A stretch of 64,000 nucleotides of DNA, from positions 5,029,001-5,093,000 of the forward strand of contig NC_020829.1 in the NCBI RefSeq assembly GCF_000349845.1, written 5' to 3'. The stretch's first letter is position 1. Each line of letters begins with the position of its first letter. The position numbers and the translations under genes were made by a program. This stretch comes from Pseudomonas sp. ATCC 13867 (GTDB lineage: Bacteria > Pseudomonadota > Gammaproteobacteria > Pseudomonadales > Pseudomonadaceae). This document shows positions 1 to 64,000 of the stretch, one piece after another. The notes beneath the pieces are model-generated. The model did no database searches. It was not told the DNA's origin and saw only the letters and a program-made list of their open reading frames with translations.

Positions 1-443
1 GGCTGCGGCAGCTCGGCGCCGGGCTCATAGGCCAGCGCCATGAAACGCTCGATCATCAGCGGGTAGCGCTCTTTATCCAGCACGCGAATGTCGTTGAGCA
101 GGCCATAGCGCATCTCGCCTTTCCAGCCGGTGCGCGTGGGGATACCGGCGAAGTACGGCACCAGCGCCGACTTCAGCGAGTTCGGCAGCAGAATGGCCTG
201 GTCGTATTGCCCCTTGAGGGATTTGCCGATGCGCCGGCGCGCGGCGATATCCAGCACGCCGTGGCCGAGCGGGAAGCTCAGGGCCTGGCGCACTTGCGGC
301 ATGCGTTCGAGGATCGGCCGGCTCCAGTCGGGCGCCAGCACGTCGATCACACAGTCGGGATGGCGCTGCTTCAGGCAGTGGAACAGCGTCTGCGCCATCA
401 CCATGTCGCCCACCCAGGAGGGGCCTACGATCAGAATTCTCAT
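1..443 (-). CDS. waaF: ADP-heptose:LPS heptosyltransferase II, 5' part only
   Basis: The first 147 or so codons are present and the gene runs off the left edge. The protein begins MRILIVGPSWVGDMVMAQ, the N-terminal Rossmann segment typical of GT9 heptosyltransferases, which add the second L-glycero-D-manno-heptose to the inner core of lipopolysaccharide on the cytoplasmic face of the inner membrane. The segment LPNSLKSALVPYFAGIPTR is also characteristic. The start is the ATG at 443, which matches the family N-terminus. An in-frame ATG at 533 would add 30 arginine-rich residues that do not look like the family. A terminator-like hairpin lies immediately upstream (see 463-484). The WaaF versus WaaC assignment rests on the N-terminal sequence and the position next to glnE. 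Confidence 0.9.
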   Translation of the reverse strand, partial: MRILIVGPSWVGDMVMAQTLFHCLKQRHPDCVIDVLAPDWSRPILERMPQVRQALSFPLGHGVLDIAARRRIGKSLKGQYDQAILLPNSLKSALVPYFAGIPTRTGWKGEMRYGLLNDIRVLDKERYPLMIERFMALAYEPGAELPQ

Positions 444-462
444 GCGTTTTCCGAAAAACGAC

Positions 463-484
463 CGGGGAGGCTCACGCCTCCCCG
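463..484 (-). terminator. Terminator-like hairpin in the waaF leader
   Basis: On the minus strand an 8-bp perfect stem (CGGGGAGG/CCTCCCCG, 6-nt loop) is followed after four bases by TTTTT, only about 20 nt before the waaF ATG. A second perfect hairpin (511-518 with 521-528, CGGCGCCC arms) lies just upstream. The pair could end transcription from the glnE side or act as an attenuator for waaF. The sequence alone does not decide. Confidence 0.5.
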
Positions 485-544
485 TACTCCATTCATCTTG
501 TCCAGCCGTGCGGCGCCCTCGGGCGCCGAGCATCGAATGCCCGC

Positions 545-550
545 AGTCTA
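545..550 (-). promoter_or_regulatory. Possible -10 element (TAGACT) ahead of waaF
   Basis: The minus strand reads TAGACTGCGGGC about 100 nt upstream of the waaF start. The same TAGACTGCG string occurs in the promoter regions of the acyl-CoA dehydrogenase (13010) and sahR (58680). No convincing -35 hexamer is seen here, so this is a weak call. It would give a leader holding two hairpins. The rest of 444-709 holds no gene that I can support. Confidence 0.3.
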
Positions 551-709
551 GCCCAGCCGGCATGCCGGCCGGGCGGATTTCGTCACTCCCTGTGACCTGA
601 CGCAGTGCCAGAACCCGCCAGTCCTGTTCAGGTTCCAACCCCGCCGACCTGGCGACCATCGTCATGTTCGCCAGGGCTTCAGGGGAGTTTACGGGGGAAG
701 CCGGGTGAG

Positions 710-3655
710 TCAGGTCAGCTCGAAGGCCTTCCACATCGCCATCACCATGCGGCGTTCTGAATGGAAGTGGTCACCGCTCACCACGCCCGGCTGCTTCTGC
801 AGGGACAATCGGTGCGCCGCCGCCCGGTAGGCCTTGTAGGCGTCCTGCAAGAGCAGGACATCCTCGCCGGACATCAACCCGACCCGCTCCAGCGCTTCCA
901 GAATGCGGATGTTGTCGGTGAACTCCACCAGTTCCGGGTGCTGCCACGACCAGGCCAGGGCCGCGTATTGCACCATAAATTCGATATCGACGATACCACC
1001 GGCGTCCTGCTTGAGATCGAAGGGCGACGCGGCCTCGAAGGCATTCGGCGCGGTGCCGGCGGCGGTGCTGGAGGTGCCGAGGTTGTCGCGCATCTTGGCG
1101 CGCATCTCGCTGACTTCCCTGCGCAACTCGGCCAGGTCGCGCTGCTGGCCCAGCACCTTCGCGCGGATCGCCTCGAAAGCCCCGGCTACCCGCTTGCAGC
1201 CCGCCAGCACGCGGGCGCGCACCAGCGCCTGGTGCTCCCAGGTCCAGGCCTCGCCCAGCTGATACGCCTCGAACGCGCGCAGCGAGCTGACCAGCAGGCC
1301 GGAGGCACCGCTCGGGCGCAGGCGCATGTCCACCTCATACAGCGCGCCGGACGGCGTCTGCGTGGTGAGGAAGTGGATGATCTTCTGCCCCAGGCGCGTG
1401 TAGAACTGCGCGCCATCGATGGACTTGGCGCCGTCGGTCTCGCCCTGCGGATCACCGTCGTGGATGAACACCAGGTCCAGGTCCGAACCGTGGCCCAGCT
1501 CCAGGCCGCCGGACTTGCCGTAGCCGATGATGATGAAGTCCGGGTCGCAGGGCGTGCCGTCGGCGCGGACCGGACGGCCGTGGCGCTGCACCAGTTGTTC
1601 CCAGGTCAGGCTCAGCACCTGCTCGAGGATCGCCTCGGCCAGCCAGGTCAGGTAGTCGCTGACCTTCATCAGCGGCAGGGTCCCGGCGATCTCCGAGGCC
1701 ACCACGCGCAGGGCATGGGCCAGCTTGAAGTGGCGCAGGGTTTCCATCTGCTGTTCGAGATCGTCCTCGGGGATGCGCATCAGCCGCTCGCGCAACTCGG
1801 CGCCCAGCTCGGCGGCCTGCGGCGGGCGGAACAGCCGCCCTTCATTCAATAGCTCATCGAGCAGGATCGGGAAGCGGGCGATCTGCTCGGCCACCATCGG
1901 GCTGGCCGCGCAGAGCGTCAGCAGGCGCTCCAGCGCGCCGGGGTTCTCGGTGAGCAGCACGAGATAGGCCGAACGCCGCGCCACCGCCTCGATCAGCGGC
2001 AACACGCGCTCCAGCAGCACATCCGCCGGGCCGCGCTCGGCGATCATGTTCAACAGGCGCGGCATGAAGGCATCCAGCCGCTCCCGACCCAGGCGCTGCA
2101 TGGCGCGCACCTGGGCGCCGTGGCGCAGGTCGGTCAGACGCTTCCAGGCCGCCGCCGGCTGGGTGAATCCGGCATCGGCGAACTGCCGGCAGGCGGACGC
2201 CTCATCCACCGCCTCCTCCCAGACCGGGATCCACTCGCCACCGATGGTGGTGTCGACCTTGCCGTCCTCGTCTTCGTCCGGGTCGGCGATGACCTGGTGG
2301 AAGTGCCAGTCGATGCGCTCGCGCCACTGGGTGATGGCCTGGTGGAAAGCCGACCAGTTGGCGTAGCCCATGATGAAGGCGACGCGGATGCGCTCCAGCT
2401 CGTCTTCGGGCAGCATCTGCGTCTGCCGGTCGGCGATGGCCTGCAGGGCGTGCTCGGCGTAGCGCAGGAATTCGTAGCCCTCGCGCAGCTCGGCGACCAC
2501 CTGCGGCGGCAGGTAACCCTGCCCTTCGAGAATCGCCAGCACGCGCAGCAACGGCCGCTGCTGCAGGCTAAGGTCGCGGCCGCCGTGGATCAGCTGGAAG
2601 GCCTGGGCGATGAACTCCACCTCGCGGATGCCGCCGGCGCCCAGCTTGATGTTCTCGCTCATGCCCTTGCGCCGGACTTCCTGCTGGATCAGCTGCTTCA
2701 TGCTGCGCAGCGCCTCGATGGCGGAGAAGTCCAGGTAACGGCGGTAGACGAACGGGCGCAGCATCTCCAGCAGGCGCTGGCCGGCGTCCTGGTCGCCGCC
2801 GACCACCCGCGCCTTGATCATCGCGTAGCGTTCCCAGTCGCGGCCCTGGTCCTGGTAGTACTGCTCCAGCGCGGCGAAGCTGTGCACCAGCGGACCGCTG
2901 GAGCCGTAGGGACGCAGGCGCATGTCGACGCGGAAGGCGAAACCGTCGACGGTAATGGCGTCCAGCGCCTTGATCAGCTTCTGTCCCAGTCGGGTGAAGA
3001 ACTCCTGGTTGTCCAGCGTGCGCTTGACGCCCTGGGTCTCGCCGCCCTCGGGGTAGCCGAAGATCAGGTCGATGTCCGAGGACAGGTTCAACTCACCCGC
3101 CCCCAGCTTGCCCATGCCCAGCACGATCAGATGCTGCGGCAGCCCGGAACGGTGGCCGATGGGCGTGCCGAACTGCTGGCAGTGGCGCACGTACAGCCAT
3201 TGATAGGCCTGGTCGATGCAGACGTCGGCGAGATCCGACAGGTCGCGACAGGTACCGGCCAGGTCGCTACGCCGGGTCAGGTCGCGCCAGATGATGCGCA
3301 TCTGCTGGCGCCGGCGGAAGCGGCGCAGGCGGCGGCCCAGCTCGTCCTCGTCGGCGCATTCGCGCAGCAGCGCTTCCAGCTGGACGAGCATCTCGCCCGG
3401 CTGCAGGGCACGCTCCAGCTCGCCGGTCGCGGCCAGCGACAATAGAAAGGCAGGATCGCGCTGCACCTGTTCGGCGACGAAATCGCTGCCGGCCGCCACG
3501 CGGGCGAAATCGGCATGCCGCTCGTCGGGCCAGGACTCGAAGCTGGCGATCTGTTCGGGGGAAAGCTGGGAGACGGCGGCGCGGAGATTCTGCTCCGCCC
3601 GTTCGGCGAGGGGCTTCAACGTGGCCGGCACAGCGGCCAGGGACGGCAGGCTCAT
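710..3655 (-). CDS. glnE: Bifunctional glutamine synthetase adenylyltransferase/deadenylylase
   Basis: The 981-residue protein adenylylates glutamine synthetase when nitrogen is plentiful and removes the AMP when it is scarce, under control of PII (GlnB/GlnK). Two nucleotidyltransferase domains are visible. The N-terminal deadenylylase half has LGMGKLGAGELNLSSDIDLI, and the C-terminal adenylylase half has GYGKSGGLELGHGSDLDLVF with the paired aspartates. The start MSLPSLAAVPATLKPLAERA (ATG at 3655) gives the usual length of about 982 residues and is preceded by AGGAAAG. The open frame upstream to 3808 is not family-like and crosses an operator. Downstream in PAO1 (from memory) ilvE sits between glnE and waaF. 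Here only 266 bp separate them. Confidence 0.97.
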   Translation of the reverse strand: MSLPSLAAVPATLKPLAERAEQNLRAAVSQLSPEQIASFESWPDERHADFARVAAGSDFVAEQVQRDPAFLLSLAATGELERALQPGEMLVQLEALLRECADEDELGRRLRRFRRRQQMRIIWRDLTRRSDLAGTCRDLSDLADVCIDQAYQWLYVRHCQQFGTPIGHRSGLPQHLIVLGMGKLGAGELNLSSDIDLIFGYPEGGETQGVKRTLDNQEFFTRLGQKLIKALDAITVDGFAFRVDMRLRPYGSSGPLVHSFAALEQYYQDQGRDWERYAMIKARVVGGDQDAGQRLLEMLRPFVYRRYLDFSAIEALRSMKQLIQQEVRRKGMSENIKLGAGGIREVEFIAQAFQLIHGGRDLSLQQRPLLRVLAILEGQGYLPPQVVAELREGYEFLRYAEHALQAIADRQTQMLPEDELERIRVAFIMGYANWSAFHQAITQWRERIDWHFHQVIADPDEDEDGKVDTTIGGEWIPVWEEAVDEASACRQFADAGFTQPAAAWKRLTDLRHGAQVRAMQRLGRERLDAFMPRLLNMIAERGPADVLLERVLPLIEAVARRSAYLVLLTENPGALERLLTLCAASPMVAEQIARFPILLDELLNEGRLFRPPQAAELGAELRERLMRIPEDDLEQQMETLRHFKLAHALRVVASEIAGTLPLMKVSDYLTWLAEAILEQVLSLTWEQLVQRHGRPVRADGTPCDPDFIIIGYGKSGGLELGHGSDLDLVFIHDGDPQGETDGAKSIDGAQFYTRLGQKIIHFLTTQTPSGALYEVDMRLRPSGASGLLVSSLRAFEAYQLGEAWTWEHQALVRARVLAGCKRVAGAFEAIRAKVLGQQRDLAELRREVSEMRAKMRDNLGTSSTAAGTAPNAFEAASPFDLKQDAGGIVDIEFMVQYAALAWSWQHPELVEFTDNIRILEALERVGLMSGEDVLLLQDAYKAYRAAAHRLSLQKQPGVVSGDHFHSERRMVMAMWKAFELT

Positions 3656-3708
3656 GATCTTTCCTGAGGGGGGCGGCGAGGCGCCGGCATTCCTGTCTTT
3701 TCGCGCCC

Positions 3709-3725
3709 CTGTAGTTTTACTACTA
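3709..3725. promoter_or_regulatory. Operator-like palindrome, site A (glnE/aceE divergent region)
   Basis: CTGTAGTTTTACTACTA matches the reverse complement of site B (3761-3777) at 15 of 17 positions. Its centre is 52 bp from that of site B, about five helical turns. It lies 54 bp upstream of the glnE start. The GT-N3-AC core is the pattern bound by FadR-subfamily GntR regulators such as PdhR. The identity of the regulator is an inference. Confidence 0.6.
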
Positions 3726-3760
3726 ACTTTTTCTGGCAGAGGGGTGTATCTGTCAGCGAT

Positions 3761-3777
3761 TTGTAGTAAAACTACAA
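3761..3777. promoter_or_regulatory. Operator palindrome, site B (aceE side)
   Basis: TTGTAGTAAAACTACAA is a perfect 7-bp inverted repeat with a 3-bp spacer, 123 bp upstream of aceE. With site A it forms a spaced pair, suggesting cooperative or looping control of pyruvate dehydrogenase. Further downstream, a GGCTTCC/GGAAGCC hairpin (3861-3880) stands just before the aceE ribosome-binding site. Confidence 0.65.
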
Positions 3778-3900
3778 CCCGCCGGGCGTACCCCCGGAGT
3801 ACTTCCAAGAATTCGCCGCGTCGCCCACGAGGCCGGCGCAGCTATCGGCAACGATCTACTGGCTTCCGATTCTGGAAGCCTTTCCGCCCTGGAGCAAGCC

Positions 3901-6549
3901 ATGCAAGACCTCGATCCCGTCGAAACCCAGGAATGGCTGGACGCCCTGGAATCGGTCCTGGACCGTGAAGGTGAGGAACGCGCCCATTACCTGATGACCC
4001 GCATGGGCGAACTGGCTACCCGTACCGGTACCCAACTGCCCTACGCGATCACCACGCCGTACCGCAACACCATTCCGGTGACCCACGAAGCCCGCATGCC
4101 TGGCGACCTGTTCATGGAACGCCGGATCCGCTCGCTGGTGCGCTGGAATGCCCTGGCGATGGTGATGAAGGCCAACAAGCACGACCCGGACCTGGGCGGC
4201 CACATCTCCTCCTTCGCATCCTCCGCGACCCTGTACGACGTTGGCTTCAACTACTTCTTCCAGGCCCCGACCGACGAACACGGCGGCGACCTGGTGTTCT
4301 TCCAGGGCCACGCCTCCCCCGGCGTCTACGCCCGCGCCTTCCTTGAAGGCCGCATCAGCGAAGACCAGTTGAACAACTTCCGCCAGGAAGTAGACGGCAA
4401 CGGCCTGTCCTCCTACCCGCACCCCTGGCTGATGCCGGACTTCTGGCAGTTCCCGACCGTCTCCATGGGTCTGGGCCCGATCCAGGCGATCTACCAGGCA
4501 CGCTTCATGAAGTACCTGGAAAGCCGCGGCTTCATCCCCGCCGGCAAGCAGAAGGTCTGGTGCTTCATGGGCGACGGCGAGTGCGACGAGCCCGAATCCC
4601 TGGGCGCGATCTCCCTGGCCGGGCGCGAGAAGCTGGACAACCTGATCTTCGTCATCAACTGCAACCTGCAGCGCCTCGACGGCCCGGTTCGCGGCAACGG
4701 CAAGATCATCCAGGAACTCGAAGGCGTGTTCCGTGGCGCCGAGTGGAACGTCAACAAGGTGGTCTGGGGCCGCTTCTGGGACCCGCTGTTCGCCAAGGAC
4801 ACCGCCGGCCTGCTGCAGCAGCGCATGGACGAGGTCATCGACGGCGAGTACCAGAACTACAAGGCCAAGGACGGCGCCTACGTGCGCGAGCACTTCTTCG
4901 GTGCGCGTCCGGAGCTGCTGGAGATGGTCAAGGACCTCTCCGACGAGGAAGTCTGGAAACTCAACCGTGGCGGCCACGACCCCTACAAGGTCTATGCGGC
5001 CTACCACCAGGCGGTCAACCACAAGGGCCAGCCGACCGTCATCCTGGCCAAGACCATCAAGGGCTACGGCACCGGTTCGGGCGAAGCGAAGAACATCGCG
5101 CACAACGTCAAGAAGGTCGACGTCGAGTCCCTGAAGTCGTTCCGCGACAAGTTCGACATCCCGATCAAGGATGCCGACCTGGAAAACCTGCCGTTCTACC
5201 GCCCCGACGAAGGCAGCGCCGAGGCCAAGTACCTGGCGTCGCGCCGCGCCGCGCTGGGTGGCGTGATGCCGGTTCGCCGCGCCAAGAGCTTCCAGGTCCC
5301 GGTTCCCCCGCTGGACACCCTCAAGGCCATCCTCGATGGCTCGGGCGACCGCGAGATCTCCACCACCATGGCCTTCGTGCGGATCATCTCGCAGTTGGTC
5401 AAGGACAAGGAGCTCGGCCCGCGCATCGTCCCGATCGTGCCGGACGAAGCCCGTACCTTTGGCATGGAAGGCATGTTCCGCCAGTTGGGTATCTACTCCT
5501 CCGTCGGCCAGCTGTACGAGCCGGTGGATAAAGACCAGGTGATGTTCTACCGCGAGGACAAGAAGGGCCAGATCCTCGAGGAAGGCATCAACGAAGCCGG
5601 CGCCATGTCCAGCTGGATCGCCGCGGGTACCTCGTACTCCACGCACAACCAGCCGATGCTGCCGTTCTACATCTTCTATTCGATGTTCGGCTTCCAGCGT
5701 ATCGGCGACCTGGCCTGGGCCGCTGGCGACAGCCGCGCGCACGGCTTCCTGGTCGGCGGCACCGCCGGCCGTACCACCCTGAACGGTGAAGGCCTGCAGC
5801 ATGAAGACGGTCACAGCCACCTGCTGGCGGCGACCATCCCGAACTGCCGTACCTACGATCCGACCTACGCCTACGAGCTGGCGGTGATCATCCGCGAAGG
5901 CTCGCGCCAGATGATCGAAGAGCAGCAGGACGTCTTCTATTACATCACCGTGATGAACGAGAACTACGTTCAGCCGGCCATGCCCAAGGGCGCGGAAGAA
6001 GGCATCATCAAGGGCATGTACCTGCTCGACGAAGACAAGAAGGACGCCGCGCACCACGTGCAGCTGCTGGGTTCGGGCACCATCCTGCGCGAAGTCGAAG
6101 CCGCCGCGAAGATCCTGCGCGAAGACTTCGGCATCGGCGCCGACGTCTGGTCGGTCCCGAGCTTCAACGAGCTGCGCCGCGACGGCCTGGCCATCGAGCG
6201 CTGGAACCGCCTGCACCCGGGTCAGAAGCCCAAGCAGAGCTACGTCGAAGAGTGCCTGGGCGGCCGCAAGGGCCCGGTGATCGCCTCCACCGACTACATG
6301 AAGCTCTACGCCGAGCAGATCCGCCAGTGGGTTCCGAGCAAGGAGTACAAGGTGCTGGGCACCGACGGCTTCGGCCGCAGCGACAGCCGCCGCAAGCTGC
6401 GCGACTTCTTCGAAGTGGACCGCCACTGGGTGGTGCTGGCCGCGCTGGAAGCCCTGGCCGATCGTGGCGATATCGAACCCAAGGTCGTGGCGGAAGCCAT
6501 TGCCAAGTTCGGCATCAACCCCGAAAAACGTAACCCGCTGGACTGCTGA
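3901..6549 (+). CDS. aceE: Pyruvate dehydrogenase E1 component (homodimeric type)
   Basis: This 882-residue thiamine-diphosphate enzyme decarboxylates pyruvate and reductively acetylates the lipoyl groups of AceF. It is cytoplasmic. The length and sequence are those of the homodimeric E1 of gamma-proteobacteria. The ThDP-binding segment is visible as FMGDGECDEPESLGAISLAG with the later N (CNLQRLDGPVRGNGK), and the transketolase-like central domain contains the TAGRTTLNGEGLQHEDGHSH region. The start ATG at 3901 follows GGAG at about 3891 and gives the family N-terminus MQDLDPVETQEWLDALESV. aceF follows after 11 bp, clearly one operon. Control is probably through the paired palindromes at 3709 and 3761. 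Confidence 0.98.
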   Translation: MQDLDPVETQEWLDALESVLDREGEERAHYLMTRMGELATRTGTQLPYAITTPYRNTIPVTHEARMPGDLFMERRIRSLVRWNALAMVMKANKHDPDLGGHISSFASSATLYDVGFNYFFQAPTDEHGGDLVFFQGHASPGVYARAFLEGRISEDQLNNFRQEVDGNGLSSYPHPWLMPDFWQFPTVSMGLGPIQAIYQARFMKYLESRGFIPAGKQKVWCFMGDGECDEPESLGAISLAGREKLDNLIFVINCNLQRLDGPVRGNGKIIQELEGVFRGAEWNVNKVVWGRFWDPLFAKDTAGLLQQRMDEVIDGEYQNYKAKDGAYVREHFFGARPELLEMVKDLSDEEVWKLNRGGHDPYKVYAAYHQAVNHKGQPTVILAKTIKGYGTGSGEAKNIAHNVKKVDVESLKSFRDKFDIPIKDADLENLPFYRPDEGSAEAKYLASRRAALGGVMPVRRAKSFQVPVPPLDTLKAILDGSGDREISTTMAFVRIISQLVKDKELGPRIVPIVPDEARTFGMEGMFRQLGIYSSVGQLYEPVDKDQVMFYREDKKGQILEEGINEAGAMSSWIAAGTSYSTHNQPMLPFYIFYSMFGFQRIGDLAWAAGDSRAHGFLVGGTAGRTTLNGEGLQHEDGHSHLLAATIPNCRTYDPTYAYELAVIIREGSRQMIEEQQDVFYYITVMNENYVQPAMPKGAEEGIIKGMYLLDEDKKDAAHHVQLLGSGTILREVEAAAKILREDFGIGADVWSVPSFNELRRDGLAIERWNRLHPGQKPKQSYVEECLGGRKGPVIASTDYMKLYAEQIRQWVPSKEYKVLGTDGFGRSDSRRKLRDFFEVDRHWVVLAALEALADRGDIEPKVVAEAIAKFGINPEKRNPLDC

Positions 6550-6560
6550 GGAGAGGCACG

Positions 6561-8204
6561 ATGAGCGAACTGATTCGTGTACCCGACATCGGCAATGGTC
6601 AGGGTGAAGTCATCGAACTGCTGGTCAAGGTCGGCGACACCGTCGAGGCCGACCAGAGCCTGCTGACCCTGGAGTCCGACAAGGCCAGCATGGAGATCCC
6701 CTCGCCGAAAGCCGGCGTGGTGAAGAGCCTGAAGGTCAAGGTGGGCGACACCCTGAAGGAAGGCGACGAGATCCTCGAGCTGGAAGTCGAGGGTGGTTCG
6801 GCCGCCGCCGAAGCGCCCAAGGCCGAAGCTCCGGCGCAGGCCCCGGAAGCACCGAAGGCAGAGGCTCCGGCCGCTGCCCCGGCGCCGGCTGCCGCGCCCG
6901 CCGCCGCCAGCGTCCAGGACATCCACGTCCCGGACATCGGCTCGGCCGGCAAGGCCAACGTCATCGAAGTCATGGTGAAAGCCGGCGACACGGTCGAGGC
7001 CGATCAGTCGCTGATCACCCTGGAATCGGACAAGGCCAGCATGGAAATCCCCTCGCCGGCTGCCGGCGTGGTGGAGAGCGTGTCGATCAAGATCGGTGAC
7101 GAAGTCGGCACCGGCGACCTGATTCTCAAGCTCAAGGTCGTCGGCGCTGCTGCCCCCGCTGCCGCCGAAGCGCCGGCTGCAGCTCCGGCTCCGGCCGCTG
7201 CTGCTCCTGCCGCTGCCCCGGCTCCTGCTGCCGCCGCTCCGGCCAAGGCGCCAGAAGCCGCTCCGGTGGGCGCGCCCAGCCGCGACGGCGCCAAGGTCCA
7301 CGCCGGCCCCGCCGTGCGCATGGTCGCCCGCGAGTTCGGTGTCGAGCTGTCCGAAGTGAAAGGCACCGGTCCGAAAGGCCGTATCCTCAAGGAAGACGTG
7401 CAGGCGTTCGTCAAGGAACAACTGCAACGCGCCAAATCCGGCGCGCCGGCTGGCGCTACCGGTGGCGCGGGCATTCCGCCGATCCCGGAAGTCGACTTCA
7501 GCAAGTTCGGCGAAGTGGAAGAAGTGGCCATGACCCGCCTGATGCAGGTCGGCGCCGCCAACCTGCATCGCAGCTGGCTGAACGTGCCGCACGTGACCCA
7601 GTTCGACTCGGCCGACATCACCGAGATGGAAGCCTTCCGCGTGGCCCAGAAAGCCGTTGCGGAGAAGGCCGGCGTCAAGCTGACCGTGCTGCCGATCCTG
7701 CTCAAGGCCTGTGCCCACCTGCTCAAGGAAATGCCGGACTTCAACAGCTCGCTGGCCCCCAGCGGCAAGGCGCTGATCCGCAAGAAGTACGTGCACATCG
7801 GCTTCGCCGTGGACACGCCTGACGGCCTGCTGGTGCCGGTGATCAAGAACGTCGACCAGAAGAGCCTCCTGCAGCTCGCCGCCGAAGCCGCCGAACTGGC
7901 CGAGAAAGCGCGCACCAAGAAGCTCTCCGCCGACGCCATGCAGGGCGCCTGCTTCACCATCTCCAGCCTCGGTCACATTGGCGGTACCGGCTTCACGCCG
8001 ATCGTCAACGCGCCGGAAGTGGCGATCCTCGGTGTCAGCAAGGCCACCATGCAGCCGGTCTGGGACGGCAAGGCCTTCCAGCCGCGCCTGATGCTGCCGC
8101 TGTCGCTGTCCTACGATCACCGCGTGATCAACGGGGCGGCCGCCGCGCGCTACACCAAGCGCCTGTCCGACCTGCTGGGTGATATCCGCACCCTGCTCCT
8201 GTAA
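6561..8204 (+). CDS. aceF: Pyruvate dehydrogenase E2, dihydrolipoyl acetyltransferase
   Basis: The 547-residue E2 core transfers the acetyl group from lipoamide to CoA. The order of parts is lipoyl domain 1 (about 2-76, lipoyl lysine K41 in ESDKASME), an Ala/Pro linker, lipoyl domain 2 (about 119-193, K158), a second Ala/Pro linker, the peripheral subunit-binding domain (about 250-288) and the catalytic domain ending in DHRVINGAAAARY (H520). It has two lipoyl domains, against three in E. coli AceF. The lipoyl modules are near-identical at DNA level over about 80 bp (6625-6706 and 6973-7060). An SD (GAGGAGAGG at 6549-6557) precedes the ATG. No lpd gene follows; two terminators do. Confidence 0.98.
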   Translation: MSELIRVPDIGNGQGEVIELLVKVGDTVEADQSLLTLESDKASMEIPSPKAGVVKSLKVKVGDTLKEGDEILELEVEGGSAAAEAPKAEAPAQAPEAPKAEAPAAAPAPAAAPAAASVQDIHVPDIGSAGKANVIEVMVKAGDTVEADQSLITLESDKASMEIPSPAAGVVESVSIKIGDEVGTGDLILKLKVVGAAAPAAAEAPAAAPAPAAAAPAAAPAPAAAAPAKAPEAAPVGAPSRDGAKVHAGPAVRMVAREFGVELSEVKGTGPKGRILKEDVQAFVKEQLQRAKSGAPAGATGGAGIPPIPEVDFSKFGEVEEVAMTRLMQVGAANLHRSWLNVPHVTQFDSADITEMEAFRVAQKAVAEKAGVKLTVLPILLKACAHLLKEMPDFNSSLAPSGKALIRKKYVHIGFAVDTPDGLLVPVIKNVDQKSLLQLAAEAAELAEKARTKKLSADAMQGACFTISSLGHIGGTGFTPIVNAPEVAILGVSKATMQPVWDGKAFQPRLMLPLSLSYDHRVINGAAAARYTKRLSDLLGDIRTLLL

Positions 8205-8222
8205 GCGCTGCAAGTGTTGTAA

Positions 8223-8250
8223 AAGGCCGGCCCCGCGCCGGCCTTCCTCT
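8223..8250 (+). terminator. Hairpin after aceF
   Basis: Stem AAGGCCGG (8223-8230) pairs with CCGGCCTT (8238-8245) across a 7-nt loop and is followed by CCTCT. The T-tract is poor, and it is the first of two tandem hairpins after aceEF. Confidence 0.6.
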
Positions 8251-8278
8251 CGACGAGCACGCCACGCTCGTACTCTCC

Positions 8279-8307
8279 AGCCCTGCCGGATGGCAGGGCT
8301 TCTTTTT
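8279..8307 (+). terminator. Rho-independent terminator of aceEF
   Basis: A 9-bp stem AGCCCTGCC (8279-8287) pairs with GGCAGGGCT (8292-8300) across a GGAT tetraloop and is followed by TCTTTTT. This is a canonical intrinsic terminator. Confidence 0.85.
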
Positions 8308-8478
8308 GCCCACCCGCCGGCACTCTGTCCGCGGACCTACAGCGCTCAACTTCCTGACCGAACAGCCGATAACAGACGTGGCTTGTCAGCGCCCAGCGCC
8401 TCATGCAAACCTTGCCAACGCTTATCGAACTCGGCCGAGGCCATGTACCTCGTCCAGCACCCTGGAAATCCGCCGCGC

Positions 8479-11178
8479 ATGAAGAGTCATCCCGATGCCG
8501 CCAGCCGTTCGGCGGCCGAGGTTGTCACGCAGCTTCCCGTCCCCTCGCGGCTCGGGATGTTGCGCTTCGAGCGCCTGAACGAACCCAGCTGGACCCTGCT
8601 GTTCCTCGACCCGGGCTGCGAGCGCCAGATCGGCGTGCCCGCCCAGGACCTCTGCGGCCTCCTCGACGCCCCCTATGCCAGCCTGATGGAGCCCCAGGCG
8701 CGCCACCGGCTGCATGAACTGGTCCAGCAGCAACTGCTCGCGGACGGCCGCTACCGGGTGCGCTACTGCCTGCACTCGCCGCGCGGTACGCTGAACATCC
8801 TGGAAGTCGGCGAGGCCTTCCAGCAGCACGGCCGGCAACTGCTGCACGGCTACCTGCTGCAGGACGAGGGCGATGCCCAGGCCGCCGAACCGGACCCGCG
8901 CCTGCTGGACCTGGAAGCCCAGAACATCCGCCTGAAGATGTCCCTGGAGATGTACCAGCGCTCCCAGGACGAACACCTGCAACACCTGGTGCGCTCGCGC
9001 ACCCAGCAGAACCTGATCGTGCGCCTGGCGCGGCACCGCTACCTGTCCAGCGACCCGCTGCTCGAAGCCGCGCAACTGATCGCCCAGGCCGCCTGCGAAG
9101 CCTACGACGTGGCCCGCGCCGGCATCTGGCGCCTGCACCCGGACAACCGCCTGGAAGCCGTCACCGTCTACCGTCGCGACACCGACCAGTACGAGACGCC
9201 GCAGGACATCGACGCCAGCCGCTTCCCCCACTACCTCGACGCGGTCCATAGCGGCCGCGCCATCGACGCCCACAATGCCCTGCAGGACCCGCGCACGCAG
9301 GAATTGGCCAAGAGCTACCTGCGCCAGCAGGGCGTCGCCGCGCTGCTGGACGCCACCATCCGCATCGGCGGCGAAGTGGTCGGCGTGCTGTGCCTGGAGC
9401 ACGTCGGCGAAGTGCGCATGTGGCAGAGCGACGAAATCGCCTTCGCCGGCGAGCTGGCCGACCAGTACGCCCAGGTGCTGATGAACCACGAGCGGCGCAA
9501 CGTCTCCAGCGCCCTGCACCTGTTCCAGCGCGCCGTCGAGCAGAGCGCCAGCGCCTTCCTGCTGATCGACCGCGACAGCCTGGTGGAGTACGTCAACCCG
9601 AGCTTCACCGCCATCACCCAGTACGGCGCCGACGAAGTACGCGGCCGCCGCCTGCCGGAACTGCCGGCGCTGGCCAACCTCAGCGAGCTGCTGTTCGACG
9701 CACGCTCCACCCTGGTCACGCAGAACAGCTGGCAGGGCGAGTTCCGCAGCCGGCGCAAGAACCTCGAGCCCTACTGGGGCCAGCTGTCGTTGTCGAAGGT
9801 CCATGACGACAAGGGCGAGCTGACCCACTACATCGGCATCTACGAAGACATCACCCAGAGCAAGCTGGCCCAGCAGCACATCGAGAAGCTCGCCTACCGC
9901 GACAACCTCACGGGCCTGGCCAACCGGCACTTCTTCATCAACGCCCTGGAAGAACGCCTGCAAGCCGGCAGCCAGCATTCGCTGGGCCTGCTGCTGGTGG
10001 ACATCGACAACTTCAAGCGGATCAACGACAGCCTCGGCCACCAGACCGGCGACAAACTGCTGGCCAACCTGGCCCGGCGACTGCGCAGCAGCCTGAGCGA
10101 CAGCACCACCCTGGCGCGCTTCGCCAGCAACGAGTTCGCCGTGCTGCTCGAAGAGTCGGTGGCCGGCCGTGGCGAGCAGATCGCCGAACAGATCCTCGAC
10201 GTGCTCGACAAGCCGCTGTTCGTCGACAACCAACTGATCAGCATCACCGGCTCCATCGGCATCGCCTACGCGCCGCAACACGGCCACGATCCGCAGACCC
10301 TGATGAAGCACGCGGGGCTCGCGCTGCACAAGGCCAAGGCCAACGGCAAGCACCAGGTGCAGACCTTCACCGAGGCGATGACCGCCGAGGCCAGCTACAA
10401 GCTGTTCGTCGAAAGCAACCTGCGCCGCGCGCTGGTGCAGGACGAACTGGCGGTGCACTACCAGCCCAAGTTGTGCCTGCGCAGCGGCGTGCTGCTGGGC
10501 CTGGAAGCGCTGCTGCGCTGGCAGCACCCGGAGAAGGGCATGATCCGCCCGGACCAATTCATCAGCGTGGCCGAGGAAACCGGGCTGATCATCCCCATCG
10601 GCAAGTGGGTGATCCGCCAGGCCTGCCGGCAGGTGCGCGAGCTGGCCGCCAAGGGCCTGGGCGAACTGCACATCGCCATCAACCTGTCGCCCAAGCAGTT
10701 CAGCGACCCCGACCTGGTCGGCTCCATCGCCGCGATCCTCCACGAGGAAGGCATCCCCGCCTGCCAACTGGAGCTGGAACTCACCGAAAGCCTGCTGCTG
10801 GACGCCACCGACGACACCCGCCAGCAACTGGAGCGCCTGAAGAACCTCGGCCTGACCCTGGCGATGGACGACTTCGGTACCGGCTATTCCTCGCTGAGCT
10901 ACCTGAAGAAATTCCCCATCGACGTGATCAAGATCGATCGCAGCTTCATCAAGGACATCCCCGACAACCAGGACGACATGGAAATCACCTCGGCGGTGAT
11001 CGCCATGGCCCACAACCTCAAGCTGCAGGTGGTCGCCGAAGGCGTGGAGACGGCCGCGCAGTTGGCCTTCCTGCGGCGCAACCGCTGCGACATCGGCCAG
11101 GGCTACCTGTTCGACCGCCCCATTCCCAGCCACGACCTCCCCTCCAGCCTGCAGCGCTACCCCTGCCGCCCGCACTGA
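8479..11178 (+). CDS. dipA: Cyclic-di-GMP phosphodiesterase (GAF-PAS-GGDEF-EAL), DipA/Pch-like
   Basis: The 899-residue protein probably hydrolyses c-di-GMP, favouring dispersal and motility. Domains in order are an N-terminal sensor region (about 15-160), GAF (about 176-334), PAS (about 347-465), GGDEF (about 474-635, starting DNLTGLANRHFF) and EAL (about 655-890). The GGDEF signature is degenerate (ASNEF at 549-553), so cyclase activity is not expected. The EAL motif is intact (EALLRW at 676) with the DDFGTGYSSLSYL loop. The ASNEF variant and the position next to aceF match PA5017 DipA (from memory). No transmembrane segment is obvious. The start chosen is ATG 8479 (MKSHPDAA), and ATG 8443 is a close alternative. 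Confidence 0.9.
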   Translation: MKSHPDAASRSAAEVVTQLPVPSRLGMLRFERLNEPSWTLLFLDPGCERQIGVPAQDLCGLLDAPYASLMEPQARHRLHELVQQQLLADGRYRVRYCLHSPRGTLNILEVGEAFQQHGRQLLHGYLLQDEGDAQAAEPDPRLLDLEAQNIRLKMSLEMYQRSQDEHLQHLVRSRTQQNLIVRLARHRYLSSDPLLEAAQLIAQAACEAYDVARAGIWRLHPDNRLEAVTVYRRDTDQYETPQDIDASRFPHYLDAVHSGRAIDAHNALQDPRTQELAKSYLRQQGVAALLDATIRIGGEVVGVLCLEHVGEVRMWQSDEIAFAGELADQYAQVLMNHERRNVSSALHLFQRAVEQSASAFLLIDRDSLVEYVNPSFTAITQYGADEVRGRRLPELPALANLSELLFDARSTLVTQNSWQGEFRSRRKNLEPYWGQLSLSKVHDDKGELTHYIGIYEDITQSKLAQQHIEKLAYRDNLTGLANRHFFINALEERLQAGSQHSLGLLLVDIDNFKRINDSLGHQTGDKLLANLARRLRSSLSDSTTLARFASNEFAVLLEESVAGRGEQIAEQILDVLDKPLFVDNQLISITGSIGIAYAPQHGHDPQTLMKHAGLALHKAKANGKHQVQTFTEAMTAEASYKLFVESNLRRALVQDELAVHYQPKLCLRSGVLLGLEALLRWQHPEKGMIRPDQFISVAEETGLIIPIGKWVIRQACRQVRELAAKGLGELHIAINLSPKQFSDPDLVGSIAAILHEEGIPACQLELELTESLLLDATDDTRQQLERLKNLGLTLAMDDFGTGYSSLSYLKKFPIDVIKIDRSFIKDIPDNQDDMEITSAVIAMAHNLKLQVVAEGVETAAQLAFLRRNRCDIGQGYLFDRPIPSHDLPSSLQRYPCRPH

Positions 11179-11288
11179 GGCACTCCGCCGCGGCGGGCCC
11201 GCAACCATCCCCGCTTACGGAAAAAACGCTGTAATCTTCGGCGAGTATCCGAGTCTATTGCCGCCCCTATTCAGAGGAGACGAATGCC

Positions 11289-11936
11289 ATGACCCTGCGC
11301 TCGCAAATACTTGCCCACAAGCTGGAACTGCCCAGCTCCGCCCAAGCCCTGCCGGGCCGGGAAAGCCCAATGCCAGTGCCGGAAGCGCATTACGTCAATG
11401 GCCGCCCGCTGACCGCGCCCTTCCCCGCCGGTGTGCAGCAGATCGTTGTTGGCCTGGGTTGCTTCTGGGGCGCCGAGCGGCGCTTCTGGCAACAGCCGGG
11501 CGTCTGGGTCACCGCCGTGGGCTACGCCGGCGGCTTCACGCCGAACCCGACCTACGACGAAGTCTGCTCCGGCCTGACCGGCCATAGCGAAGTGGTGCTG
11601 GTGGCGTACGACCCGCGCGAAACCGGCATCGAGGCGCTGCTCAAGGTGTTCTGGGAGTCCCACGACCCGACCCAGGGCATGCGCCAGGGCAACGACACCG
11701 GCACCCAGTACCGCTCGGCGATCTACTGGTTCGACCAGGCCCAGAAGGCCGCCATCGACGCCAGCCGCGCGGCCTTCCAGAAGGAACTCAGCGCCAAGGG
11801 CTATGGCGAGATCACCACGGAAATCCGCGAGGTGCCGCCGTTCTACTATGCCGAGGCCTATCACCAGCAATACCTGGCGAAGAACCCCAACGGCTATTGC
11901 GGCCTGGGCGGCACCGGCGTCTGCCTGCCGGCTTGA
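11289..11936 (+). CDS. msrA: Peptide methionine (S)-S-oxide reductase
   Basis: This 215-residue enzyme reduces methionine-S-sulfoxide in proteins and free methionine using thioredoxin. The catalytic GCFWG motif has C58, and the two C-terminal resolving cysteines (C204 and C212 in [11 protein letters not shown]) are present, as in the three-cysteine E. coli-type MsrA. The N-terminal extension of about 50 residues is normal for this class. AGAGGAG at 11274-11280 supports the ATG at 11289 over the out-of-frame ATG at 11284. The gene stands alone after dipA and has a shared terminator with rlmJ downstream. Confidence 0.97.
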
Positions 11937-11946
11937 GCCTGCTCTT

Positions 11947-12012
11947 GCAGGAGTGAGCTTGCTCGCGAACTGGCCTCGCAGTGAAGCGGTTCGCGAGCAA
12001 GCTCGCTCCTAC
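11947..12012. repeat. REPIN (inverted REP doublet)
   Basis: Two REP units face each other: a left arm from 11947 containing GAGCTTGCTCGCGAA, and a right arm 11990-12012 beginning TTCGCGAGCAAGC. Each arm is itself a small hairpin. It lies between msrA and its terminator. No RAYT transposase is in the window. Confidence 0.85.
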
Positions 12013-12043
12013 ATAAAGACGTCGCGATCAGTCCAGCGCCACA

Positions 12044-12070
12044 AAAAGCCCCGGCACTGCCGGGGCTTTT
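12044..12070. terminator. Bidirectional terminator between msrA and rlmJ
   Basis: A 12-bp perfect stem AAAAGCCCCGGC (12044-12055) pairs with GCCGGGGCTTTT (12059-12070) across an ACT loop, with runs of T on both strands. It serves msrA (+) and rlmJ (-), ending two bases from the rlmJ stop codon. Confidence 0.9.
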
Positions 12071-12071
12071 T

Positions 12072-12908
12072 TCATTCGGCGATCAGCCAGTCCACCTGGC
12101 TGCTGCCTTCGCTCTGCGCCAGCGTCTCCGCCAGCCACGGCAGCAGGCCGCGCAGCTCCTCATCCAGCGGCCACGGCGGATTGACGATGACCAGCCCGGA
12201 GCCGTTCAGGCGATCGGCCGTATCCGCCGGATGCACGCACAGTTCGACCCGCAGCATCTTCGGCGCCGAACTCTTCTCCAGGCGCTGGTAGAAGCGCTTG
12301 AGCTGGCGGCGGTCCTTGATCGGATACCAGATCGCAACCACGGTCTGGCGCATGCGGCCGATGGCCTCGTCCAGCGCGGTCACGCAGCGTTCCAGGTCGT
12401 CCGGCTGCTCGAAGGGCGGATCGATCAGCAGCACGCCGCGCTTCTCCGCCACCGGTAGGAAGGCTCGCGGCAGCAACCAGCCGTCCCCCTGGTGCACCGA
12501 GATGCGGCGCTCGCCGGCCATGTTGGCCTTGAGCAGGCGGCCGTCTTCCGGGTGCAGCTCATTGAGCAGGACGCGGTCCTGCGGGCGGGTCAGGCGGCGC
12601 GCCAGCTCCGGCGAGCCGGGGTAGAACTCCAGGCCGCCATCGGGATTGAGCGCACGCACCACCTCCAGGTAATCCTGCAGCAGCTCCGGCAGGTCATCGC
12701 GCTCCCACAGGCGGCCGATGCCCGACTCCCACTCGCCGGTGCGGCTGGCTTCGTCGCCCAGCAGGTCGTACAGGCCGATCCCGGAGTGGCTGTCGAGGTA
12801 GGCGAAGGGCGTGTCCTTGCGCGCCATCAGCGCGAAGAGGCGGGCGAGGACGATGTGTTTGAGCACGTCGGCGTGGTTGCCGGCATGGTAGGCGTGGCGG
12901 TAGTTCAT
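12072..12908 (-). CDS. rlmJ: 23S rRNA (adenine2030-N6)-methyltransferase
   Basis: The 278-residue protein is RlmJ/YhiR-like and methylates A2030 of 23S rRNA. The N-terminus MNYRHAYHAGNHADVLKHIV is diagnostic of the family. The SAM-binding segment YLDSHSGIGLYDL and the N6-adenine motif IV DPPF (around residue 164, LLIDPPFEQPDD) are visible. ATG 12908 is chosen because six extra upstream residues to 12926 are not conserved and AGGAGTCC lies upstream. It is convergent with msrA and divergent from the acyl-CoA dehydrogenase. Confidence 0.93.
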   Translation of the reverse strand: MNYRHAYHAGNHADVLKHIVLARLFALMARKDTPFAYLDSHSGIGLYDLLGDEASRTGEWESGIGRLWERDDLPELLQDYLEVVRALNPDGGLEFYPGSPELARRLTRPQDRVLLNELHPEDGRLLKANMAGERRISVHQGDGWLLPRAFLPVAEKRGVLLIDPPFEQPDDLERCVTALDEAIGRMRQTVVAIWYPIKDRRQLKRFYQRLEKSSAPKMLRVELCVHPADTADRLNGSGLVIVNPPWPLDEELRGLLPWLAETLAQSEGSSQVDWLIAE

Positions 12909-13009
12909 GGATGGCGGACTCCTCAAGGCGCGCAGTGTAGCCGTAGTCGAGGTGTTTTAGCCCTTTATCACGCGCGTGGATGATTCTGTGCGCGCTTCAT
13001 TCACCAGAC

Positions 13010-13015
13010 TAGACT
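13010..13015 (+). promoter_or_regulatory. Possible -10 element for the acyl-CoA dehydrogenase
   Basis: TAGACT within TAGACTGCGGCG is 26 nt upstream of the start codon and matches the -10 of the sahR promoter. A clear -35 hexamer was not found. Confidence 0.35.
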
Positions 13016-13041
13016 GCGGCGATTCCCACGGAGGTCGATCC

Positions 13042-14859
13042 ATGTCCGAGACCCTGCTCAGCTCCCGCAACCTCGCTTTCGAACTCTACGAAGTGCTCGA
13101 TGCGCAGGCCCTGACCCAGCGCGAACGCTTCGCCGAGCACAACCGCGAGACCTTCGACGCCGCCCTGGGCACCGCCCGTGGCATCGCCGAAGCGCTGTTC
13201 GCCCCGCACAACCGCAAGAACGACGAGAACGAGCCGCAGTACGTCGATGGCGGCGCGGTGCTGATCCCGGAGGTGAAGCCGGCGGTGGACGCCTTCAACG
13301 AGGCCGGCTTCCAGAATGCCTCGCGCAGCTTCGAACAGGGCGGCATGCAGTTGCCGCACCTGCTCTCGCGCGCCTGCTTCGCGCACTTCCAGTCGGCCAA
13401 CATCGCCACCTCGTCCTACCCGATGCTGAGCATGGGCGCCAGCCACCTGATCGAGACCTTCGGCAGCGACGAGCAGAAGCGCCTGTTCCTGCAACCGATG
13501 ATCGAAGGCCGCTGGTTCGGCACGATGGCCCTGACCGAGCCCCACGCCGGCTCGTCCCTGGCCGACATCCGCACCCGCGCGGAACCGGCCGCCGACGGCA
13601 GCTACCGTATCCGCGGCAACAAGATCTTCATCTCCGGCGGCGACCACCCGCTGTCGGACAATATCGTGCACATGGTGCTGGCCAAGCTGCCGGACGCCCC
13701 GCCCGGCGTGAAGGGCATCAGCCTGTTCATCGTGCCCAAGTTCCTAGTCAACGAAGACGGCTCCCTCGGCGCGCGCAACGACGTGACCCTGGCCGGCCTG
13801 TTCCACAAGATGGGCTGGCGCGGGACCACCTCCACCGCGCTGAACTTCGGTGACAAGGGCGAGTGCGTCGGCTATCTGGTCGGCAAGCCGCACCACGGCC
13901 TGGCCTACATGTTCCAGATGATGAACGAGGCGCGCATCGGCGTCGGCATGGGCGCCATCATGCTCGGCTACGCCGGCTACCTGTATTCCCTGGAGTACGC
14001 CCGCGAACGCCCGCAGGGCCGCCCGGTGGACGCCAAGGACCCGACCTCGGCGCCGGTGTCGATCATCGAGCACACCGACGTGCGGCGCATGCTGCTGACC
14101 CAGAAAGCCTACGTCGAAGGCGCCTTCGACCTCGGCCTGTATGCCGCGCGCCTGGTGGACGACTGTGAAACCCTGCCCACCGAGGAAGAACGCAAGCAGG
14201 CCCACGAACTGCTCGACCTGCTCACCCCGATCGTCAAGTCCTGGCCCTCGGAGTTCTGCCTGAAGGCCAACGAGCTGGCGATCCAGATCCTCGGCGGCCA
14301 CGGCTACACCCGCGAATACCCGGTGGAGCAGTACTACCGCGACAACCGCCTGAACCCCATCCACGAGGGCACCCACGGCATCCAGTCGCTGGACCTGCTG
14401 GGCCGCAAGCTGGCGCAGAACAACGGCGCCGGCCTCAAGCAACTCACCCGCCTGATCAACCAGTGCTGCGAGCGTGCCAGCGCGCACCCGTCGCTGGACA
14501 AGCTGCGCGAGCCGCTGGAGCAACTGATGGCGCGCCTGACGGCGACTACCCTGAGCCTGCTCGGCGACCTGATGCAGGGCCGCGTGGCGCAAGGACTGGC
14601 CAACTCGGCGCTGTACCTGAAGGTCTTCGGCCACGCGGTGATCGGCTGGCGCTGGCTGGAGCAGGCCATTCGCGCCGAGGAAGGCCTGGTGCGAATCCGC
14701 AGTGGCGAAGGCAATGCCGCGGACGAGGACTTCTATCACGGCAAACAGCAGGCCGCGCGCTACTTCCTGACCTGGGAAGTGCCGTCCTGCCACCACGACC
14801 TGGCGCTGCTCGAAGCCCGCGACGACACCTGTTCAACCATGCGGGACTCCTGGTTCTAG
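13042..14859 (+). CDS. Acyl-CoA dehydrogenase, FAD-dependent
   Basis: A 605-residue acyl-CoA dehydrogenase, longer than the classic 380-residue enzymes because of a C-terminal extension as in the 600-residue Pseudomonas class. It oxidises an acyl-CoA to the 2,3-enoyl-CoA and passes electrons to ETF. FAD-contact segments [19 protein letters not shown] and [20 protein letters not shown] are seen. The probable catalytic glutamate region is [24 protein letters not shown] at 13030-13034 sets the start at 13042 ([20 protein letters not shown]). No other fatty-acid genes are adjacent, so the substrate is not known. Confidence 0.92.
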
Positions 14860-14877
14860 GTCTCGCATGCCCCTCTG

Positions 14878-14903
14878 GCCCCGGTCACGTCCGGGGCTTT
14901 TTT
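14878..14903 (+). terminator. Rho-independent terminator after the acyl-CoA dehydrogenase
   Basis: Stem GCCCCGG (14878-14884) pairs with CCGGGGC (14891-14897) around a 6-nt loop and is followed by six T residues. Confidence 0.88.
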
Positions 14904-15013
14904 ATGCCTGCTCGCCACGCGCCGTGCCCACTTCCGGGGCAGCCAACGCAGCACGCCTCGCCAGCCACCTGAAAGGCTGCTGAAAGCTTCACCCCTGGCC
15001 ACGCAATTAGCCT

Positions 15014-15044
15014 TTGACAGCCTTGTAAATCCGCAGGTTAGAAT
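15014..15044 (+). promoter_or_regulatory. Sigma-70 promoter of nhaP2
   Basis: A perfect TTGACA (-35, 15014-15019) and TAGAAT (-10, 15039-15044) are separated by 19 bp; the overlapping TTAGAA gives 18 bp. It is about 75 nt upstream of the TTG start. Confidence 0.6.
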
Positions 15045-15117
15045 CAATTGGCATGCGGCCTGCATCCTGATCCCCCAAGTAGCGTCGCCACTCCCCACTT
15101 CCCTGGAGGTCGACACT

Positions 15118-16860
<1,743 letters not shown>

Positions 16861-16866
16861 CCGCCC

Positions 16867-16892
16867 ACCGGCGCCCGCTTGCGGGCGCCGGT
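16867..16892 (+). terminator. GC-rich hairpin after nhaP2
   Basis: A 12-bp stem ACCGGCGCCCGC (16867-16878) pairs with GCGGGCGCCGGT (16881-16892). There is no T-tract, so it may only be a 3'-end stabiliser. Confidence 0.45.
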
Positions 16893-16942
16893 CAGCCAGC
16901 ACTACCCTCATCCACTTTCCGCACGAGCCGCTGACCGCGACC

Positions 16943-19900
16943 ATGTCATTCCTGCTGCGTACCCTGCTGACCGCCGTCCTCCTGGGCGGCCCGCTCACCG
17001 GCCTGCCCGCGCTGGCCGCCGACAACGCTCCGCCCAGCGCCGAACAGGTGCAGCAGAGCCTCGACGGCCTTGCCGAGCGCAAGCTGCCCGACACCGACGC
17101 CAAGCCGATCAAGGCCAGCCTCGAGAACACTCTCAAGCTGCTGGCGGCCAAGGCCGACAGCGAGAAGCAGCTGGCCGAACTCAAGGGCCAGCTCGCCGAC
17201 GCGTCCCGCCTGATCAGCGAGAACCAGAAGACCCTGAATCGCCTCAAGGGCAGCAGCGAGAAGCCCGCCAGCCAGCGCTACAACGGCTACAGCGCCACCC
17301 AGCTGGAAATGGTGCTCAACGAGCAGTCTGCCCAACTGGCCGCCTGGCAAAAGGAAATCATCGACGCCAAGAGCGAAATCCTGACCGCGCAGACCCGCCC
17401 GGAACGCGCCCAGGCCGACCTGAGCAAGAACCAGACCCGCCTGCTGGAGATCGCCGGCGTGCTCAAGGCCGGCAAGGAAAGCAGCAAGCCGCTAGGCGAG
17501 GAGCACCGCGACGAGCTGCTCGCCGAACAGGCCGCGCTCACCGCACAGAACCTGCTCCTGCGCCAGCAACTGGCCGGCAACAACCTGCTGCTCGACCTCG
17601 CCTCCAGCCAGCGTGACCTGCTCGCCGAGCGCATCGGCCGCGAGGAACGCGAGACCCTCGAACTGCAGGCGATGATCAGCGACAAGCGCCGCGAGCAGTC
17701 GGAGAAGACCGTCGCCGAGCTGTCCAAGGACTCCGAGGCCGCCGGCACCGACAGCCTGTTGAGCAAGGAAAGCGCCGCCAACCTCAAGCTGTCCGACTAT
17801 CTGCTGCGCACCACCGACCGCCTCAACACCCTGACCCGGCGCAACCTGGAAGCCAAGCAGCAGCTCGACACCCTGACCCAGGGCGAGCAGGCGCTCGATG
17901 AGCAGATCAACGTACTGCGCGGCAGCCTGCTGCTGGCGAAGATCCTCTACCAGCAGAAGCAGTCCCTGCCGGTGATCAAGACCGACCGGGACCTGGCCGA
18001 CGAAATCGCCGACCTGCGCCTGTACCAGTTCGAGCTGAACCAGAAGCGCGACGAGATCAACAACACCCAGGTCTATCTCGACAACCTGCTGGCCCAGCAG
18101 CCGCAGGAAAGCGTCACCCGGCAACTGCGCCATGACCTGGAAACGCTGGTCGACACCCGCCTGGAGCTGATGGAGCGCCTCAACCACGAACTGAACGCGC
18201 TGCTCAACGAAGCCATCACCCTGCAGCTGAACCAGAAACAGCTCAAGGAAACCAGCGACAGCCTGCGCGACACCCTCGACGAGCAGATGTTCTGGATCCC
18301 CAGCAACCGCCCGCTGGACCTGTCCTGGTTCAAGATGACGCCCACGCTGCTGCACCACCAACTGTCGGAAGTGCCCTGGGGCTCGGGCGTGAAGGAGCTG
18401 GGCGAAGGCCTGATCGACCGCCCGTTCCTGTTCCTCCCGCTGCTCCTGCTGGTCGCCGGCCTGCTGTGGAAGCGCCGCTTCCTCTACGACAAGCTGGAGT
18501 CGCTGAACGACGACATCGGCCACTTCAAGCGCGACAGCCAGGCCCACACCCCGCTGGCCCTGCTGCTCGCCGTGCTGCTGGCGTTGCCCGGCACCCTGGC
18601 GCTGGCCATCGCCGGCCTCGCCCTGCTGCTTGACGCCCGCGGTCAGAACGCCACCCTGGGCAGCGCGCTGCTGGAAATGGCGCAGGTCTGGCTGGTGTTC
18701 TACACCGCGCACCGCATCCTGCGTCCGGGCGGCATCGCCGAACGGCACTTCCACTGGAGCCAGCCGCAGGTACTGTTCCTCGGCAAGCTGATGCGCCGCC
18801 TGGGCCTGGTGGTGATGTCGCTGGTCGCGGTGGTCACGGTCGCCGAGCACTCGCCGGCCTCCCTGGCCGATGACGTGATCGGTATCGCCGTGGTGCTGTT
18901 CGGCTACGCCGCCATGACCTGGCTGCTCGCCCAACTGCTGTTCAACAGCCCGTCCAGCGAGCGCCCGTCGATGATCAAGATGATCGTCGGCCTGGGCTTC
19001 ACCGCCCTGCCGGTGGCGCTGTTCCTGGCCGTGGGCTTCGGCTACTACTACACCGCGCTCAAGCTCACCGATCGGCTGATCGACACCCTGTTCCTGCTGA
19101 TGTTCTGGATGGTGGTGGAAGCCACCTTCGTCCGCGGCATGGGCGTCGCCGCCCGCCGCCTGGCCTACCAGCGCGCGCTGTCGAAGCGGCAGAACACGCC
19201 CAAGGAAGGCATCGAAGGCACCGAAGTGGTGGAAGAGCCGACCCTGGGCATCGAGCAGATCAACGACCAGTCCATGCGCCTGATCCGTCTGGGCCTGCTG
19301 ATCGGCTTCGTGGTCACCCTCTACTGGGTCTGGGCCGACCTGATCAGCGTGGTCTCCTACCTGGACAACGTGACCCTCTACCAGTACACCAGCGGCACCG
19401 GCGACGCGGCCTCCACCACGCCGATCAGCCTGAGCGACTTCATCATGGCGCTGGTCATCGCCGCCGTGACCGTCGCCCTGGCGCGCAACCTGCCCGGCCT
19501 GCTGGAAGTGCTGGTGCTGCAGCGCCTGACCCTGGCCCAGGGCAGCGCCTACGCCATCACCACCCTGCTGTCCTACACCATCAGCGGCGTCGGCATCGTC
19601 AGCGCGCTGTCCACCCTCGGGGTGAGCTGGGACAAGCTGCAATGGCTGGTGGCCGCACTGTCGGTCGGCCTGGGCTTCGGCCTGCAGGCGATCTTCTCCA
19701 ACTTCGTCTCCGGCCTGATCATCCTCTTCGAGCGCCCGGTGCGGATCGGCGACGTGGTGACCATCGGCAACCTGTCCGGCACCGTCAGCCGCATCCGCAT
19801 CCGCGCCACCACCATCACCGACTTCGACCGCAAGGAAATCATCGTCCCCAACCAGACATTCATCACCGGCCAGTTGGTGAACTGGTCGCTGAGCGATACG

Positions 19901-20305
19901 GTGACGCGGGTGACCATCAAGATCGGCCTGGCCTACGAGAGCGACCTGCCGCTGGCGCGCAAGATCATGCTCGACGCCGTCCACAGCAACTCGCGCGTCC
20001 TGCGCGACCCGGAGCCGGTGCTGTACTTCACCACCATCAGCGCCAGCACCTTCGACTACGAACTGCGCTTCCACGTCCGCGAACTGGGCGACCGCAACCC
20101 GGCGGTGGACGAAACCCTCACCCGCATCGCCCTGGCCTTCCGCGAGAACAACATCGACATGGCCTTCAACCAGGTCGACGTGTTCCTGAAGAACTTCCAG
20201 GGTCAGGAAGCGCAGGTCATCGTCGGGCAGCAGCAGCCCGCCGCCGCACCGGTGAAGATCAGCGCCCCCCAGGGCACTGACAAGCCCAGCAGCGACAAGG
20301 CCTGA
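16943..20305 (+). CDS. mscK: Large mechanosensitive channel of the MscK type
   Basis: A 1,120-residue MscK/KefA-type channel that releases solutes on hypo-osmotic shock. It has a signal peptide (MSFLLRTLLTAVLLGGPLTG ... ALAA). A periplasmic coiled-coil region of about 450 residues rich in E, K, Q and L follows, then some 8 extra membrane helices (about 490-900) and the C-terminal MscS core. The pore-lining TM3 is followed by GLGFGLQAIFSNFVSGLIIL and FERPVRIGDVVTIG, the MscS hallmark. The ATG at 16943 was chosen because it starts the signal peptide; upstream in-frame codons overlap nhaP2 and its hairpin. Confidence 0.94.
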   Translation: MSFLLRTLLTAVLLGGPLTGLPALAADNAPPSAEQVQQSLDGLAERKLPDTDAKPIKASLENTLKLLAAKADSEKQLAELKGQLADASRLISENQKTLNRLKGSSEKPASQRYNGYSATQLEMVLNEQSAQLAAWQKEIIDAKSEILTAQTRPERAQADLSKNQTRLLEIAGVLKAGKESSKPLGEEHRDELLAEQAALTAQNLLLRQQLAGNNLLLDLASSQRDLLAERIGREERETLELQAMISDKRREQSEKTVAELSKDSEAAGTDSLLSKESAANLKLSDYLLRTTDRLNTLTRRNLEAKQQLDTLTQGEQALDEQINVLRGSLLLAKILYQQKQSLPVIKTDRDLADEIADLRLYQFELNQKRDEINNTQVYLDNLLAQQPQESVTRQLRHDLETLVDTRLELMERLNHELNALLNEAITLQLNQKQLKETSDSLRDTLDEQMFWIPSNRPLDLSWFKMTPTLLHHQLSEVPWGSGVKELGEGLIDRPFLFLPLLLLVAGLLWKRRFLYDKLESLNDDIGHFKRDSQAHTPLALLLAVLLALPGTLALAIAGLALLLDARGQNATLGSALLEMAQVWLVFYTAHRILRPGGIAERHFHWSQPQVLFLGKLMRRLGLVVMSLVAVVTVAEHSPASLADDVIGIAVVLFGYAAMTWLLAQLLFNSPSSERPSMIKMIVGLGFTALPVALFLAVGFGYYYTALKLTDRLIDTLFLLMFWMVVEATFVRGMGVAARRLAYQRALSKRQNTPKEGIEGTEVVEEPTLGIEQINDQSMRLIRLGLLIGFVVTLYWVWADLISVVSYLDNVTLYQYTSGTGDAASTTPISLSDFIMALVIAAVTVALARNLPGLLEVLVLQRLTLAQGSAYAITTLLSYTISGVGIVSALSTLGVSWDKLQWLVAALSVGLGFGLQAIFSNFVSGLIILFERPVRIGDVVTIGNLSGTVSRIRIRATTITDFDRKEIIVPNQTFITGQLVNWSLSDTVTRVTIKIGLAYESDLPLARKIMLDAVHSNSRVLRDPEPVLYFTTISASTFDYELRFHVRELGDRNPAVDETLTRIALAFRENNIDMAFNQVDVFLKNFQGQEAQVIVGQQQPAAAPVKISAPQGTDKPSSDKA

Positions 20306-20318
20306 GGGTGGACGCCTT

Positions 20319-20353
20319 CGGACAAGTCCGAGCACAATGCTCGGACTTGTCCG
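20319..20353 (+). promoter_or_regulatory. 16-bp perfect hairpin abutting the selO ribosome-binding site
   Basis: Arm CGGACAAGTCCGAGCA (20319-20334), loop CAA and arm TGCTCGGACTTGTCCG (20338-20353) form an uninterrupted stem. The last paired base is the first G of GGAG (20353-20356), the selO Shine-Dalgarno. No T-tract follows. It could be an mscK 3' structure, a translational control element for selO, or an operator. Confidence 0.6.
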
Positions 20354-20360
20354 GAGTTAG

Positions 20361-21824
<1,464 letters not shown>

Positions 21825-21938
21825 GCGGCTCAGCGAAAAGCGATCTAGCGGCGCCCGCCCTGCATTGCTCCCGGTCATTGACCGGAGCCGGCCGCCGCTC
21901 GCATCCTCGGGCCTTTCTGCCAACAGGATGCTCGAACA

Positions 21939-23216
21939 ATGAAACTGGAAACCCTGGCCATCCACGCCGGCTACAGCCCCGACCCGACCACCAAGGCCGT
22001 AGCCGTGCCGATCTACCAGACCACCTCCTACGCCTTCGACGACACCCAGCACGGCGCCGACCTGTTCGACCTCAAGGTCGCCGGCAACATCTACACGCGC
22101 ATCATGAACCCCACCAACGCGGTGCTGGAGGAGCGCGTGGCGGCACTGGAAGGCGGCGTCGGCGCGCTGGCCGTGGCCTCGGGCATGGCCGCCATCACCT
22201 ACGCCATCCAGACCGTGGCCGAAGCCGGCGACAACATTGTCTCGGTGGCCAAGCTCTACGGCGGCACCTACAACCTGTTCGCCCATACCCTGCCGCGCTT
22301 CGGCATCCAGACCCGCTTCGCGCCCCATGACGACATCACCGCCCTCGAAGCCCTGATCGACGAGCGCACCAAAGCGGTGTTCTGCGAATCCATCGGCAAC
22401 CCGGCGGGCAACATCGTCGACCTCCAGGCCCTGGCCGACGCCGCGCATCGCCACGGCGTGCCGCTGATCGTCGACAATACCGTCGCCACGCCAATCCTCT
22501 GCCGACCCTTCGAGCACGGCGCCGACATCGTGGTCCATGCCCTGACCAAATACATCGGCGGCCACGGCACCAGCATCGGCGGCATGGTCGTGGACTCCGG
22601 CAAATTCCCCTGGGCCGAGAACAAGGCGCGCTTCCCGCTGCTCAACACGCCGGATGCGTCCTACCACGGCGTCACCTACACCGAAGCCTTCGGCCCCGCG
22701 GCCTTCATCGGCCGCTGCCGCGTGGTGCCGCTGCGCAACACCGGCGCCGCGCTCTCCCCGTTCAACGCCTTCCTCATCCTGCAGGGCCTGGAAACCCTGG
22801 CGCTGCGCATGGAGCGCCATTGCGACAACGCCCTGAAGGTCGCGCAGTACCTCAAGCAGCACCCGCAGGTGAGCTGGGTGAAGTACGCGGGGCTGCCGGA
22901 TCACCCTGAACACCCCCTGGCCCAGCGCTACATGGGCGGCCAGCCGGCATCGATCCTCTCCTTCGGCATCAAGGGTGGGCAGGAGGCCGGTGCGCGCTTC
23001 ATCGACGCGCTGAAGCTGGTGGTGCGCCTGGTCAACATCGGCGATGCCAAGTCCCTGGCCTGCCACCCGGCCTCCACCACCCACCGCCAGCTCAACGACG
23101 AGGAACTGGAGAAGGCCGGCGTGCCGCGCGACATGGTGCGCCTGTCCATCGGCATCGAGCACATCGACGACATCCTCGCCGACCTCGCCCAGTCGCTGCA
23201 GGCCTCCGAGGGCTGA
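21939..23216 (+). CDS. metY: O-acetylhomoserine sulfhydrylase
   Basis: A 425-residue PLP enzyme of the Cys/Met metabolism family that makes homocysteine from O-acetylhomoserine and sulfide (direct sulfhydrylation). The PLP-lysine region is HALTKYIGGHGTSIGG. The N-terminus MKLETLAIHAGYSPDPTTKA and substrate loop TTSYAFDDTQHGADLF are typical of the MetY rather than the MetB/MetC branch, and the length (about 425) also fits MetY. Recycling and use of homocysteine/methionine links it to sahR-metK further along. A weak AGGA precedes the ATG. A separate transcript from selO is likely (114-bp gap with a small hairpin). Confidence 0.93.
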   Translation: MKLETLAIHAGYSPDPTTKAVAVPIYQTTSYAFDDTQHGADLFDLKVAGNIYTRIMNPTNAVLEERVAALEGGVGALAVASGMAAITYAIQTVAEAGDNIVSVAKLYGGTYNLFAHTLPRFGIQTRFAPHDDITALEALIDERTKAVFCESIGNPAGNIVDLQALADAAHRHGVPLIVDNTVATPILCRPFEHGADIVVHALTKYIGGHGTSIGGMVVDSGKFPWAENKARFPLLNTPDASYHGVTYTEAFGPAAFIGRCRVVPLRNTGAALSPFNAFLILQGLETLALRMERHCDNALKVAQYLKQHPQVSWVKYAGLPDHPEHPLAQRYMGGQPASILSFGIKGGQEAGARFIDALKLVVRLVNIGDAKSLACHPASTTHRQLNDEELEKAGVPRDMVRLSIGIEHIDDILADLAQSLQASEG

Positions 23217-23339
23217 TGACCAGCGGCGCGCGCCGGCAGCGTGGATGTTTTCGCAGGATGGCGTGGAGCGAAGCGACACCCATCGCGGCGGATAACGCTA
23301 CGCGTTATTCGCCCTACGGACTGTGAGCGGTTGCTTTTC

Positions 23340-23431
23340 GTAGGAGCGAGCTTGCTCGCGAACAGAATTATCCAGCCGCATCGGTTCTGGACGGTTCGCG
23401 AGCAAGGACTGGGCGTCCCCCTCGGTCCTAC
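23340..23431. repeat. REPIN with a variant right arm
   Basis: The left REP is 23340-23362 (GTAGGAGCGAGC...). The right arm, 23395-23431, starts TTCGCGAGCAAGG but continues GACTGGGCGTCCCCCTCGGT before CCTAC. The same 37-bp variant arm is at 30885-30921, so it is a subfamily rather than a single mutation. Confidence 0.8.
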
Positions 23432-23538
23432 AGGTTGTCGGCAAACACCTGTGCTTTCCTGTCCGCGTAAATTCCGCCGCGCTGGATTTCGCGGACAAGC
23501 TCCGCTTGTATGGCATTGGGGTAGGAACCTGTCGGGGG

Positions 23539-23602
23539 CCGGATGATGAGGCAAGACCTTTTGGGGTATTGGCCAAAATAGACTCGCCCGAAGGGGCGAG
23601 AC
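23539..23602. repeat. Diverged copy of a structured dispersed repeat
   Basis: It aligns with 31133-31204 (CCGGATG, GGCAAGACCTTT, a central hairpin, ACTCGCCCGA-GGGGCG). The central hairpin is kept although its sequence differs: TTTTGG/CCAAAA here against GTTACTTTGG/CCAAAGTAAC there. Confidence 0.6.
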
Positions 23603-23760
23603 AAAAGCCATCCAACTCGAATAGCGAGCCCCCATAGACGCCAGAACCATGCCGGGTGGCATATCCCGCGGATCAGTCGACCGAAGAACCGGATGCTCCT
23701 CGCAGTTGATTATTCACAAGCAAGCCTCCACCTTGGCCTCATAGCCTCTGGAGCCCCAGC

Positions 23761-24195
23761 ATGTCCGATTCCCTGATCATCCCCTGCCCGAACTGCAACG
23801 GTCTCAACCGCGTCCCCGCCGAGCGCCTGGGCGATGCGCCGCGCTGCGGCCGCTGCCAGTCGGCGGTCATCGTCGACCATCCCTTCGAGCTGAATGAAGC
23901 CAGCTTCGCCGCCCAGGCCAAGGGCGACCTGCCGCTGCTGGTGGACGTCTGGGCCGACTGGTGCGGCCCGTGCAAGGCCTTCGCGCCGGTGTTCGAGCAG
24001 GCCGCCGCACGCCTGTCAGGCAAGGTGCGCCTGGCCAAGCTGGACAGCGACGCCAACCCGAACCTCTCCACACGCCTGGGCATCCGCTCGATTCCCAGCC
24101 TGATCCTGCTGCGCAACGGCCAGGAAGTCGCGCGCCAGAGCGGCGCCATGCCACTGCCACAGTTGCTGGACTGGCTATCGCGCAACGGTATCTGA
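23761..24195 (+). CDS. trxC: Thioredoxin 2 (zinc-binding thioredoxin)
   Basis: The 144-residue protein is a cytoplasmic disulfide reductase with an N-terminal zinc ribbon (C9-x2-C12 and C29-x2-C32) and a thioredoxin domain with WCGPC (C68, C71). That combination defines TrxC rather than TrxA. GGAG stands 8 bases before the ATG. It is monocistronic in appearance, followed by a 103-bp gap with its own promoter candidate for the next gene. No OxyR site was recognised. Confidence 0.95.
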   Translation: MSDSLIIPCPNCNGLNRVPAERLGDAPRCGRCQSAVIVDHPFELNEASFAAQAKGDLPLLVDVWADWCGPCKAFAPVFEQAAARLSGKVRLAKLDSDANPNLSTRLGIRSIPSLILLRNGQEVARQSGAMPLPQLLDWLSRNGI

Positions 24196-24234
24196 AGCCT
24201 CGCCCCTGAGCGTTCCGGTCAATCCGCGCGGTCA

Positions 24235-24262
24235 TTGCCAGGCCGCGCGGCGCAGCTAACCT
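24235..24262 (+). promoter_or_regulatory. Possible sigma-70 promoter of the thioesterase gene
   Basis: TTGCCA (24235-24240), a 16-bp spacer and TAACCT (24257-24262), 36 nt before the start codon. Both hexamers are imperfect. Confidence 0.35.
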
Positions 24263-24298
24263 TGGGCAGACGACAAACAGGCGAACCGGAGCGCACCC

Positions 24299-24742
24299 AT
24301 GCCTTATCCCGAAGAGTTCATCCGTCAGCTCACCGAAGAACACATCGCCTTCGTCAAGCGCACCGGCCTCAAGGCCGAAGTGCTGGAGCCGGGCCACGTG
24401 CGCCTGCGCATGCCGCTCAAGGGCAACGAGAACCACATCCACAACATGTACGCCGGCGCCTTGTTCACCGTGGCGGAACTGCCCGGTGGCATCCTGATGC
24501 TGACCAGCTTCGATGCGCGGCACTACTACCCCATCGTCAAGGAAGCCGGCCTGCGCTTCCTGCGCCCCGCCGCCAGCGACATCACCGTCGACGCCTGGCT
24601 CAGCGAGGAAGAAATCCAGCGCATCGCCGAAGAGGCGACCCACAACGGCAAGTCCGACTTCGTCCTCGACCTGCAACTCAAGGATAAAGACGGCACCGTC
24701 GTTGCCGAGAGCCACGCCATCTATCAGTTGCGCAGCCGCTGA
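24299..24742 (+). CDS. Hotdog-fold thioesterase-like protein (YiiD C-terminal/PaaI type)
   Basis: The 147-residue protein resembles the hotdog-fold thioesterase family. Residues 50-110 contain HIHNMYAGALFTVAELPGG, the helix with the catalytic-side Asn/Glu typical of YiiD-C/DUF4442 proteins, followed by the beta strands LRFLRPAASDITVDAWL and VLDLQLKDKDGTVVAES. The substrate is unknown. GGAG eight bases upstream fixes the ATG at 24299. Its neighbours (trxC, usp) suggest general stress physiology but do not give a pathway. Confidence 0.75.
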   Translation: MPYPEEFIRQLTEEHIAFVKRTGLKAEVLEPGHVRLRMPLKGNENHIHNMYAGALFTVAELPGGILMLTSFDARHYYPIVKEAGLRFLRPAASDITVDAWLSEEEIQRIAEEATHNGKSDFVLDLQLKDKDGTVVAESHAIYQLRSR

Positions 24743-24752
24743 CGACAAGCCG

Positions 24753-24766
24753 TTGCCTTGTATCAA
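24753..24766 (+). promoter_or_regulatory. Candidate Anr/FNR box upstream of the universal stress gene
   Basis: TTGCCTTGTATCAA matches the Pseudomonas Anr consensus TTGAC-N4-ATCAA at 9 of 10 defined positions. It is 54 bp before the ATG of the universal stress protein. No strong -10 was found at the expected distance. Confidence 0.45.
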
Positions 24767-24819
24767 GGTGAAATTTCCTACGTGGCGCGACAGTGGATGC
24801 GCCACAGAGGGAAGCCACC

Positions 24820-25626
24820 ATGTACAGGAACCTGCTCGTCGCCCACGACCTCAGCGTAGAAGCGGACATCGCGGTACGCCGCGCCGCCCAACTGGCCCGC
24901 CAGCACGGTGCGCACGTCACCTTGCTGCATGTGATCGAGGAGTATTTCCCCGACCGCATGATGGACACCGTCCGTGAGGCTGCCGAGGTCGCGCTGCGCG
25001 ACGCCGCGGTGGCCAACGCCATCGCCGACTATCAGTTGCTGATCCGCCAGGGCCGCGCCGCGACCACCGTTACCCAGGCGGCGCAGGAGCTCAAGACCGA
25101 CCTGCTGCTGATCGGTGCGCATCACCAGCAACTACTTGAGCGTTTCGACGGCACCACCCTGGAGCGCATCGCCCGCCATTGCCGCACGCCGATCCTGCTG
25201 GCAGTGGACGAGTCCGCCGTGCCCTACGCCAGGGCGCTGGCCGGCCTGGACCTGTCCCTGTGCGCCTGCCAGGCCTGGCGTGCCGGTTACCGGCTGCTGC
25301 CGACCGACGCCGCGCTGCTGGCGCTCAACGCCTATCAGCCAGGCAAGACCGACCGCGCCGACGAACATCTGGAAACCCAGCGCGCGCTGCTGCGCCAGAC
25401 GCTACAGGACGAGCGCACGCAGTTGCCGGCCGAAGGGCCGCAGTTGCTCTGTGCGGTGCAACCGGGAAACTTCCAGCAGGCGCTGGAAACCGCCCTGAAG
25501 GAATGGATGCCGGACCTGCTGGTCCTCGGCAGCCGCAGCCGGGGCGCCATCGAGCAGGCCATGCTCGGCAGCTCGACCCGCTATTTCCTGCGCCGACCAC
25601 CGTGCGACATCCTCATTTCGCAATGA
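24820..25626 (+). CDS. Tandem universal stress protein
   Basis: The 268-residue protein carries two UspA domains. The first (about 1-130) starts MYRNLLVAHDLSVEADIAVR and contains DLLLIGAHHQQ. The second ends with the ATP-binding signature LVLGSRSRGAIEQAMLGSST followed by the usual DIL. Such proteins help survival under starvation or anaerobiosis. The chosen ATG 24820 has AGAGGGAAG in front of it, and nine extra upstream residues are unlikely. A possible Anr box stands upstream. Convergent with the ParA gene, 52 bp apart. Confidence 0.9.
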   Translation: MYRNLLVAHDLSVEADIAVRRAAQLARQHGAHVTLLHVIEEYFPDRMMDTVREAAEVALRDAAVANAIADYQLLIRQGRAATTVTQAAQELKTDLLLIGAHHQQLLERFDGTTLERIARHCRTPILLAVDESAVPYARALAGLDLSLCACQAWRAGYRLLPTDAALLALNAYQPGKTDRADEHLETQRALLRQTLQDERTQLPAEGPQLLCAVQPGNFQQALETALKEWMPDLLVLGSRSRGAIEQAMLGSSTRYFLRRPPCDILISQ

Positions 25627-25678
25627 GGCGGCACTGCGCACGCTCCCGGGCCGGAAGCGCCGCTCGACCGTCAGGACA

Positions 25679-26446
25679 TCAGGCTTCCAGCAGGTTGTGC
25701 AGCTCGACGAACTGCTGGGTCAGCTTGTGCCGCGGCTCCAGGAAGATCAGCGGAGTGCACGCCTGGTGCGACTCGCGCATCTTCACCGAGCTCATCAGGT
25801 AGACCGGCAGCACCGGCAGTTCCTCCTCGACCAGTTCATCCAGCAACTGCTGCGGCAGGGTGGCACGCGGCTGGAACTGGTTGACCACGATGCCTTCGAC
25901 TTCCAGGTCTTCGTTGTGGTCTTCCTTCAGTTCCTCGATCTCCTGCAGCAGCCCGTACAGCGCCTGGCGGGAAAAACTGTCGCAATCGAAGGGAATCAGG
26001 CAGCGATCGGCGGCTATCAGAGCCGAAACCGTGTAGAAGTTCAGCGCCGGCGGGGTATCCAGGTAGATCCGATCGTAGTCGTCGGCCAGTTCGTCCAGCA
26101 GTTTGCGCAGCTTGTTGATCTTGTGCTTCTGCTCGAGCTTGGGCTGCAGGTCGGCCAGTTCCGGGCTCGCGGTGACGATATGCAGGTTGTCGAACGGAGT
26201 TTCGTAGATATCGACCTTGCCCTTGCGGCTGAAGGGGCCGGACGCGAGGGTCTGCTTGAAGAAATCGGCGATTCCCACCGGCAGGTCCTCGCCGGTCAGG
26301 CCGGTGAGGTAGTGGGTCGAGTTGGCCTGGGCATCCAGGTCCACCAGCAGCGTGCGATACCCCTCCGCCGCGCTGACCGCCGCCAGGTTGCAAGCGATGC
26401 TCGACTTGCCCACTCCACCTTTCTGATTGAACACCACGCGCCGCAT
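25679..26446 (-). CDS. Orphan ParA-family ATPase
   Basis: The 255-residue protein is a ParA/MinD-type ATPase. The deviant Walker A motif is KGGVGKSS (residues 9-16 in [20 protein letters not shown]), with Walker A' [15 protein letters not shown] and [13 protein letters not shown]. There is no parB or parS-like partner beside it, and the chromosomal parAB normally lies near the origin. It therefore probably positions or regulates another cargo. A longer open frame that runs through to 27460 is an artefact of GC-rich DNA; the ParA start at 26446 matches the family N-terminus. The function is not known. Confidence 0.88.
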
Positions 26447-26526
26447 GAGCCTGCCTCCGGAAGCCATTCGAGTGCTCCGGATTCTATGCAATGCCCATGA
26501 CAACGGCGAGCCCTCCGTCGAACGGT

Positions 26527-27435
26527 TCAGCCATCCGCGCGCAAGGCGGCTACCTCGCGGGTCAGCAGGTCGATGAAGGACTGCGCCAGCGGCGAGCGTT
26601 CGTCGCGCCGGCGCACCAGCCAGACCGAGCTGGTCGCCCCCGGATCGAGCAGCGTGCGGTAGACCACACCGTCCACCCGCGTACGGCGGAACGAGGCCGG
26701 CAGCATGCTGACGCCCAGCCCGGCGGCCACCAGGCCGATGATGGTCATCGCCTCGCCGGCCTCCTGGGCGATGCGCGGGCTGAAGCCGGCCTGCCGCGAC
26801 AGGGCGAGCAACTGGGCGTAGAGGCCGGTGCCGTAGTTGCGGGGGAAGAACACGAAAGGCTCGTCTGCCAGCGCGGCGATCTCCAGGCCGTCCTGGCTGG
26901 ACTCGGCCAGCGGGTGGTCGGCGCGCAGCACCGCCACCAGCGGCTCGCTGAACAGCTCCACCGCCTCCAGGGTCTCCGGCAGCGGCACCGGCCGGATCAG
27001 GCCAACCTGTACACGCTCCTCCAGCAACGCCTGGACGGCCTGGCCGCTGCTCAGTTCCTGCAGATCCAGGTGGACATCCGGATAGGCCTGGCGGAAGGCC
27101 AGGATGCTGCGCGGAAGGGTCGAGGTGAAGGGGGCGGAGGCAGTGAAGCCGATCTTCAGTTCGCCGAGTTCGCCCTGGTGCGCCCGGCGCGCCAGCAGCA
27201 CCGCACGATCGACCTGCTGCAGCACCAGCCGCGTCTCGGCGAGGAACAGTTGCCCCGCCTCGGTGAGCGCCACGCGGCGGTTGGTACGCTCCAGCAGGCG
27301 CGCACCGATCTCTTCTTCCAGCGCCTGGATCTGCTGGCTCAGCGGCGGCTGGGAAATCCCCAGTTGCTCGGCGGCGCGCCCGAAGTGCAGCTCTTCGGCC
27401 ACGGCGATGAAGTAACGCAGGTGTCGCAGTTCCAT
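26527..27435 (-). CDS. LysR-family transcriptional regulator
   Basis: A 302-residue LysR regulator: N-terminal winged helix ([40 protein letters not shown]) and a C-terminal co-inducer domain (about 90-295). It is divergent from the MFS transporter at 27770, the usual arrangement for a regulator and its target. A T-N11-A type palindrome lies between them at 27600. The effector is unknown. The start ATG 27435 is used; the in-frame extension to 27537 is translated REP sequence. Confidence 0.92.
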
Positions 27436-27463
27436 GAAGCCCTCGCTGAAGTGTCGGCACTCA

Positions 27464-27528
27464 GTAGGAGCGGACTCTGTCCGCGATCGGCTGGGTGCCG
27501 TGCGGTTCGCGAGCAGGCTCGCTCCTAC
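27464..27528. repeat. REPIN between the LysR gene and its operator
   Basis: Left arm 27464-27486 (GTAGGAGCGGACTCTGTCC...), right arm 27506-27528 (TTCGCGAGCAGGCTCGCTCC...). The two arms come from different REP subtypes. Confidence 0.8.
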
Positions 27529-27549
27529 AAGGAGCACCGCCGCCGAACT

Positions 27550-27572
27550 GCAGGAGCGAGCTTGCTCGCGAA
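27550..27572 (+). repeat. Single REP
   Basis: GCAGGAGCGAGCTTGCTCGC followed by GAA, one unit without a facing partner, 28 bp from the LysR palindrome. Confidence 0.8.
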
Positions 27573-27599
27573 CCTGTTCAAGCAGCGTGACTCCGTCAG

Positions 27600-27618
27600 T
27601 GATTCGTAAAACGAATCA
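27600..27618. promoter_or_regulatory. LysR-type operator palindrome
   Basis: TGATTCGT-AAA-ACGAATCA is a perfect 8-bp inverted repeat containing TTCGTAAAACGAA, which fits the T-N11-A LysR box. It is the likely binding site of the regulator encoded at 26527-27435, controlling the MFS gene and itself. Confidence 0.65.
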
Positions 27619-27769
27619 AACGTGTCGATTAATATATTGGAAATAATAAAGCCCGCTCCTTATCCTTTCCACACAAGCCCAATAACGACTACCAACCTGC
27701 TCCTTGCCTGGCCGCGCGGGCCCTTGCCGCCACTCCAGGCGCTCTGCTGTCGCCTATCCGAGGTGTGTC

Positions 27770-29155
27770 GTGAGTCAACCTGCCCTGCGGGCTTTGCGGG
27801 AAGAACCTTCCATTGCGGCCAAGCCGGCTGTCGTACAAGAGCCATCGGCCGCGAACGATCCAGCCGACCTGTCGCCTGGTCTACTGATGGGCGCGCGCGA
27901 AGCCAACGGCGACATGGCGCGCGTCGTCGAAGAGATCGAAACCTACATCGAGAAAGGCACCCCGGAATTCATGCGCACGTCGCTTGCGCTGTTCTCCGGC
28001 GGCTTCGCTACCTTCGCCCTGCTCTACTGCGTGCAGCCGATGATGCCGGTGCTGTCCAAAGCCTTCAGCCTGACCGCCGCGCAGAGCAGCCTGGTGCTGT
28101 CGATCTCGACCATCACCATGGCGTTCGGCCTGTTGGTCACCGGGCCGATCTCCGACGCCATCGGGCGCAAGTCGATCATGGTCGCCTCGCTGATCCTCGC
28201 CGCCCTGTTCACCCTCGGCAGCGCGGTGATGCCGACCTGGCACGGCGTCCTGCTGATGCGCGCGCTGCTCGGCCTGGCTCTCAGCGGCCTGGCGGCGGTG
28301 GGGATGACCTACCTCGCCGAGGAAATCCACCCGCAGCACATCGGCCTGTCCATGGGGCTGTACATCGGCGGCAACGCCATCGGTGGCATGAGCGGCCGGC
28401 TGATCAGCGGCGTGCTGGTGGACTACGTGAACTGGCATGTGGCGCTGGCCACGCTGGGTGTGCTCGCCCTGGCCGCAGCGTTGCTGTTCTGGCGCATCCT
28501 CCCCGAGTCGAGGAACTTCCGCCCGGCGCCGCTCAGACCGCGCCAGTTGGCCGAAGGCTTCCGCGGCCATCTCCGTGATGCCGGCCTGCCCTGGCTGTTC
28601 CTCGTGGGCTTCCTGCTGATGGGCGCCTTCGTCACCCTGTTCAATTACATCGGCTACCGTCTGCTGGCCGATCCGTATCACTTGAGCCAGGCACTGGTCG
28701 GCGTGCTGTCGGTGGTCTACCTGTCGGGCATCTACAGCTCGGCGTGGGTCGGCTCCCTGGCGGATCGCCTGGGCCGGCGCAAGGTGCTCTGGGCGATGAT
28801 CGCGCTGATGCTCGGCGGCGTGCTGGTCACCCTGTTGCAACCGCTGGCCCTGGTACTGGTCGGCCTGCTGGTGTTCACCTTCGGCTTCTTCGGCGCGCAT
28901 TCGGTGGCCAGCAGCTGGATCGGCCGTCGTGCCCTGAAGGCCAAGGGCCAGGCGTCGTCGCTGTACCTGTTCTGCTACTACACCGGCTCCAGCGTCGCCG
29001 GCACCGCTGGCGGCCTGTTCTGGCACCAGTACGGCTGGAACGGCGTGGGCCTGTTCATCGCCAGCCTGCTGGGCATCGGCCTGCTGGTGGCCCTGCACCT
29101 GGCGCGCCTGCCAGTGTTACCGCGCGACCTGCCTGCGCTCAACAAGGCTGGGTAG
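27770..29155 (+). CDS. MFS transporter
   Basis: The 461-residue protein has a hydrophilic N-terminal tail of about 60-65 residues, then 12 membrane helices. The MFS loop signature GPISDAIGRKSIMVA follows TM2, and GSLADRLGRRKVLW is the matching loop in the second half. It resembles the YnfM-like efflux/arabinose-permease branch. The substrate is unknown. The start is GTG at 27770 (MSQPALRALREEPS) with GAGG at 27760-27763. The open frame upstream has no SD. It is divergent from, and probably regulated by, the LysR protein. Confidence 0.85.
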   Translation: MSQPALRALREEPSIAAKPAVVQEPSAANDPADLSPGLLMGAREANGDMARVVEEIETYIEKGTPEFMRTSLALFSGGFATFALLYCVQPMMPVLSKAFSLTAAQSSLVLSISTITMAFGLLVTGPISDAIGRKSIMVASLILAALFTLGSAVMPTWHGVLLMRALLGLALSGLAAVGMTYLAEEIHPQHIGLSMGLYIGGNAIGGMSGRLISGVLVDYVNWHVALATLGVLALAAALLFWRILPESRNFRPAPLRPRQLAEGFRGHLRDAGLPWLFLVGFLLMGAFVTLFNYIGYRLLADPYHLSQALVGVLSVVYLSGIYSSAWVGSLADRLGRRKVLWAMIALMLGGVLVTLLQPLALVLVGLLVFTFGFFGAHSVASSWIGRRALKAKGQASSLYLFCYYTGSSVAGTAGGLFWHQYGWNGVGLFIASLLGIGLLVALHLARLPVLPRDLPALNKAG

Positions 29156-29272
29156 TTTCTACACACAAGATAATCTGCATGCCTAAAAACGACATGGAAC
29201 GGTCGTACAAAGACATTTATCTCAGATCCGACAGCGCCTGCCAGGCGGGCGTTGTGGGATAAATTCCCAACC

Positions 29273-29288
29273 TACGACTTAAGTCGTA
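29273..29288. promoter_or_regulatory. 16-bp perfect palindrome upstream of the permease
   Basis: TACGACTTAAGTCGTA is fully self-complementary and ends 8 bp before the sigma-54 promoter. A half-site ACGACTT recurs downstream of the promoter (29326-29332). It is probably an operator. The regulator is unknown. Confidence 0.5.
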
Positions 29289-29296
29289 ACAGAATG

Positions 29297-29312
29297 TGGC
29301 GCGATCCTTGCG
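29297..29312 (+). promoter_or_regulatory. Sigma-54 promoter of the amino-acid permease
   Basis: TGGCGCGATCCTTGCG has the -24 GG and -12 GC separated by exactly 10 bp and differs little from TGGCAC-N5-TTGCA. Transcription would start near 29322, giving a leader of about 77 nt to the ATG at 29399. Confidence 0.65.
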
Positions 29313-29398
29313 TTCATTATGTCGAACGACTTGTTGGAATCCTGAAACGGACCTCGACTCCCGCAGTACGCAATTCCCTCCGTAGTTGTAGGTAAAGC

Positions 29399-30790
29399 AT
29401 GAGCAGCACCCCCTCTTCCGGGCTCTCCCAGGGCCTGCAAAATCGTCACGTCACGATGCTTTCGATCGCCGGTGCCATTGGCGCGGGCCTGTTCGTCGGT
29501 TCCGGCCACGCCATCGCCGAGGCCGGCCCGGCCGTCATGGTTTCCTATCTGATCGCCGGCCTGCTGGTGGTGCTGGTGATGCGCATGCTGGCCGAAATGG
29601 CCGTCGCGCAGCCGGACAGCGGCTCCTTCTCCACCTACGCCGATCGCGCCATCGGCCACTGGGCCGGTTTCACCATCGGCTGGCTGTACTGGTGGTTCTG
29701 GGTCCTGGTGATCCCGCTGGAAGCCAACGCCGCCGCCGCGATCATCCACGCCTGGTTCCCCGGCGCACCGATCTGGATCCTGGCCTTCGTGATCACCTCC
29801 GCGCTGACCGTGACCAACCTGTTCAGCGTGAAGAACTACGGTGAGTTCGAATTCTGGCTGGCGCTGATCAAGGTCGTCTCGATCATCGCCTTCCTGGTGC
29901 TGGGCTGCGCCGCCATCTTCGGCTTCTCGCCCAACAGCGAAGTCTCCGGCATCGGCCACCTGACCAGCGAAGGCTTCCTGCCCAAGGGCTGGGGCGCCGT
30001 GCTCGCCGCGCTGCTGACCACCATGTTCTCCTTCATGGGCTCGGAAATCGTCACCATCGCCGCCACCGAGTCCAAGGACCCGGAGCAGCAGATCACCCGC
30101 GCCACCAACTCGGTGATCTGGCGTATCGCGCTGTTCTACCTGCTATCGATCCTGATCGTGGTCTGCCTGGTACCGTGGAACGACCCGCGCCTGGTGAGCA
30201 TGGGCTCCTACCAGACCGTGCTGGAACACCTGCACATCCCGTATGCCAAGCTGATCGTCGACATCATCGTGCTGGTCTCGGTGACCAGTTGCCTGAACTC
30301 GGCGCTCTACACCGCCTCGCGCATGATGTACTCCCTGAGCAAGCGTGGCGACGCACCGAAGATCGCCCAGGTGACCAGCGCCAGCCGCACCCCGGTCTAC
30401 GCCGTGCTGCTGTCCACCGCCATGGCCTTCCTCTGCACCTTCGCCAACTACCTGGCCCCGGCCGAAGTGTTCAACTTCCTGCTGGCCAGCTCCGGCGCCA
30501 TCGCTCTGCTGGTGTACCTGGTGATCGCCCTGTCGCAGCTGCGCATGCGCAAGAAGCTGCTCGCCCAGGGCCACCAGTTGAAGCTGAAGATGTGGCTGTT
30601 CCCGTGGCTGACGTGGGCGGTGATCCTGTTCATCGTCGGCGCCCTGGTGATCATGCTGATCCGTCCGGACCACCGCATGGAAGTGGTCGCCACCACCCTG
30701 CTGACCGTCGTGGTGGTCTGCTCCGGCCTGCTGGTGTCCAACCGCCGCAAGTCCCAGCGCGCCGCCGGGCTGGTGGGCGACGCTGCGTGA
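29399..30790 (+). CDS. APC-family amino-acid permease (GABA permease-like)
   Basis: The 463-residue protein is an AAT-type amino-acid:H+ symporter with 12 predicted membrane helices. The N-terminal LSIAGAIGAGLFVGSGHAIA is the substrate-binding unwound helix 1 of the family. Conserved FSFMGSEIVTIAATESKDPE and SCLNSALYTASRMMYSLSKR follow. It resembles GabP/AnsP-like carriers, but the substrate cannot be assigned. In PAO1 (from memory) this spot before hemE holds other genes, so it may be lineage-specific. A sigma-54 promoter and palindrome upstream suggest nitrogen or substrate-dependent induction. An intrinsic terminator follows. Confidence 0.88.
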   Translation: MSSTPSSGLSQGLQNRHVTMLSIAGAIGAGLFVGSGHAIAEAGPAVMVSYLIAGLLVVLVMRMLAEMAVAQPDSGSFSTYADRAIGHWAGFTIGWLYWWFWVLVIPLEANAAAAIIHAWFPGAPIWILAFVITSALTVTNLFSVKNYGEFEFWLALIKVVSIIAFLVLGCAAIFGFSPNSEVSGIGHLTSEGFLPKGWGAVLAALLTTMFSFMGSEIVTIAATESKDPEQQITRATNSVIWRIALFYLLSILIVVCLVPWNDPRLVSMGSYQTVLEHLHIPYAKLIVDIIVLVSVTSCLNSALYTASRMMYSLSKRGDAPKIAQVTSASRTPVYAVLLSTAMAFLCTFANYLAPAEVFNFLLASSGAIALLVYLVIALSQLRMRKKLLAQGHQLKLKMWLFPWLTWAVILFIVGALVIMLIRPDHRMEVVATTLLTVVVVCSGLLVSNRRKSQRAAGLVGDAA

Positions 30791-30827
30791 TGCACTCTGA
30801 TGGGGCTTGAGGCTCTTTGAGGGAATG

Positions 30828-30855
30828 AGCCCCGCTGCAGAGCGGGGCTTTTTTC
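30828..30855 (+). terminator. Rho-independent terminator of the permease
   Basis: AGCCCCGCT (30828-30836), loop GCAG, AGCGGGGCT (30841-30849) then a run of six T residues. Confidence 0.9.
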
Positions 30856-30884
30856 ATTGCGTCGTGGAGCACCGTGCCGTGCGG

Positions 30885-30921
30885 TTCGCGAGCAAGGACT
30901 GGGCGTCCCCCTCGGTCCTAC
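30885..30921. repeat. Variant REP arm
   Basis: Identical over 37 bp to the right arm of the REPIN at 23395-23431 (TTCGCGAGCAAGGACTGGGC...). The preceding GTGCCGTGCGG also occurs before the REP arm at 27506. Confidence 0.75.
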
Positions 30922-30999
30922 GAAGAGCCGATGCTCCGCTCTGGCTCTTAAGGTCTGCCAGAGAAATATCCGCGCACGCCGAATGCCCCGTTCAGGAGG

Positions 31000-31108
31000 C
31001 CTCGTTGAAGCGGAGTTTCAGGGGTTGAGCGACATGGATGTCGCGAGAGCTGCGATGGGCCAGGGATGGCCCTTCGCAGCGTGCCCCTGAAACTCCGCTT
31101 CAACGAGG
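31000..31108. repeat. Nested inverted-repeat element
   Basis: 25-bp perfect inverted repeats (31000-31024 beginning CCTCGTTGAAGCGGAG, and 31084-31108) enclose two further hairpins: GCGACAT/ATGTCGC, and GCTGCGA-GGGCCA with TGGCCC-TCGCAGC. It forms one long potential cruciform or RNA structure, with no coding signal. Confidence 0.75.
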
Positions 31109-31132
31109 GTATTTTTCGCCCCAAGCGAAAAA

Positions 31133-31204
31133 CCGGATGTCCGGGGCAAGACCTTTGGTTACTTTGGGGCGTTTGCCAAAGTAACTCGCCCGAGGGGGCG
31201 AAAC
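31133..31204. repeat. Hairpin-rich dispersed repeat
   Basis: Starts CCGGATGTCCGG. It carries GTTACTTTGG/CCAAAGTAAC around an 8-nt loop and ends TCGCCC/GGGGCGA. A diverged copy is at 23539-23602. Just upstream, TTTTTCGC/GCGAAAAA forms another hairpin. Confidence 0.65.
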
Positions 31205-31304
31205 TCAGAGTCCACGCGCACGCCGAAGCGGCGCAGAAACTCCCAAGCCAACGCAGCAAACCTGCAACACCAGAGCAACAGAAAGCACCGGCCCTGCTGG
31301 CCGG

Positions 31305-31327
31305 TCGCGGGCATGGCCCGCTCCTAC
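31305..31327 (-). repeat. Single REP of a different subtype
   Basis: TCGCGGGCATGGCCCGCTCC followed by TAC; the core hairpin is GCGGGC/GCCCGC rather than the GAGC/GCTC of the main family. Confidence 0.7.
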
Positions 31328-31350
31328 AGGGAGCTCGCTGGCGGATACAA

Positions 31351-31376
31351 AAAAGCCCCGCGGATGCGGGGCTTTT
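31351..31376. terminator. Terminator of hemE
   Basis: AAAAGCCCCGC (31351-31361), loop GGAT, GCGGGGCTTTT (31366-31376). On the minus strand TTTTTTG follows, so it ends hemE transcripts. Confidence 0.88.
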
Positions 31377-31392
31377 CAGTGAAACGTCAGGC

Positions 31393-32457
31393 TCAGTGAT
31401 ACCGTGCCGACAGTTCGTGCACCGCCTCGAAGAAGGCGCCGGCATGGGCCGGGTCGACTTCAGGGGTAATGCCATGACCGAGGTTGAACACGTGGCCATC
31501 GCCATTACCGAAGGCGCCGAGGATGCGTGCCACCTCGGCACGGATGGCTTCCGGCTTGGCGTAGAGCACCGACGGGTCCATGTTGCCTTGCAGGGCGACC
31601 TTGTCGCCGACGCGGGCACGGGCGCTGCCGATATCGCAGGTCCAGTCCAGGCCGAGGGCCTCGGCGCCAGTGTCGGCCATCGATTCCAGCCACAGCCCGC
31701 CGCCCTTGGTGAAGAGGATCACCGGCACACGGCGCCCTTCGTGTTCGCGGATCAGGCCGTCGACGATCTTCTGCATGTAGGCCAGGGAGAACTCCTGGTA
31801 CGCCGCCGCCGATAGGCTGCCGCCCCACGAGTCGAAGATCTGCACCGCCTGGGCGCCCGCCAGGATCTGGCCGTTCAGGTAGCTGGTGACCGACTGCGCC
31901 AGCTTGTCCAGCAGCGCGTGCATGGCCTGCGGATTGTCGTAGAGCATCGCCTTGGTCTTGCGGAAGTCGCGGCTGGAGCCGCCTTCGACCATGTAGGTGG
32001 CCAGGGTCCAGGGACTGCCGGAGAAACCGATCAGCGGCACGCGACCGTTCAGTTCGCGGCGGATGGTGCGCACGGCGTCCATCACGTAACCCAGGTCCTT
32101 CTCCGGATCGGGGATCGGCAGGGCATCGATGTCGGCCTGGGTGGTCACGACCTTCTTGAAACGCGGGCCTTCGCCGGTCTCGAAGAACAGGCCCTGGCCC
32201 ATGGCGTCGGGGATGGTGAGGATGTCGGAGAAGAGGATCGCCGCGTCCAGCTGCGGGTAACGGTCCAGCGGCTGCAGGGTCACCTCGCAGGCCAGCTGCG
32301 GGTTCATGCACAGGCTCATGAAGTCACCGGCCTTGGCGCGGGTCGCGCGGTATTCCGGCAGGTAGCGGCCGGCCTGGCGCATCATCCAGACGGGGGTGAC
32401 ATCGACGGGCTGCTTGAGCAGGGCGCGGAGGAAGCGATCGTTCTTCAAGGCAGTCAT
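31393..32457 (-). CDS. hemE: Uroporphyrinogen III decarboxylase
   Basis: The 354-residue enzyme decarboxylates the four acetate side chains of uroporphyrinogen III to give coproporphyrinogen III in haem synthesis (cytoplasm). The N-terminal signature [16 protein letters not shown] and the second signature [17 protein letters not shown] are present. The start [20 protein letters not shown] (ATG 32457) matches the family, and the 27-residue in-frame extension to 32538 runs through the gltD terminator. It forms its own transcript after the gltBD terminator. Confidence 0.97.
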
Positions 32458-32504
32458 AACGGCATCCGGCAAAAAAGTGCGGGTATTTTCGCAAAGCCCA
32501 AAAG

Positions 32505-32532
32505 AAAAGGCACGGCGGGTGCCGTGCCTTTT
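32505..32532. terminator. Terminator of gltBD
   Basis: AAAAGGCACGGC (32505-32516) pairs with GCCGTGCCTTTT (32521-32532). On the minus strand TTTTCTTTT follows. A REPIN separates it from the gltD stop codon. Confidence 0.85.
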
Positions 32533-32571
32533 GTCCATCGCGGCATTCTGCCGCAGTGGTTTTAGTTCTTT

Positions 32572-32641
32572 GTAGGAGCGAGCTTGCTCGCGAACAAGGC
32601 CCCGCTGTGGGCTCAGGGTTCGCGAGCAAGCTCGCTCCTAC
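32572..32641. repeat. REPIN after gltD
   Basis: Arms 32572-32594 (GTAGGAGCGAGC...) and 32619-32641 (TTCGCGAGCAAGC...), perfect inverted copies over 23 bp, placed between the gltD stop codon and its terminator. Confidence 0.87.
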
Positions 32642-32651
32642 ATATCCAGGC

Positions 32652-34079
<1,428 letters not shown>

Positions 34080-34097
34080 TCATCAAACTTCAGGCGC

Positions 34098-38543
<4,446 letters not shown>

Positions 38544-38855
38544 AGGGAACTCTCACCGGCAAAACTTTTTAAATTTCCAGGGGCTGTTGACGTTTCGCCA
38601 TGCGCCGCATTGCCGCGCCCTGTTCGCTCAGGCTGGCCGTTTCCCGCGCACTCCAAAGGCGCGGGCTGCCTCTTCGTGCAGTGCCGCTCAGCCCCTGGTT
38701 CACCTGGAATGACGCAAACCGCGTTGTTTGCCGCGTCTTACCCTACGCGGCGGCGGTTCCGCCCTGGCCATGACTCAACGTCAGCAGACCCATCTTCAAG
38801 CACTTCGCCTGTCTACTCGCTCAAGCGGCAAGTTTCCGATAGGCAAAGGGAGGTC

Positions 38856-38883
38856 ATTGTACACATGGCGAAAGCGACGTCAC
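38856..38883 (-). promoter_or_regulatory. Probable gltB promoter
   Basis: On the minus strand: GTGACG (-35), a 16-bp spacer ending in TGTG, TACAAT (-10). Transcription would begin near 38849. Confidence 0.5.
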
Positions 38884-38897
38884 TAATTTTTGTGACG
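38878..38897. promoter_or_regulatory. Inverted repeat overlapping the gltB -35
   Basis: CGTCAC (38878-38883), 8-bp AT-rich spacer, GTGACG (38892-38897). A regulator here could block or recruit RNA polymerase. Confidence 0.4.
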
Positions 38898-38931
38898 CAC
38901 CATCGAAATCCGATGTCGCATTTCTGAAAGA

Positions 38932-38969
38932 AAAATGCCGAAACCCGCAGAAGCGGGTTTCGGCATTTT
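38932..38969. terminator. Strong terminator downstream of the pil-aro-SPOR cluster
   Basis: A 17-bp perfect stem (38932-38948 AAAATGCCGAAACCCGC with 38953-38969), AGAA loop, and T runs on both strands (TTTTTCTTT on minus). It separates the minus-strand cluster from gltB. Confidence 0.92.
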
Positions 38970-38992
38970 CATTTTTGCGACGTCGCGGGTTT

Positions 38993-40648
38993 TCAGCGTG
39001 CGCCAGCGATCTCCTGCTGGATGCTGGAGAAGGTGCGCGACCAGGGCTTGGAGGCCTGGATCTTCGCCGGCAACTTCTTGATCGCGGCCTGCGCCGAAGC
39101 CCGATCGGCAAAGCTGCCGTAGGTCACGACGTAGAACGGCTTGCCCTGCAGGTTCTTGCGGAAGTAGCGGTACTCGCCGCCGCCCTGCTGGCTGATGAAG
39201 GCCTTGGCGCTGGCTTCCGAGCCGGTGCCCAGCACCTGCACGGAGTAGCGCGATCCGGCCTGGGACTGGTACCAGCTACTGCTACCGGCGCTACCGCGGG
39301 ATGCGGCAGGCTTGCTTGCCGTGGCCGGCTTGGCGCTGGCGACGGTGGTTGCCGGCTTGCTGGCTGCCGGCTTGGCGGCCTGGACGGGCTTGGCGGAGGC
39401 GGTGGGCTTGACCGGTTCCGGACGCGGCGCGGGCGTCGGAGCCGGTTGCGGCGCGGCGGCCTGCTGCTGGGTCGACGCCGGCGGCACCGGATTCAGTGGC
39501 GTCGGGCCGTTGTTGGCCAGCGGCGTCACCGGCGGCGCGGTGCTGGTCACGGTCGGAGGAATTGCCGCGGACGGCAGACCGCCTTCGTCGGCATCTTCCT
39601 GCCCGCCGGCCTGGGCCAACGGCTCGCGAATCACCGGCTGGCTTTCACCCACCAGTGGCAGCGGCAACGGTTGGTTGGAACCGGCGAATTCGACCGAGGG
39701 ACCGGCGCCCTGGGCGTCTGGCTGCGGGGCGGCACCGTTGAGCGGCAATTGCGAGGAGGTTTGCGCGGCGGTGCTCGGAGCGTCCGGCTTGCTGGTCTTG
39801 CCCTGCATGAACCAGGCGGCGATCACGCCGATGGCGACCACGCCAAGGATCGCCAGGTGCTTCTTCGGCAGCTTGAAGCCGGGGCCAGCGGCCTTGCGGG
39901 CGCCGCCACGGTCAGCCAGCATCGCCTCGATCATGGCGTCGCGGGCCGTCTGGTTGATCGCTCCCGGCCAGCCGCCGGACTGTTCGTGGATGTCGGCCAG
40001 CAAGTCGGCGGAGATCAGCTCGATGCCCTGCCCGGCGCCTTCCAGGCGCTGCGCCAGGTACTCGCGCGTCTCTTCTTCGCTGTAGGGCTGCAACTCGATG
40101 GCGTGGAAACGCTCCTCGCCTTCGGACAGCACGTCCAGGCGCGACAGCAGCGCCGGCTCGCCGAACAGGAAGACATGCAGGCGCGCCTCGGTGTTGCCGG
40201 CAGCCAGGAGCAGCAGCACTTCCAGGGCGTCATCGCGCAGTTGCTCGGCATCGTCCACCAGCAGATAGACGTCCTGCCCGGTGATCGCCAGTTGGGCAAC
40301 CTTGGCCAGGATGGCTTCGAGGCTGGTCTGGGTAATGCCCAGGCCCTGCGCCAACTGGCGCAACAGGGTCGCCTCGTCGGCCACCGTGCGACCGGAGATC
40401 ACCACGCTGGACACCGCATCCTTGTTGGTGCTGGCCACCAATGCCTGGCGCAGCAGCGTCTTGCCGCTGCCCAGCGGGCCGGTTACGGCCAGCAGCAGGT
40501 GACTGTAGCGCGCCAGGTGGTGCAGTTGCCCCAGCACAGGCTTGCGCTGCGCAGGGAAGAACTTGAAGCCGGGAACCCGCGGTGCGAACGGGTCATGACT
40601 GAACTGGTAGTGGGCCAGAAAGGCCTCATCGGCATGCAAACTGGACAT
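38993..40648 (-). CDS. AAA ATPase with C-terminal SPOR domain (DamX-like)
   Basis: The 551-residue membrane protein has an N-terminal ExeA-like AAA ATPase domain (Walker A GPLGSGKT near residue 57, Walker B YLLVDDAEQL). One membrane helix at about 274-292 (HLAILGVVAIGVIAAWFM) and a long Pro/Ala/Lys-rich periplasmic linker follow. The C-terminal SPOR domain (about 465-545, YSVQVLGTGSEASAKAFI) normally binds glycan strands lacking stem peptides at the division septum. The position after aroB matches damX of enterobacteria, though those lack an intact ATPase. The SD TGAGG overlaps the aroB stop codon, so translation is probably coupled. Confidence 0.9.
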   Translation of the reverse strand: MSSLHADEAFLAHYQFSHDPFAPRVPGFKFFPAQRKPVLGQLHHLARYSHLLLAVTGPLGSGKTLLRQALVASTNKDAVSSVVISGRTVADEATLLRQLAQGLGITQTSLEAILAKVAQLAITGQDVYLLVDDAEQLRDDALEVLLLLAAGNTEARLHVFLFGEPALLSRLDVLSEGEERFHAIELQPYSEEETREYLAQRLEGAGQGIELISADLLADIHEQSGGWPGAINQTARDAMIEAMLADRGGARKAAGPGFKLPKKHLAILGVVAIGVIAAWFMQGKTSKPDAPSTAAQTSSQLPLNGAAPQPDAQGAGPSVEFAGSNQPLPLPLVGESQPVIREPLAQAGGQEDADEGGLPSAAIPPTVTSTAPPVTPLANNGPTPLNPVPPASTQQQAAAPQPAPTPAPRPEPVKPTASAKPVQAAKPAASKPATTVASAKPATASKPAASRGSAGSSSWYQSQAGSRYSVQVLGTGSEASAKAFISQQGGGEYRYFRKNLQGKPFYVVTYGSFADRASAQAAIKKLPAKIQASKPWSRTFSSIQQEIAGAR

Positions 40649-40654
40649 GGGACC

Positions 40655-41761
40655 TCAATGCTCTCCTGCCTGACCGACCAGTGCCTGGTAGTCAGTGCGC
40701 AGCGTTTCTTCCAGAATCTCACGGGGGAATTCGGCGGTCACGACCGCAGCCCCCAGCCCTTGGAGCAAGACCAGACGCAAACGTCCATCGAGCACTTTCT
40801 TGTCGACGGCCATGTGCTCAAGAAAATGCTCGGCATTCATTTCCTGCGGCGGGACGACCGGCAGCTTCGCCTTGGCGAGCAGGCGAATGCCGCGATCGCG
40901 CTCGGCATTTGTCAGCCATCCCAGCCGATGCGACATCTCCAGTGCCATCACGGTTCCCGCCCCCACGGCTTCGCCGTGCAGCCAGACGCCATAGCCCATG
41001 TGGGTCTCGATGGCATGACCGAAGGTGTGGCCCAGATTGAGGGTCGCGCGGACACCGGTTTCCTTCTCGTCGGCGCCGACCACGCGGGCCTTGGCGGCGC
41101 AGGAGCGCTCGATCGCCTCGGTGAGCGCGCTGGGCTCCAGCGCCAGCAGGTCATCCACATGCGCTTCCAGCCAGGTCAGGAACGGCTCGTCGCAGATGAA
41201 ACCGTACTTGATGACTTCCGCCAGCCCGGCGGACAGCTCGCGCGGCGGCAGGGTGCGCAGGGTGGTGGTATCGATGACCACCGCCCGGGGCTGATAGAAG
41301 GCCCCGACCATGTTCTTGCCCAGCGGGTGGTTGATGCCGGTCTTGCCTCCGACCGACGAGTCCACCTGGGACAGCAGCGTGGTCGGCACCTGGATGAAGT
41401 CGACGCCACGCTGGTAGCAGGCTGCCGCGAAACCGGTCATGTCGCCGATGACGCCGCCGCCGAGGGCGATCAGGGTGGTCTTGCGGTCATGGCGCGCGGT
41501 CAGCAGGCCATCGAAGATCAGTTGCAGGGTTTCCCACTGCTTGTAGGCCTCGCCGTCGGGGAGCACGACCGTGGTGACCTGGTAGCCGGCCAGGGTCTTC
41601 TGCAGTCGATCCAGGTACAGCGGCGCGATGGTTTCATTGGTGACGATGGCTACCTGACGGCCGCGAATGTGCGGTTCGAAGTAGCGCGGATCATCCAGCA
41701 GCCCCTCGCCGATGTAGATCGGGTAGCTGCGATCGGCCAGATCGACGTTGAGTGTGCGCAT
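40655..41761 (-). CDS. aroB: 3-dehydroquinate synthase
   Basis: The 368-residue NAD+- and metal-dependent enzyme closes DAHP to 3-dehydroquinate, step two of the shikimate pathway. Signatures: [39 protein letters not shown], and the metal-binding histidines in [13 protein letters not shown] and [12 protein letters not shown] 41761 ([20 protein letters not shown]) is the family start, and the five residues upstream are not needed. It is between aroK (50 bp) and the SPOR-domain gene (6 bp) in one operon. Confidence 0.97.
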
Positions 41762-41811
41762 GAAACCCCCAGGCAAGAAAGGGGACTAGGATACCGCAGA
41801 TTGCAGCGCCG

Positions 41812-42330
41812 TTAATGGCGCTCCAACTCACGCAAACGCTCCAGAATCTCCAGAACCACGAGGCGCGGTGGCCGCTCGTCGGTTTCGATGATCACGTCGG
41901 CGATTTCGCGGTACAGCGGATCGCGCATCTGCATGAGGTCACGGAGGATCTGCTCCGGATTGGGCTTCTGCAGCAGCGGGCGATTCTTGTCGCGCGCCGT
42001 GCGGGAAATCTGCTGCTCGACCGAGGCATGCAGGTAGATCACCTTGCCGCCGGCCTTGAGGATCAGGCGATTGGCGTCGCGCATGACCGCGCCACCGCCG
42101 GTGGCGATGACCATGCCGCCTTCGTCGCACAGCTCGGCGAGCATCGCCTGCTCACGCTCACGGAAACCCGCCTCGCCCTCGACATCGAATATCCAGGGGA
42201 TGTTGGCTCCGCAGCGCTGCTCGATCTCTTTATCCGAATCTTTGAAAACGAGGTGAAGCTCTTTGGCGAGAAGACGCCCGATGGTGCTTTTCCCAGCTCC
42301 CATCGGGCCTACCAGAATCAAATTGGACAC
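41812..42330 (-). CDS. aroK: Shikimate kinase
   Basis: A 172-residue P-loop kinase that phosphorylates shikimate at O3. P-loop GPMGAGKST, shikimate-binding DSD and R in FREREQ, GGG in ATGGGAVMR, and the lid arginine in [11 protein letters not shown] are all present. GTG at 42330 gives [15 protein letters not shown], which fits the family exactly. The TTG at 42342 overlapping the pilQ stop would add four unneeded residues. No clear SD is present, suggesting translational coupling to pilQ. Confidence 0.95.
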
Positions 42331-42338
42331 GACATTGA

Positions 42339-44522
42339 TCAACGGCCGACTGCAAAGGCCTGATTATTCATAATCCGCGGAGTAATGAAAACCAAGAGCT
42401 CGTTCTTGCTGTCGGTTATCGAGTCGCGGCGGAACAGCCGGCCAATGAAGGGCACGTCACCCAGGAACGGAACCTTGTCCACAGCCTTGGTCTGGGTGTT
42501 GGAGAACACACCACCGATCACGATGGTTTCGCCATCGTTGACCAGCACCTTGGCATTGACTTCGTTCTTCTTGATCGGCGGCACACCGTTCAGCCGGTTG
42601 GCGTAGTCCGGCTCGTCCTTGTTGACCTTCACTTCCATGAGGATGCGATTGTCCGGAGTGATCTGCGGCGTCACCTCCAGCGCCAGTGCAGCTTCCTTGA
42701 AGGACACCGAGGTCGCGCCGCTGGAACTGGCTTCCTGGTAGGGAATCTCCGAGCCCTTGAGGATCTTCGCGGTTTCCTTGTCGGAGGTGACGACCTTCGG
42801 CTGGGAAACCACTTCACCGTTGCCGCTCTTCTCCATAGCGGAAAGCTGCAGGTCAAGCATGGCGTGATCGCTCAGGAAGCCGATACCGATACCCGAGGTG
42901 CTCTCGGCAACCCCCATATCGACGAATGGAACAGGAGTGCTGCCTTCGTCCAGCTTGAAGTTTCCAATCGTATCAGTCGTCGGGAAACCAACTACCCCAT
43001 CATCGGAGATTCCACGCGCACCGTCCTTGCCGTAGAAATCCCAGTTCCCCCCTCTGAACGCGCCACCCCAGCGAACGCCCAAGGCCTTGCTGTAGTCCAC
43101 GGCGGCTTCAACGATACGCGCCTCGATCATCACCTGGCGCACCGGGATATCCAGCTGGGCAACGATACGACGCAGCTCATCCAGGCGATCCTGGGTCTGG
43201 TAGGCGATGATCGCGTTGGTCCGATCGTCGACGGTGATCGAGCCACGAGTATCCGCACCCGCCGCCGGAGCGCCCGGAGCGCCGCCCACACCCGTTACCG
43301 ACTGGAACAGCTTGGCGATGTCGGACGCCTTGGCGTAGTTCACCTGGATCAGCTCGCGCCGCAGGGGAGCCAGCTCGGAAATCTGCTTCTGGGCTTCGAG
43401 CTCCTGGCGCTCGCGCGCCGCGATCTCCTCCGCCGGGGCAACCAGCAGGACGTTGCCCACCTTGCGCTTGTCCAGGCCCTTGGTCTTGAGCACCAGGTCC
43501 AGCGCCTGATCCCAGGGCACGTTCTGCAAGCGCAGGGTGATGTTGCCCTGAACCGTATCGGAAGCGACCAGGTTCAGGTCGGTGAAGTCAGCGATCAGTT
43601 GCAGCACCGAGCGCACGTCGATGTCCTGGAAGTTCAGCGACAGCTTCTCGCCGGTATAAGCGAAGGTATCCTTCTTGCGCTTCTCGGCATCGTCCATCGT
43701 CATCGGCTTGATGCTGACGGTCATCCGATTGTCGGTCTGATAGACCAGGTAGTCGTACAGGCCGGTCGGCTCGATGGAAATACTGGCCTTGTCACCCGAA
43801 GTCGAAGCATTGACGAACTGCACCGGCGTGGCGAAGTCCTTCACATCCAGGCGTACCCGCAGATTGTCCGGCAACTGGGTGCGCGGGAAGTCCAGGCGAA
43901 TCTTGCCACCCTGCTCCTGGATGTCCGGGCTGAGCGTCGGATCGGACAGGTCGATCACGACATTGCCTTCACCCTGCTCGCCGCGCTGGAAGTCGATATT
44001 GCGAATCGCCTTGCCTGCGGGAATATACGGCTTGGGCTGGGCCGGCTTGGCGATCGCCGAAGATACCGGCGCCGCCGAGGCGACCGTGCTGGAAGCACCG
44101 CTTCCGCCCACCACGACGTACAGGTTCGAACCATCCGACCGGGTGGTGTAAGGCACCAGCGTGCTCAGGTTGACGATCAGGCGGGTGCGATCCTTGGCCT
44201 CGACCACCGTCAGGCTGCGGGCATTGCCCACACCCAGCTCCCGGTTCTTGCTGCCCAGCTTGTTCTGCACGCCCGGCAGGTCCAGCGCGATGCGCGCCGG
44301 CTGCTCGATGGTGTAGCCGCGCGGAGCGGCCACCGGCCCGTCAAAGCCCAGCTTCAGCTCGACCCGATCACCCGGCAGCGCCGCCACATCGACGCTCTGC
44401 AGGTTGGCGGCCAGCAAAGCCGGCGCAAAGACAGCCGCGAGCAAGGAGATGCTCAGGCGGGAAAGTGTTCTGTTCATCGTCTGAATCCGTCGTGCAGACT
44501 GCTGTTTGTTATCCATGTTCAT
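42339..44522 (-). CDS. pilQ: Type IV pilus secretin
   Basis: The 727-residue protein makes the outer-membrane ring through which the type IV pilus emerges. Signal peptide region [20 protein letters not shown]; tandem AMIN domains (about 45-270); the secretin N domain with [20 protein letters not shown]; and the C-terminal secretin domain with [23 protein letters not shown] 44522 is nearest to the GGGCGGGG SD. The internal ATG 44477 would give a more usual signal peptide, so the first 15 residues are uncertain. It is the last pil gene of the operon. Confidence 0.96.
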
Positions 44523-44530
44523 CCCCGCCC

Positions 44531-45055
44531 TTATGAACGTTCCTTGAGAGTCAGACTGCGCGGACGTTCGAGCCAGCCGCCCTCACCATCAGGAACGATT
44601 TCAATCACGTCGATCTTGCCTTCGCTGATCGCAACGATCTTGCCGTCGTTGCGTCCCAGGTAGTCGCCGATTCGTACCCGGTGCACCCCTCCTGCACCTT
44701 TCACGAGCGCGAACATCTGGCTCTCCCTGGACAAGGTCCCCACCATTTCGAAGGTTTCTATATTGAAGCCCTCGAGGAACTGCTTGACCCGGGTTTCGTC
44801 CGGCTTGACCACCTTGTTGCCCTTCTGTTTCACCGCCAGATCGATCTTGACCGGTGGCTGGAACGGGCTACGCAGCGCCGAGGCGCTATAAGTGAACGCT
44901 TCATACGGCTGGAACTTGGGCAGCGGCTCGATAGCCCCCTTGGGACGCGCACGCACCTCATCCATATAGGCTTGCAGATCGCTGAAATCGCCTCCCGCGC
45001 CGCACCCGTTCAGACTCAGGAGCAGAAAACCGCAAATGATCAGGCGCCCCCTCAT
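44531..45055 (-). CDS. pilP: Type IV pilus assembly lipoprotein
   Basis: The 174-residue protein links the PilNO inner-membrane complex to the PilQ secretin. An N-terminal lipoprotein signal (FLLLSLNGCGAGGDFSDLQA; lipobox LNGC) is followed by a flexible linker and a C-terminal beta domain with FEMVGTLSRESQMFALVKG and VRIGDYLGRNDGKI, the HR-like fold of PilP. Its ATG overlaps the pilO stop codon (ATGA). Confidence 0.96.
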   Translation of the reverse strand: MRGRLIICGFLLLSLNGCGAGGDFSDLQAYMDEVRARPKGAIEPLPKFQPYEAFTYSASALRSPFQPPVKIDLAVKQKGNKVVKPDETRVKQFLEGFNIETFEMVGTLSRESQMFALVKGAGGVHRVRIGDYLGRNDGKIVAISEGKIDVIEIVPDGEGGWLERPRSLTLKERS

Positions 45056-45705
45056 TTCTTGGCTCCCGTTTTTTTCGGGGCATCGACCTTCACGCCCTTG
45101 TCGTTGTAACGATAGGTCTTGGCCAGGATGCTCATCCTCAGCCTGGACGTGCTGTCGGCGCTGGCAGGTTTGATCTCGAAATCGTGCAAGGTAACGATCC
45201 GCGGAAGACTGGACACGCCGCTGACGAAGGTCGCCAGGTCGTGATAGCCGCCGACGACGCTGATCTGGATGGGCAGCTCGATATAGAACTGCTGGGTCAC
45301 TTCCGGCAGCAGCTTGATCTCTTCGAACTCGAGCCCGCTTCCCAGACCGGTGCGGGTGATGTCCTCGAGCAGCCCCGGCACCTCGGTATCGCTGGGCAGT
45401 TGCCGCAGCAAGGCGCCGAAGGACTCCTCCATTTCCTTCATCTGAACCTTGTAGGCATCCAGGTTCGCCGCCTGGAAGGCCTTGGCAGAGAACTGCTGCT
45501 TGAGCGTTTCCTCCTCCGCACGCTGCCGGTCCAACTGGTCCTGCATGTCCTTCAGATGGAAGTTGTAGCCAAGCGCGAGCACCACGGCCATCAGCAGGAT
45601 GCAGGCGATGACCTTGACGGCCGCCGGCCAGGAGCCGAGGTTGTTCAGGTCAAGATCGTTGATGTCGATCTTGCGCAAGCTCTCGAGGGAACTGGCCAGA
45701 CTCAT
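45052..45705 (-). CDS. pilO: Type IV pilus inner-membrane protein PilO
   Basis: The 217-residue bitopic protein has one membrane helix at about 30-48 (VKVIACILLMAVVLALGYNF), a periplasmic coiled coil (about 50-95) and a ferredoxin-like domain. It heterodimerises with PilN. It overlaps pilN and pilP by four bases each, with the usual ATGA coupling. The C-terminus is lysine-rich (KKTGAKK), which is common for PilO. Confidence 0.96.
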   Translation of the reverse strand: MSLASSLESLRKIDINDLDLNNLGSWPAAVKVIACILLMAVVLALGYNFHLKDMQDQLDRQRAEEETLKQQFSAKAFQAANLDAYKVQMKEMEESFGALLRQLPSDTEVPGLLEDITRTGLGSGLEFEEIKLLPEVTQQFYIELPIQISVVGGYHDLATFVSGVSSLPRIVTLHDFEIKPASADSTSRLRMSILAKTYRYNDKGVKVDAPKKTGAKK

Positions 45706-46294
45706 TTCTTGGCTCCTTGCGCAACGTTCTTCTGCTCCGCCTCATCCGCCCCGGGTTGAGTCTGCTGAACCGTCAGCTGGAAGAGGTTCGCCTGATCCAG
45801 CCCTCCCTGGGTCACCGCCTTCACTTCCGTCAGGTTCGGCGCCATCAGCCACTCGGAGGCATCCAGGTTGCGCATCAGGTTGGAGACCCGGTTATTCGAC
45901 TCGGCCGCCCCCGCGATGGAGATGGACTTCCCGGTCATCTTCAGGTCGGTGAAAAAGACGCCATCGGGCAACGTGCGCACCAACTGGTCGAACACACGAC
46001 CAATGATCGGACGGTTGCCCTGAAGGTCCTGAATGATCTTCATGCGCTCCAGCAACTGCTGGCGGCGAGCCTTCAGTTCGCTGATTTCCTTGATTCGCGC
46101 ATCGAGCACAGCGATTTCCTTGCGCAGGAAATCGTTGCGGGCGTTCTGGTTCTCGATAGTCGAACTCAGGTACTGGTCGCCCAGGAACACCAGGCCGGCA
46201 GACAGCAACAGCACGCCGCCCAGGGTCACCAGGAACCGTTGCCTGCGCTCTTCGCGCAGTTGCTCCCGCCACGGCAGTAGGTTGATGCGAGTCA

Positions 46295-46295
<1 letters not shown>
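45702..46295 (-). CDS. pilN: Type IV pilus inner-membrane protein PilN
   Basis: A 197-residue bitopic protein: the conserved cytoplasmic N-terminus MTRINLLPWREQLREERRQR binds PilM, a membrane helix lies at about 23-40, and a coiled coil and a ferredoxin-like periplasmic domain pair with PilO. The ATG overlaps the pilM stop (TGATG). Confidence 0.97.
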
Positions 46296-47386
<1,091 letters not shown>

Positions 47387-47411
47387 TTACGGACGATTTA
47401 TGTTTTTTCAC

Positions 47412-47440
47412 ATTAGATACCAGACTTGACACCCGCGCAA
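47412..47440 (-). promoter_or_regulatory. Promoter of the pilMNOPQ operon
   Basis: On the minus strand: TTGCGC (-35), a 17-bp spacer, TCTAAT (-10), giving a start near 47405 and a leader of about 46 nt. Confidence 0.55.
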
Positions 47441-47544
47441 ATGGCTCACCGGGAAAAAAACTGCTTATAATGTGATCAGCTTTTCCCTTTTTACCGCGCC
47501 ATCCGCTTAACTCTTTCTTTTCTCTGGAAATCCAAGACCTTCCA

Positions 47545-49971
47545 ATGCGCCTGCTGAAGTTTCTGTGGTGGACCTGCGTCACCATAATCTGTGGATTGCT
47601 GCTCAGTTTCAGCGGCGCCTACCTCTACCTCAGCCCAAACCTCCCGTCCGTGGAGGCCTTGCGCAACGTGCGTTTGCAGATGCCGTTGCGCGTGTACAGC
47701 AGTGATAACAGATTGATAGCAGAGTTTGGCGAGATGCGCCGTACGCCGATTCGCTTTGCTGAAATCCCCCAAGACTTCACCCACGCACTGTTATCGGCCG
47801 AGGATGACAACTTCGCCAATCATTATGGCGTGGACGTCAAGAGCCTGATGCGTGCTGCCGCGCAATTATTGAAGACGGGACATATCCAGACGGGCGGCAG
47901 CACCATCACCATGCAGGTGGCGAAGAACTACTTCCTCACCAACGAACGCAGCTTCTCCCGGAAGATCAACGAGATCTTGCTGGCACTTCAGATCGAGCGC
48001 TCGCTGACCAAGGACGAGATCCTCGAGCTGTACGTCAACAAGATTTATCTGGGCAACCGCGCTTACGGTGTAGAAGCCGCCGCCCAGGTCTATTACGGCA
48101 AATCGATCAAAGACTTGAGCCTGGCCCAGATGGCGATGATCGCCGGTCTGCCCAAGGCGCCGTCGCGCTACAACCCGCTGGCCAACCCCGCCCGCAGCCT
48201 GGAACGCCGCAACTGGATCCTCGAGCGCATGCTCAAGCTGGGCTTCATCGACCAGCCTCGCTACGAAGCCGCGGTCAAGGAACCCATCGCGGCGTCCTAT
48301 CACGTACAAAGCCCGGAGCTGACCGCCCCTTACATCGCCGAGATGGCGCGCGCCGAGCTGGTCGGCCGCTTCGGCGGCGATGCCTACACCGAGGGCTACC
48401 GCGTCTATACCACCGTGCGCAGCGATCTGCAGGAGGACGCCAACAACGCACTGCGCGACGGCCTGCAGGATTACGACCAGCGTCACGGCTACCGTGGCCC
48501 GGAGACCCGCCTGCCCGGCAAGACCCGCGATGCCTGGCGCCAGGCGATCGCCCAGCAACGCCCGCTCGGCGGCCTGGAGCCGGCCATCGTCATCCAGGTG
48601 GAGAAGAGCGGCGCCCTGGTGATGACCCGCGACGGCAAGGAAGAAGCACTCGCCTGGGACGGCATGAAATGGGCGCGCCCCTACCTCAGCAACAACAGCA
48701 TGGGGCCGATGCCTCGCCAGCCAAGCGACGTGGTCCAGCCCGGCGACGTGATCCGTGTGCAACGCCGCGACGACGGCTCGCTGCGCCTGAGCCAGGTGCC
48801 CGCCGCACAAAGCGCGCTGGTTTCCCTGAACCCGCAGGACGGCGCGATCATGGCGCTGGTCGGTGGTTTCTCCTTCGAGCAGAGCAACTACAACCGCGCG
48901 ACCCAGGCCAAGCGCCAGCCCGGTTCCAGCTTCAAGCCGTTCATCTACAGCGCCGCGCTGGACAACGGTTTCACCGCCGCCTCGCTGATCAACGACGCCC
49001 CCGTGGTGTTCTACGATGAGTACCTGGACAAGGTCTGGCGACCGAAGAACGACACCAACACCTTCCTCGGCCCGATCCCGATGCGCGAGGCGTTGTACAA
49101 GTCGCGCAACATGGTGTCGATCCGCATCCTCCAGGGGCTGGGCGTCGAACGCGCGCGCAACTACATCAGCCGCTTCGGTTTCAACAAGGACGAACTGCCG
49201 CCGAACCTGTCGATGGCCCTCGGCACCGCGACCCTGACGCCGCTGGAGATCGCCACCGCCTGGAGCACCTTCGCCAACGGTGGCTTCAAGATTTCGCCCT
49301 ATGTGATCGAGCGCATCGAAAGCCGCGACGGCCAGATCATCTACCAGGCCAACCCGCCCCGCGTGACGAATGACGAGGCACAGGTCGAACAGGCACAGCC
49401 CACCGGCACCAACGAACTGGGCAACGACGACCCGAGCCTGGCCAAGACCACCATCGAGCCGGCCGCCGCCGAGCGCATCATCGACTCGCGCACCGCCTAC
49501 ATCATGACCAGCATGCTGCAGGACGTGATCAAGCGCGGCACCGGCCGTCGCGCCCTGGCGCTCAAGCGCGACGACCTGGCCGGCAAGACCGGTACCACCA
49601 ACGAGTCCAAGGACGCCTGGTTCTCCGGCTACAACGCCGACTACATGACCACCGTCTGGGTCGGTTTCGACCAGCCGGAAAGCCTCGGCCGCAGCGAGTA
49701 CGGCGGTAACGTGGCCCTGCCGATCTGGATGCGCTACATGGGCGCCGCCCTGAAGGACAAGCCCTCGCACCTGCTGCCCGAGCCCGCCGGCATGGTCAGC
49801 CTGCGCATCGATCCGGTGACTGGCCGCGCAGCGGCGCCAGGCACGCCGGGCGCCTATTTCGAACTGTTCAAGAACGAGGATACGCCGCCTTCGATGAGCG
49901 AACTGGCACCGGGAAGCGCGCCGGGAAGCGGTATGCCGGCGGAAGAAGAAGCCCCGATCGACCTGTTCTGA
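47545..49971 (+). CDS. ponA: Penicillin-binding protein 1A
   Basis: An 808-residue bifunctional class A PBP. An N-terminal membrane anchor (about 7-29) is followed by the GT51 glycosyltransferase (catalytic E86 in LLSAEDDNF, and GGSTITMQVAKN). An inserted OB-like region (about 315-420) precedes the transpeptidase domain with SxxK (S461-K464, PGSSFKPF), SxN (YKSRNM) and KTG (LAGKTGTTNES). It polymerises and cross-links peptidoglycan in the periplasm. The SD before ATG 47545 is weak. The start is supported by the anchor sequence MRLLKFLWWTCVTIICGLLL. Terminator follows. Confidence 0.97.
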   Translation: MRLLKFLWWTCVTIICGLLLSFSGAYLYLSPNLPSVEALRNVRLQMPLRVYSSDNRLIAEFGEMRRTPIRFAEIPQDFTHALLSAEDDNFANHYGVDVKSLMRAAAQLLKTGHIQTGGSTITMQVAKNYFLTNERSFSRKINEILLALQIERSLTKDEILELYVNKIYLGNRAYGVEAAAQVYYGKSIKDLSLAQMAMIAGLPKAPSRYNPLANPARSLERRNWILERMLKLGFIDQPRYEAAVKEPIAASYHVQSPELTAPYIAEMARAELVGRFGGDAYTEGYRVYTTVRSDLQEDANNALRDGLQDYDQRHGYRGPETRLPGKTRDAWRQAIAQQRPLGGLEPAIVIQVEKSGALVMTRDGKEEALAWDGMKWARPYLSNNSMGPMPRQPSDVVQPGDVIRVQRRDDGSLRLSQVPAAQSALVSLNPQDGAIMALVGGFSFEQSNYNRATQAKRQPGSSFKPFIYSAALDNGFTAASLINDAPVVFYDEYLDKVWRPKNDTNTFLGPIPMREALYKSRNMVSIRILQGLGVERARNYISRFGFNKDELPPNLSMALGTATLTPLEIATAWSTFANGGFKISPYVIERIESRDGQIIYQANPPRVTNDEAQVEQAQPTGTNELGNDDPSLAKTTIEPAAAERIIDSRTAYIMTSMLQDVIKRGTGRRALALKRDDLAGKTGTTNESKDAWFSGYNADYMTTVWVGFDQPESLGRSEYGGNVALPIWMRYMGAALKDKPSHLLPEPAGMVSLRIDPVTGRAAAPGTPGAYFELFKNEDTPPSMSELAPGSAPGSGMPAEEEAPIDLF

Positions 49972-49984
49972 CAGGCAGGCACAG

Positions 49985-50006
49985 GCCCCTCGCAAGAGGG
50001 GCTTTT
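49985..50006 (+). terminator. Terminator of ponA
   Basis: GCCCCTC (49985-49991), loop GCAA, GAGGGGC (49996-50002), TTTT. Confidence 0.85.
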
Positions 50007-50153
50007 GCATCGAACGGAATGTTTCCCGAATAAATCATGGCATTTCGCCAAATCATTGATTAATCTGCCGTTTGCGGCGGTGAACAGCCCCGGACGACCG
50101 ACCCCATCCGGCGCGTCAGGGGCTTCCCGCGGCAACGTCATCAGGACGCCCGG

Positions 50154-50621
50154 ATGCTACGCAAACTGTCTGGCTGGCTGTTCTGCCTGATCGCACTGTC
50201 GCTCGGTGCGCCGTTACTGCGCCTGCTGGCCACACCCCGCGTCCTCGCCCCCGCACCTGACCTCGTCTACCTCGACCAGTTGCTCGCCACGCTGATCGCC
50301 TGCGCGGGACTTTCCGGCCTGCTCATCGCCTGCCTGCTCCGCCTGCCCGCTCGCGCATTCACCGCAATCCTTCTGCTGCTGCCCGCCGGGGCGCTCTGCA
50401 TCTGGCGCCTCACCCATCCCGCGCTCGAGCCCAGCTCCCCCACACCGGAGCAATTCCGGCTGGTACTGGCGGGACTGACGGGATATGCCCTTCTGCTGGC
50501 CGGCATCGGATGGCTCGCCAGGCGGGAAGGCGGAGTACGGACAGCCTTGCGCTGTCTCGGCCTGCTACTGCTGCTGCCCTGGGGCCTTGGCCTGTTCTAC
50601 CTGATGCGACTGTACTACTGA
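50154..50621 (+). CDS. Small integral membrane protein, function unknown
   Basis: A 155-residue hydrophobic protein with four likely membrane helices (about 5-25, 43-62, 67-86 and 102-121) and a fifth short hydrophobic stretch at the C-terminus (LRCLGLLLLLPWGLGLFYLM). It is Leu-rich with only scattered charges. No family was recognised. The ATG is preceded by a poor SD (AGGACGCCCGG). Its stop overlaps the stop of the convergent metallopeptidase gene by 7 bp. It sits exactly where gene order switches from the ponA side to the fba/pgk side relative to PAO1. Confidence 0.6.
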   Translation: MLRKLSGWLFCLIALSLGAPLLRLLATPRVLAPAPDLVYLDQLLATLIACAGLSGLLIACLLRLPARAFTAILLLLPAGALCIWRLTHPALEPSSPTPEQFRLVLAGLTGYALLLAGIGWLARREGGVRTALRCLGLLLLLPWGLGLFYLMRLYY

Positions 50622-51109
50622 GGCAGATCGCGCCAGGTCAGGTAGACGCGCAGGTCGAACTCCAGTTGGTGGTAGCCCGGCAGCATGTGCTCGCAGAGCT
50701 GATAGAAGGCCTTGCCGTGGTCACGCTCCTTCAGGTGCGCGAGTTCGTGGACCACGATCATCTGCAGGAACTCGGGAGCCGCATCCTTGAACAGCGAGGC
50801 GACACGGATTTCCTTCTTCGCCTTGAGCTTGCCGCCCTGCACCCGCGAGATCGCCGTGTTCAGGCCGAGGGCGCGCTGCACCACGTCCAGCTTGTTGTCG
50901 TAGAGCACCTTGTCCACCGCCGGCGCGGTGCGCATGAACTGCTGCTTGAGGTCCATCGCATAGCTGTAGAGCGCCTTGTCACTCTGCACGTCATGGCGAC
51001 CGGGATAGCGACGCTCCAGGTACTGGGCGAGACGGTCCTGCTCGATGAGCTGGCGCACCTGGTCCTGAAGCTGCTGCGGGTAGGCCTGGAGATAACGGAG
51101 CGGTTGCAT
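50615..51109 (-). CDS. YgjP-like zinc metallopeptidase
   Basis: The 164-residue cytoplasmic protein carries HELAHLKERDHGKAFYQLCE near residue 122, the HExxH...H zinc-binding signature of the YgjP/SprT-like (DUF45) family. An upstream helix (about 20-60) precedes the catalytic part. The role is unknown; relatives are often encoded beside restriction systems, which is not the case here. ATG 51109 (MQPLRYLQAYPQQL) was chosen over the longer frame to 51160. Confidence 0.82.
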   Translation of the reverse strand: MQPLRYLQAYPQQLQDQVRQLIEQDRLAQYLERRYPGRHDVQSDKALYSYAMDLKQQFMRTAPAVDKVLYDNKLDVVQRALGLNTAISRVQGGKLKAKKEIRVASLFKDAAPEFLQMIVVHELAHLKERDHGKAFYQLCEHMLPGYHQLEFDLRVYLTWRDLPQ

Positions 51110-51160
51110 GGGCGAGGCGACTGACGGGACGTTCGACCGCCAGTCTACCTCATTCACCAC

Positions 51161-51931
51161 TCAATCCAGCGCGCAGGTGCTATAGGCTTCGGTGCGGTAC
51201 GGGAACGCGACCTCCGCGCAATCTTTCAATGCCGGATGGCTGGCAATCAGCTCTCGCAGTTGCTCGGCCACCCGTTGTTTCTGCTCATCCGGCAACGCGG
51301 CGATGAAGCTGACCGACAGGACACGCGAAACGATCACCTGTTCCGGCGGGCCGATGTGCTGGTAGTTGAACTCGCGCAGGCGCAACGGCGCGAATCGCGC
51401 GCCTGCAAAGGCGCGTCGCCATTCGCCGGTGTGGAAGCGCGGCGTACTGCCCTCGTAGCGTTCGACGATGCGGGCCACCTCGGCCACCCAGTCGACCCGC
51501 TCGTCACGGACGTTCCAGACCAGACCGAGATGACCGCCCGGGCGCAGCACCCGATGGATCTCGGCCAGCGACCGCTCGTCCGCGAACCAGTGGAAAGCCT
51601 GGGCGCAGGTCAGCGCATCCAGGCTCCCCGTCTCCAGGGGGATCGCCTGGGCGGTACCGTTGAGCGCCTTCACCGCCGGCAGGGTCGCGCTCAATTGCTC
51701 ACGCATCGCCGCCACCGGCTCGATCGCCGTGACCTGCGCCCCCGTGCGCAGCAGCAAGGCGGTGAACTTCCCAGTCCCCGCACCGAGATCGGCCACCGCC
51801 TTGCCGGGAGCGATCTCCAGGGCCTCGCCCAGCCAGCCCAACAGCTCATCCGGATAGTCCGGACGCCCGTGGGCATAGGCTTTCGCTTCACGGGCATAGC
51901 CATCCCGCGCACTGCCATGTACATCCGTCAT
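51161..51931 (-). CDS. Class I SAM-dependent methyltransferase
   Basis: The 256-residue protein has the methyltransferase_11 fold: motif I VADLGAGTGKFTALLL, a motif II acid in VTAIEPVAAM, and ALTCAQAFHWFADERSLAEI with RVLRPGGHLGLVWNVRD as motifs IV/VI. The N-terminal YAREAKAYAHGRPDYPDEL is typical of the YcgJ/UbiE-like small-molecule group. The substrate is unknown. GGAGGCACG precedes ATG 51931. Confidence 0.85.
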   Translation of the reverse strand: MTDVHGSARDGYAREAKAYAHGRPDYPDELLGWLGEALEIAPGKAVADLGAGTGKFTALLLRTGAQVTAIEPVAAMREQLSATLPAVKALNGTAQAIPLETGSLDALTCAQAFHWFADERSLAEIHRVLRPGGHLGLVWNVRDERVDWVAEVARIVERYEGSTPRFHTGEWRRAFAGARFAPLRLREFNYQHIGPPEQVIVSRVLSVSFIAALPDEQKQRVAEQLRELIASHPALKDCAEVAFPYRTEAYSTCALD

Positions 51932-51968
51932 CGTGCCTCCAGAGCCCGTCCGACCCGAGCACCAGCGC

Positions 51969-52406
51969 TCAGAGGAACCGGCAGGCCTTGCCGTCGAGTT
52001 TGCTCTTGCCATCCAGGTAACTACGGTAGCAGCTGAGCAGCCTCGATTCCTTGATACGGCAGCGCTTCTGCCGGCATTCGCCGGTGAACTCGAAGCGGCC
52101 GCCATCCGGGGCGGCCAGTTGGATACGGATCGCCGGCCAGCCCTTCTTCGGCGCCTTGTCCGGCGTACTGAGCACGCGGTTCTCGTTCTCCACCAGGGCG
52201 GCACCCGCTTCGGCATAGTCGAAGACGAACAGCAGGGTACGCGAGGTCTTCAGCGTGCACTCTTCATGGGTCAGGCAGTTCTGCGCATCCACCGGCAGGT
52301 TTACCGGCGGCTTCGGCGGTGGCGCCGAGGCCCCGGGGGGAAGCAGCGAACAACCGGCCAGCAGCACCAGCGACAGAGCGGCAAGCCCGGCACGCAGCAT
52401 CGACAT
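51969..52406 (-). CDS. Cysteine-rich lipoprotein, function unknown
   Basis: A 145-residue lipoprotein: signal peptide with lipobox LLAGC (C19 lipidated), a short Pro-rich linker, then a compact domain with six more cysteines (NC, EEC, GEC, RC, SC, AC), enough for three disulfides. No family was recognised. It lies between the methyltransferase and fba on the same strand. A terminator-like hairpin on the fba side separates them. Confidence 0.75.
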   Translation of the reverse strand: MSMLRAGLAALSLVLLAGCSLLPPGASAPPPKPPVNLPVDAQNCLTHEECTLKTSRTLLFVFDYAEAGAALVENENRVLSTPDKAPKKGWPAIRIQLAAPDGGRFEFTGECRQKRCRIKESRLLSCYRSYLDGKSKLDGKACRFL

Positions 52407-52434
52407 GCCATCAATCTCCTTCTGGCAAATACGA

Positions 52435-52459
52435 AAGAGCCCCGCGGGGCGGGGCTCTT
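52435..52459 (-). terminator. Hairpin after fba
   Basis: AAGAGCCCCGC (52435-52445), loop GGG, GCGGGGCTCTT (52449-52459). On the minus strand TTCGTATTT follows, a poor but possible T-tract. Confidence 0.7.
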
Positions 52460-52475
52460 CGGAAGCGGGCCGGAA

Positions 52476-53540
52476 TCAGTTGATCTTCGCTTCCAGCTCA
52501 CCCTTGGCGTAACGCTGGAACATGCCTTCCAGGGAGATCGGCTTGATCTTGGAGGCGTGGCCGGCGGTGCCGAAGGCTTCGTAGCGGGCGATGCAGACAT
52601 CGCGCATGGCTTCGACGGTCTTGGCGAAGTATTTGCGCGGGTCAAACTCGCTGGGGTTCTTCGCCAGGAAGCGACGGATGGCGCCAGTGGAGGCCAGGCG
52701 CAGGTCGGTGTCGATGTTGACCTTGCGCACGCCGTACTTGATGCCTTCGACGATTTCCTCGACCGGCACGCCGTAGGTTTCCGGGATCTCGCCGCCGAAC
52801 TCGTTGATGATCGCCAGCCAGTCCTGCGGGACGGAGGACGAACCGTGCATCACCAGGTGGGTACCCGGAATGCGCGCATGGATCGCCTTGATGCGGTCGA
52901 TGGCGAGGATGTCGCCGGTCGGCGGCTTGGTGAACTTGTAGGCGCCGTGGCTGGTGCCGATGGCGATGGCCAGGGCGTCGACCTGGGTCTGCTTGACGAA
53001 GTCGGCGGCTTCTTCCGGGTCGGTCAGCAACTGGCTGTGGTCCAGCACGCCTTCCGCGCCAACGCCGTCTTCCTCGCCGGCCATGCCGGTTTCCAGGGAG
53101 CCCAGGCAGCCCAGCTCACCTTCCACGGACACGCCGCAGGCGTGGGCGAAGGCAACGGTCTGCTGGGTCACGCGGACGTTGTACTCGTAGTCGGCCGGGG
53201 TCTTGCCGTCTTCCTTCAGCGAGCCGTCCATCATCACCGAGCTGAAGCCCAGCTGGATGGAGCGCTGGCAGACGTCAGGGCTGGTGCCGTGGTCCTGGTG
53301 CATGCACACCGGGATGTGCGGGAATTCTTCGATGGCCGCGAGGATCAGGTGGCGCAGGAAGGGCGCACCGGCGTATTTGCGAGCACCGGCGGAGGCCTGC
53401 ACGATCACCGGAGAATCGGTCTTGTCGGCCGCTTCCATGATGGCGCGCATCTGCTCGAGGTTGTTGACGTTGAAGGCCGGAACGCCATAGCCGAACTCGG
53501 CGGCGTGATCCAGCATTTGGCGCATGCTGATGAGTGCCAT
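52476..53540 (-). CDS. fba: Class II fructose-1,6-bisphosphate aldolase
   Basis: The 354-residue zinc enzyme interconverts fructose-1,6-bisphosphate with dihydroxyacetone phosphate and glyceraldehyde-3-phosphate. Zinc ligands are in VCMHQDHG and [18 protein letters not shown]; the class II signature [15 protein letters not shown] includes the second metal glutamates. Start [19 protein letters not shown] with GGGAGAAG upstream. In Pseudomonas, which lacks phosphofructokinase, it works mainly in gluconeogenesis and in the Entner-Doudoroff/EMP cycle. Confidence 0.97.
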
Positions 53541-53581
53541 GATTTTTGCTTCTCCCAGAAGTCGGGCTCGTTCAGTTGTTC

Positions 53582-53604
53582 AAAAGCCTGCCCCAGGGGC
53601 AGGC
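53582..53604 (-). terminator. Terminator after the MliC-like gene
   Basis: GCCTGCCCC (53586-53594) pairs with GGGGCAGGC (53596-53604) and is followed on the minus strand by TTTTG, separating the lipoprotein gene from fba. Confidence 0.7.
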
Positions 53605-53644
53605 GGTGTTCAAGTGCCCAGGCCGTGGCCGGACAGTCGGCGCG

Positions 53645-53980
53645 TCAGCGCGCCTTGCAACCTCGGCCGATGAGATCGTTGCTCTCGACCCAGTAGATCA
53701 ATCCCTGCTCGCCGGTAATGCTGAATCCGACCAGTCCGTCACTATAGAAAGCGCCGGATCCGCCGGGTTCCTCCTCCAGGTGATGAACCACGTCATCCTC
53801 ACCCAGGCGAAGGTCGACCACCGACCTGCTGGCATCCACGTAACGCCAGATGACTTCAGCCTGGCTGTCGCAGGTCCAGCGACTCCAGCCGGACGCCTTG
53901 CCGCCGGCGCCACCGGACGAATGGCTCGAACATCCCGCCAGCAGTGACAGTGCGAGGGCCGGGACAACATAACGCAGCAT
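53645..53980 (-). CDS. MliC-like lipoprotein (possible c-type lysozyme inhibitor)
   Basis: A 111-residue lipoprotein (MLRYVVPALALSLLAGC, lipobox LLAGC) whose mature part resembles the MliC fold. It has a cysteine near the start (WTCDSQAEVIWRYVD), the loop GGSGAFYSDGLVGFSI corresponding to the inhibitory SGxxY-type loop, and a closing cysteine RGCKAR. By analogy it would sit in the outer membrane and protect against host or predator lysozyme. Competing open frames across this locus (to 54391 and the 53698-54069 frame) do not look like proteins. Lies between pgk and fba. Confidence 0.72.
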   Translation of the reverse strand: MLRYVVPALALSLLAGCSSHSSGGAGGKASGWSRWTCDSQAEVIWRYVDASRSVVDLRLGEDDVVHHLEEEPGGSGAFYSDGLVGFSITGEQGLIYWVESNDLIGRGCKAR

Positions 53981-54056
53981 CGGGCAACTCCCCCTTGAGG
54001 CGGCATCCCCGCCGAGTATCCAATACGCCAGCTTGCCCGCCCCAGTGCTGGAGCGC

Positions 54057-54090
54057 CAGCGCCGCCCACGATCAGACGAGGGCGGCGCTG
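54057..54090 (-). terminator. GC-rich hairpin after pgk
   Basis: CAGCGCCGCCC (54057-54067) pairs with GGGCGGCGCTG (54080-54090) across a 12-nt loop. There is no T-tract on the minus strand, so termination is uncertain. Confidence 0.45.
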
Positions 54091-54141
54091 TACGGATGGG
54101 AGCGCACCGACGAAGCGTCGCCGCTCTCGTCGGCGAATGCC

Positions 54142-55305
54142 TCAGGCCTTGGCGCGCTGCTCCAGCACTTCGACGGCCGGCAGGACCTTGCCCTCGACGA
54201 ACTCGAGGAAGGCGCCGCCACCGGTGGAAATGTAGGAGATCTGCTCGCCGATGCCATACTTGTCGATGGCAGCCAGGGTGTCGCCACCACCGGCGATGCT
54301 GAAGGCGGAGCCTTCGGCGATGGCCTTGGCCAGGGTTTTGGTGCCTTCGCCGAACTGGTCGAACTCGAACACGCCGACCGGGCCGTTCCACAGGATGGTC
54401 TTGGAGGTCTTGAGCAGCTCGGCGAACTGGGCGGCGGTCTTCGGACCGATGTCCAGGATCATGTCGTCGTCGGCCACGTCAGCGATGTCCTTGACGGTGG
54501 CGACGGCAGTCTCGGCGAATTCCTTGGCAACCACGACATCCACCGGCAGCGGCACGCTGACCTTGGCGGCGATGGCCTTGGCGGTATCGACCAGGTCGGC
54601 TTCGTACAGCGACTTGCCGACCTTGTGGCCCGCCGCAGCGAGGAAGGTGTTGGCGATGCCGCCGCCGACGATCAGTTGGTCGCAGATCAGCGCCAGGCTG
54701 TTGAGCACGTCGAGCTTGGTGGACACCTTGGAGCCGGCAACGATGGCGGCCATCGGGCGCGCCGGGTTGCCCAGGGCCTTGCCCAGGGCTTCCAGCTCGG
54801 CGGCCAGCAGCGGGCCGGCCGCGGCAACCTTGGCGAACCTGGCCACGCCGTGGGTCGAACCCTCGGCCCGGTGGGCGGTGCCGAAGGCGTCCATGACGAA
54901 CACGTCGCACAAGGCGGCGTATTGCTGGGCCAGTTCGTCGGCGTTCTTCTTCTCGCCCTTGTTGAAGCGCACGTTCTCGAACAGCACGACTTCACCCGGC
55001 TTCACGTCGACGCCGCCCAGGTAGTCCTTGACCAGCGGCACGGTGCGGCCCAGGGCCTTGGACAGGTAGTCGGCGACCGGCTGCAGGCTGTTCTCCGCGG
55101 AGAACTCGCCCTCGGTCGGGCGGCCCAGGTGCGAGCAGACCATCACCGCCGCGCCCTTCTCCAGGGCCAGCTTGATGGTCGGCAGCGAGGCCAGGATGCG
55201 CGCGTCGCTCTTGACCACACCGTCCTTCACCGGAACGTTGAGGTCTTCGCGGATCAGCACGCGCTTACCTTGGAGGTCGAGGTCGGTCATCTTCAACACG
55301 GTCAT
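54142..55305 (-). CDS. pgk: Phosphoglycerate kinase
   Basis: The 387-residue enzyme transfers phosphate between 1,3-bisphosphoglycerate and ADP. Signatures: [13 protein letters not shown] (substrate loop), [23 protein letters not shown] and the C-terminal nucleotide loop [14 protein letters not shown]. The start [15 protein letters not shown] (ATG 55305, AGGA upstream) matches Pseudomonas pgk; ATG 55290 is an alternative. It is 28 bp downstream of epd in the same operon. Confidence 0.97.
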
Positions 55306-55333
55306 GACAGTCAGTCCTGTTGGGGCTGTTTGA

Positions 55334-56380
55334 TTAACGTTCGGTAGCGGCGACCCGCAGGAAATGCCCTGCGGTGTCGAGCATGCGGTTGGCGAACCCC
55401 CACTCGTTGTCGAACCAGGCCAGCACGTTCACCAGCCGGGGGCCGGAAACGCGGGTCTGGCTGCCATCGACGATGGCCGAGTGCGGGTCGTGGTTGAAAT
55501 CGCAGCTGGCGTGGGGCAATTCGGTATACGCCAGCAGACCTTTCAGCGGGCCTTCGGTGGCGGCCTGGCGCAGCACGCGGTTGATCTCCTCGGCGGACGT
55601 GTCGCGGGAGACCTGCAGGGTGATGTCCAGCGCCGAGACGTTCACCGTCGGCACCCGAATGGCTTTGGCCTGGATTCGCCCGGCGAGTTCCGGCAGCAGG
55701 CGCTCGATGCCCCGCGCCAGCCCCGTGGACACCGGGATCACCGACTGGAAGGCCGAGCGCGTGCGGCGCAGGTCTTCGTGGTGATAGGCGTCGATCACCG
55801 GCTGGTCGTTCATCGCCGAGTGGATGGTGGTGATCGAGACGTACTCGATGCCCACGGCCTCGTTCAGCAGCTTGAGCAGCGGCACGCTGCAGTTGGTGGT
55901 GCAGGAGGCGTTGGAGACCAGCCTCTCGGCGCCGGCCAGGCCCTGCTGGTTGATGCCGAAGACCACGGTGGCATCGATGTCCGTCTCGCTGGCCATCGGC
56001 TGGGAGAACAGCACGCGCGGCGCACCGGCGGCCAGGAAGCGTTCGCCATCGGCACGGGTGTGGTAGACGCCGGAGCACTCCAGCACCAGGTCAACGTCCA
56101 GCGCGCGCCAGTCGATGGCTTCGGGCGTCGCCTCGCGGAACACCTTCACGCAATCGCCGCCGACGTGCAGGCAGCCGTCGGCCACGCTCACTTCGCCGGG
56201 GAAGCGGCCGTGGGTGGAGTCGAAGCGGGTCAGGTATTCCAGGCTGGCGAGGTCGGCCAGGTCGTTCAGCGCGACGATGGAGAAATCAGCCTTCGCGCGG
56301 CGCTCGTGCAGGGCACGGAACACACAGCGGCCGATGCGGCCGTAGCCGTTGAGGGCAACTCGGTAAGGGCGCTTGGACAT
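55334..56380 (-). CDS. epd: D-erythrose-4-phosphate dehydrogenase
   Basis: A 348-residue GAPDH-fold enzyme that oxidises erythrose-4-phosphate to 4-phosphoerythronate, the first step toward pyridoxal-5-phosphate. The NAD-binding start is [18 protein letters not shown]; catalytic C160 is in [10 protein letters not shown]187 is in TIHSAMND. The [14 protein letters not shown] loop (rather than HAYT of GAPDH) and the place between tkt and pgk identify Epd. AAGGG precedes the ATG. Confidence 0.93.
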
Positions 56381-56401
56381 TGTTATCCCTTGTCGATCTT
56401 C

Positions 56402-56460
56402 GTAGGAGCGAGCTTGCTCGCGAACCGAGCAAAACCCTTCGCGAGCAAGCTCGCTCCTAC
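56402..56460. repeat. REPIN between epd and tkt
   Basis: Perfect 23-bp inverted arms, 56402-56424 and 56438-56460, with a 13-bp spacer, filling most of the 90-bp tkt-epd gap. In a tkt-epd-pgk transcript it would form a strong hairpin between the two coding regions. Confidence 0.87.
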
Positions 56461-56470
56461 AAGAGCCGGA

Positions 56471-58468
<1,998 letters not shown>

Positions 58469-58631
58469 CGCTGAATCTCCTGCGGGGGCTGCTTCGAAAC
58501 TTCGAAGGGAATGAAAAAAGGCCGGTATTTTCGCCCAGCCGGGCCCCGTGGGGCAATGACAGATCGGCAGAAGCCTGATGCAGAGCATCCGAGCGGGCCG
58601 GGCAACTGATCAAAAACCGCTCATCCGTCAA

Positions 58632-58649
58632 TATCAAAACTTTTTGATA
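58632..58649. promoter_or_regulatory. SahR-type operator palindrome
   Basis: TATCAAAA-CT-TTTTGATA, perfect 8-bp arms, 6 bp upstream of the sahR -35. A lone half-site ATCAAAAA occurs at 58609-58616. This is the expected arrangement for an ArsR-family autoregulator. Confidence 0.65.
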
Positions 58650-58655
58650 CAGCTA

Positions 58656-58685
58656 TTGCCCCACCCTGCAAGCCACGACTAGACT
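58656..58685 (+). promoter_or_regulatory. sahR-metK promoter
   Basis: TTGCCC (58656-58661), 18-bp spacer, TAGACT (58680-58685). The start point would be about 58692, only a few bases before the ATG at 58695, so the mRNA is leaderless or nearly so. No SD is present. Confidence 0.65.
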
Positions 58686-58694
58686 GCGCGACCT

Positions 58695-59696
58695 ATGAGC
58701 CTGCGCCTGCCCGAAATCCGCCACGACGACTGCGACCAGCTGGCCGCCCTGTGCAAGGCCGGCGGCGATCCGCTGCGGCTGAACGTGCTGCGCGCCCTGA
58801 CCAACGACTCGTTCGGCGTGCTGGAACTGGCGCATATCTTCGGCACCCGCCAGTCGGGCATGAGCCACCACTTGAAGGTGCTGGCCCAGGCCGGCCTGGT
58901 GGCCACCCGCCGCGAAGGCAACGCGATCTTCTATCGCCGCGCCCTGCCCCAGGCCGAGAGCCTTGGCGGCACGCTGCACGGCGCGCTGCTCGAAGAGGTC
59001 GACGGCCTGGAGCTGCCGGAGGATGTCAGCGAGCGCATTGTCAGCGTGCACGCCCAGCGCGCCGCCGTGAGCCGCGACTACTTCGCCCGCAGCGCGGAGA
59101 AGTTCCAGGCCACGCAGGACCTGATCGCGGGCCTTCCGCAATACCGCGAAAGCGTACTGGCGCTGCTCGACGCGCTGAGCTTCGCCCCCGGTGCCACGGC
59201 GCTGGAAGTCGGTCCCGGCGACGGCGGATTCATCCCCGAGCTGGCCCGGCGCTTCAATGAGGTCACCGCGCTGGACAACAGCGAGGCGATGCTCGACATG
59301 GCGCGGCAGCGTTGCGCCAGCGAAGGTTTGAACAACGTCCGGCTGCGGCTGGCCGATGCCCTGCAGGACGCCGACGACGCGGCGGACTGCGTGGTGCTGA
59401 ACATGGTGCTGCATCATTTCGCGGCGCCGGCGGAAGCGCTGAAACAGCTGGCGAACCTGGTGAAACCCGGTGGCAGCCTGCTGGTGACGGAGCTCTGCAG
59501 CCACGACCAGAGTTGGGCCAGGGAGGCCTGTGGCGATCTCTGGCTGGGGTTCGAACAGGACGACCTGGCCCGTTGGGCCGATTCCGCGGGGCTCGCGCCC
59601 GGCGAAAGTTTGTACATTGGTTTACGTAATGGCTTTCAGATCCAGGTACGGCACTTCGCCAAACCGGATTCGCGAAGCGTCCTCACCCACCGGTAA
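58695..59696 (+). CDS. sahR: ArsR-family regulator fused to SAM-methyltransferase-like domain (SahR)
   Basis: A 333-residue protein: an N-terminal ArsR winged helix (about 10-90, FGTRQSGMSHHLKVLAQAGL as recognition helix) and a C-terminal class I methyltransferase fold (about 140-300, LEVGPGDGGFIPELARRF as motif I). This architecture beside metK is that of SahR, which senses S-adenosylhomocysteine and controls methionine-cycle genes in Proteobacteria. The C-terminal domain probably serves as the SAH sensor. metK follows after 17 bp. Autoregulation through the palindrome at 58632 is likely. Confidence 0.9.
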   Translation: MSLRLPEIRHDDCDQLAALCKAGGDPLRLNVLRALTNDSFGVLELAHIFGTRQSGMSHHLKVLAQAGLVATRREGNAIFYRRALPQAESLGGTLHGALLEEVDGLELPEDVSERIVSVHAQRAAVSRDYFARSAEKFQATQDLIAGLPQYRESVLALLDALSFAPGATALEVGPGDGGFIPELARRFNEVTALDNSEAMLDMARQRCASEGLNNVRLRLADALQDADDAADCVVLNMVLHHFAAPAEALKQLANLVKPGGSLLVTELCSHDQSWAREACGDLWLGFEQDDLARWADSAGLAPGESLYIGLRNGFQIQVRHFAKPDSRSVLTHR

Positions 59697-59713
59697 ATGA
59701 TAGGAACCGTTAG

Positions 59714-60904
59714 ATGAGCGAATACTCGATCTTCACCTCTGAATCCGTCTCCGAAGGCCATCCGGACAAGATCGCGGACCAGATTTCCGATGCGGTGCTC
59801 GACGCCATCATCGCCAAGGACAAGTACGCCCGCGTGGCCTGCGAAACCCTGGTGAAGACCGGTGTGGCGATCATCGCCGGCGAAGTCACCACCTCCGCCT
59901 GGGTCGACCTGGAAGAGCTGGTGCGCAAGGTCATCATCGACATCGGCTACAACAGCTCCGAAGTCGGCTTCGACGGCGCCACCTGCGGCGTGCTGAACAT
60001 CATCGGCAAGCAGTCGGTGGACATCAACCAGGGCGTCGACCGCGCCAAGCCGGAAGACCAGGGCGCCGGCGACCAGGGCCTGATGTTCGGCTACGCCAGC
60101 AACGAAACCGACGTGCTGATGCCCGCGCCGATCTGCTTCTCCCACCGGCTGGTGGAGCGCCAGGCCGAAGCCCGCAAGTCCGGCCTGCTGCCGTGGCTGC
60201 GCCCGGATGCGAAATCCCAGGTCACCTGCCGCTACGAAGGCGGCAAGGTCGTCGGCATCGACGCCATCGTCCTGTCCACCCAGCACAACCCGGAGGTCAG
60301 CTACAAGGACCTGCGCGAAGGCGTGATGGAGCTGATCATCAAGCACGTGCTGCCGGCCGAGCTGCTGCACAAGGACACCCAGTTCCACATCAACCCGACC
60401 GGCAACTTCGTGATCGGCGGCCCGGTGGGCGACTGCGGCCTGACCGGCCGCAAGATCATCGTCGACTCCTACGGCGGCATGGCCCGTCACGGCGGCGGCG
60501 CGTTCTCCGGCAAGGACCCGTCCAAGGTCGACCGTTCCGCTGCCTACGCCGGTCGCTACGTGGCCAAGAACATCGTTGCCGCCGGCCTGGCCGAGCGTTG
60601 CGAGATCCAGGTGTCCTACGCCATCGGCGTGGCCCAGCCGACCTCCATCTCGGTCAACACCTTCGGTACCGGCAAGATCAGCGACGAGAAGATCGTCCAG
60701 CTGGTCCGCGAGCACTTCGACCTGCGTCCGTACGCGATCACCACGATGCTTGACCTGCTGCACCCGATGTACCAGCCGACCGCGGCCTACGGCCACTTCG
60801 GTCGCAACCCGTTCGAAATGACCTACGGCGAGGACACCTTCACCGCCTTCACCTGGGAGCGCACCGACAAGGCCGCCGCCCTGCGTGACGCCGCCGGCCT
60901 GTAA
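59714..60904 (+). CDS. metK: S-adenosylmethionine synthetase
   Basis: The 396-residue enzyme makes SAM from methionine and ATP. Signatures: [32 protein letters not shown] and [25 protein letters not shown] stands before the ATG. In operon with sahR. Its native terminator was split by an inserted element (60938-61144), and transcripts should now end at the hairpin inside the element. Confidence 0.98.
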
Positions 60905-60926
60905 GGTCCGGTAGCAGGAAAAGTCC

Positions 60927-60937
60927 CGCCTCGGCGG
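60927..60937 (+). repeat. Target-site duplication, left copy
   Basis: CGCCTCGGCGG, identical to 61145-61155. The two copies flank the 207-bp element exactly. Confidence 0.85.
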
Positions 60938-60957
60938 TAATGCTGTTCACTTAAGAA

Positions 60958-60997
60958 AAACGCCGCGACTCCTTTGCCAGGATCGCGGCGTTTCTTT
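60958..60997 (+). terminator. Terminator carried by the element
   Basis: AAACGCCGCGA (60958-60968) pairs with TCGCGGCGTTT (60983-60993). The loop can itself pair TCCT with AGGA, and TCTTT follows. It would end metK transcripts 60-90 nt after the stop codon. Confidence 0.75.
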
Positions 60998-61067
60998 GCT
61001 CCGCAGGTCGCCTCAAGCGGAGATTTTGAATGGGTTGTTCCCTCTGTGGCTCTGAAAAAGGAACAAA

Positions 61068-61098
61068 AAACCGATACCAGAGCACCTGGTATCGGTTT
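61068..61098. repeat. Second hairpin inside the element
   Basis: AAACCGATACCAG (61068-61080), loop AGCAC, CTGGTATCGGTTT (61086-61098): a 13-bp perfect stem with A/T runs on both sides. Confidence 0.7.
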
Positions 61099-61144
61099 AT
61101 CGGAGCTCGCGATTGTCCACTAAATGCTTAAGTGAACAGCATTA

Positions 61145-61155
61145 CGCCTCGGCGG
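61145..61155 (+). repeat. Target-site duplication, right copy
   Basis: CGCCTCGGCGG, followed by GGCTTTTT, the right half of the original terminator. Joining the left flank (AAAAGTCCCGC) to this side restores an 11-bp stem with a CTCG tetraloop and a T-tract. Confidence 0.85.
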
Positions 61156-61183
61156 GGCTTTTTCGTTTCTGCTGGGAGGCCTA

Positions 61184-63090
<1,907 letters not shown>

Positions 63091-63149
63091 TGGCCTGTAC
63101 GGTTAATTCGGCAATTGAAGTTCGAGTGCCGAATTAGCCACACAGGCCA
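63091..63149. repeat. Nested inverted repeat between convergent ligB and the reductase gene
   Basis: Outer arms TGGCCTGT/ACAGGCCA and inner arms TAATTCGGCA (63104-63113)/TGCCGAATTA (63127-63136) around a 13-nt loop. It starts at the base after the ligB stop and ends 9 bp before the other stop. Without a T-tract, it may still act as a bidirectional 3' end. Confidence 0.7.
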
Positions 63150-63158
63150 CCAGGTGCC

Positions 63159-64000
63159 TCAGCGCATCTGGAAGGCTTCCTGGTGGAAGCGGTTGCGCGG
63201 CATGCCCTGGCGGCGCAGGTCGCGCCGCAGCAGCTCGGCCAAGCCCTGCGGGCCGCAGAACCAGACGCTCGGCCAGCGGCCTTGCGGTCCGGGTTGCAGT
63301 TCGAGGTCGGCGGCCTGCAAATAGCCTTCGCTTTCGCTGTAATGCACGCGCAGGTCAATGCGTGGCAGCTTCGCGCACAACTCGCGCAAACGCCCCGCGT
63401 AGATGGCGTCGGAAGGGGAACGCACACAGTACAGCAGCGTCACCTCGGGGCAGTCGTCGCACCGCTCCTGCAGGGACTCGAGCCAGGCCAGGAACGGTGT
63501 GATGCCGATCCCGCCGGCGATCCACACCTGGCGCCCGCCCTTGTCGCGGCGGAAATCGAAGCGACCATAGGGCCCCTCCACGCTCACCGGGTCGCCGACC
63601 CGCAGACTGTCCTGCAGGCGCTGCGTGTAGTCCCCCAGCGCCTTGATGCTGAAGCGCACCTCGCCATTGCCCCGGTCGGCGCAGGACAGGGTGAAGGGAT
63701 GCTGCCCTTCCAGCCGATCGCAGGTCAGGAAGGCGAACTGCCCGGCGCGATGCCGCCAGCGCCCCTTCAGCTTGCAGGTGACCTCGAGCATGCGTTCGCC
63801 GGGACGCTCGACCGCCACCACGACACCCTCATGGGTGTGCTTGCGGCCGATCCGCCCGCTCAGGGACCAGGCCGCGCAGACGCTGCCCACGAGCGCACAG
63901 AGCGCCACCAGCCAACCGATCGGCTGCGACCAGTAACCCGCCGGCGCCAGCACCACGCCGTGGAAGGCCAGCACCAGATAGACCACCGCGAGGGTTTTGT
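63159..64000 (-). CDS. Ferric-reductase-like flavoprotein, C-terminal part (5' end outside window)
   Basis: At least 280 residues are visible, and the frame stays open to the right edge. Two membrane helices at the visible start (LVLAFHGVVLAPAGYW, IGWLVALCALVGSVCAAWSL) belong to a ferric-reductase-like haem domain. An FNR-type FAD domain (RAGQFAFLTC, HPFTLSCADR) and an NAD(P) domain (AGGIGITPFLAWLES, VWFCGPQGLAELL) follow. It probably moves electrons from NAD(P)H across the inner membrane. The substrate (ferric chelates or other) is unknown. The apparent GTG start at 63986 is just the edge of the frame. Confidence 0.85.
   Translation of the reverse strand, partial: KTLAVVYLVLAFHGVVLAPAGYWSQPIGWLVALCALVGSVCAAWSLSGRIGRKHTHEGVVVAVERPGERMLEVTCKLKGRWRHRAGQFAFLTCDRLEGQHPFTLSCADRGNGEVRFSIKALGDYTQRLQDSLRVGDPVSVEGPYGRFDFRRDKGGRQVWIAGGIGITPFLAWLESLQERCDDCPEVTLLYCVRSPSDAIYAGRLRELCAKLPRIDLRVHYSESEGYLQAADLELQPGPQGRWPSVWFCGPQGLAELLRRDLRRQGMPRNRFHQEAFQMR

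Follow-up and report, generated by a model that had tools for sequence, protein, structure and literature searches.

A miniature element in the loop of the metK terminator of Pseudomonas sp. ATCC 13867 and the terminator-loop targets of its IS4-subgroup relatives

Insertion sequences (IS) are usually portrayed as choosing their targets by a sequence preference or almost at random. Within the IS4 family, IS231A and IS186 prefer GC-rich palindromic targets and generate duplications of about one helix turn; to our knowledge, terminators as such are not their target. The founding IS4 of E. coli shares with the elements described here a transposase of 442-443 aa, a length of about 1.4 kb, TAATGC...TTAAG-type ends, duplications of 11-14 bp and a leader hairpin ending at the start codon. 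It differs in that its terminator-hairpin targets are less strict (6/8 sites) than in the present lineage. IS4 is also said, in a report from 1984, to lie within the pheST attenuator, which would fit terminator targeting. IS1272 and TnSha1, which belong to the IS1182 family, enter hairpins, several of them confirmed terminators, without a sequence consensus (PMC4923244). Besides their family, they differ from the elements at hand in leaving a partial stem deletion and no target duplication (PMC4923244). Copies of ISRm22, of the IS4Sa subgroup of the IS4 family, are found in palindromic REP units (PMC1525189), although for ISRm22 and other REP-targeting elements the target is one repeat family rather than terminators at large. 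Class C (group IIC) introns choose intrinsic terminators (PMC3522654), but are introns and insert downstream of the terminator rather than in its loop (PMC3522654). Apparent specificity in the target arms of subgroup IS4 was noted in 2008 (PMC2266710), in a paper whose main text uses the word 'terminator' 0 times. Terminator targeting by IS4 elements is likewise not described in the accessible parts of PMC10969869, PMC6382973 and PMC2267715. Searches of the open-licence literature yielded no account of IS4 elements that target terminators at the loop.

The window analysed here is a stretch of 64,000 nucleotides from the 5.70 Mb single-contig genome of Pseudomonas sp. ATCC 13867, and the element of interest lies directly downstream of metK (59714-60904, plus strand; stop codon 60902-60904; TIGR01034, 603.5 bits). 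The initial annotation had proposed an IS4-like miniature element (MITE) inserted into the loop of the metK terminator, and each structural part of that proposal is borne out. The 207-bp element (60938-61144, with no strand assigned) is bounded by perfect 18-bp terminal inverted repeats, TAATGCTGTTCACTTAAG reading on the plus strand at 60938-60955 and on the minus strand at 61127-61144 with no mismatch; with up to 3 mismatches allowed, this end occurs at 2 sites in the window against 0.01 expected in shuffles. It is flanked by an exact 11-bp duplication, CGCCTCGGCGG, at 60927-60937 and 61145-61155 on the plus strand. Outside the duplication lie the two halves of the split metK terminator, AAAAGTCC at 60919-60926 and GGCTTTTT at 61156-61163, both on the plus strand, and when these flanks are rejoined with one copy of the duplication the terminator stem given in the initial annotation, of 11 pairs, 1 of them G-U, is restored. 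In the fold the rejoined terminator has 13 pairs, 2 of them G-U, around a CTCG loop, and including the outer stem it comprises 57 bases at -31.8 kcal/mol; the duplication is centred on its loop. Duplications of the present elements are intact and of 10-14 bp, which sets them apart from the IS1272 type with its partial stem deletion and missing duplication. No transposase gene is present, as the largest open reading frame wholly inside the element encodes 49 aa, and an RNA family search of 60600-61500 gave no match up to E 1. With its length of 207 bp, inverted ends shared with a resident IS to within one mismatch, a target duplication and 4 copies in the genome, the element at metK is a non-autonomous MITE.

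The site at metK is empty in all the congeners examined. In 24 of 24 other species the 18-bp end is absent within 400 bp 3' of metK, as the initial annotation had anticipated for a mobile element, and the exact 11-bp target sequence is present downstream of metK in 13 of these 24 congeners. The best hairpin downstream of metK is followed by a T run of at least 3 in 22/24, the exceptions being G009 and G021. In G009 (L166) the metK terminator is degenerate, and the sequence behind it contains GTTCACGGTAAG as well as a strong hairpin; an examination of this terminator for another element found no second, partner end. A fixed, non-mobile structure at metK is given next to no credence, as nothing speaks in its favour and it is contradicted by this absence from 24 congeners, by the target duplications and by the 98-100% identity of the four MITE copies. 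In most congeners the sole matches to the MITE are stretches of about 40 bp over its first hairpin (see below), 80-88% identical (for example L042, L047 and L051), as if this hairpin resembled a host terminator.

A genome-wide search for the same ends, suggested by the initial annotation, recovered 3 further copies of the 207-bp MITE; the terminal ends of 2 MITE copies differ by 1 base. It also recovered the full-length partner that had been predicted, in the form of four 1422-bp elements whose 18-bp ends agree to within one mismatch and all of which encode the same 443-aa transposase. This protein matches PF13006 (100.9 bits), PF01609 (82.9 bits) and NF033592 (257.9 bits against a cut-off of 115), and thus contains IS4 transposase domains. 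Its identity to the E. coli IS4 transposase is 35%, and when the two proteins are aligned the Y(2)R(3)E(6)K signature is seen in it as YQERWEIELGFRDIK. This signature is the one given for subgroup IS4 of the IS4 family in the 2008 paper (PMC2266710). Duplications of 11-13 bp, about one helix turn, occur at 8/8 sites in this genome. By its sequence the partner transposase belongs to the IS4 family, subgroup IS4, and is a predicted DDE enzyme of the cut-and-paste kind; no solved structure related to it by sequence was found up to E 10. Over its right 80 bp the MITE shares 77% identity with the transposase-proximal end of the IS, and from shared ends and targets it is most likely that the MITE is mobilised in trans by this resident transposase. 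A ninth candidate copy (L067, genome 5214957-5215189) is doubtful, as each end has 3 mismatches and a reversed control pattern also gave 2 matches. Its two ends lie 233 bp apart, no terminator was seen there by eye, and it may be a decayed copy or chance.

Each of the eight copies in this genome, MITE and IS alike, splits the loop of a hairpin that has an A- or T-tract, so that the other copies, too, sit in terminator loops and the sites are not random. Gene ends were identified beside 5/8 copies, namely metK, phnX, rpmG, a bepA-like gene (with nadA convergent) and icd, where bepA, nadA and icd score below the NCBI cut-offs and nadA and icd are cut off by the end of the locus. Relatives were collected from a genome scan (77 loci), plasmids, E. 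coli and viral contigs, together with a PF13006 sample of 398 Pseudomonadota genomes (match in 19) and a sample of 298 family genomes searched by end pattern (match in 39). E. coli IS4 was read at 12 loci, K-12 and 11 among the matches listed (11 of 2739 matching records), and plasmid copies at 9 loci among the matches listed, of 668 matching records. In the PF13006 sample, 13/30 loci of the first batch gave ends and duplication, 10 of them from other genomes, and 9 of these 10 had a hairpin score of at least 10; in the second batch ends and duplication were found at 20/20 loci and a hairpin at 19.

The rule for calling a terminator went through two forms. The first, which accepted duplications with one mismatch, called 29/33 sites at 0.30% background and missed L012, a copy in this genome with its tracts within the stem. 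The revised rule, in which A or T runs lie within 14 nt of the duplication, called 29/33 at 0.13% with runs of 4 and 32/33 at 0.43% with runs of 3; it was set after viewing these first 33 sites and before the later sets. For the final set, listed ends with up to 3 mismatches had to carry AATG and the duplication had to be exact and at least 9 bp. This filter dropped one copy of this genome (L015), which was re-added by hand. A further 27 copies lacking an exact duplication were kept apart; in some of these an old duplication now carries one mismatch, and a left A run of 3 together with a right T run of 3 occurs in 20 of the 27, a count without a control. Merging overlapping sets by target sequence left 87 exact-duplication sites, or 88 with L015.

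Of the 88 distinct sites, 83 have a hairpin that scores at least 10 and whose axis falls no more than 2.5 nt from that of the duplication; an A or T run of 3 accompanies it at 81/88 and a run of 4 at 78/88. At 72,050 control positions, all drawn from the loci of the first 33 sites, the corresponding frequencies are 4.4% for a hairpin and 0.13% for a hairpin with a run of 4. For the first 33 sites, 29 of which have hairpin and run, the binomial p is 4e-80, which serves as an indication only given the shared history of sites within genomes. Hairpin and run of 4 are found together at 7/7 sites in this genome (8 with L015), at 4/4 copies from the G-numbered genomes, 18/21 of the genome scan, 21/22 of the PF13006 sample, 7/9 MITEs and 7/7 IS of the family sample, 6/8 plasmid sites, 1/1 viral contig and, less strictly, 6/8 distinct sites of E. 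coli IS4, whose hairpin sites include those 3' of mdh, bamD and glgP. Four misses are long stems without a run of 4 (L077, L104 and L285 with runs of 3, L081 with a run of 2), and a fifth, the plasmid copy L212, has a short stem with runs of 2. The sites without a score-10 hairpin are the K-12 IS4 site, yhjB-treF, the plasmid copy L213, L273 and L308. On the viral contig (L199, from IMG/VR) a terminator is occupied by a 206-bp element that has the same ends, and such elements may accordingly travel with phages. Copies of this transposase lineage thus lie at the loops of predicted terminator palindromes, mostly with the cut 3 nt inside a tract on each side (A-tract 51/82, T-tract 53/82), and their duplications, of 10-14 bp, are centred on the hairpin axis. 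The suggestion that the element uses hairpins as landing sites is supported, with the refinement that the preference belongs to the transposase lineage and not to this MITE alone.

Any set of surviving copies is shaped by selection against harmful insertions, and such a pattern might in principle arise if insertion were wide and only intergenic insertions, where terminators lie, persisted. Selection of this kind is generally expected, annotated genes beside copies never overlap them, and the gene ends found beside five of our eight copies are in keeping with it. What this account predicts, however, is intergenic scatter, against tract-bearing and centred hairpins at 78/88 sites; the 0.13% of positions that qualify would rise to only about 1% of intergenic sequence on the estimate that a tenth of the genome is intergenic. 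It also leaves unexplained the excess of symmetric terminators described next, and we regard it as very unlikely.

The manner in which the target is read is reflected in its symmetry. The hairpin axis lies within 0.5 nt of the duplication axis at 78/82 hairpin sites, where the search range of 2.5 nt spans 11 positions of which 3 satisfy this agreement by chance. Tracts on both sides are found at 58/63 targets against 37/99 other predicted terminators in the same loci (p = 9e-13). The 63 leave aside the sites from E. coli and from plasmids and any site with a score under 12 or a run shorter than 4; the 99 are predictions, among them the two MITE hairpins of the window and probably a number of intragenic ones. 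Target stems are also stronger than those of the background terminators, with a median of 18 against 16 (p = 3e-4). Duplication length correlates with the distance between the tracts (rho 0.59), a relation partly built in as the distance contains the duplication. The parity of duplication and loop length matches in 62/83 (p = 7.5e-6; 1 in 20,000 permutations).

Another reading would be that the transposase recognises a sequence motif, AAAAGCC...GGCTTTT, which is common in terminators, and that the inner palindrome is irrelevant; terminator targeting itself is common to this reading and to the palindrome reading that we favour. GC and CG pairs indeed predominate from position -3 to position 0, A/T tracts are common, and both the left and the right target arm have been described as showing apparent specificity (PMC2266710). 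Yet most stem positions hold several different base-pair types in 58 sites which, having been picked for their hairpin, are informative in this variety only. Arms of a different sequence also occur at some E. coli IS4 targets and at some in the three-genome set. Moreover, a target arm pairs better with its own partner than with those of other sites (9.06 against 6.94 of 10; 33 sites, 0/10,000 permutations), and the parity of the duplication follows the loop. We consider recognition of such a motif rather unlikely.

Insertion might alternatively be guided by the termination event itself, through a paused RNA polymerase, a nascent RNA hairpin or an R-loop, rather than by DNA. In its favour, three housekeeping genes, metK, rpmG and icd, are among those whose terminators are hit in this genome. 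The enrichment of two-fold symmetry is needless for a one-directional process, however, and a crude ORF-based count of 42 copies revealed no orientation bias (into the 5' end 11, into the 3' end 10, both 14, neither 7). Guidance by termination is improbable in our estimation, and the symmetry data point to a DNA palindrome as what is read over termination as such. Since the targets are symmetric and the parity follows the hairpin, the transposase, as a symmetric complex, probably recognises a two-fold symmetric DNA palindrome, either as duplex or as cruciform.

The elements also carry hairpins of their own. In the MITE at metK, the hairpin seen by the initial annotation near the left end starts directly inside the terminal repeat (about 60956-60997, strand unassigned), has both an A- and a T-tract, and folds at -23.8 kcal/mol (60953-60999); it is the predicted new terminator of metK. 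A second, terminator-like hairpin, absent from the initial annotation, spans 61068-61098, about 46 bp from the right end; its T tail is on the minus strand, and it is the counterpart of the leader terminator of the IS. A consensus scan of 60850-61250 identified 2 terminator-like sites against 0.7 expected in shuffles, namely this second hairpin (minus strand) and a short junction hairpin at 61146-61158 (plus strand); it did not flag the first hairpin. With a hairpin near each end, the MITE should terminate transcription from either side, and it is plausible that it restores the termination predicted to have been lost at metK. A diverged 207-bp sibling MITE is present in G011 in three copies (L038, L059 and L304), all in terminators. 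By eye, its second hairpin is kept through paired base changes, while the first is nearly unchanged and so is not kept by compensatory change.

In the full-length IS, 21 aligned leaders place a terminator-like hairpin with its T-tract directly 5' of the assigned start codon of the transposase. Across these leaders 90.8% of cells are paired and changes on both sides occur in 42 cells against 11.6 in shuffles; counted by pairs the covariation is weaker, 8 against 5.9, a value reached in 14/500 shuffles. A promoter-like site with its predicted start within the 5' arm of the leader hairpin is present in 26/27 leaders. The match is weak, at 8-9 of 12, and 17.7% of mononucleotide shuffles score as high; what supports the promoter is its constant position, in leaders that are themselves mutually related. 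The design of this leader resembles the protection from impinging transcription known for IS10 and IS50.

Our results suggest a model for how these elements enter and then replace a terminator. The transposase complex would read two half-sites, arranged as A-tract, GC arm, loop, GC arm and T-tract, in duplex DNA or an extruded cruciform. Transcripts of the host gene entering the IS would fold the whole leader hairpin and stop, so that the host unit would still be terminated and the transposase gene insulated. Transcripts from the element's own promoter would lack most of the 5' arm of the hairpin, and the transposase gene would be read. The balanced orientations of the IS speak against the model to some degree, since a terminator at one end only might favour the direction in which it would serve the upstream gene. 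We consider it likely that this explanation holds in full, with a mobilised MITE, a palindrome-reading transposase and a leader terminator bypassed by its own promoter.

Traces of exchange between copies are also present. Two IS copies in G576 (L317 and L321) have reciprocally exchanged terminator halves, and in P. indica the left half at L108 matches the right half at L100. Such half exchanges would mark rearrangements between distant sites, as expected for recombination between copies. A broader account, to which we lend somewhat more than even confidence, is that homing to the loops of symmetric intrinsic terminators goes far back in the IS4 subgroup and is tied to a leader terminator inside which the element's own promoter starts. 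The element would in this way both repair termination and exclude host transcription from its transposase gene, MITEs would spread as mobile terminators on the same rule, and recombination between copies would swap terminator halves between genes.

Terminator targeting would explain the conserved target arms recorded in 2008 and predicts where such elements go, and the defined palindromic target offers a means to study how a transposase reads symmetry. The tolerance of insertions just behind genes such as metK, rpmG and icd would also have a simple explanation. Terminator loops appear to serve a widespread lineage of predicted DDE transposases, the founding IS4 less markedly so, as near-neutral landing sites, and its elements appear to bring a terminator along. 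As nearly all relatives examined land alike and carry hairpins of their own, mobile DNA may in this way be able to enter a genome and leave its host unharmed.
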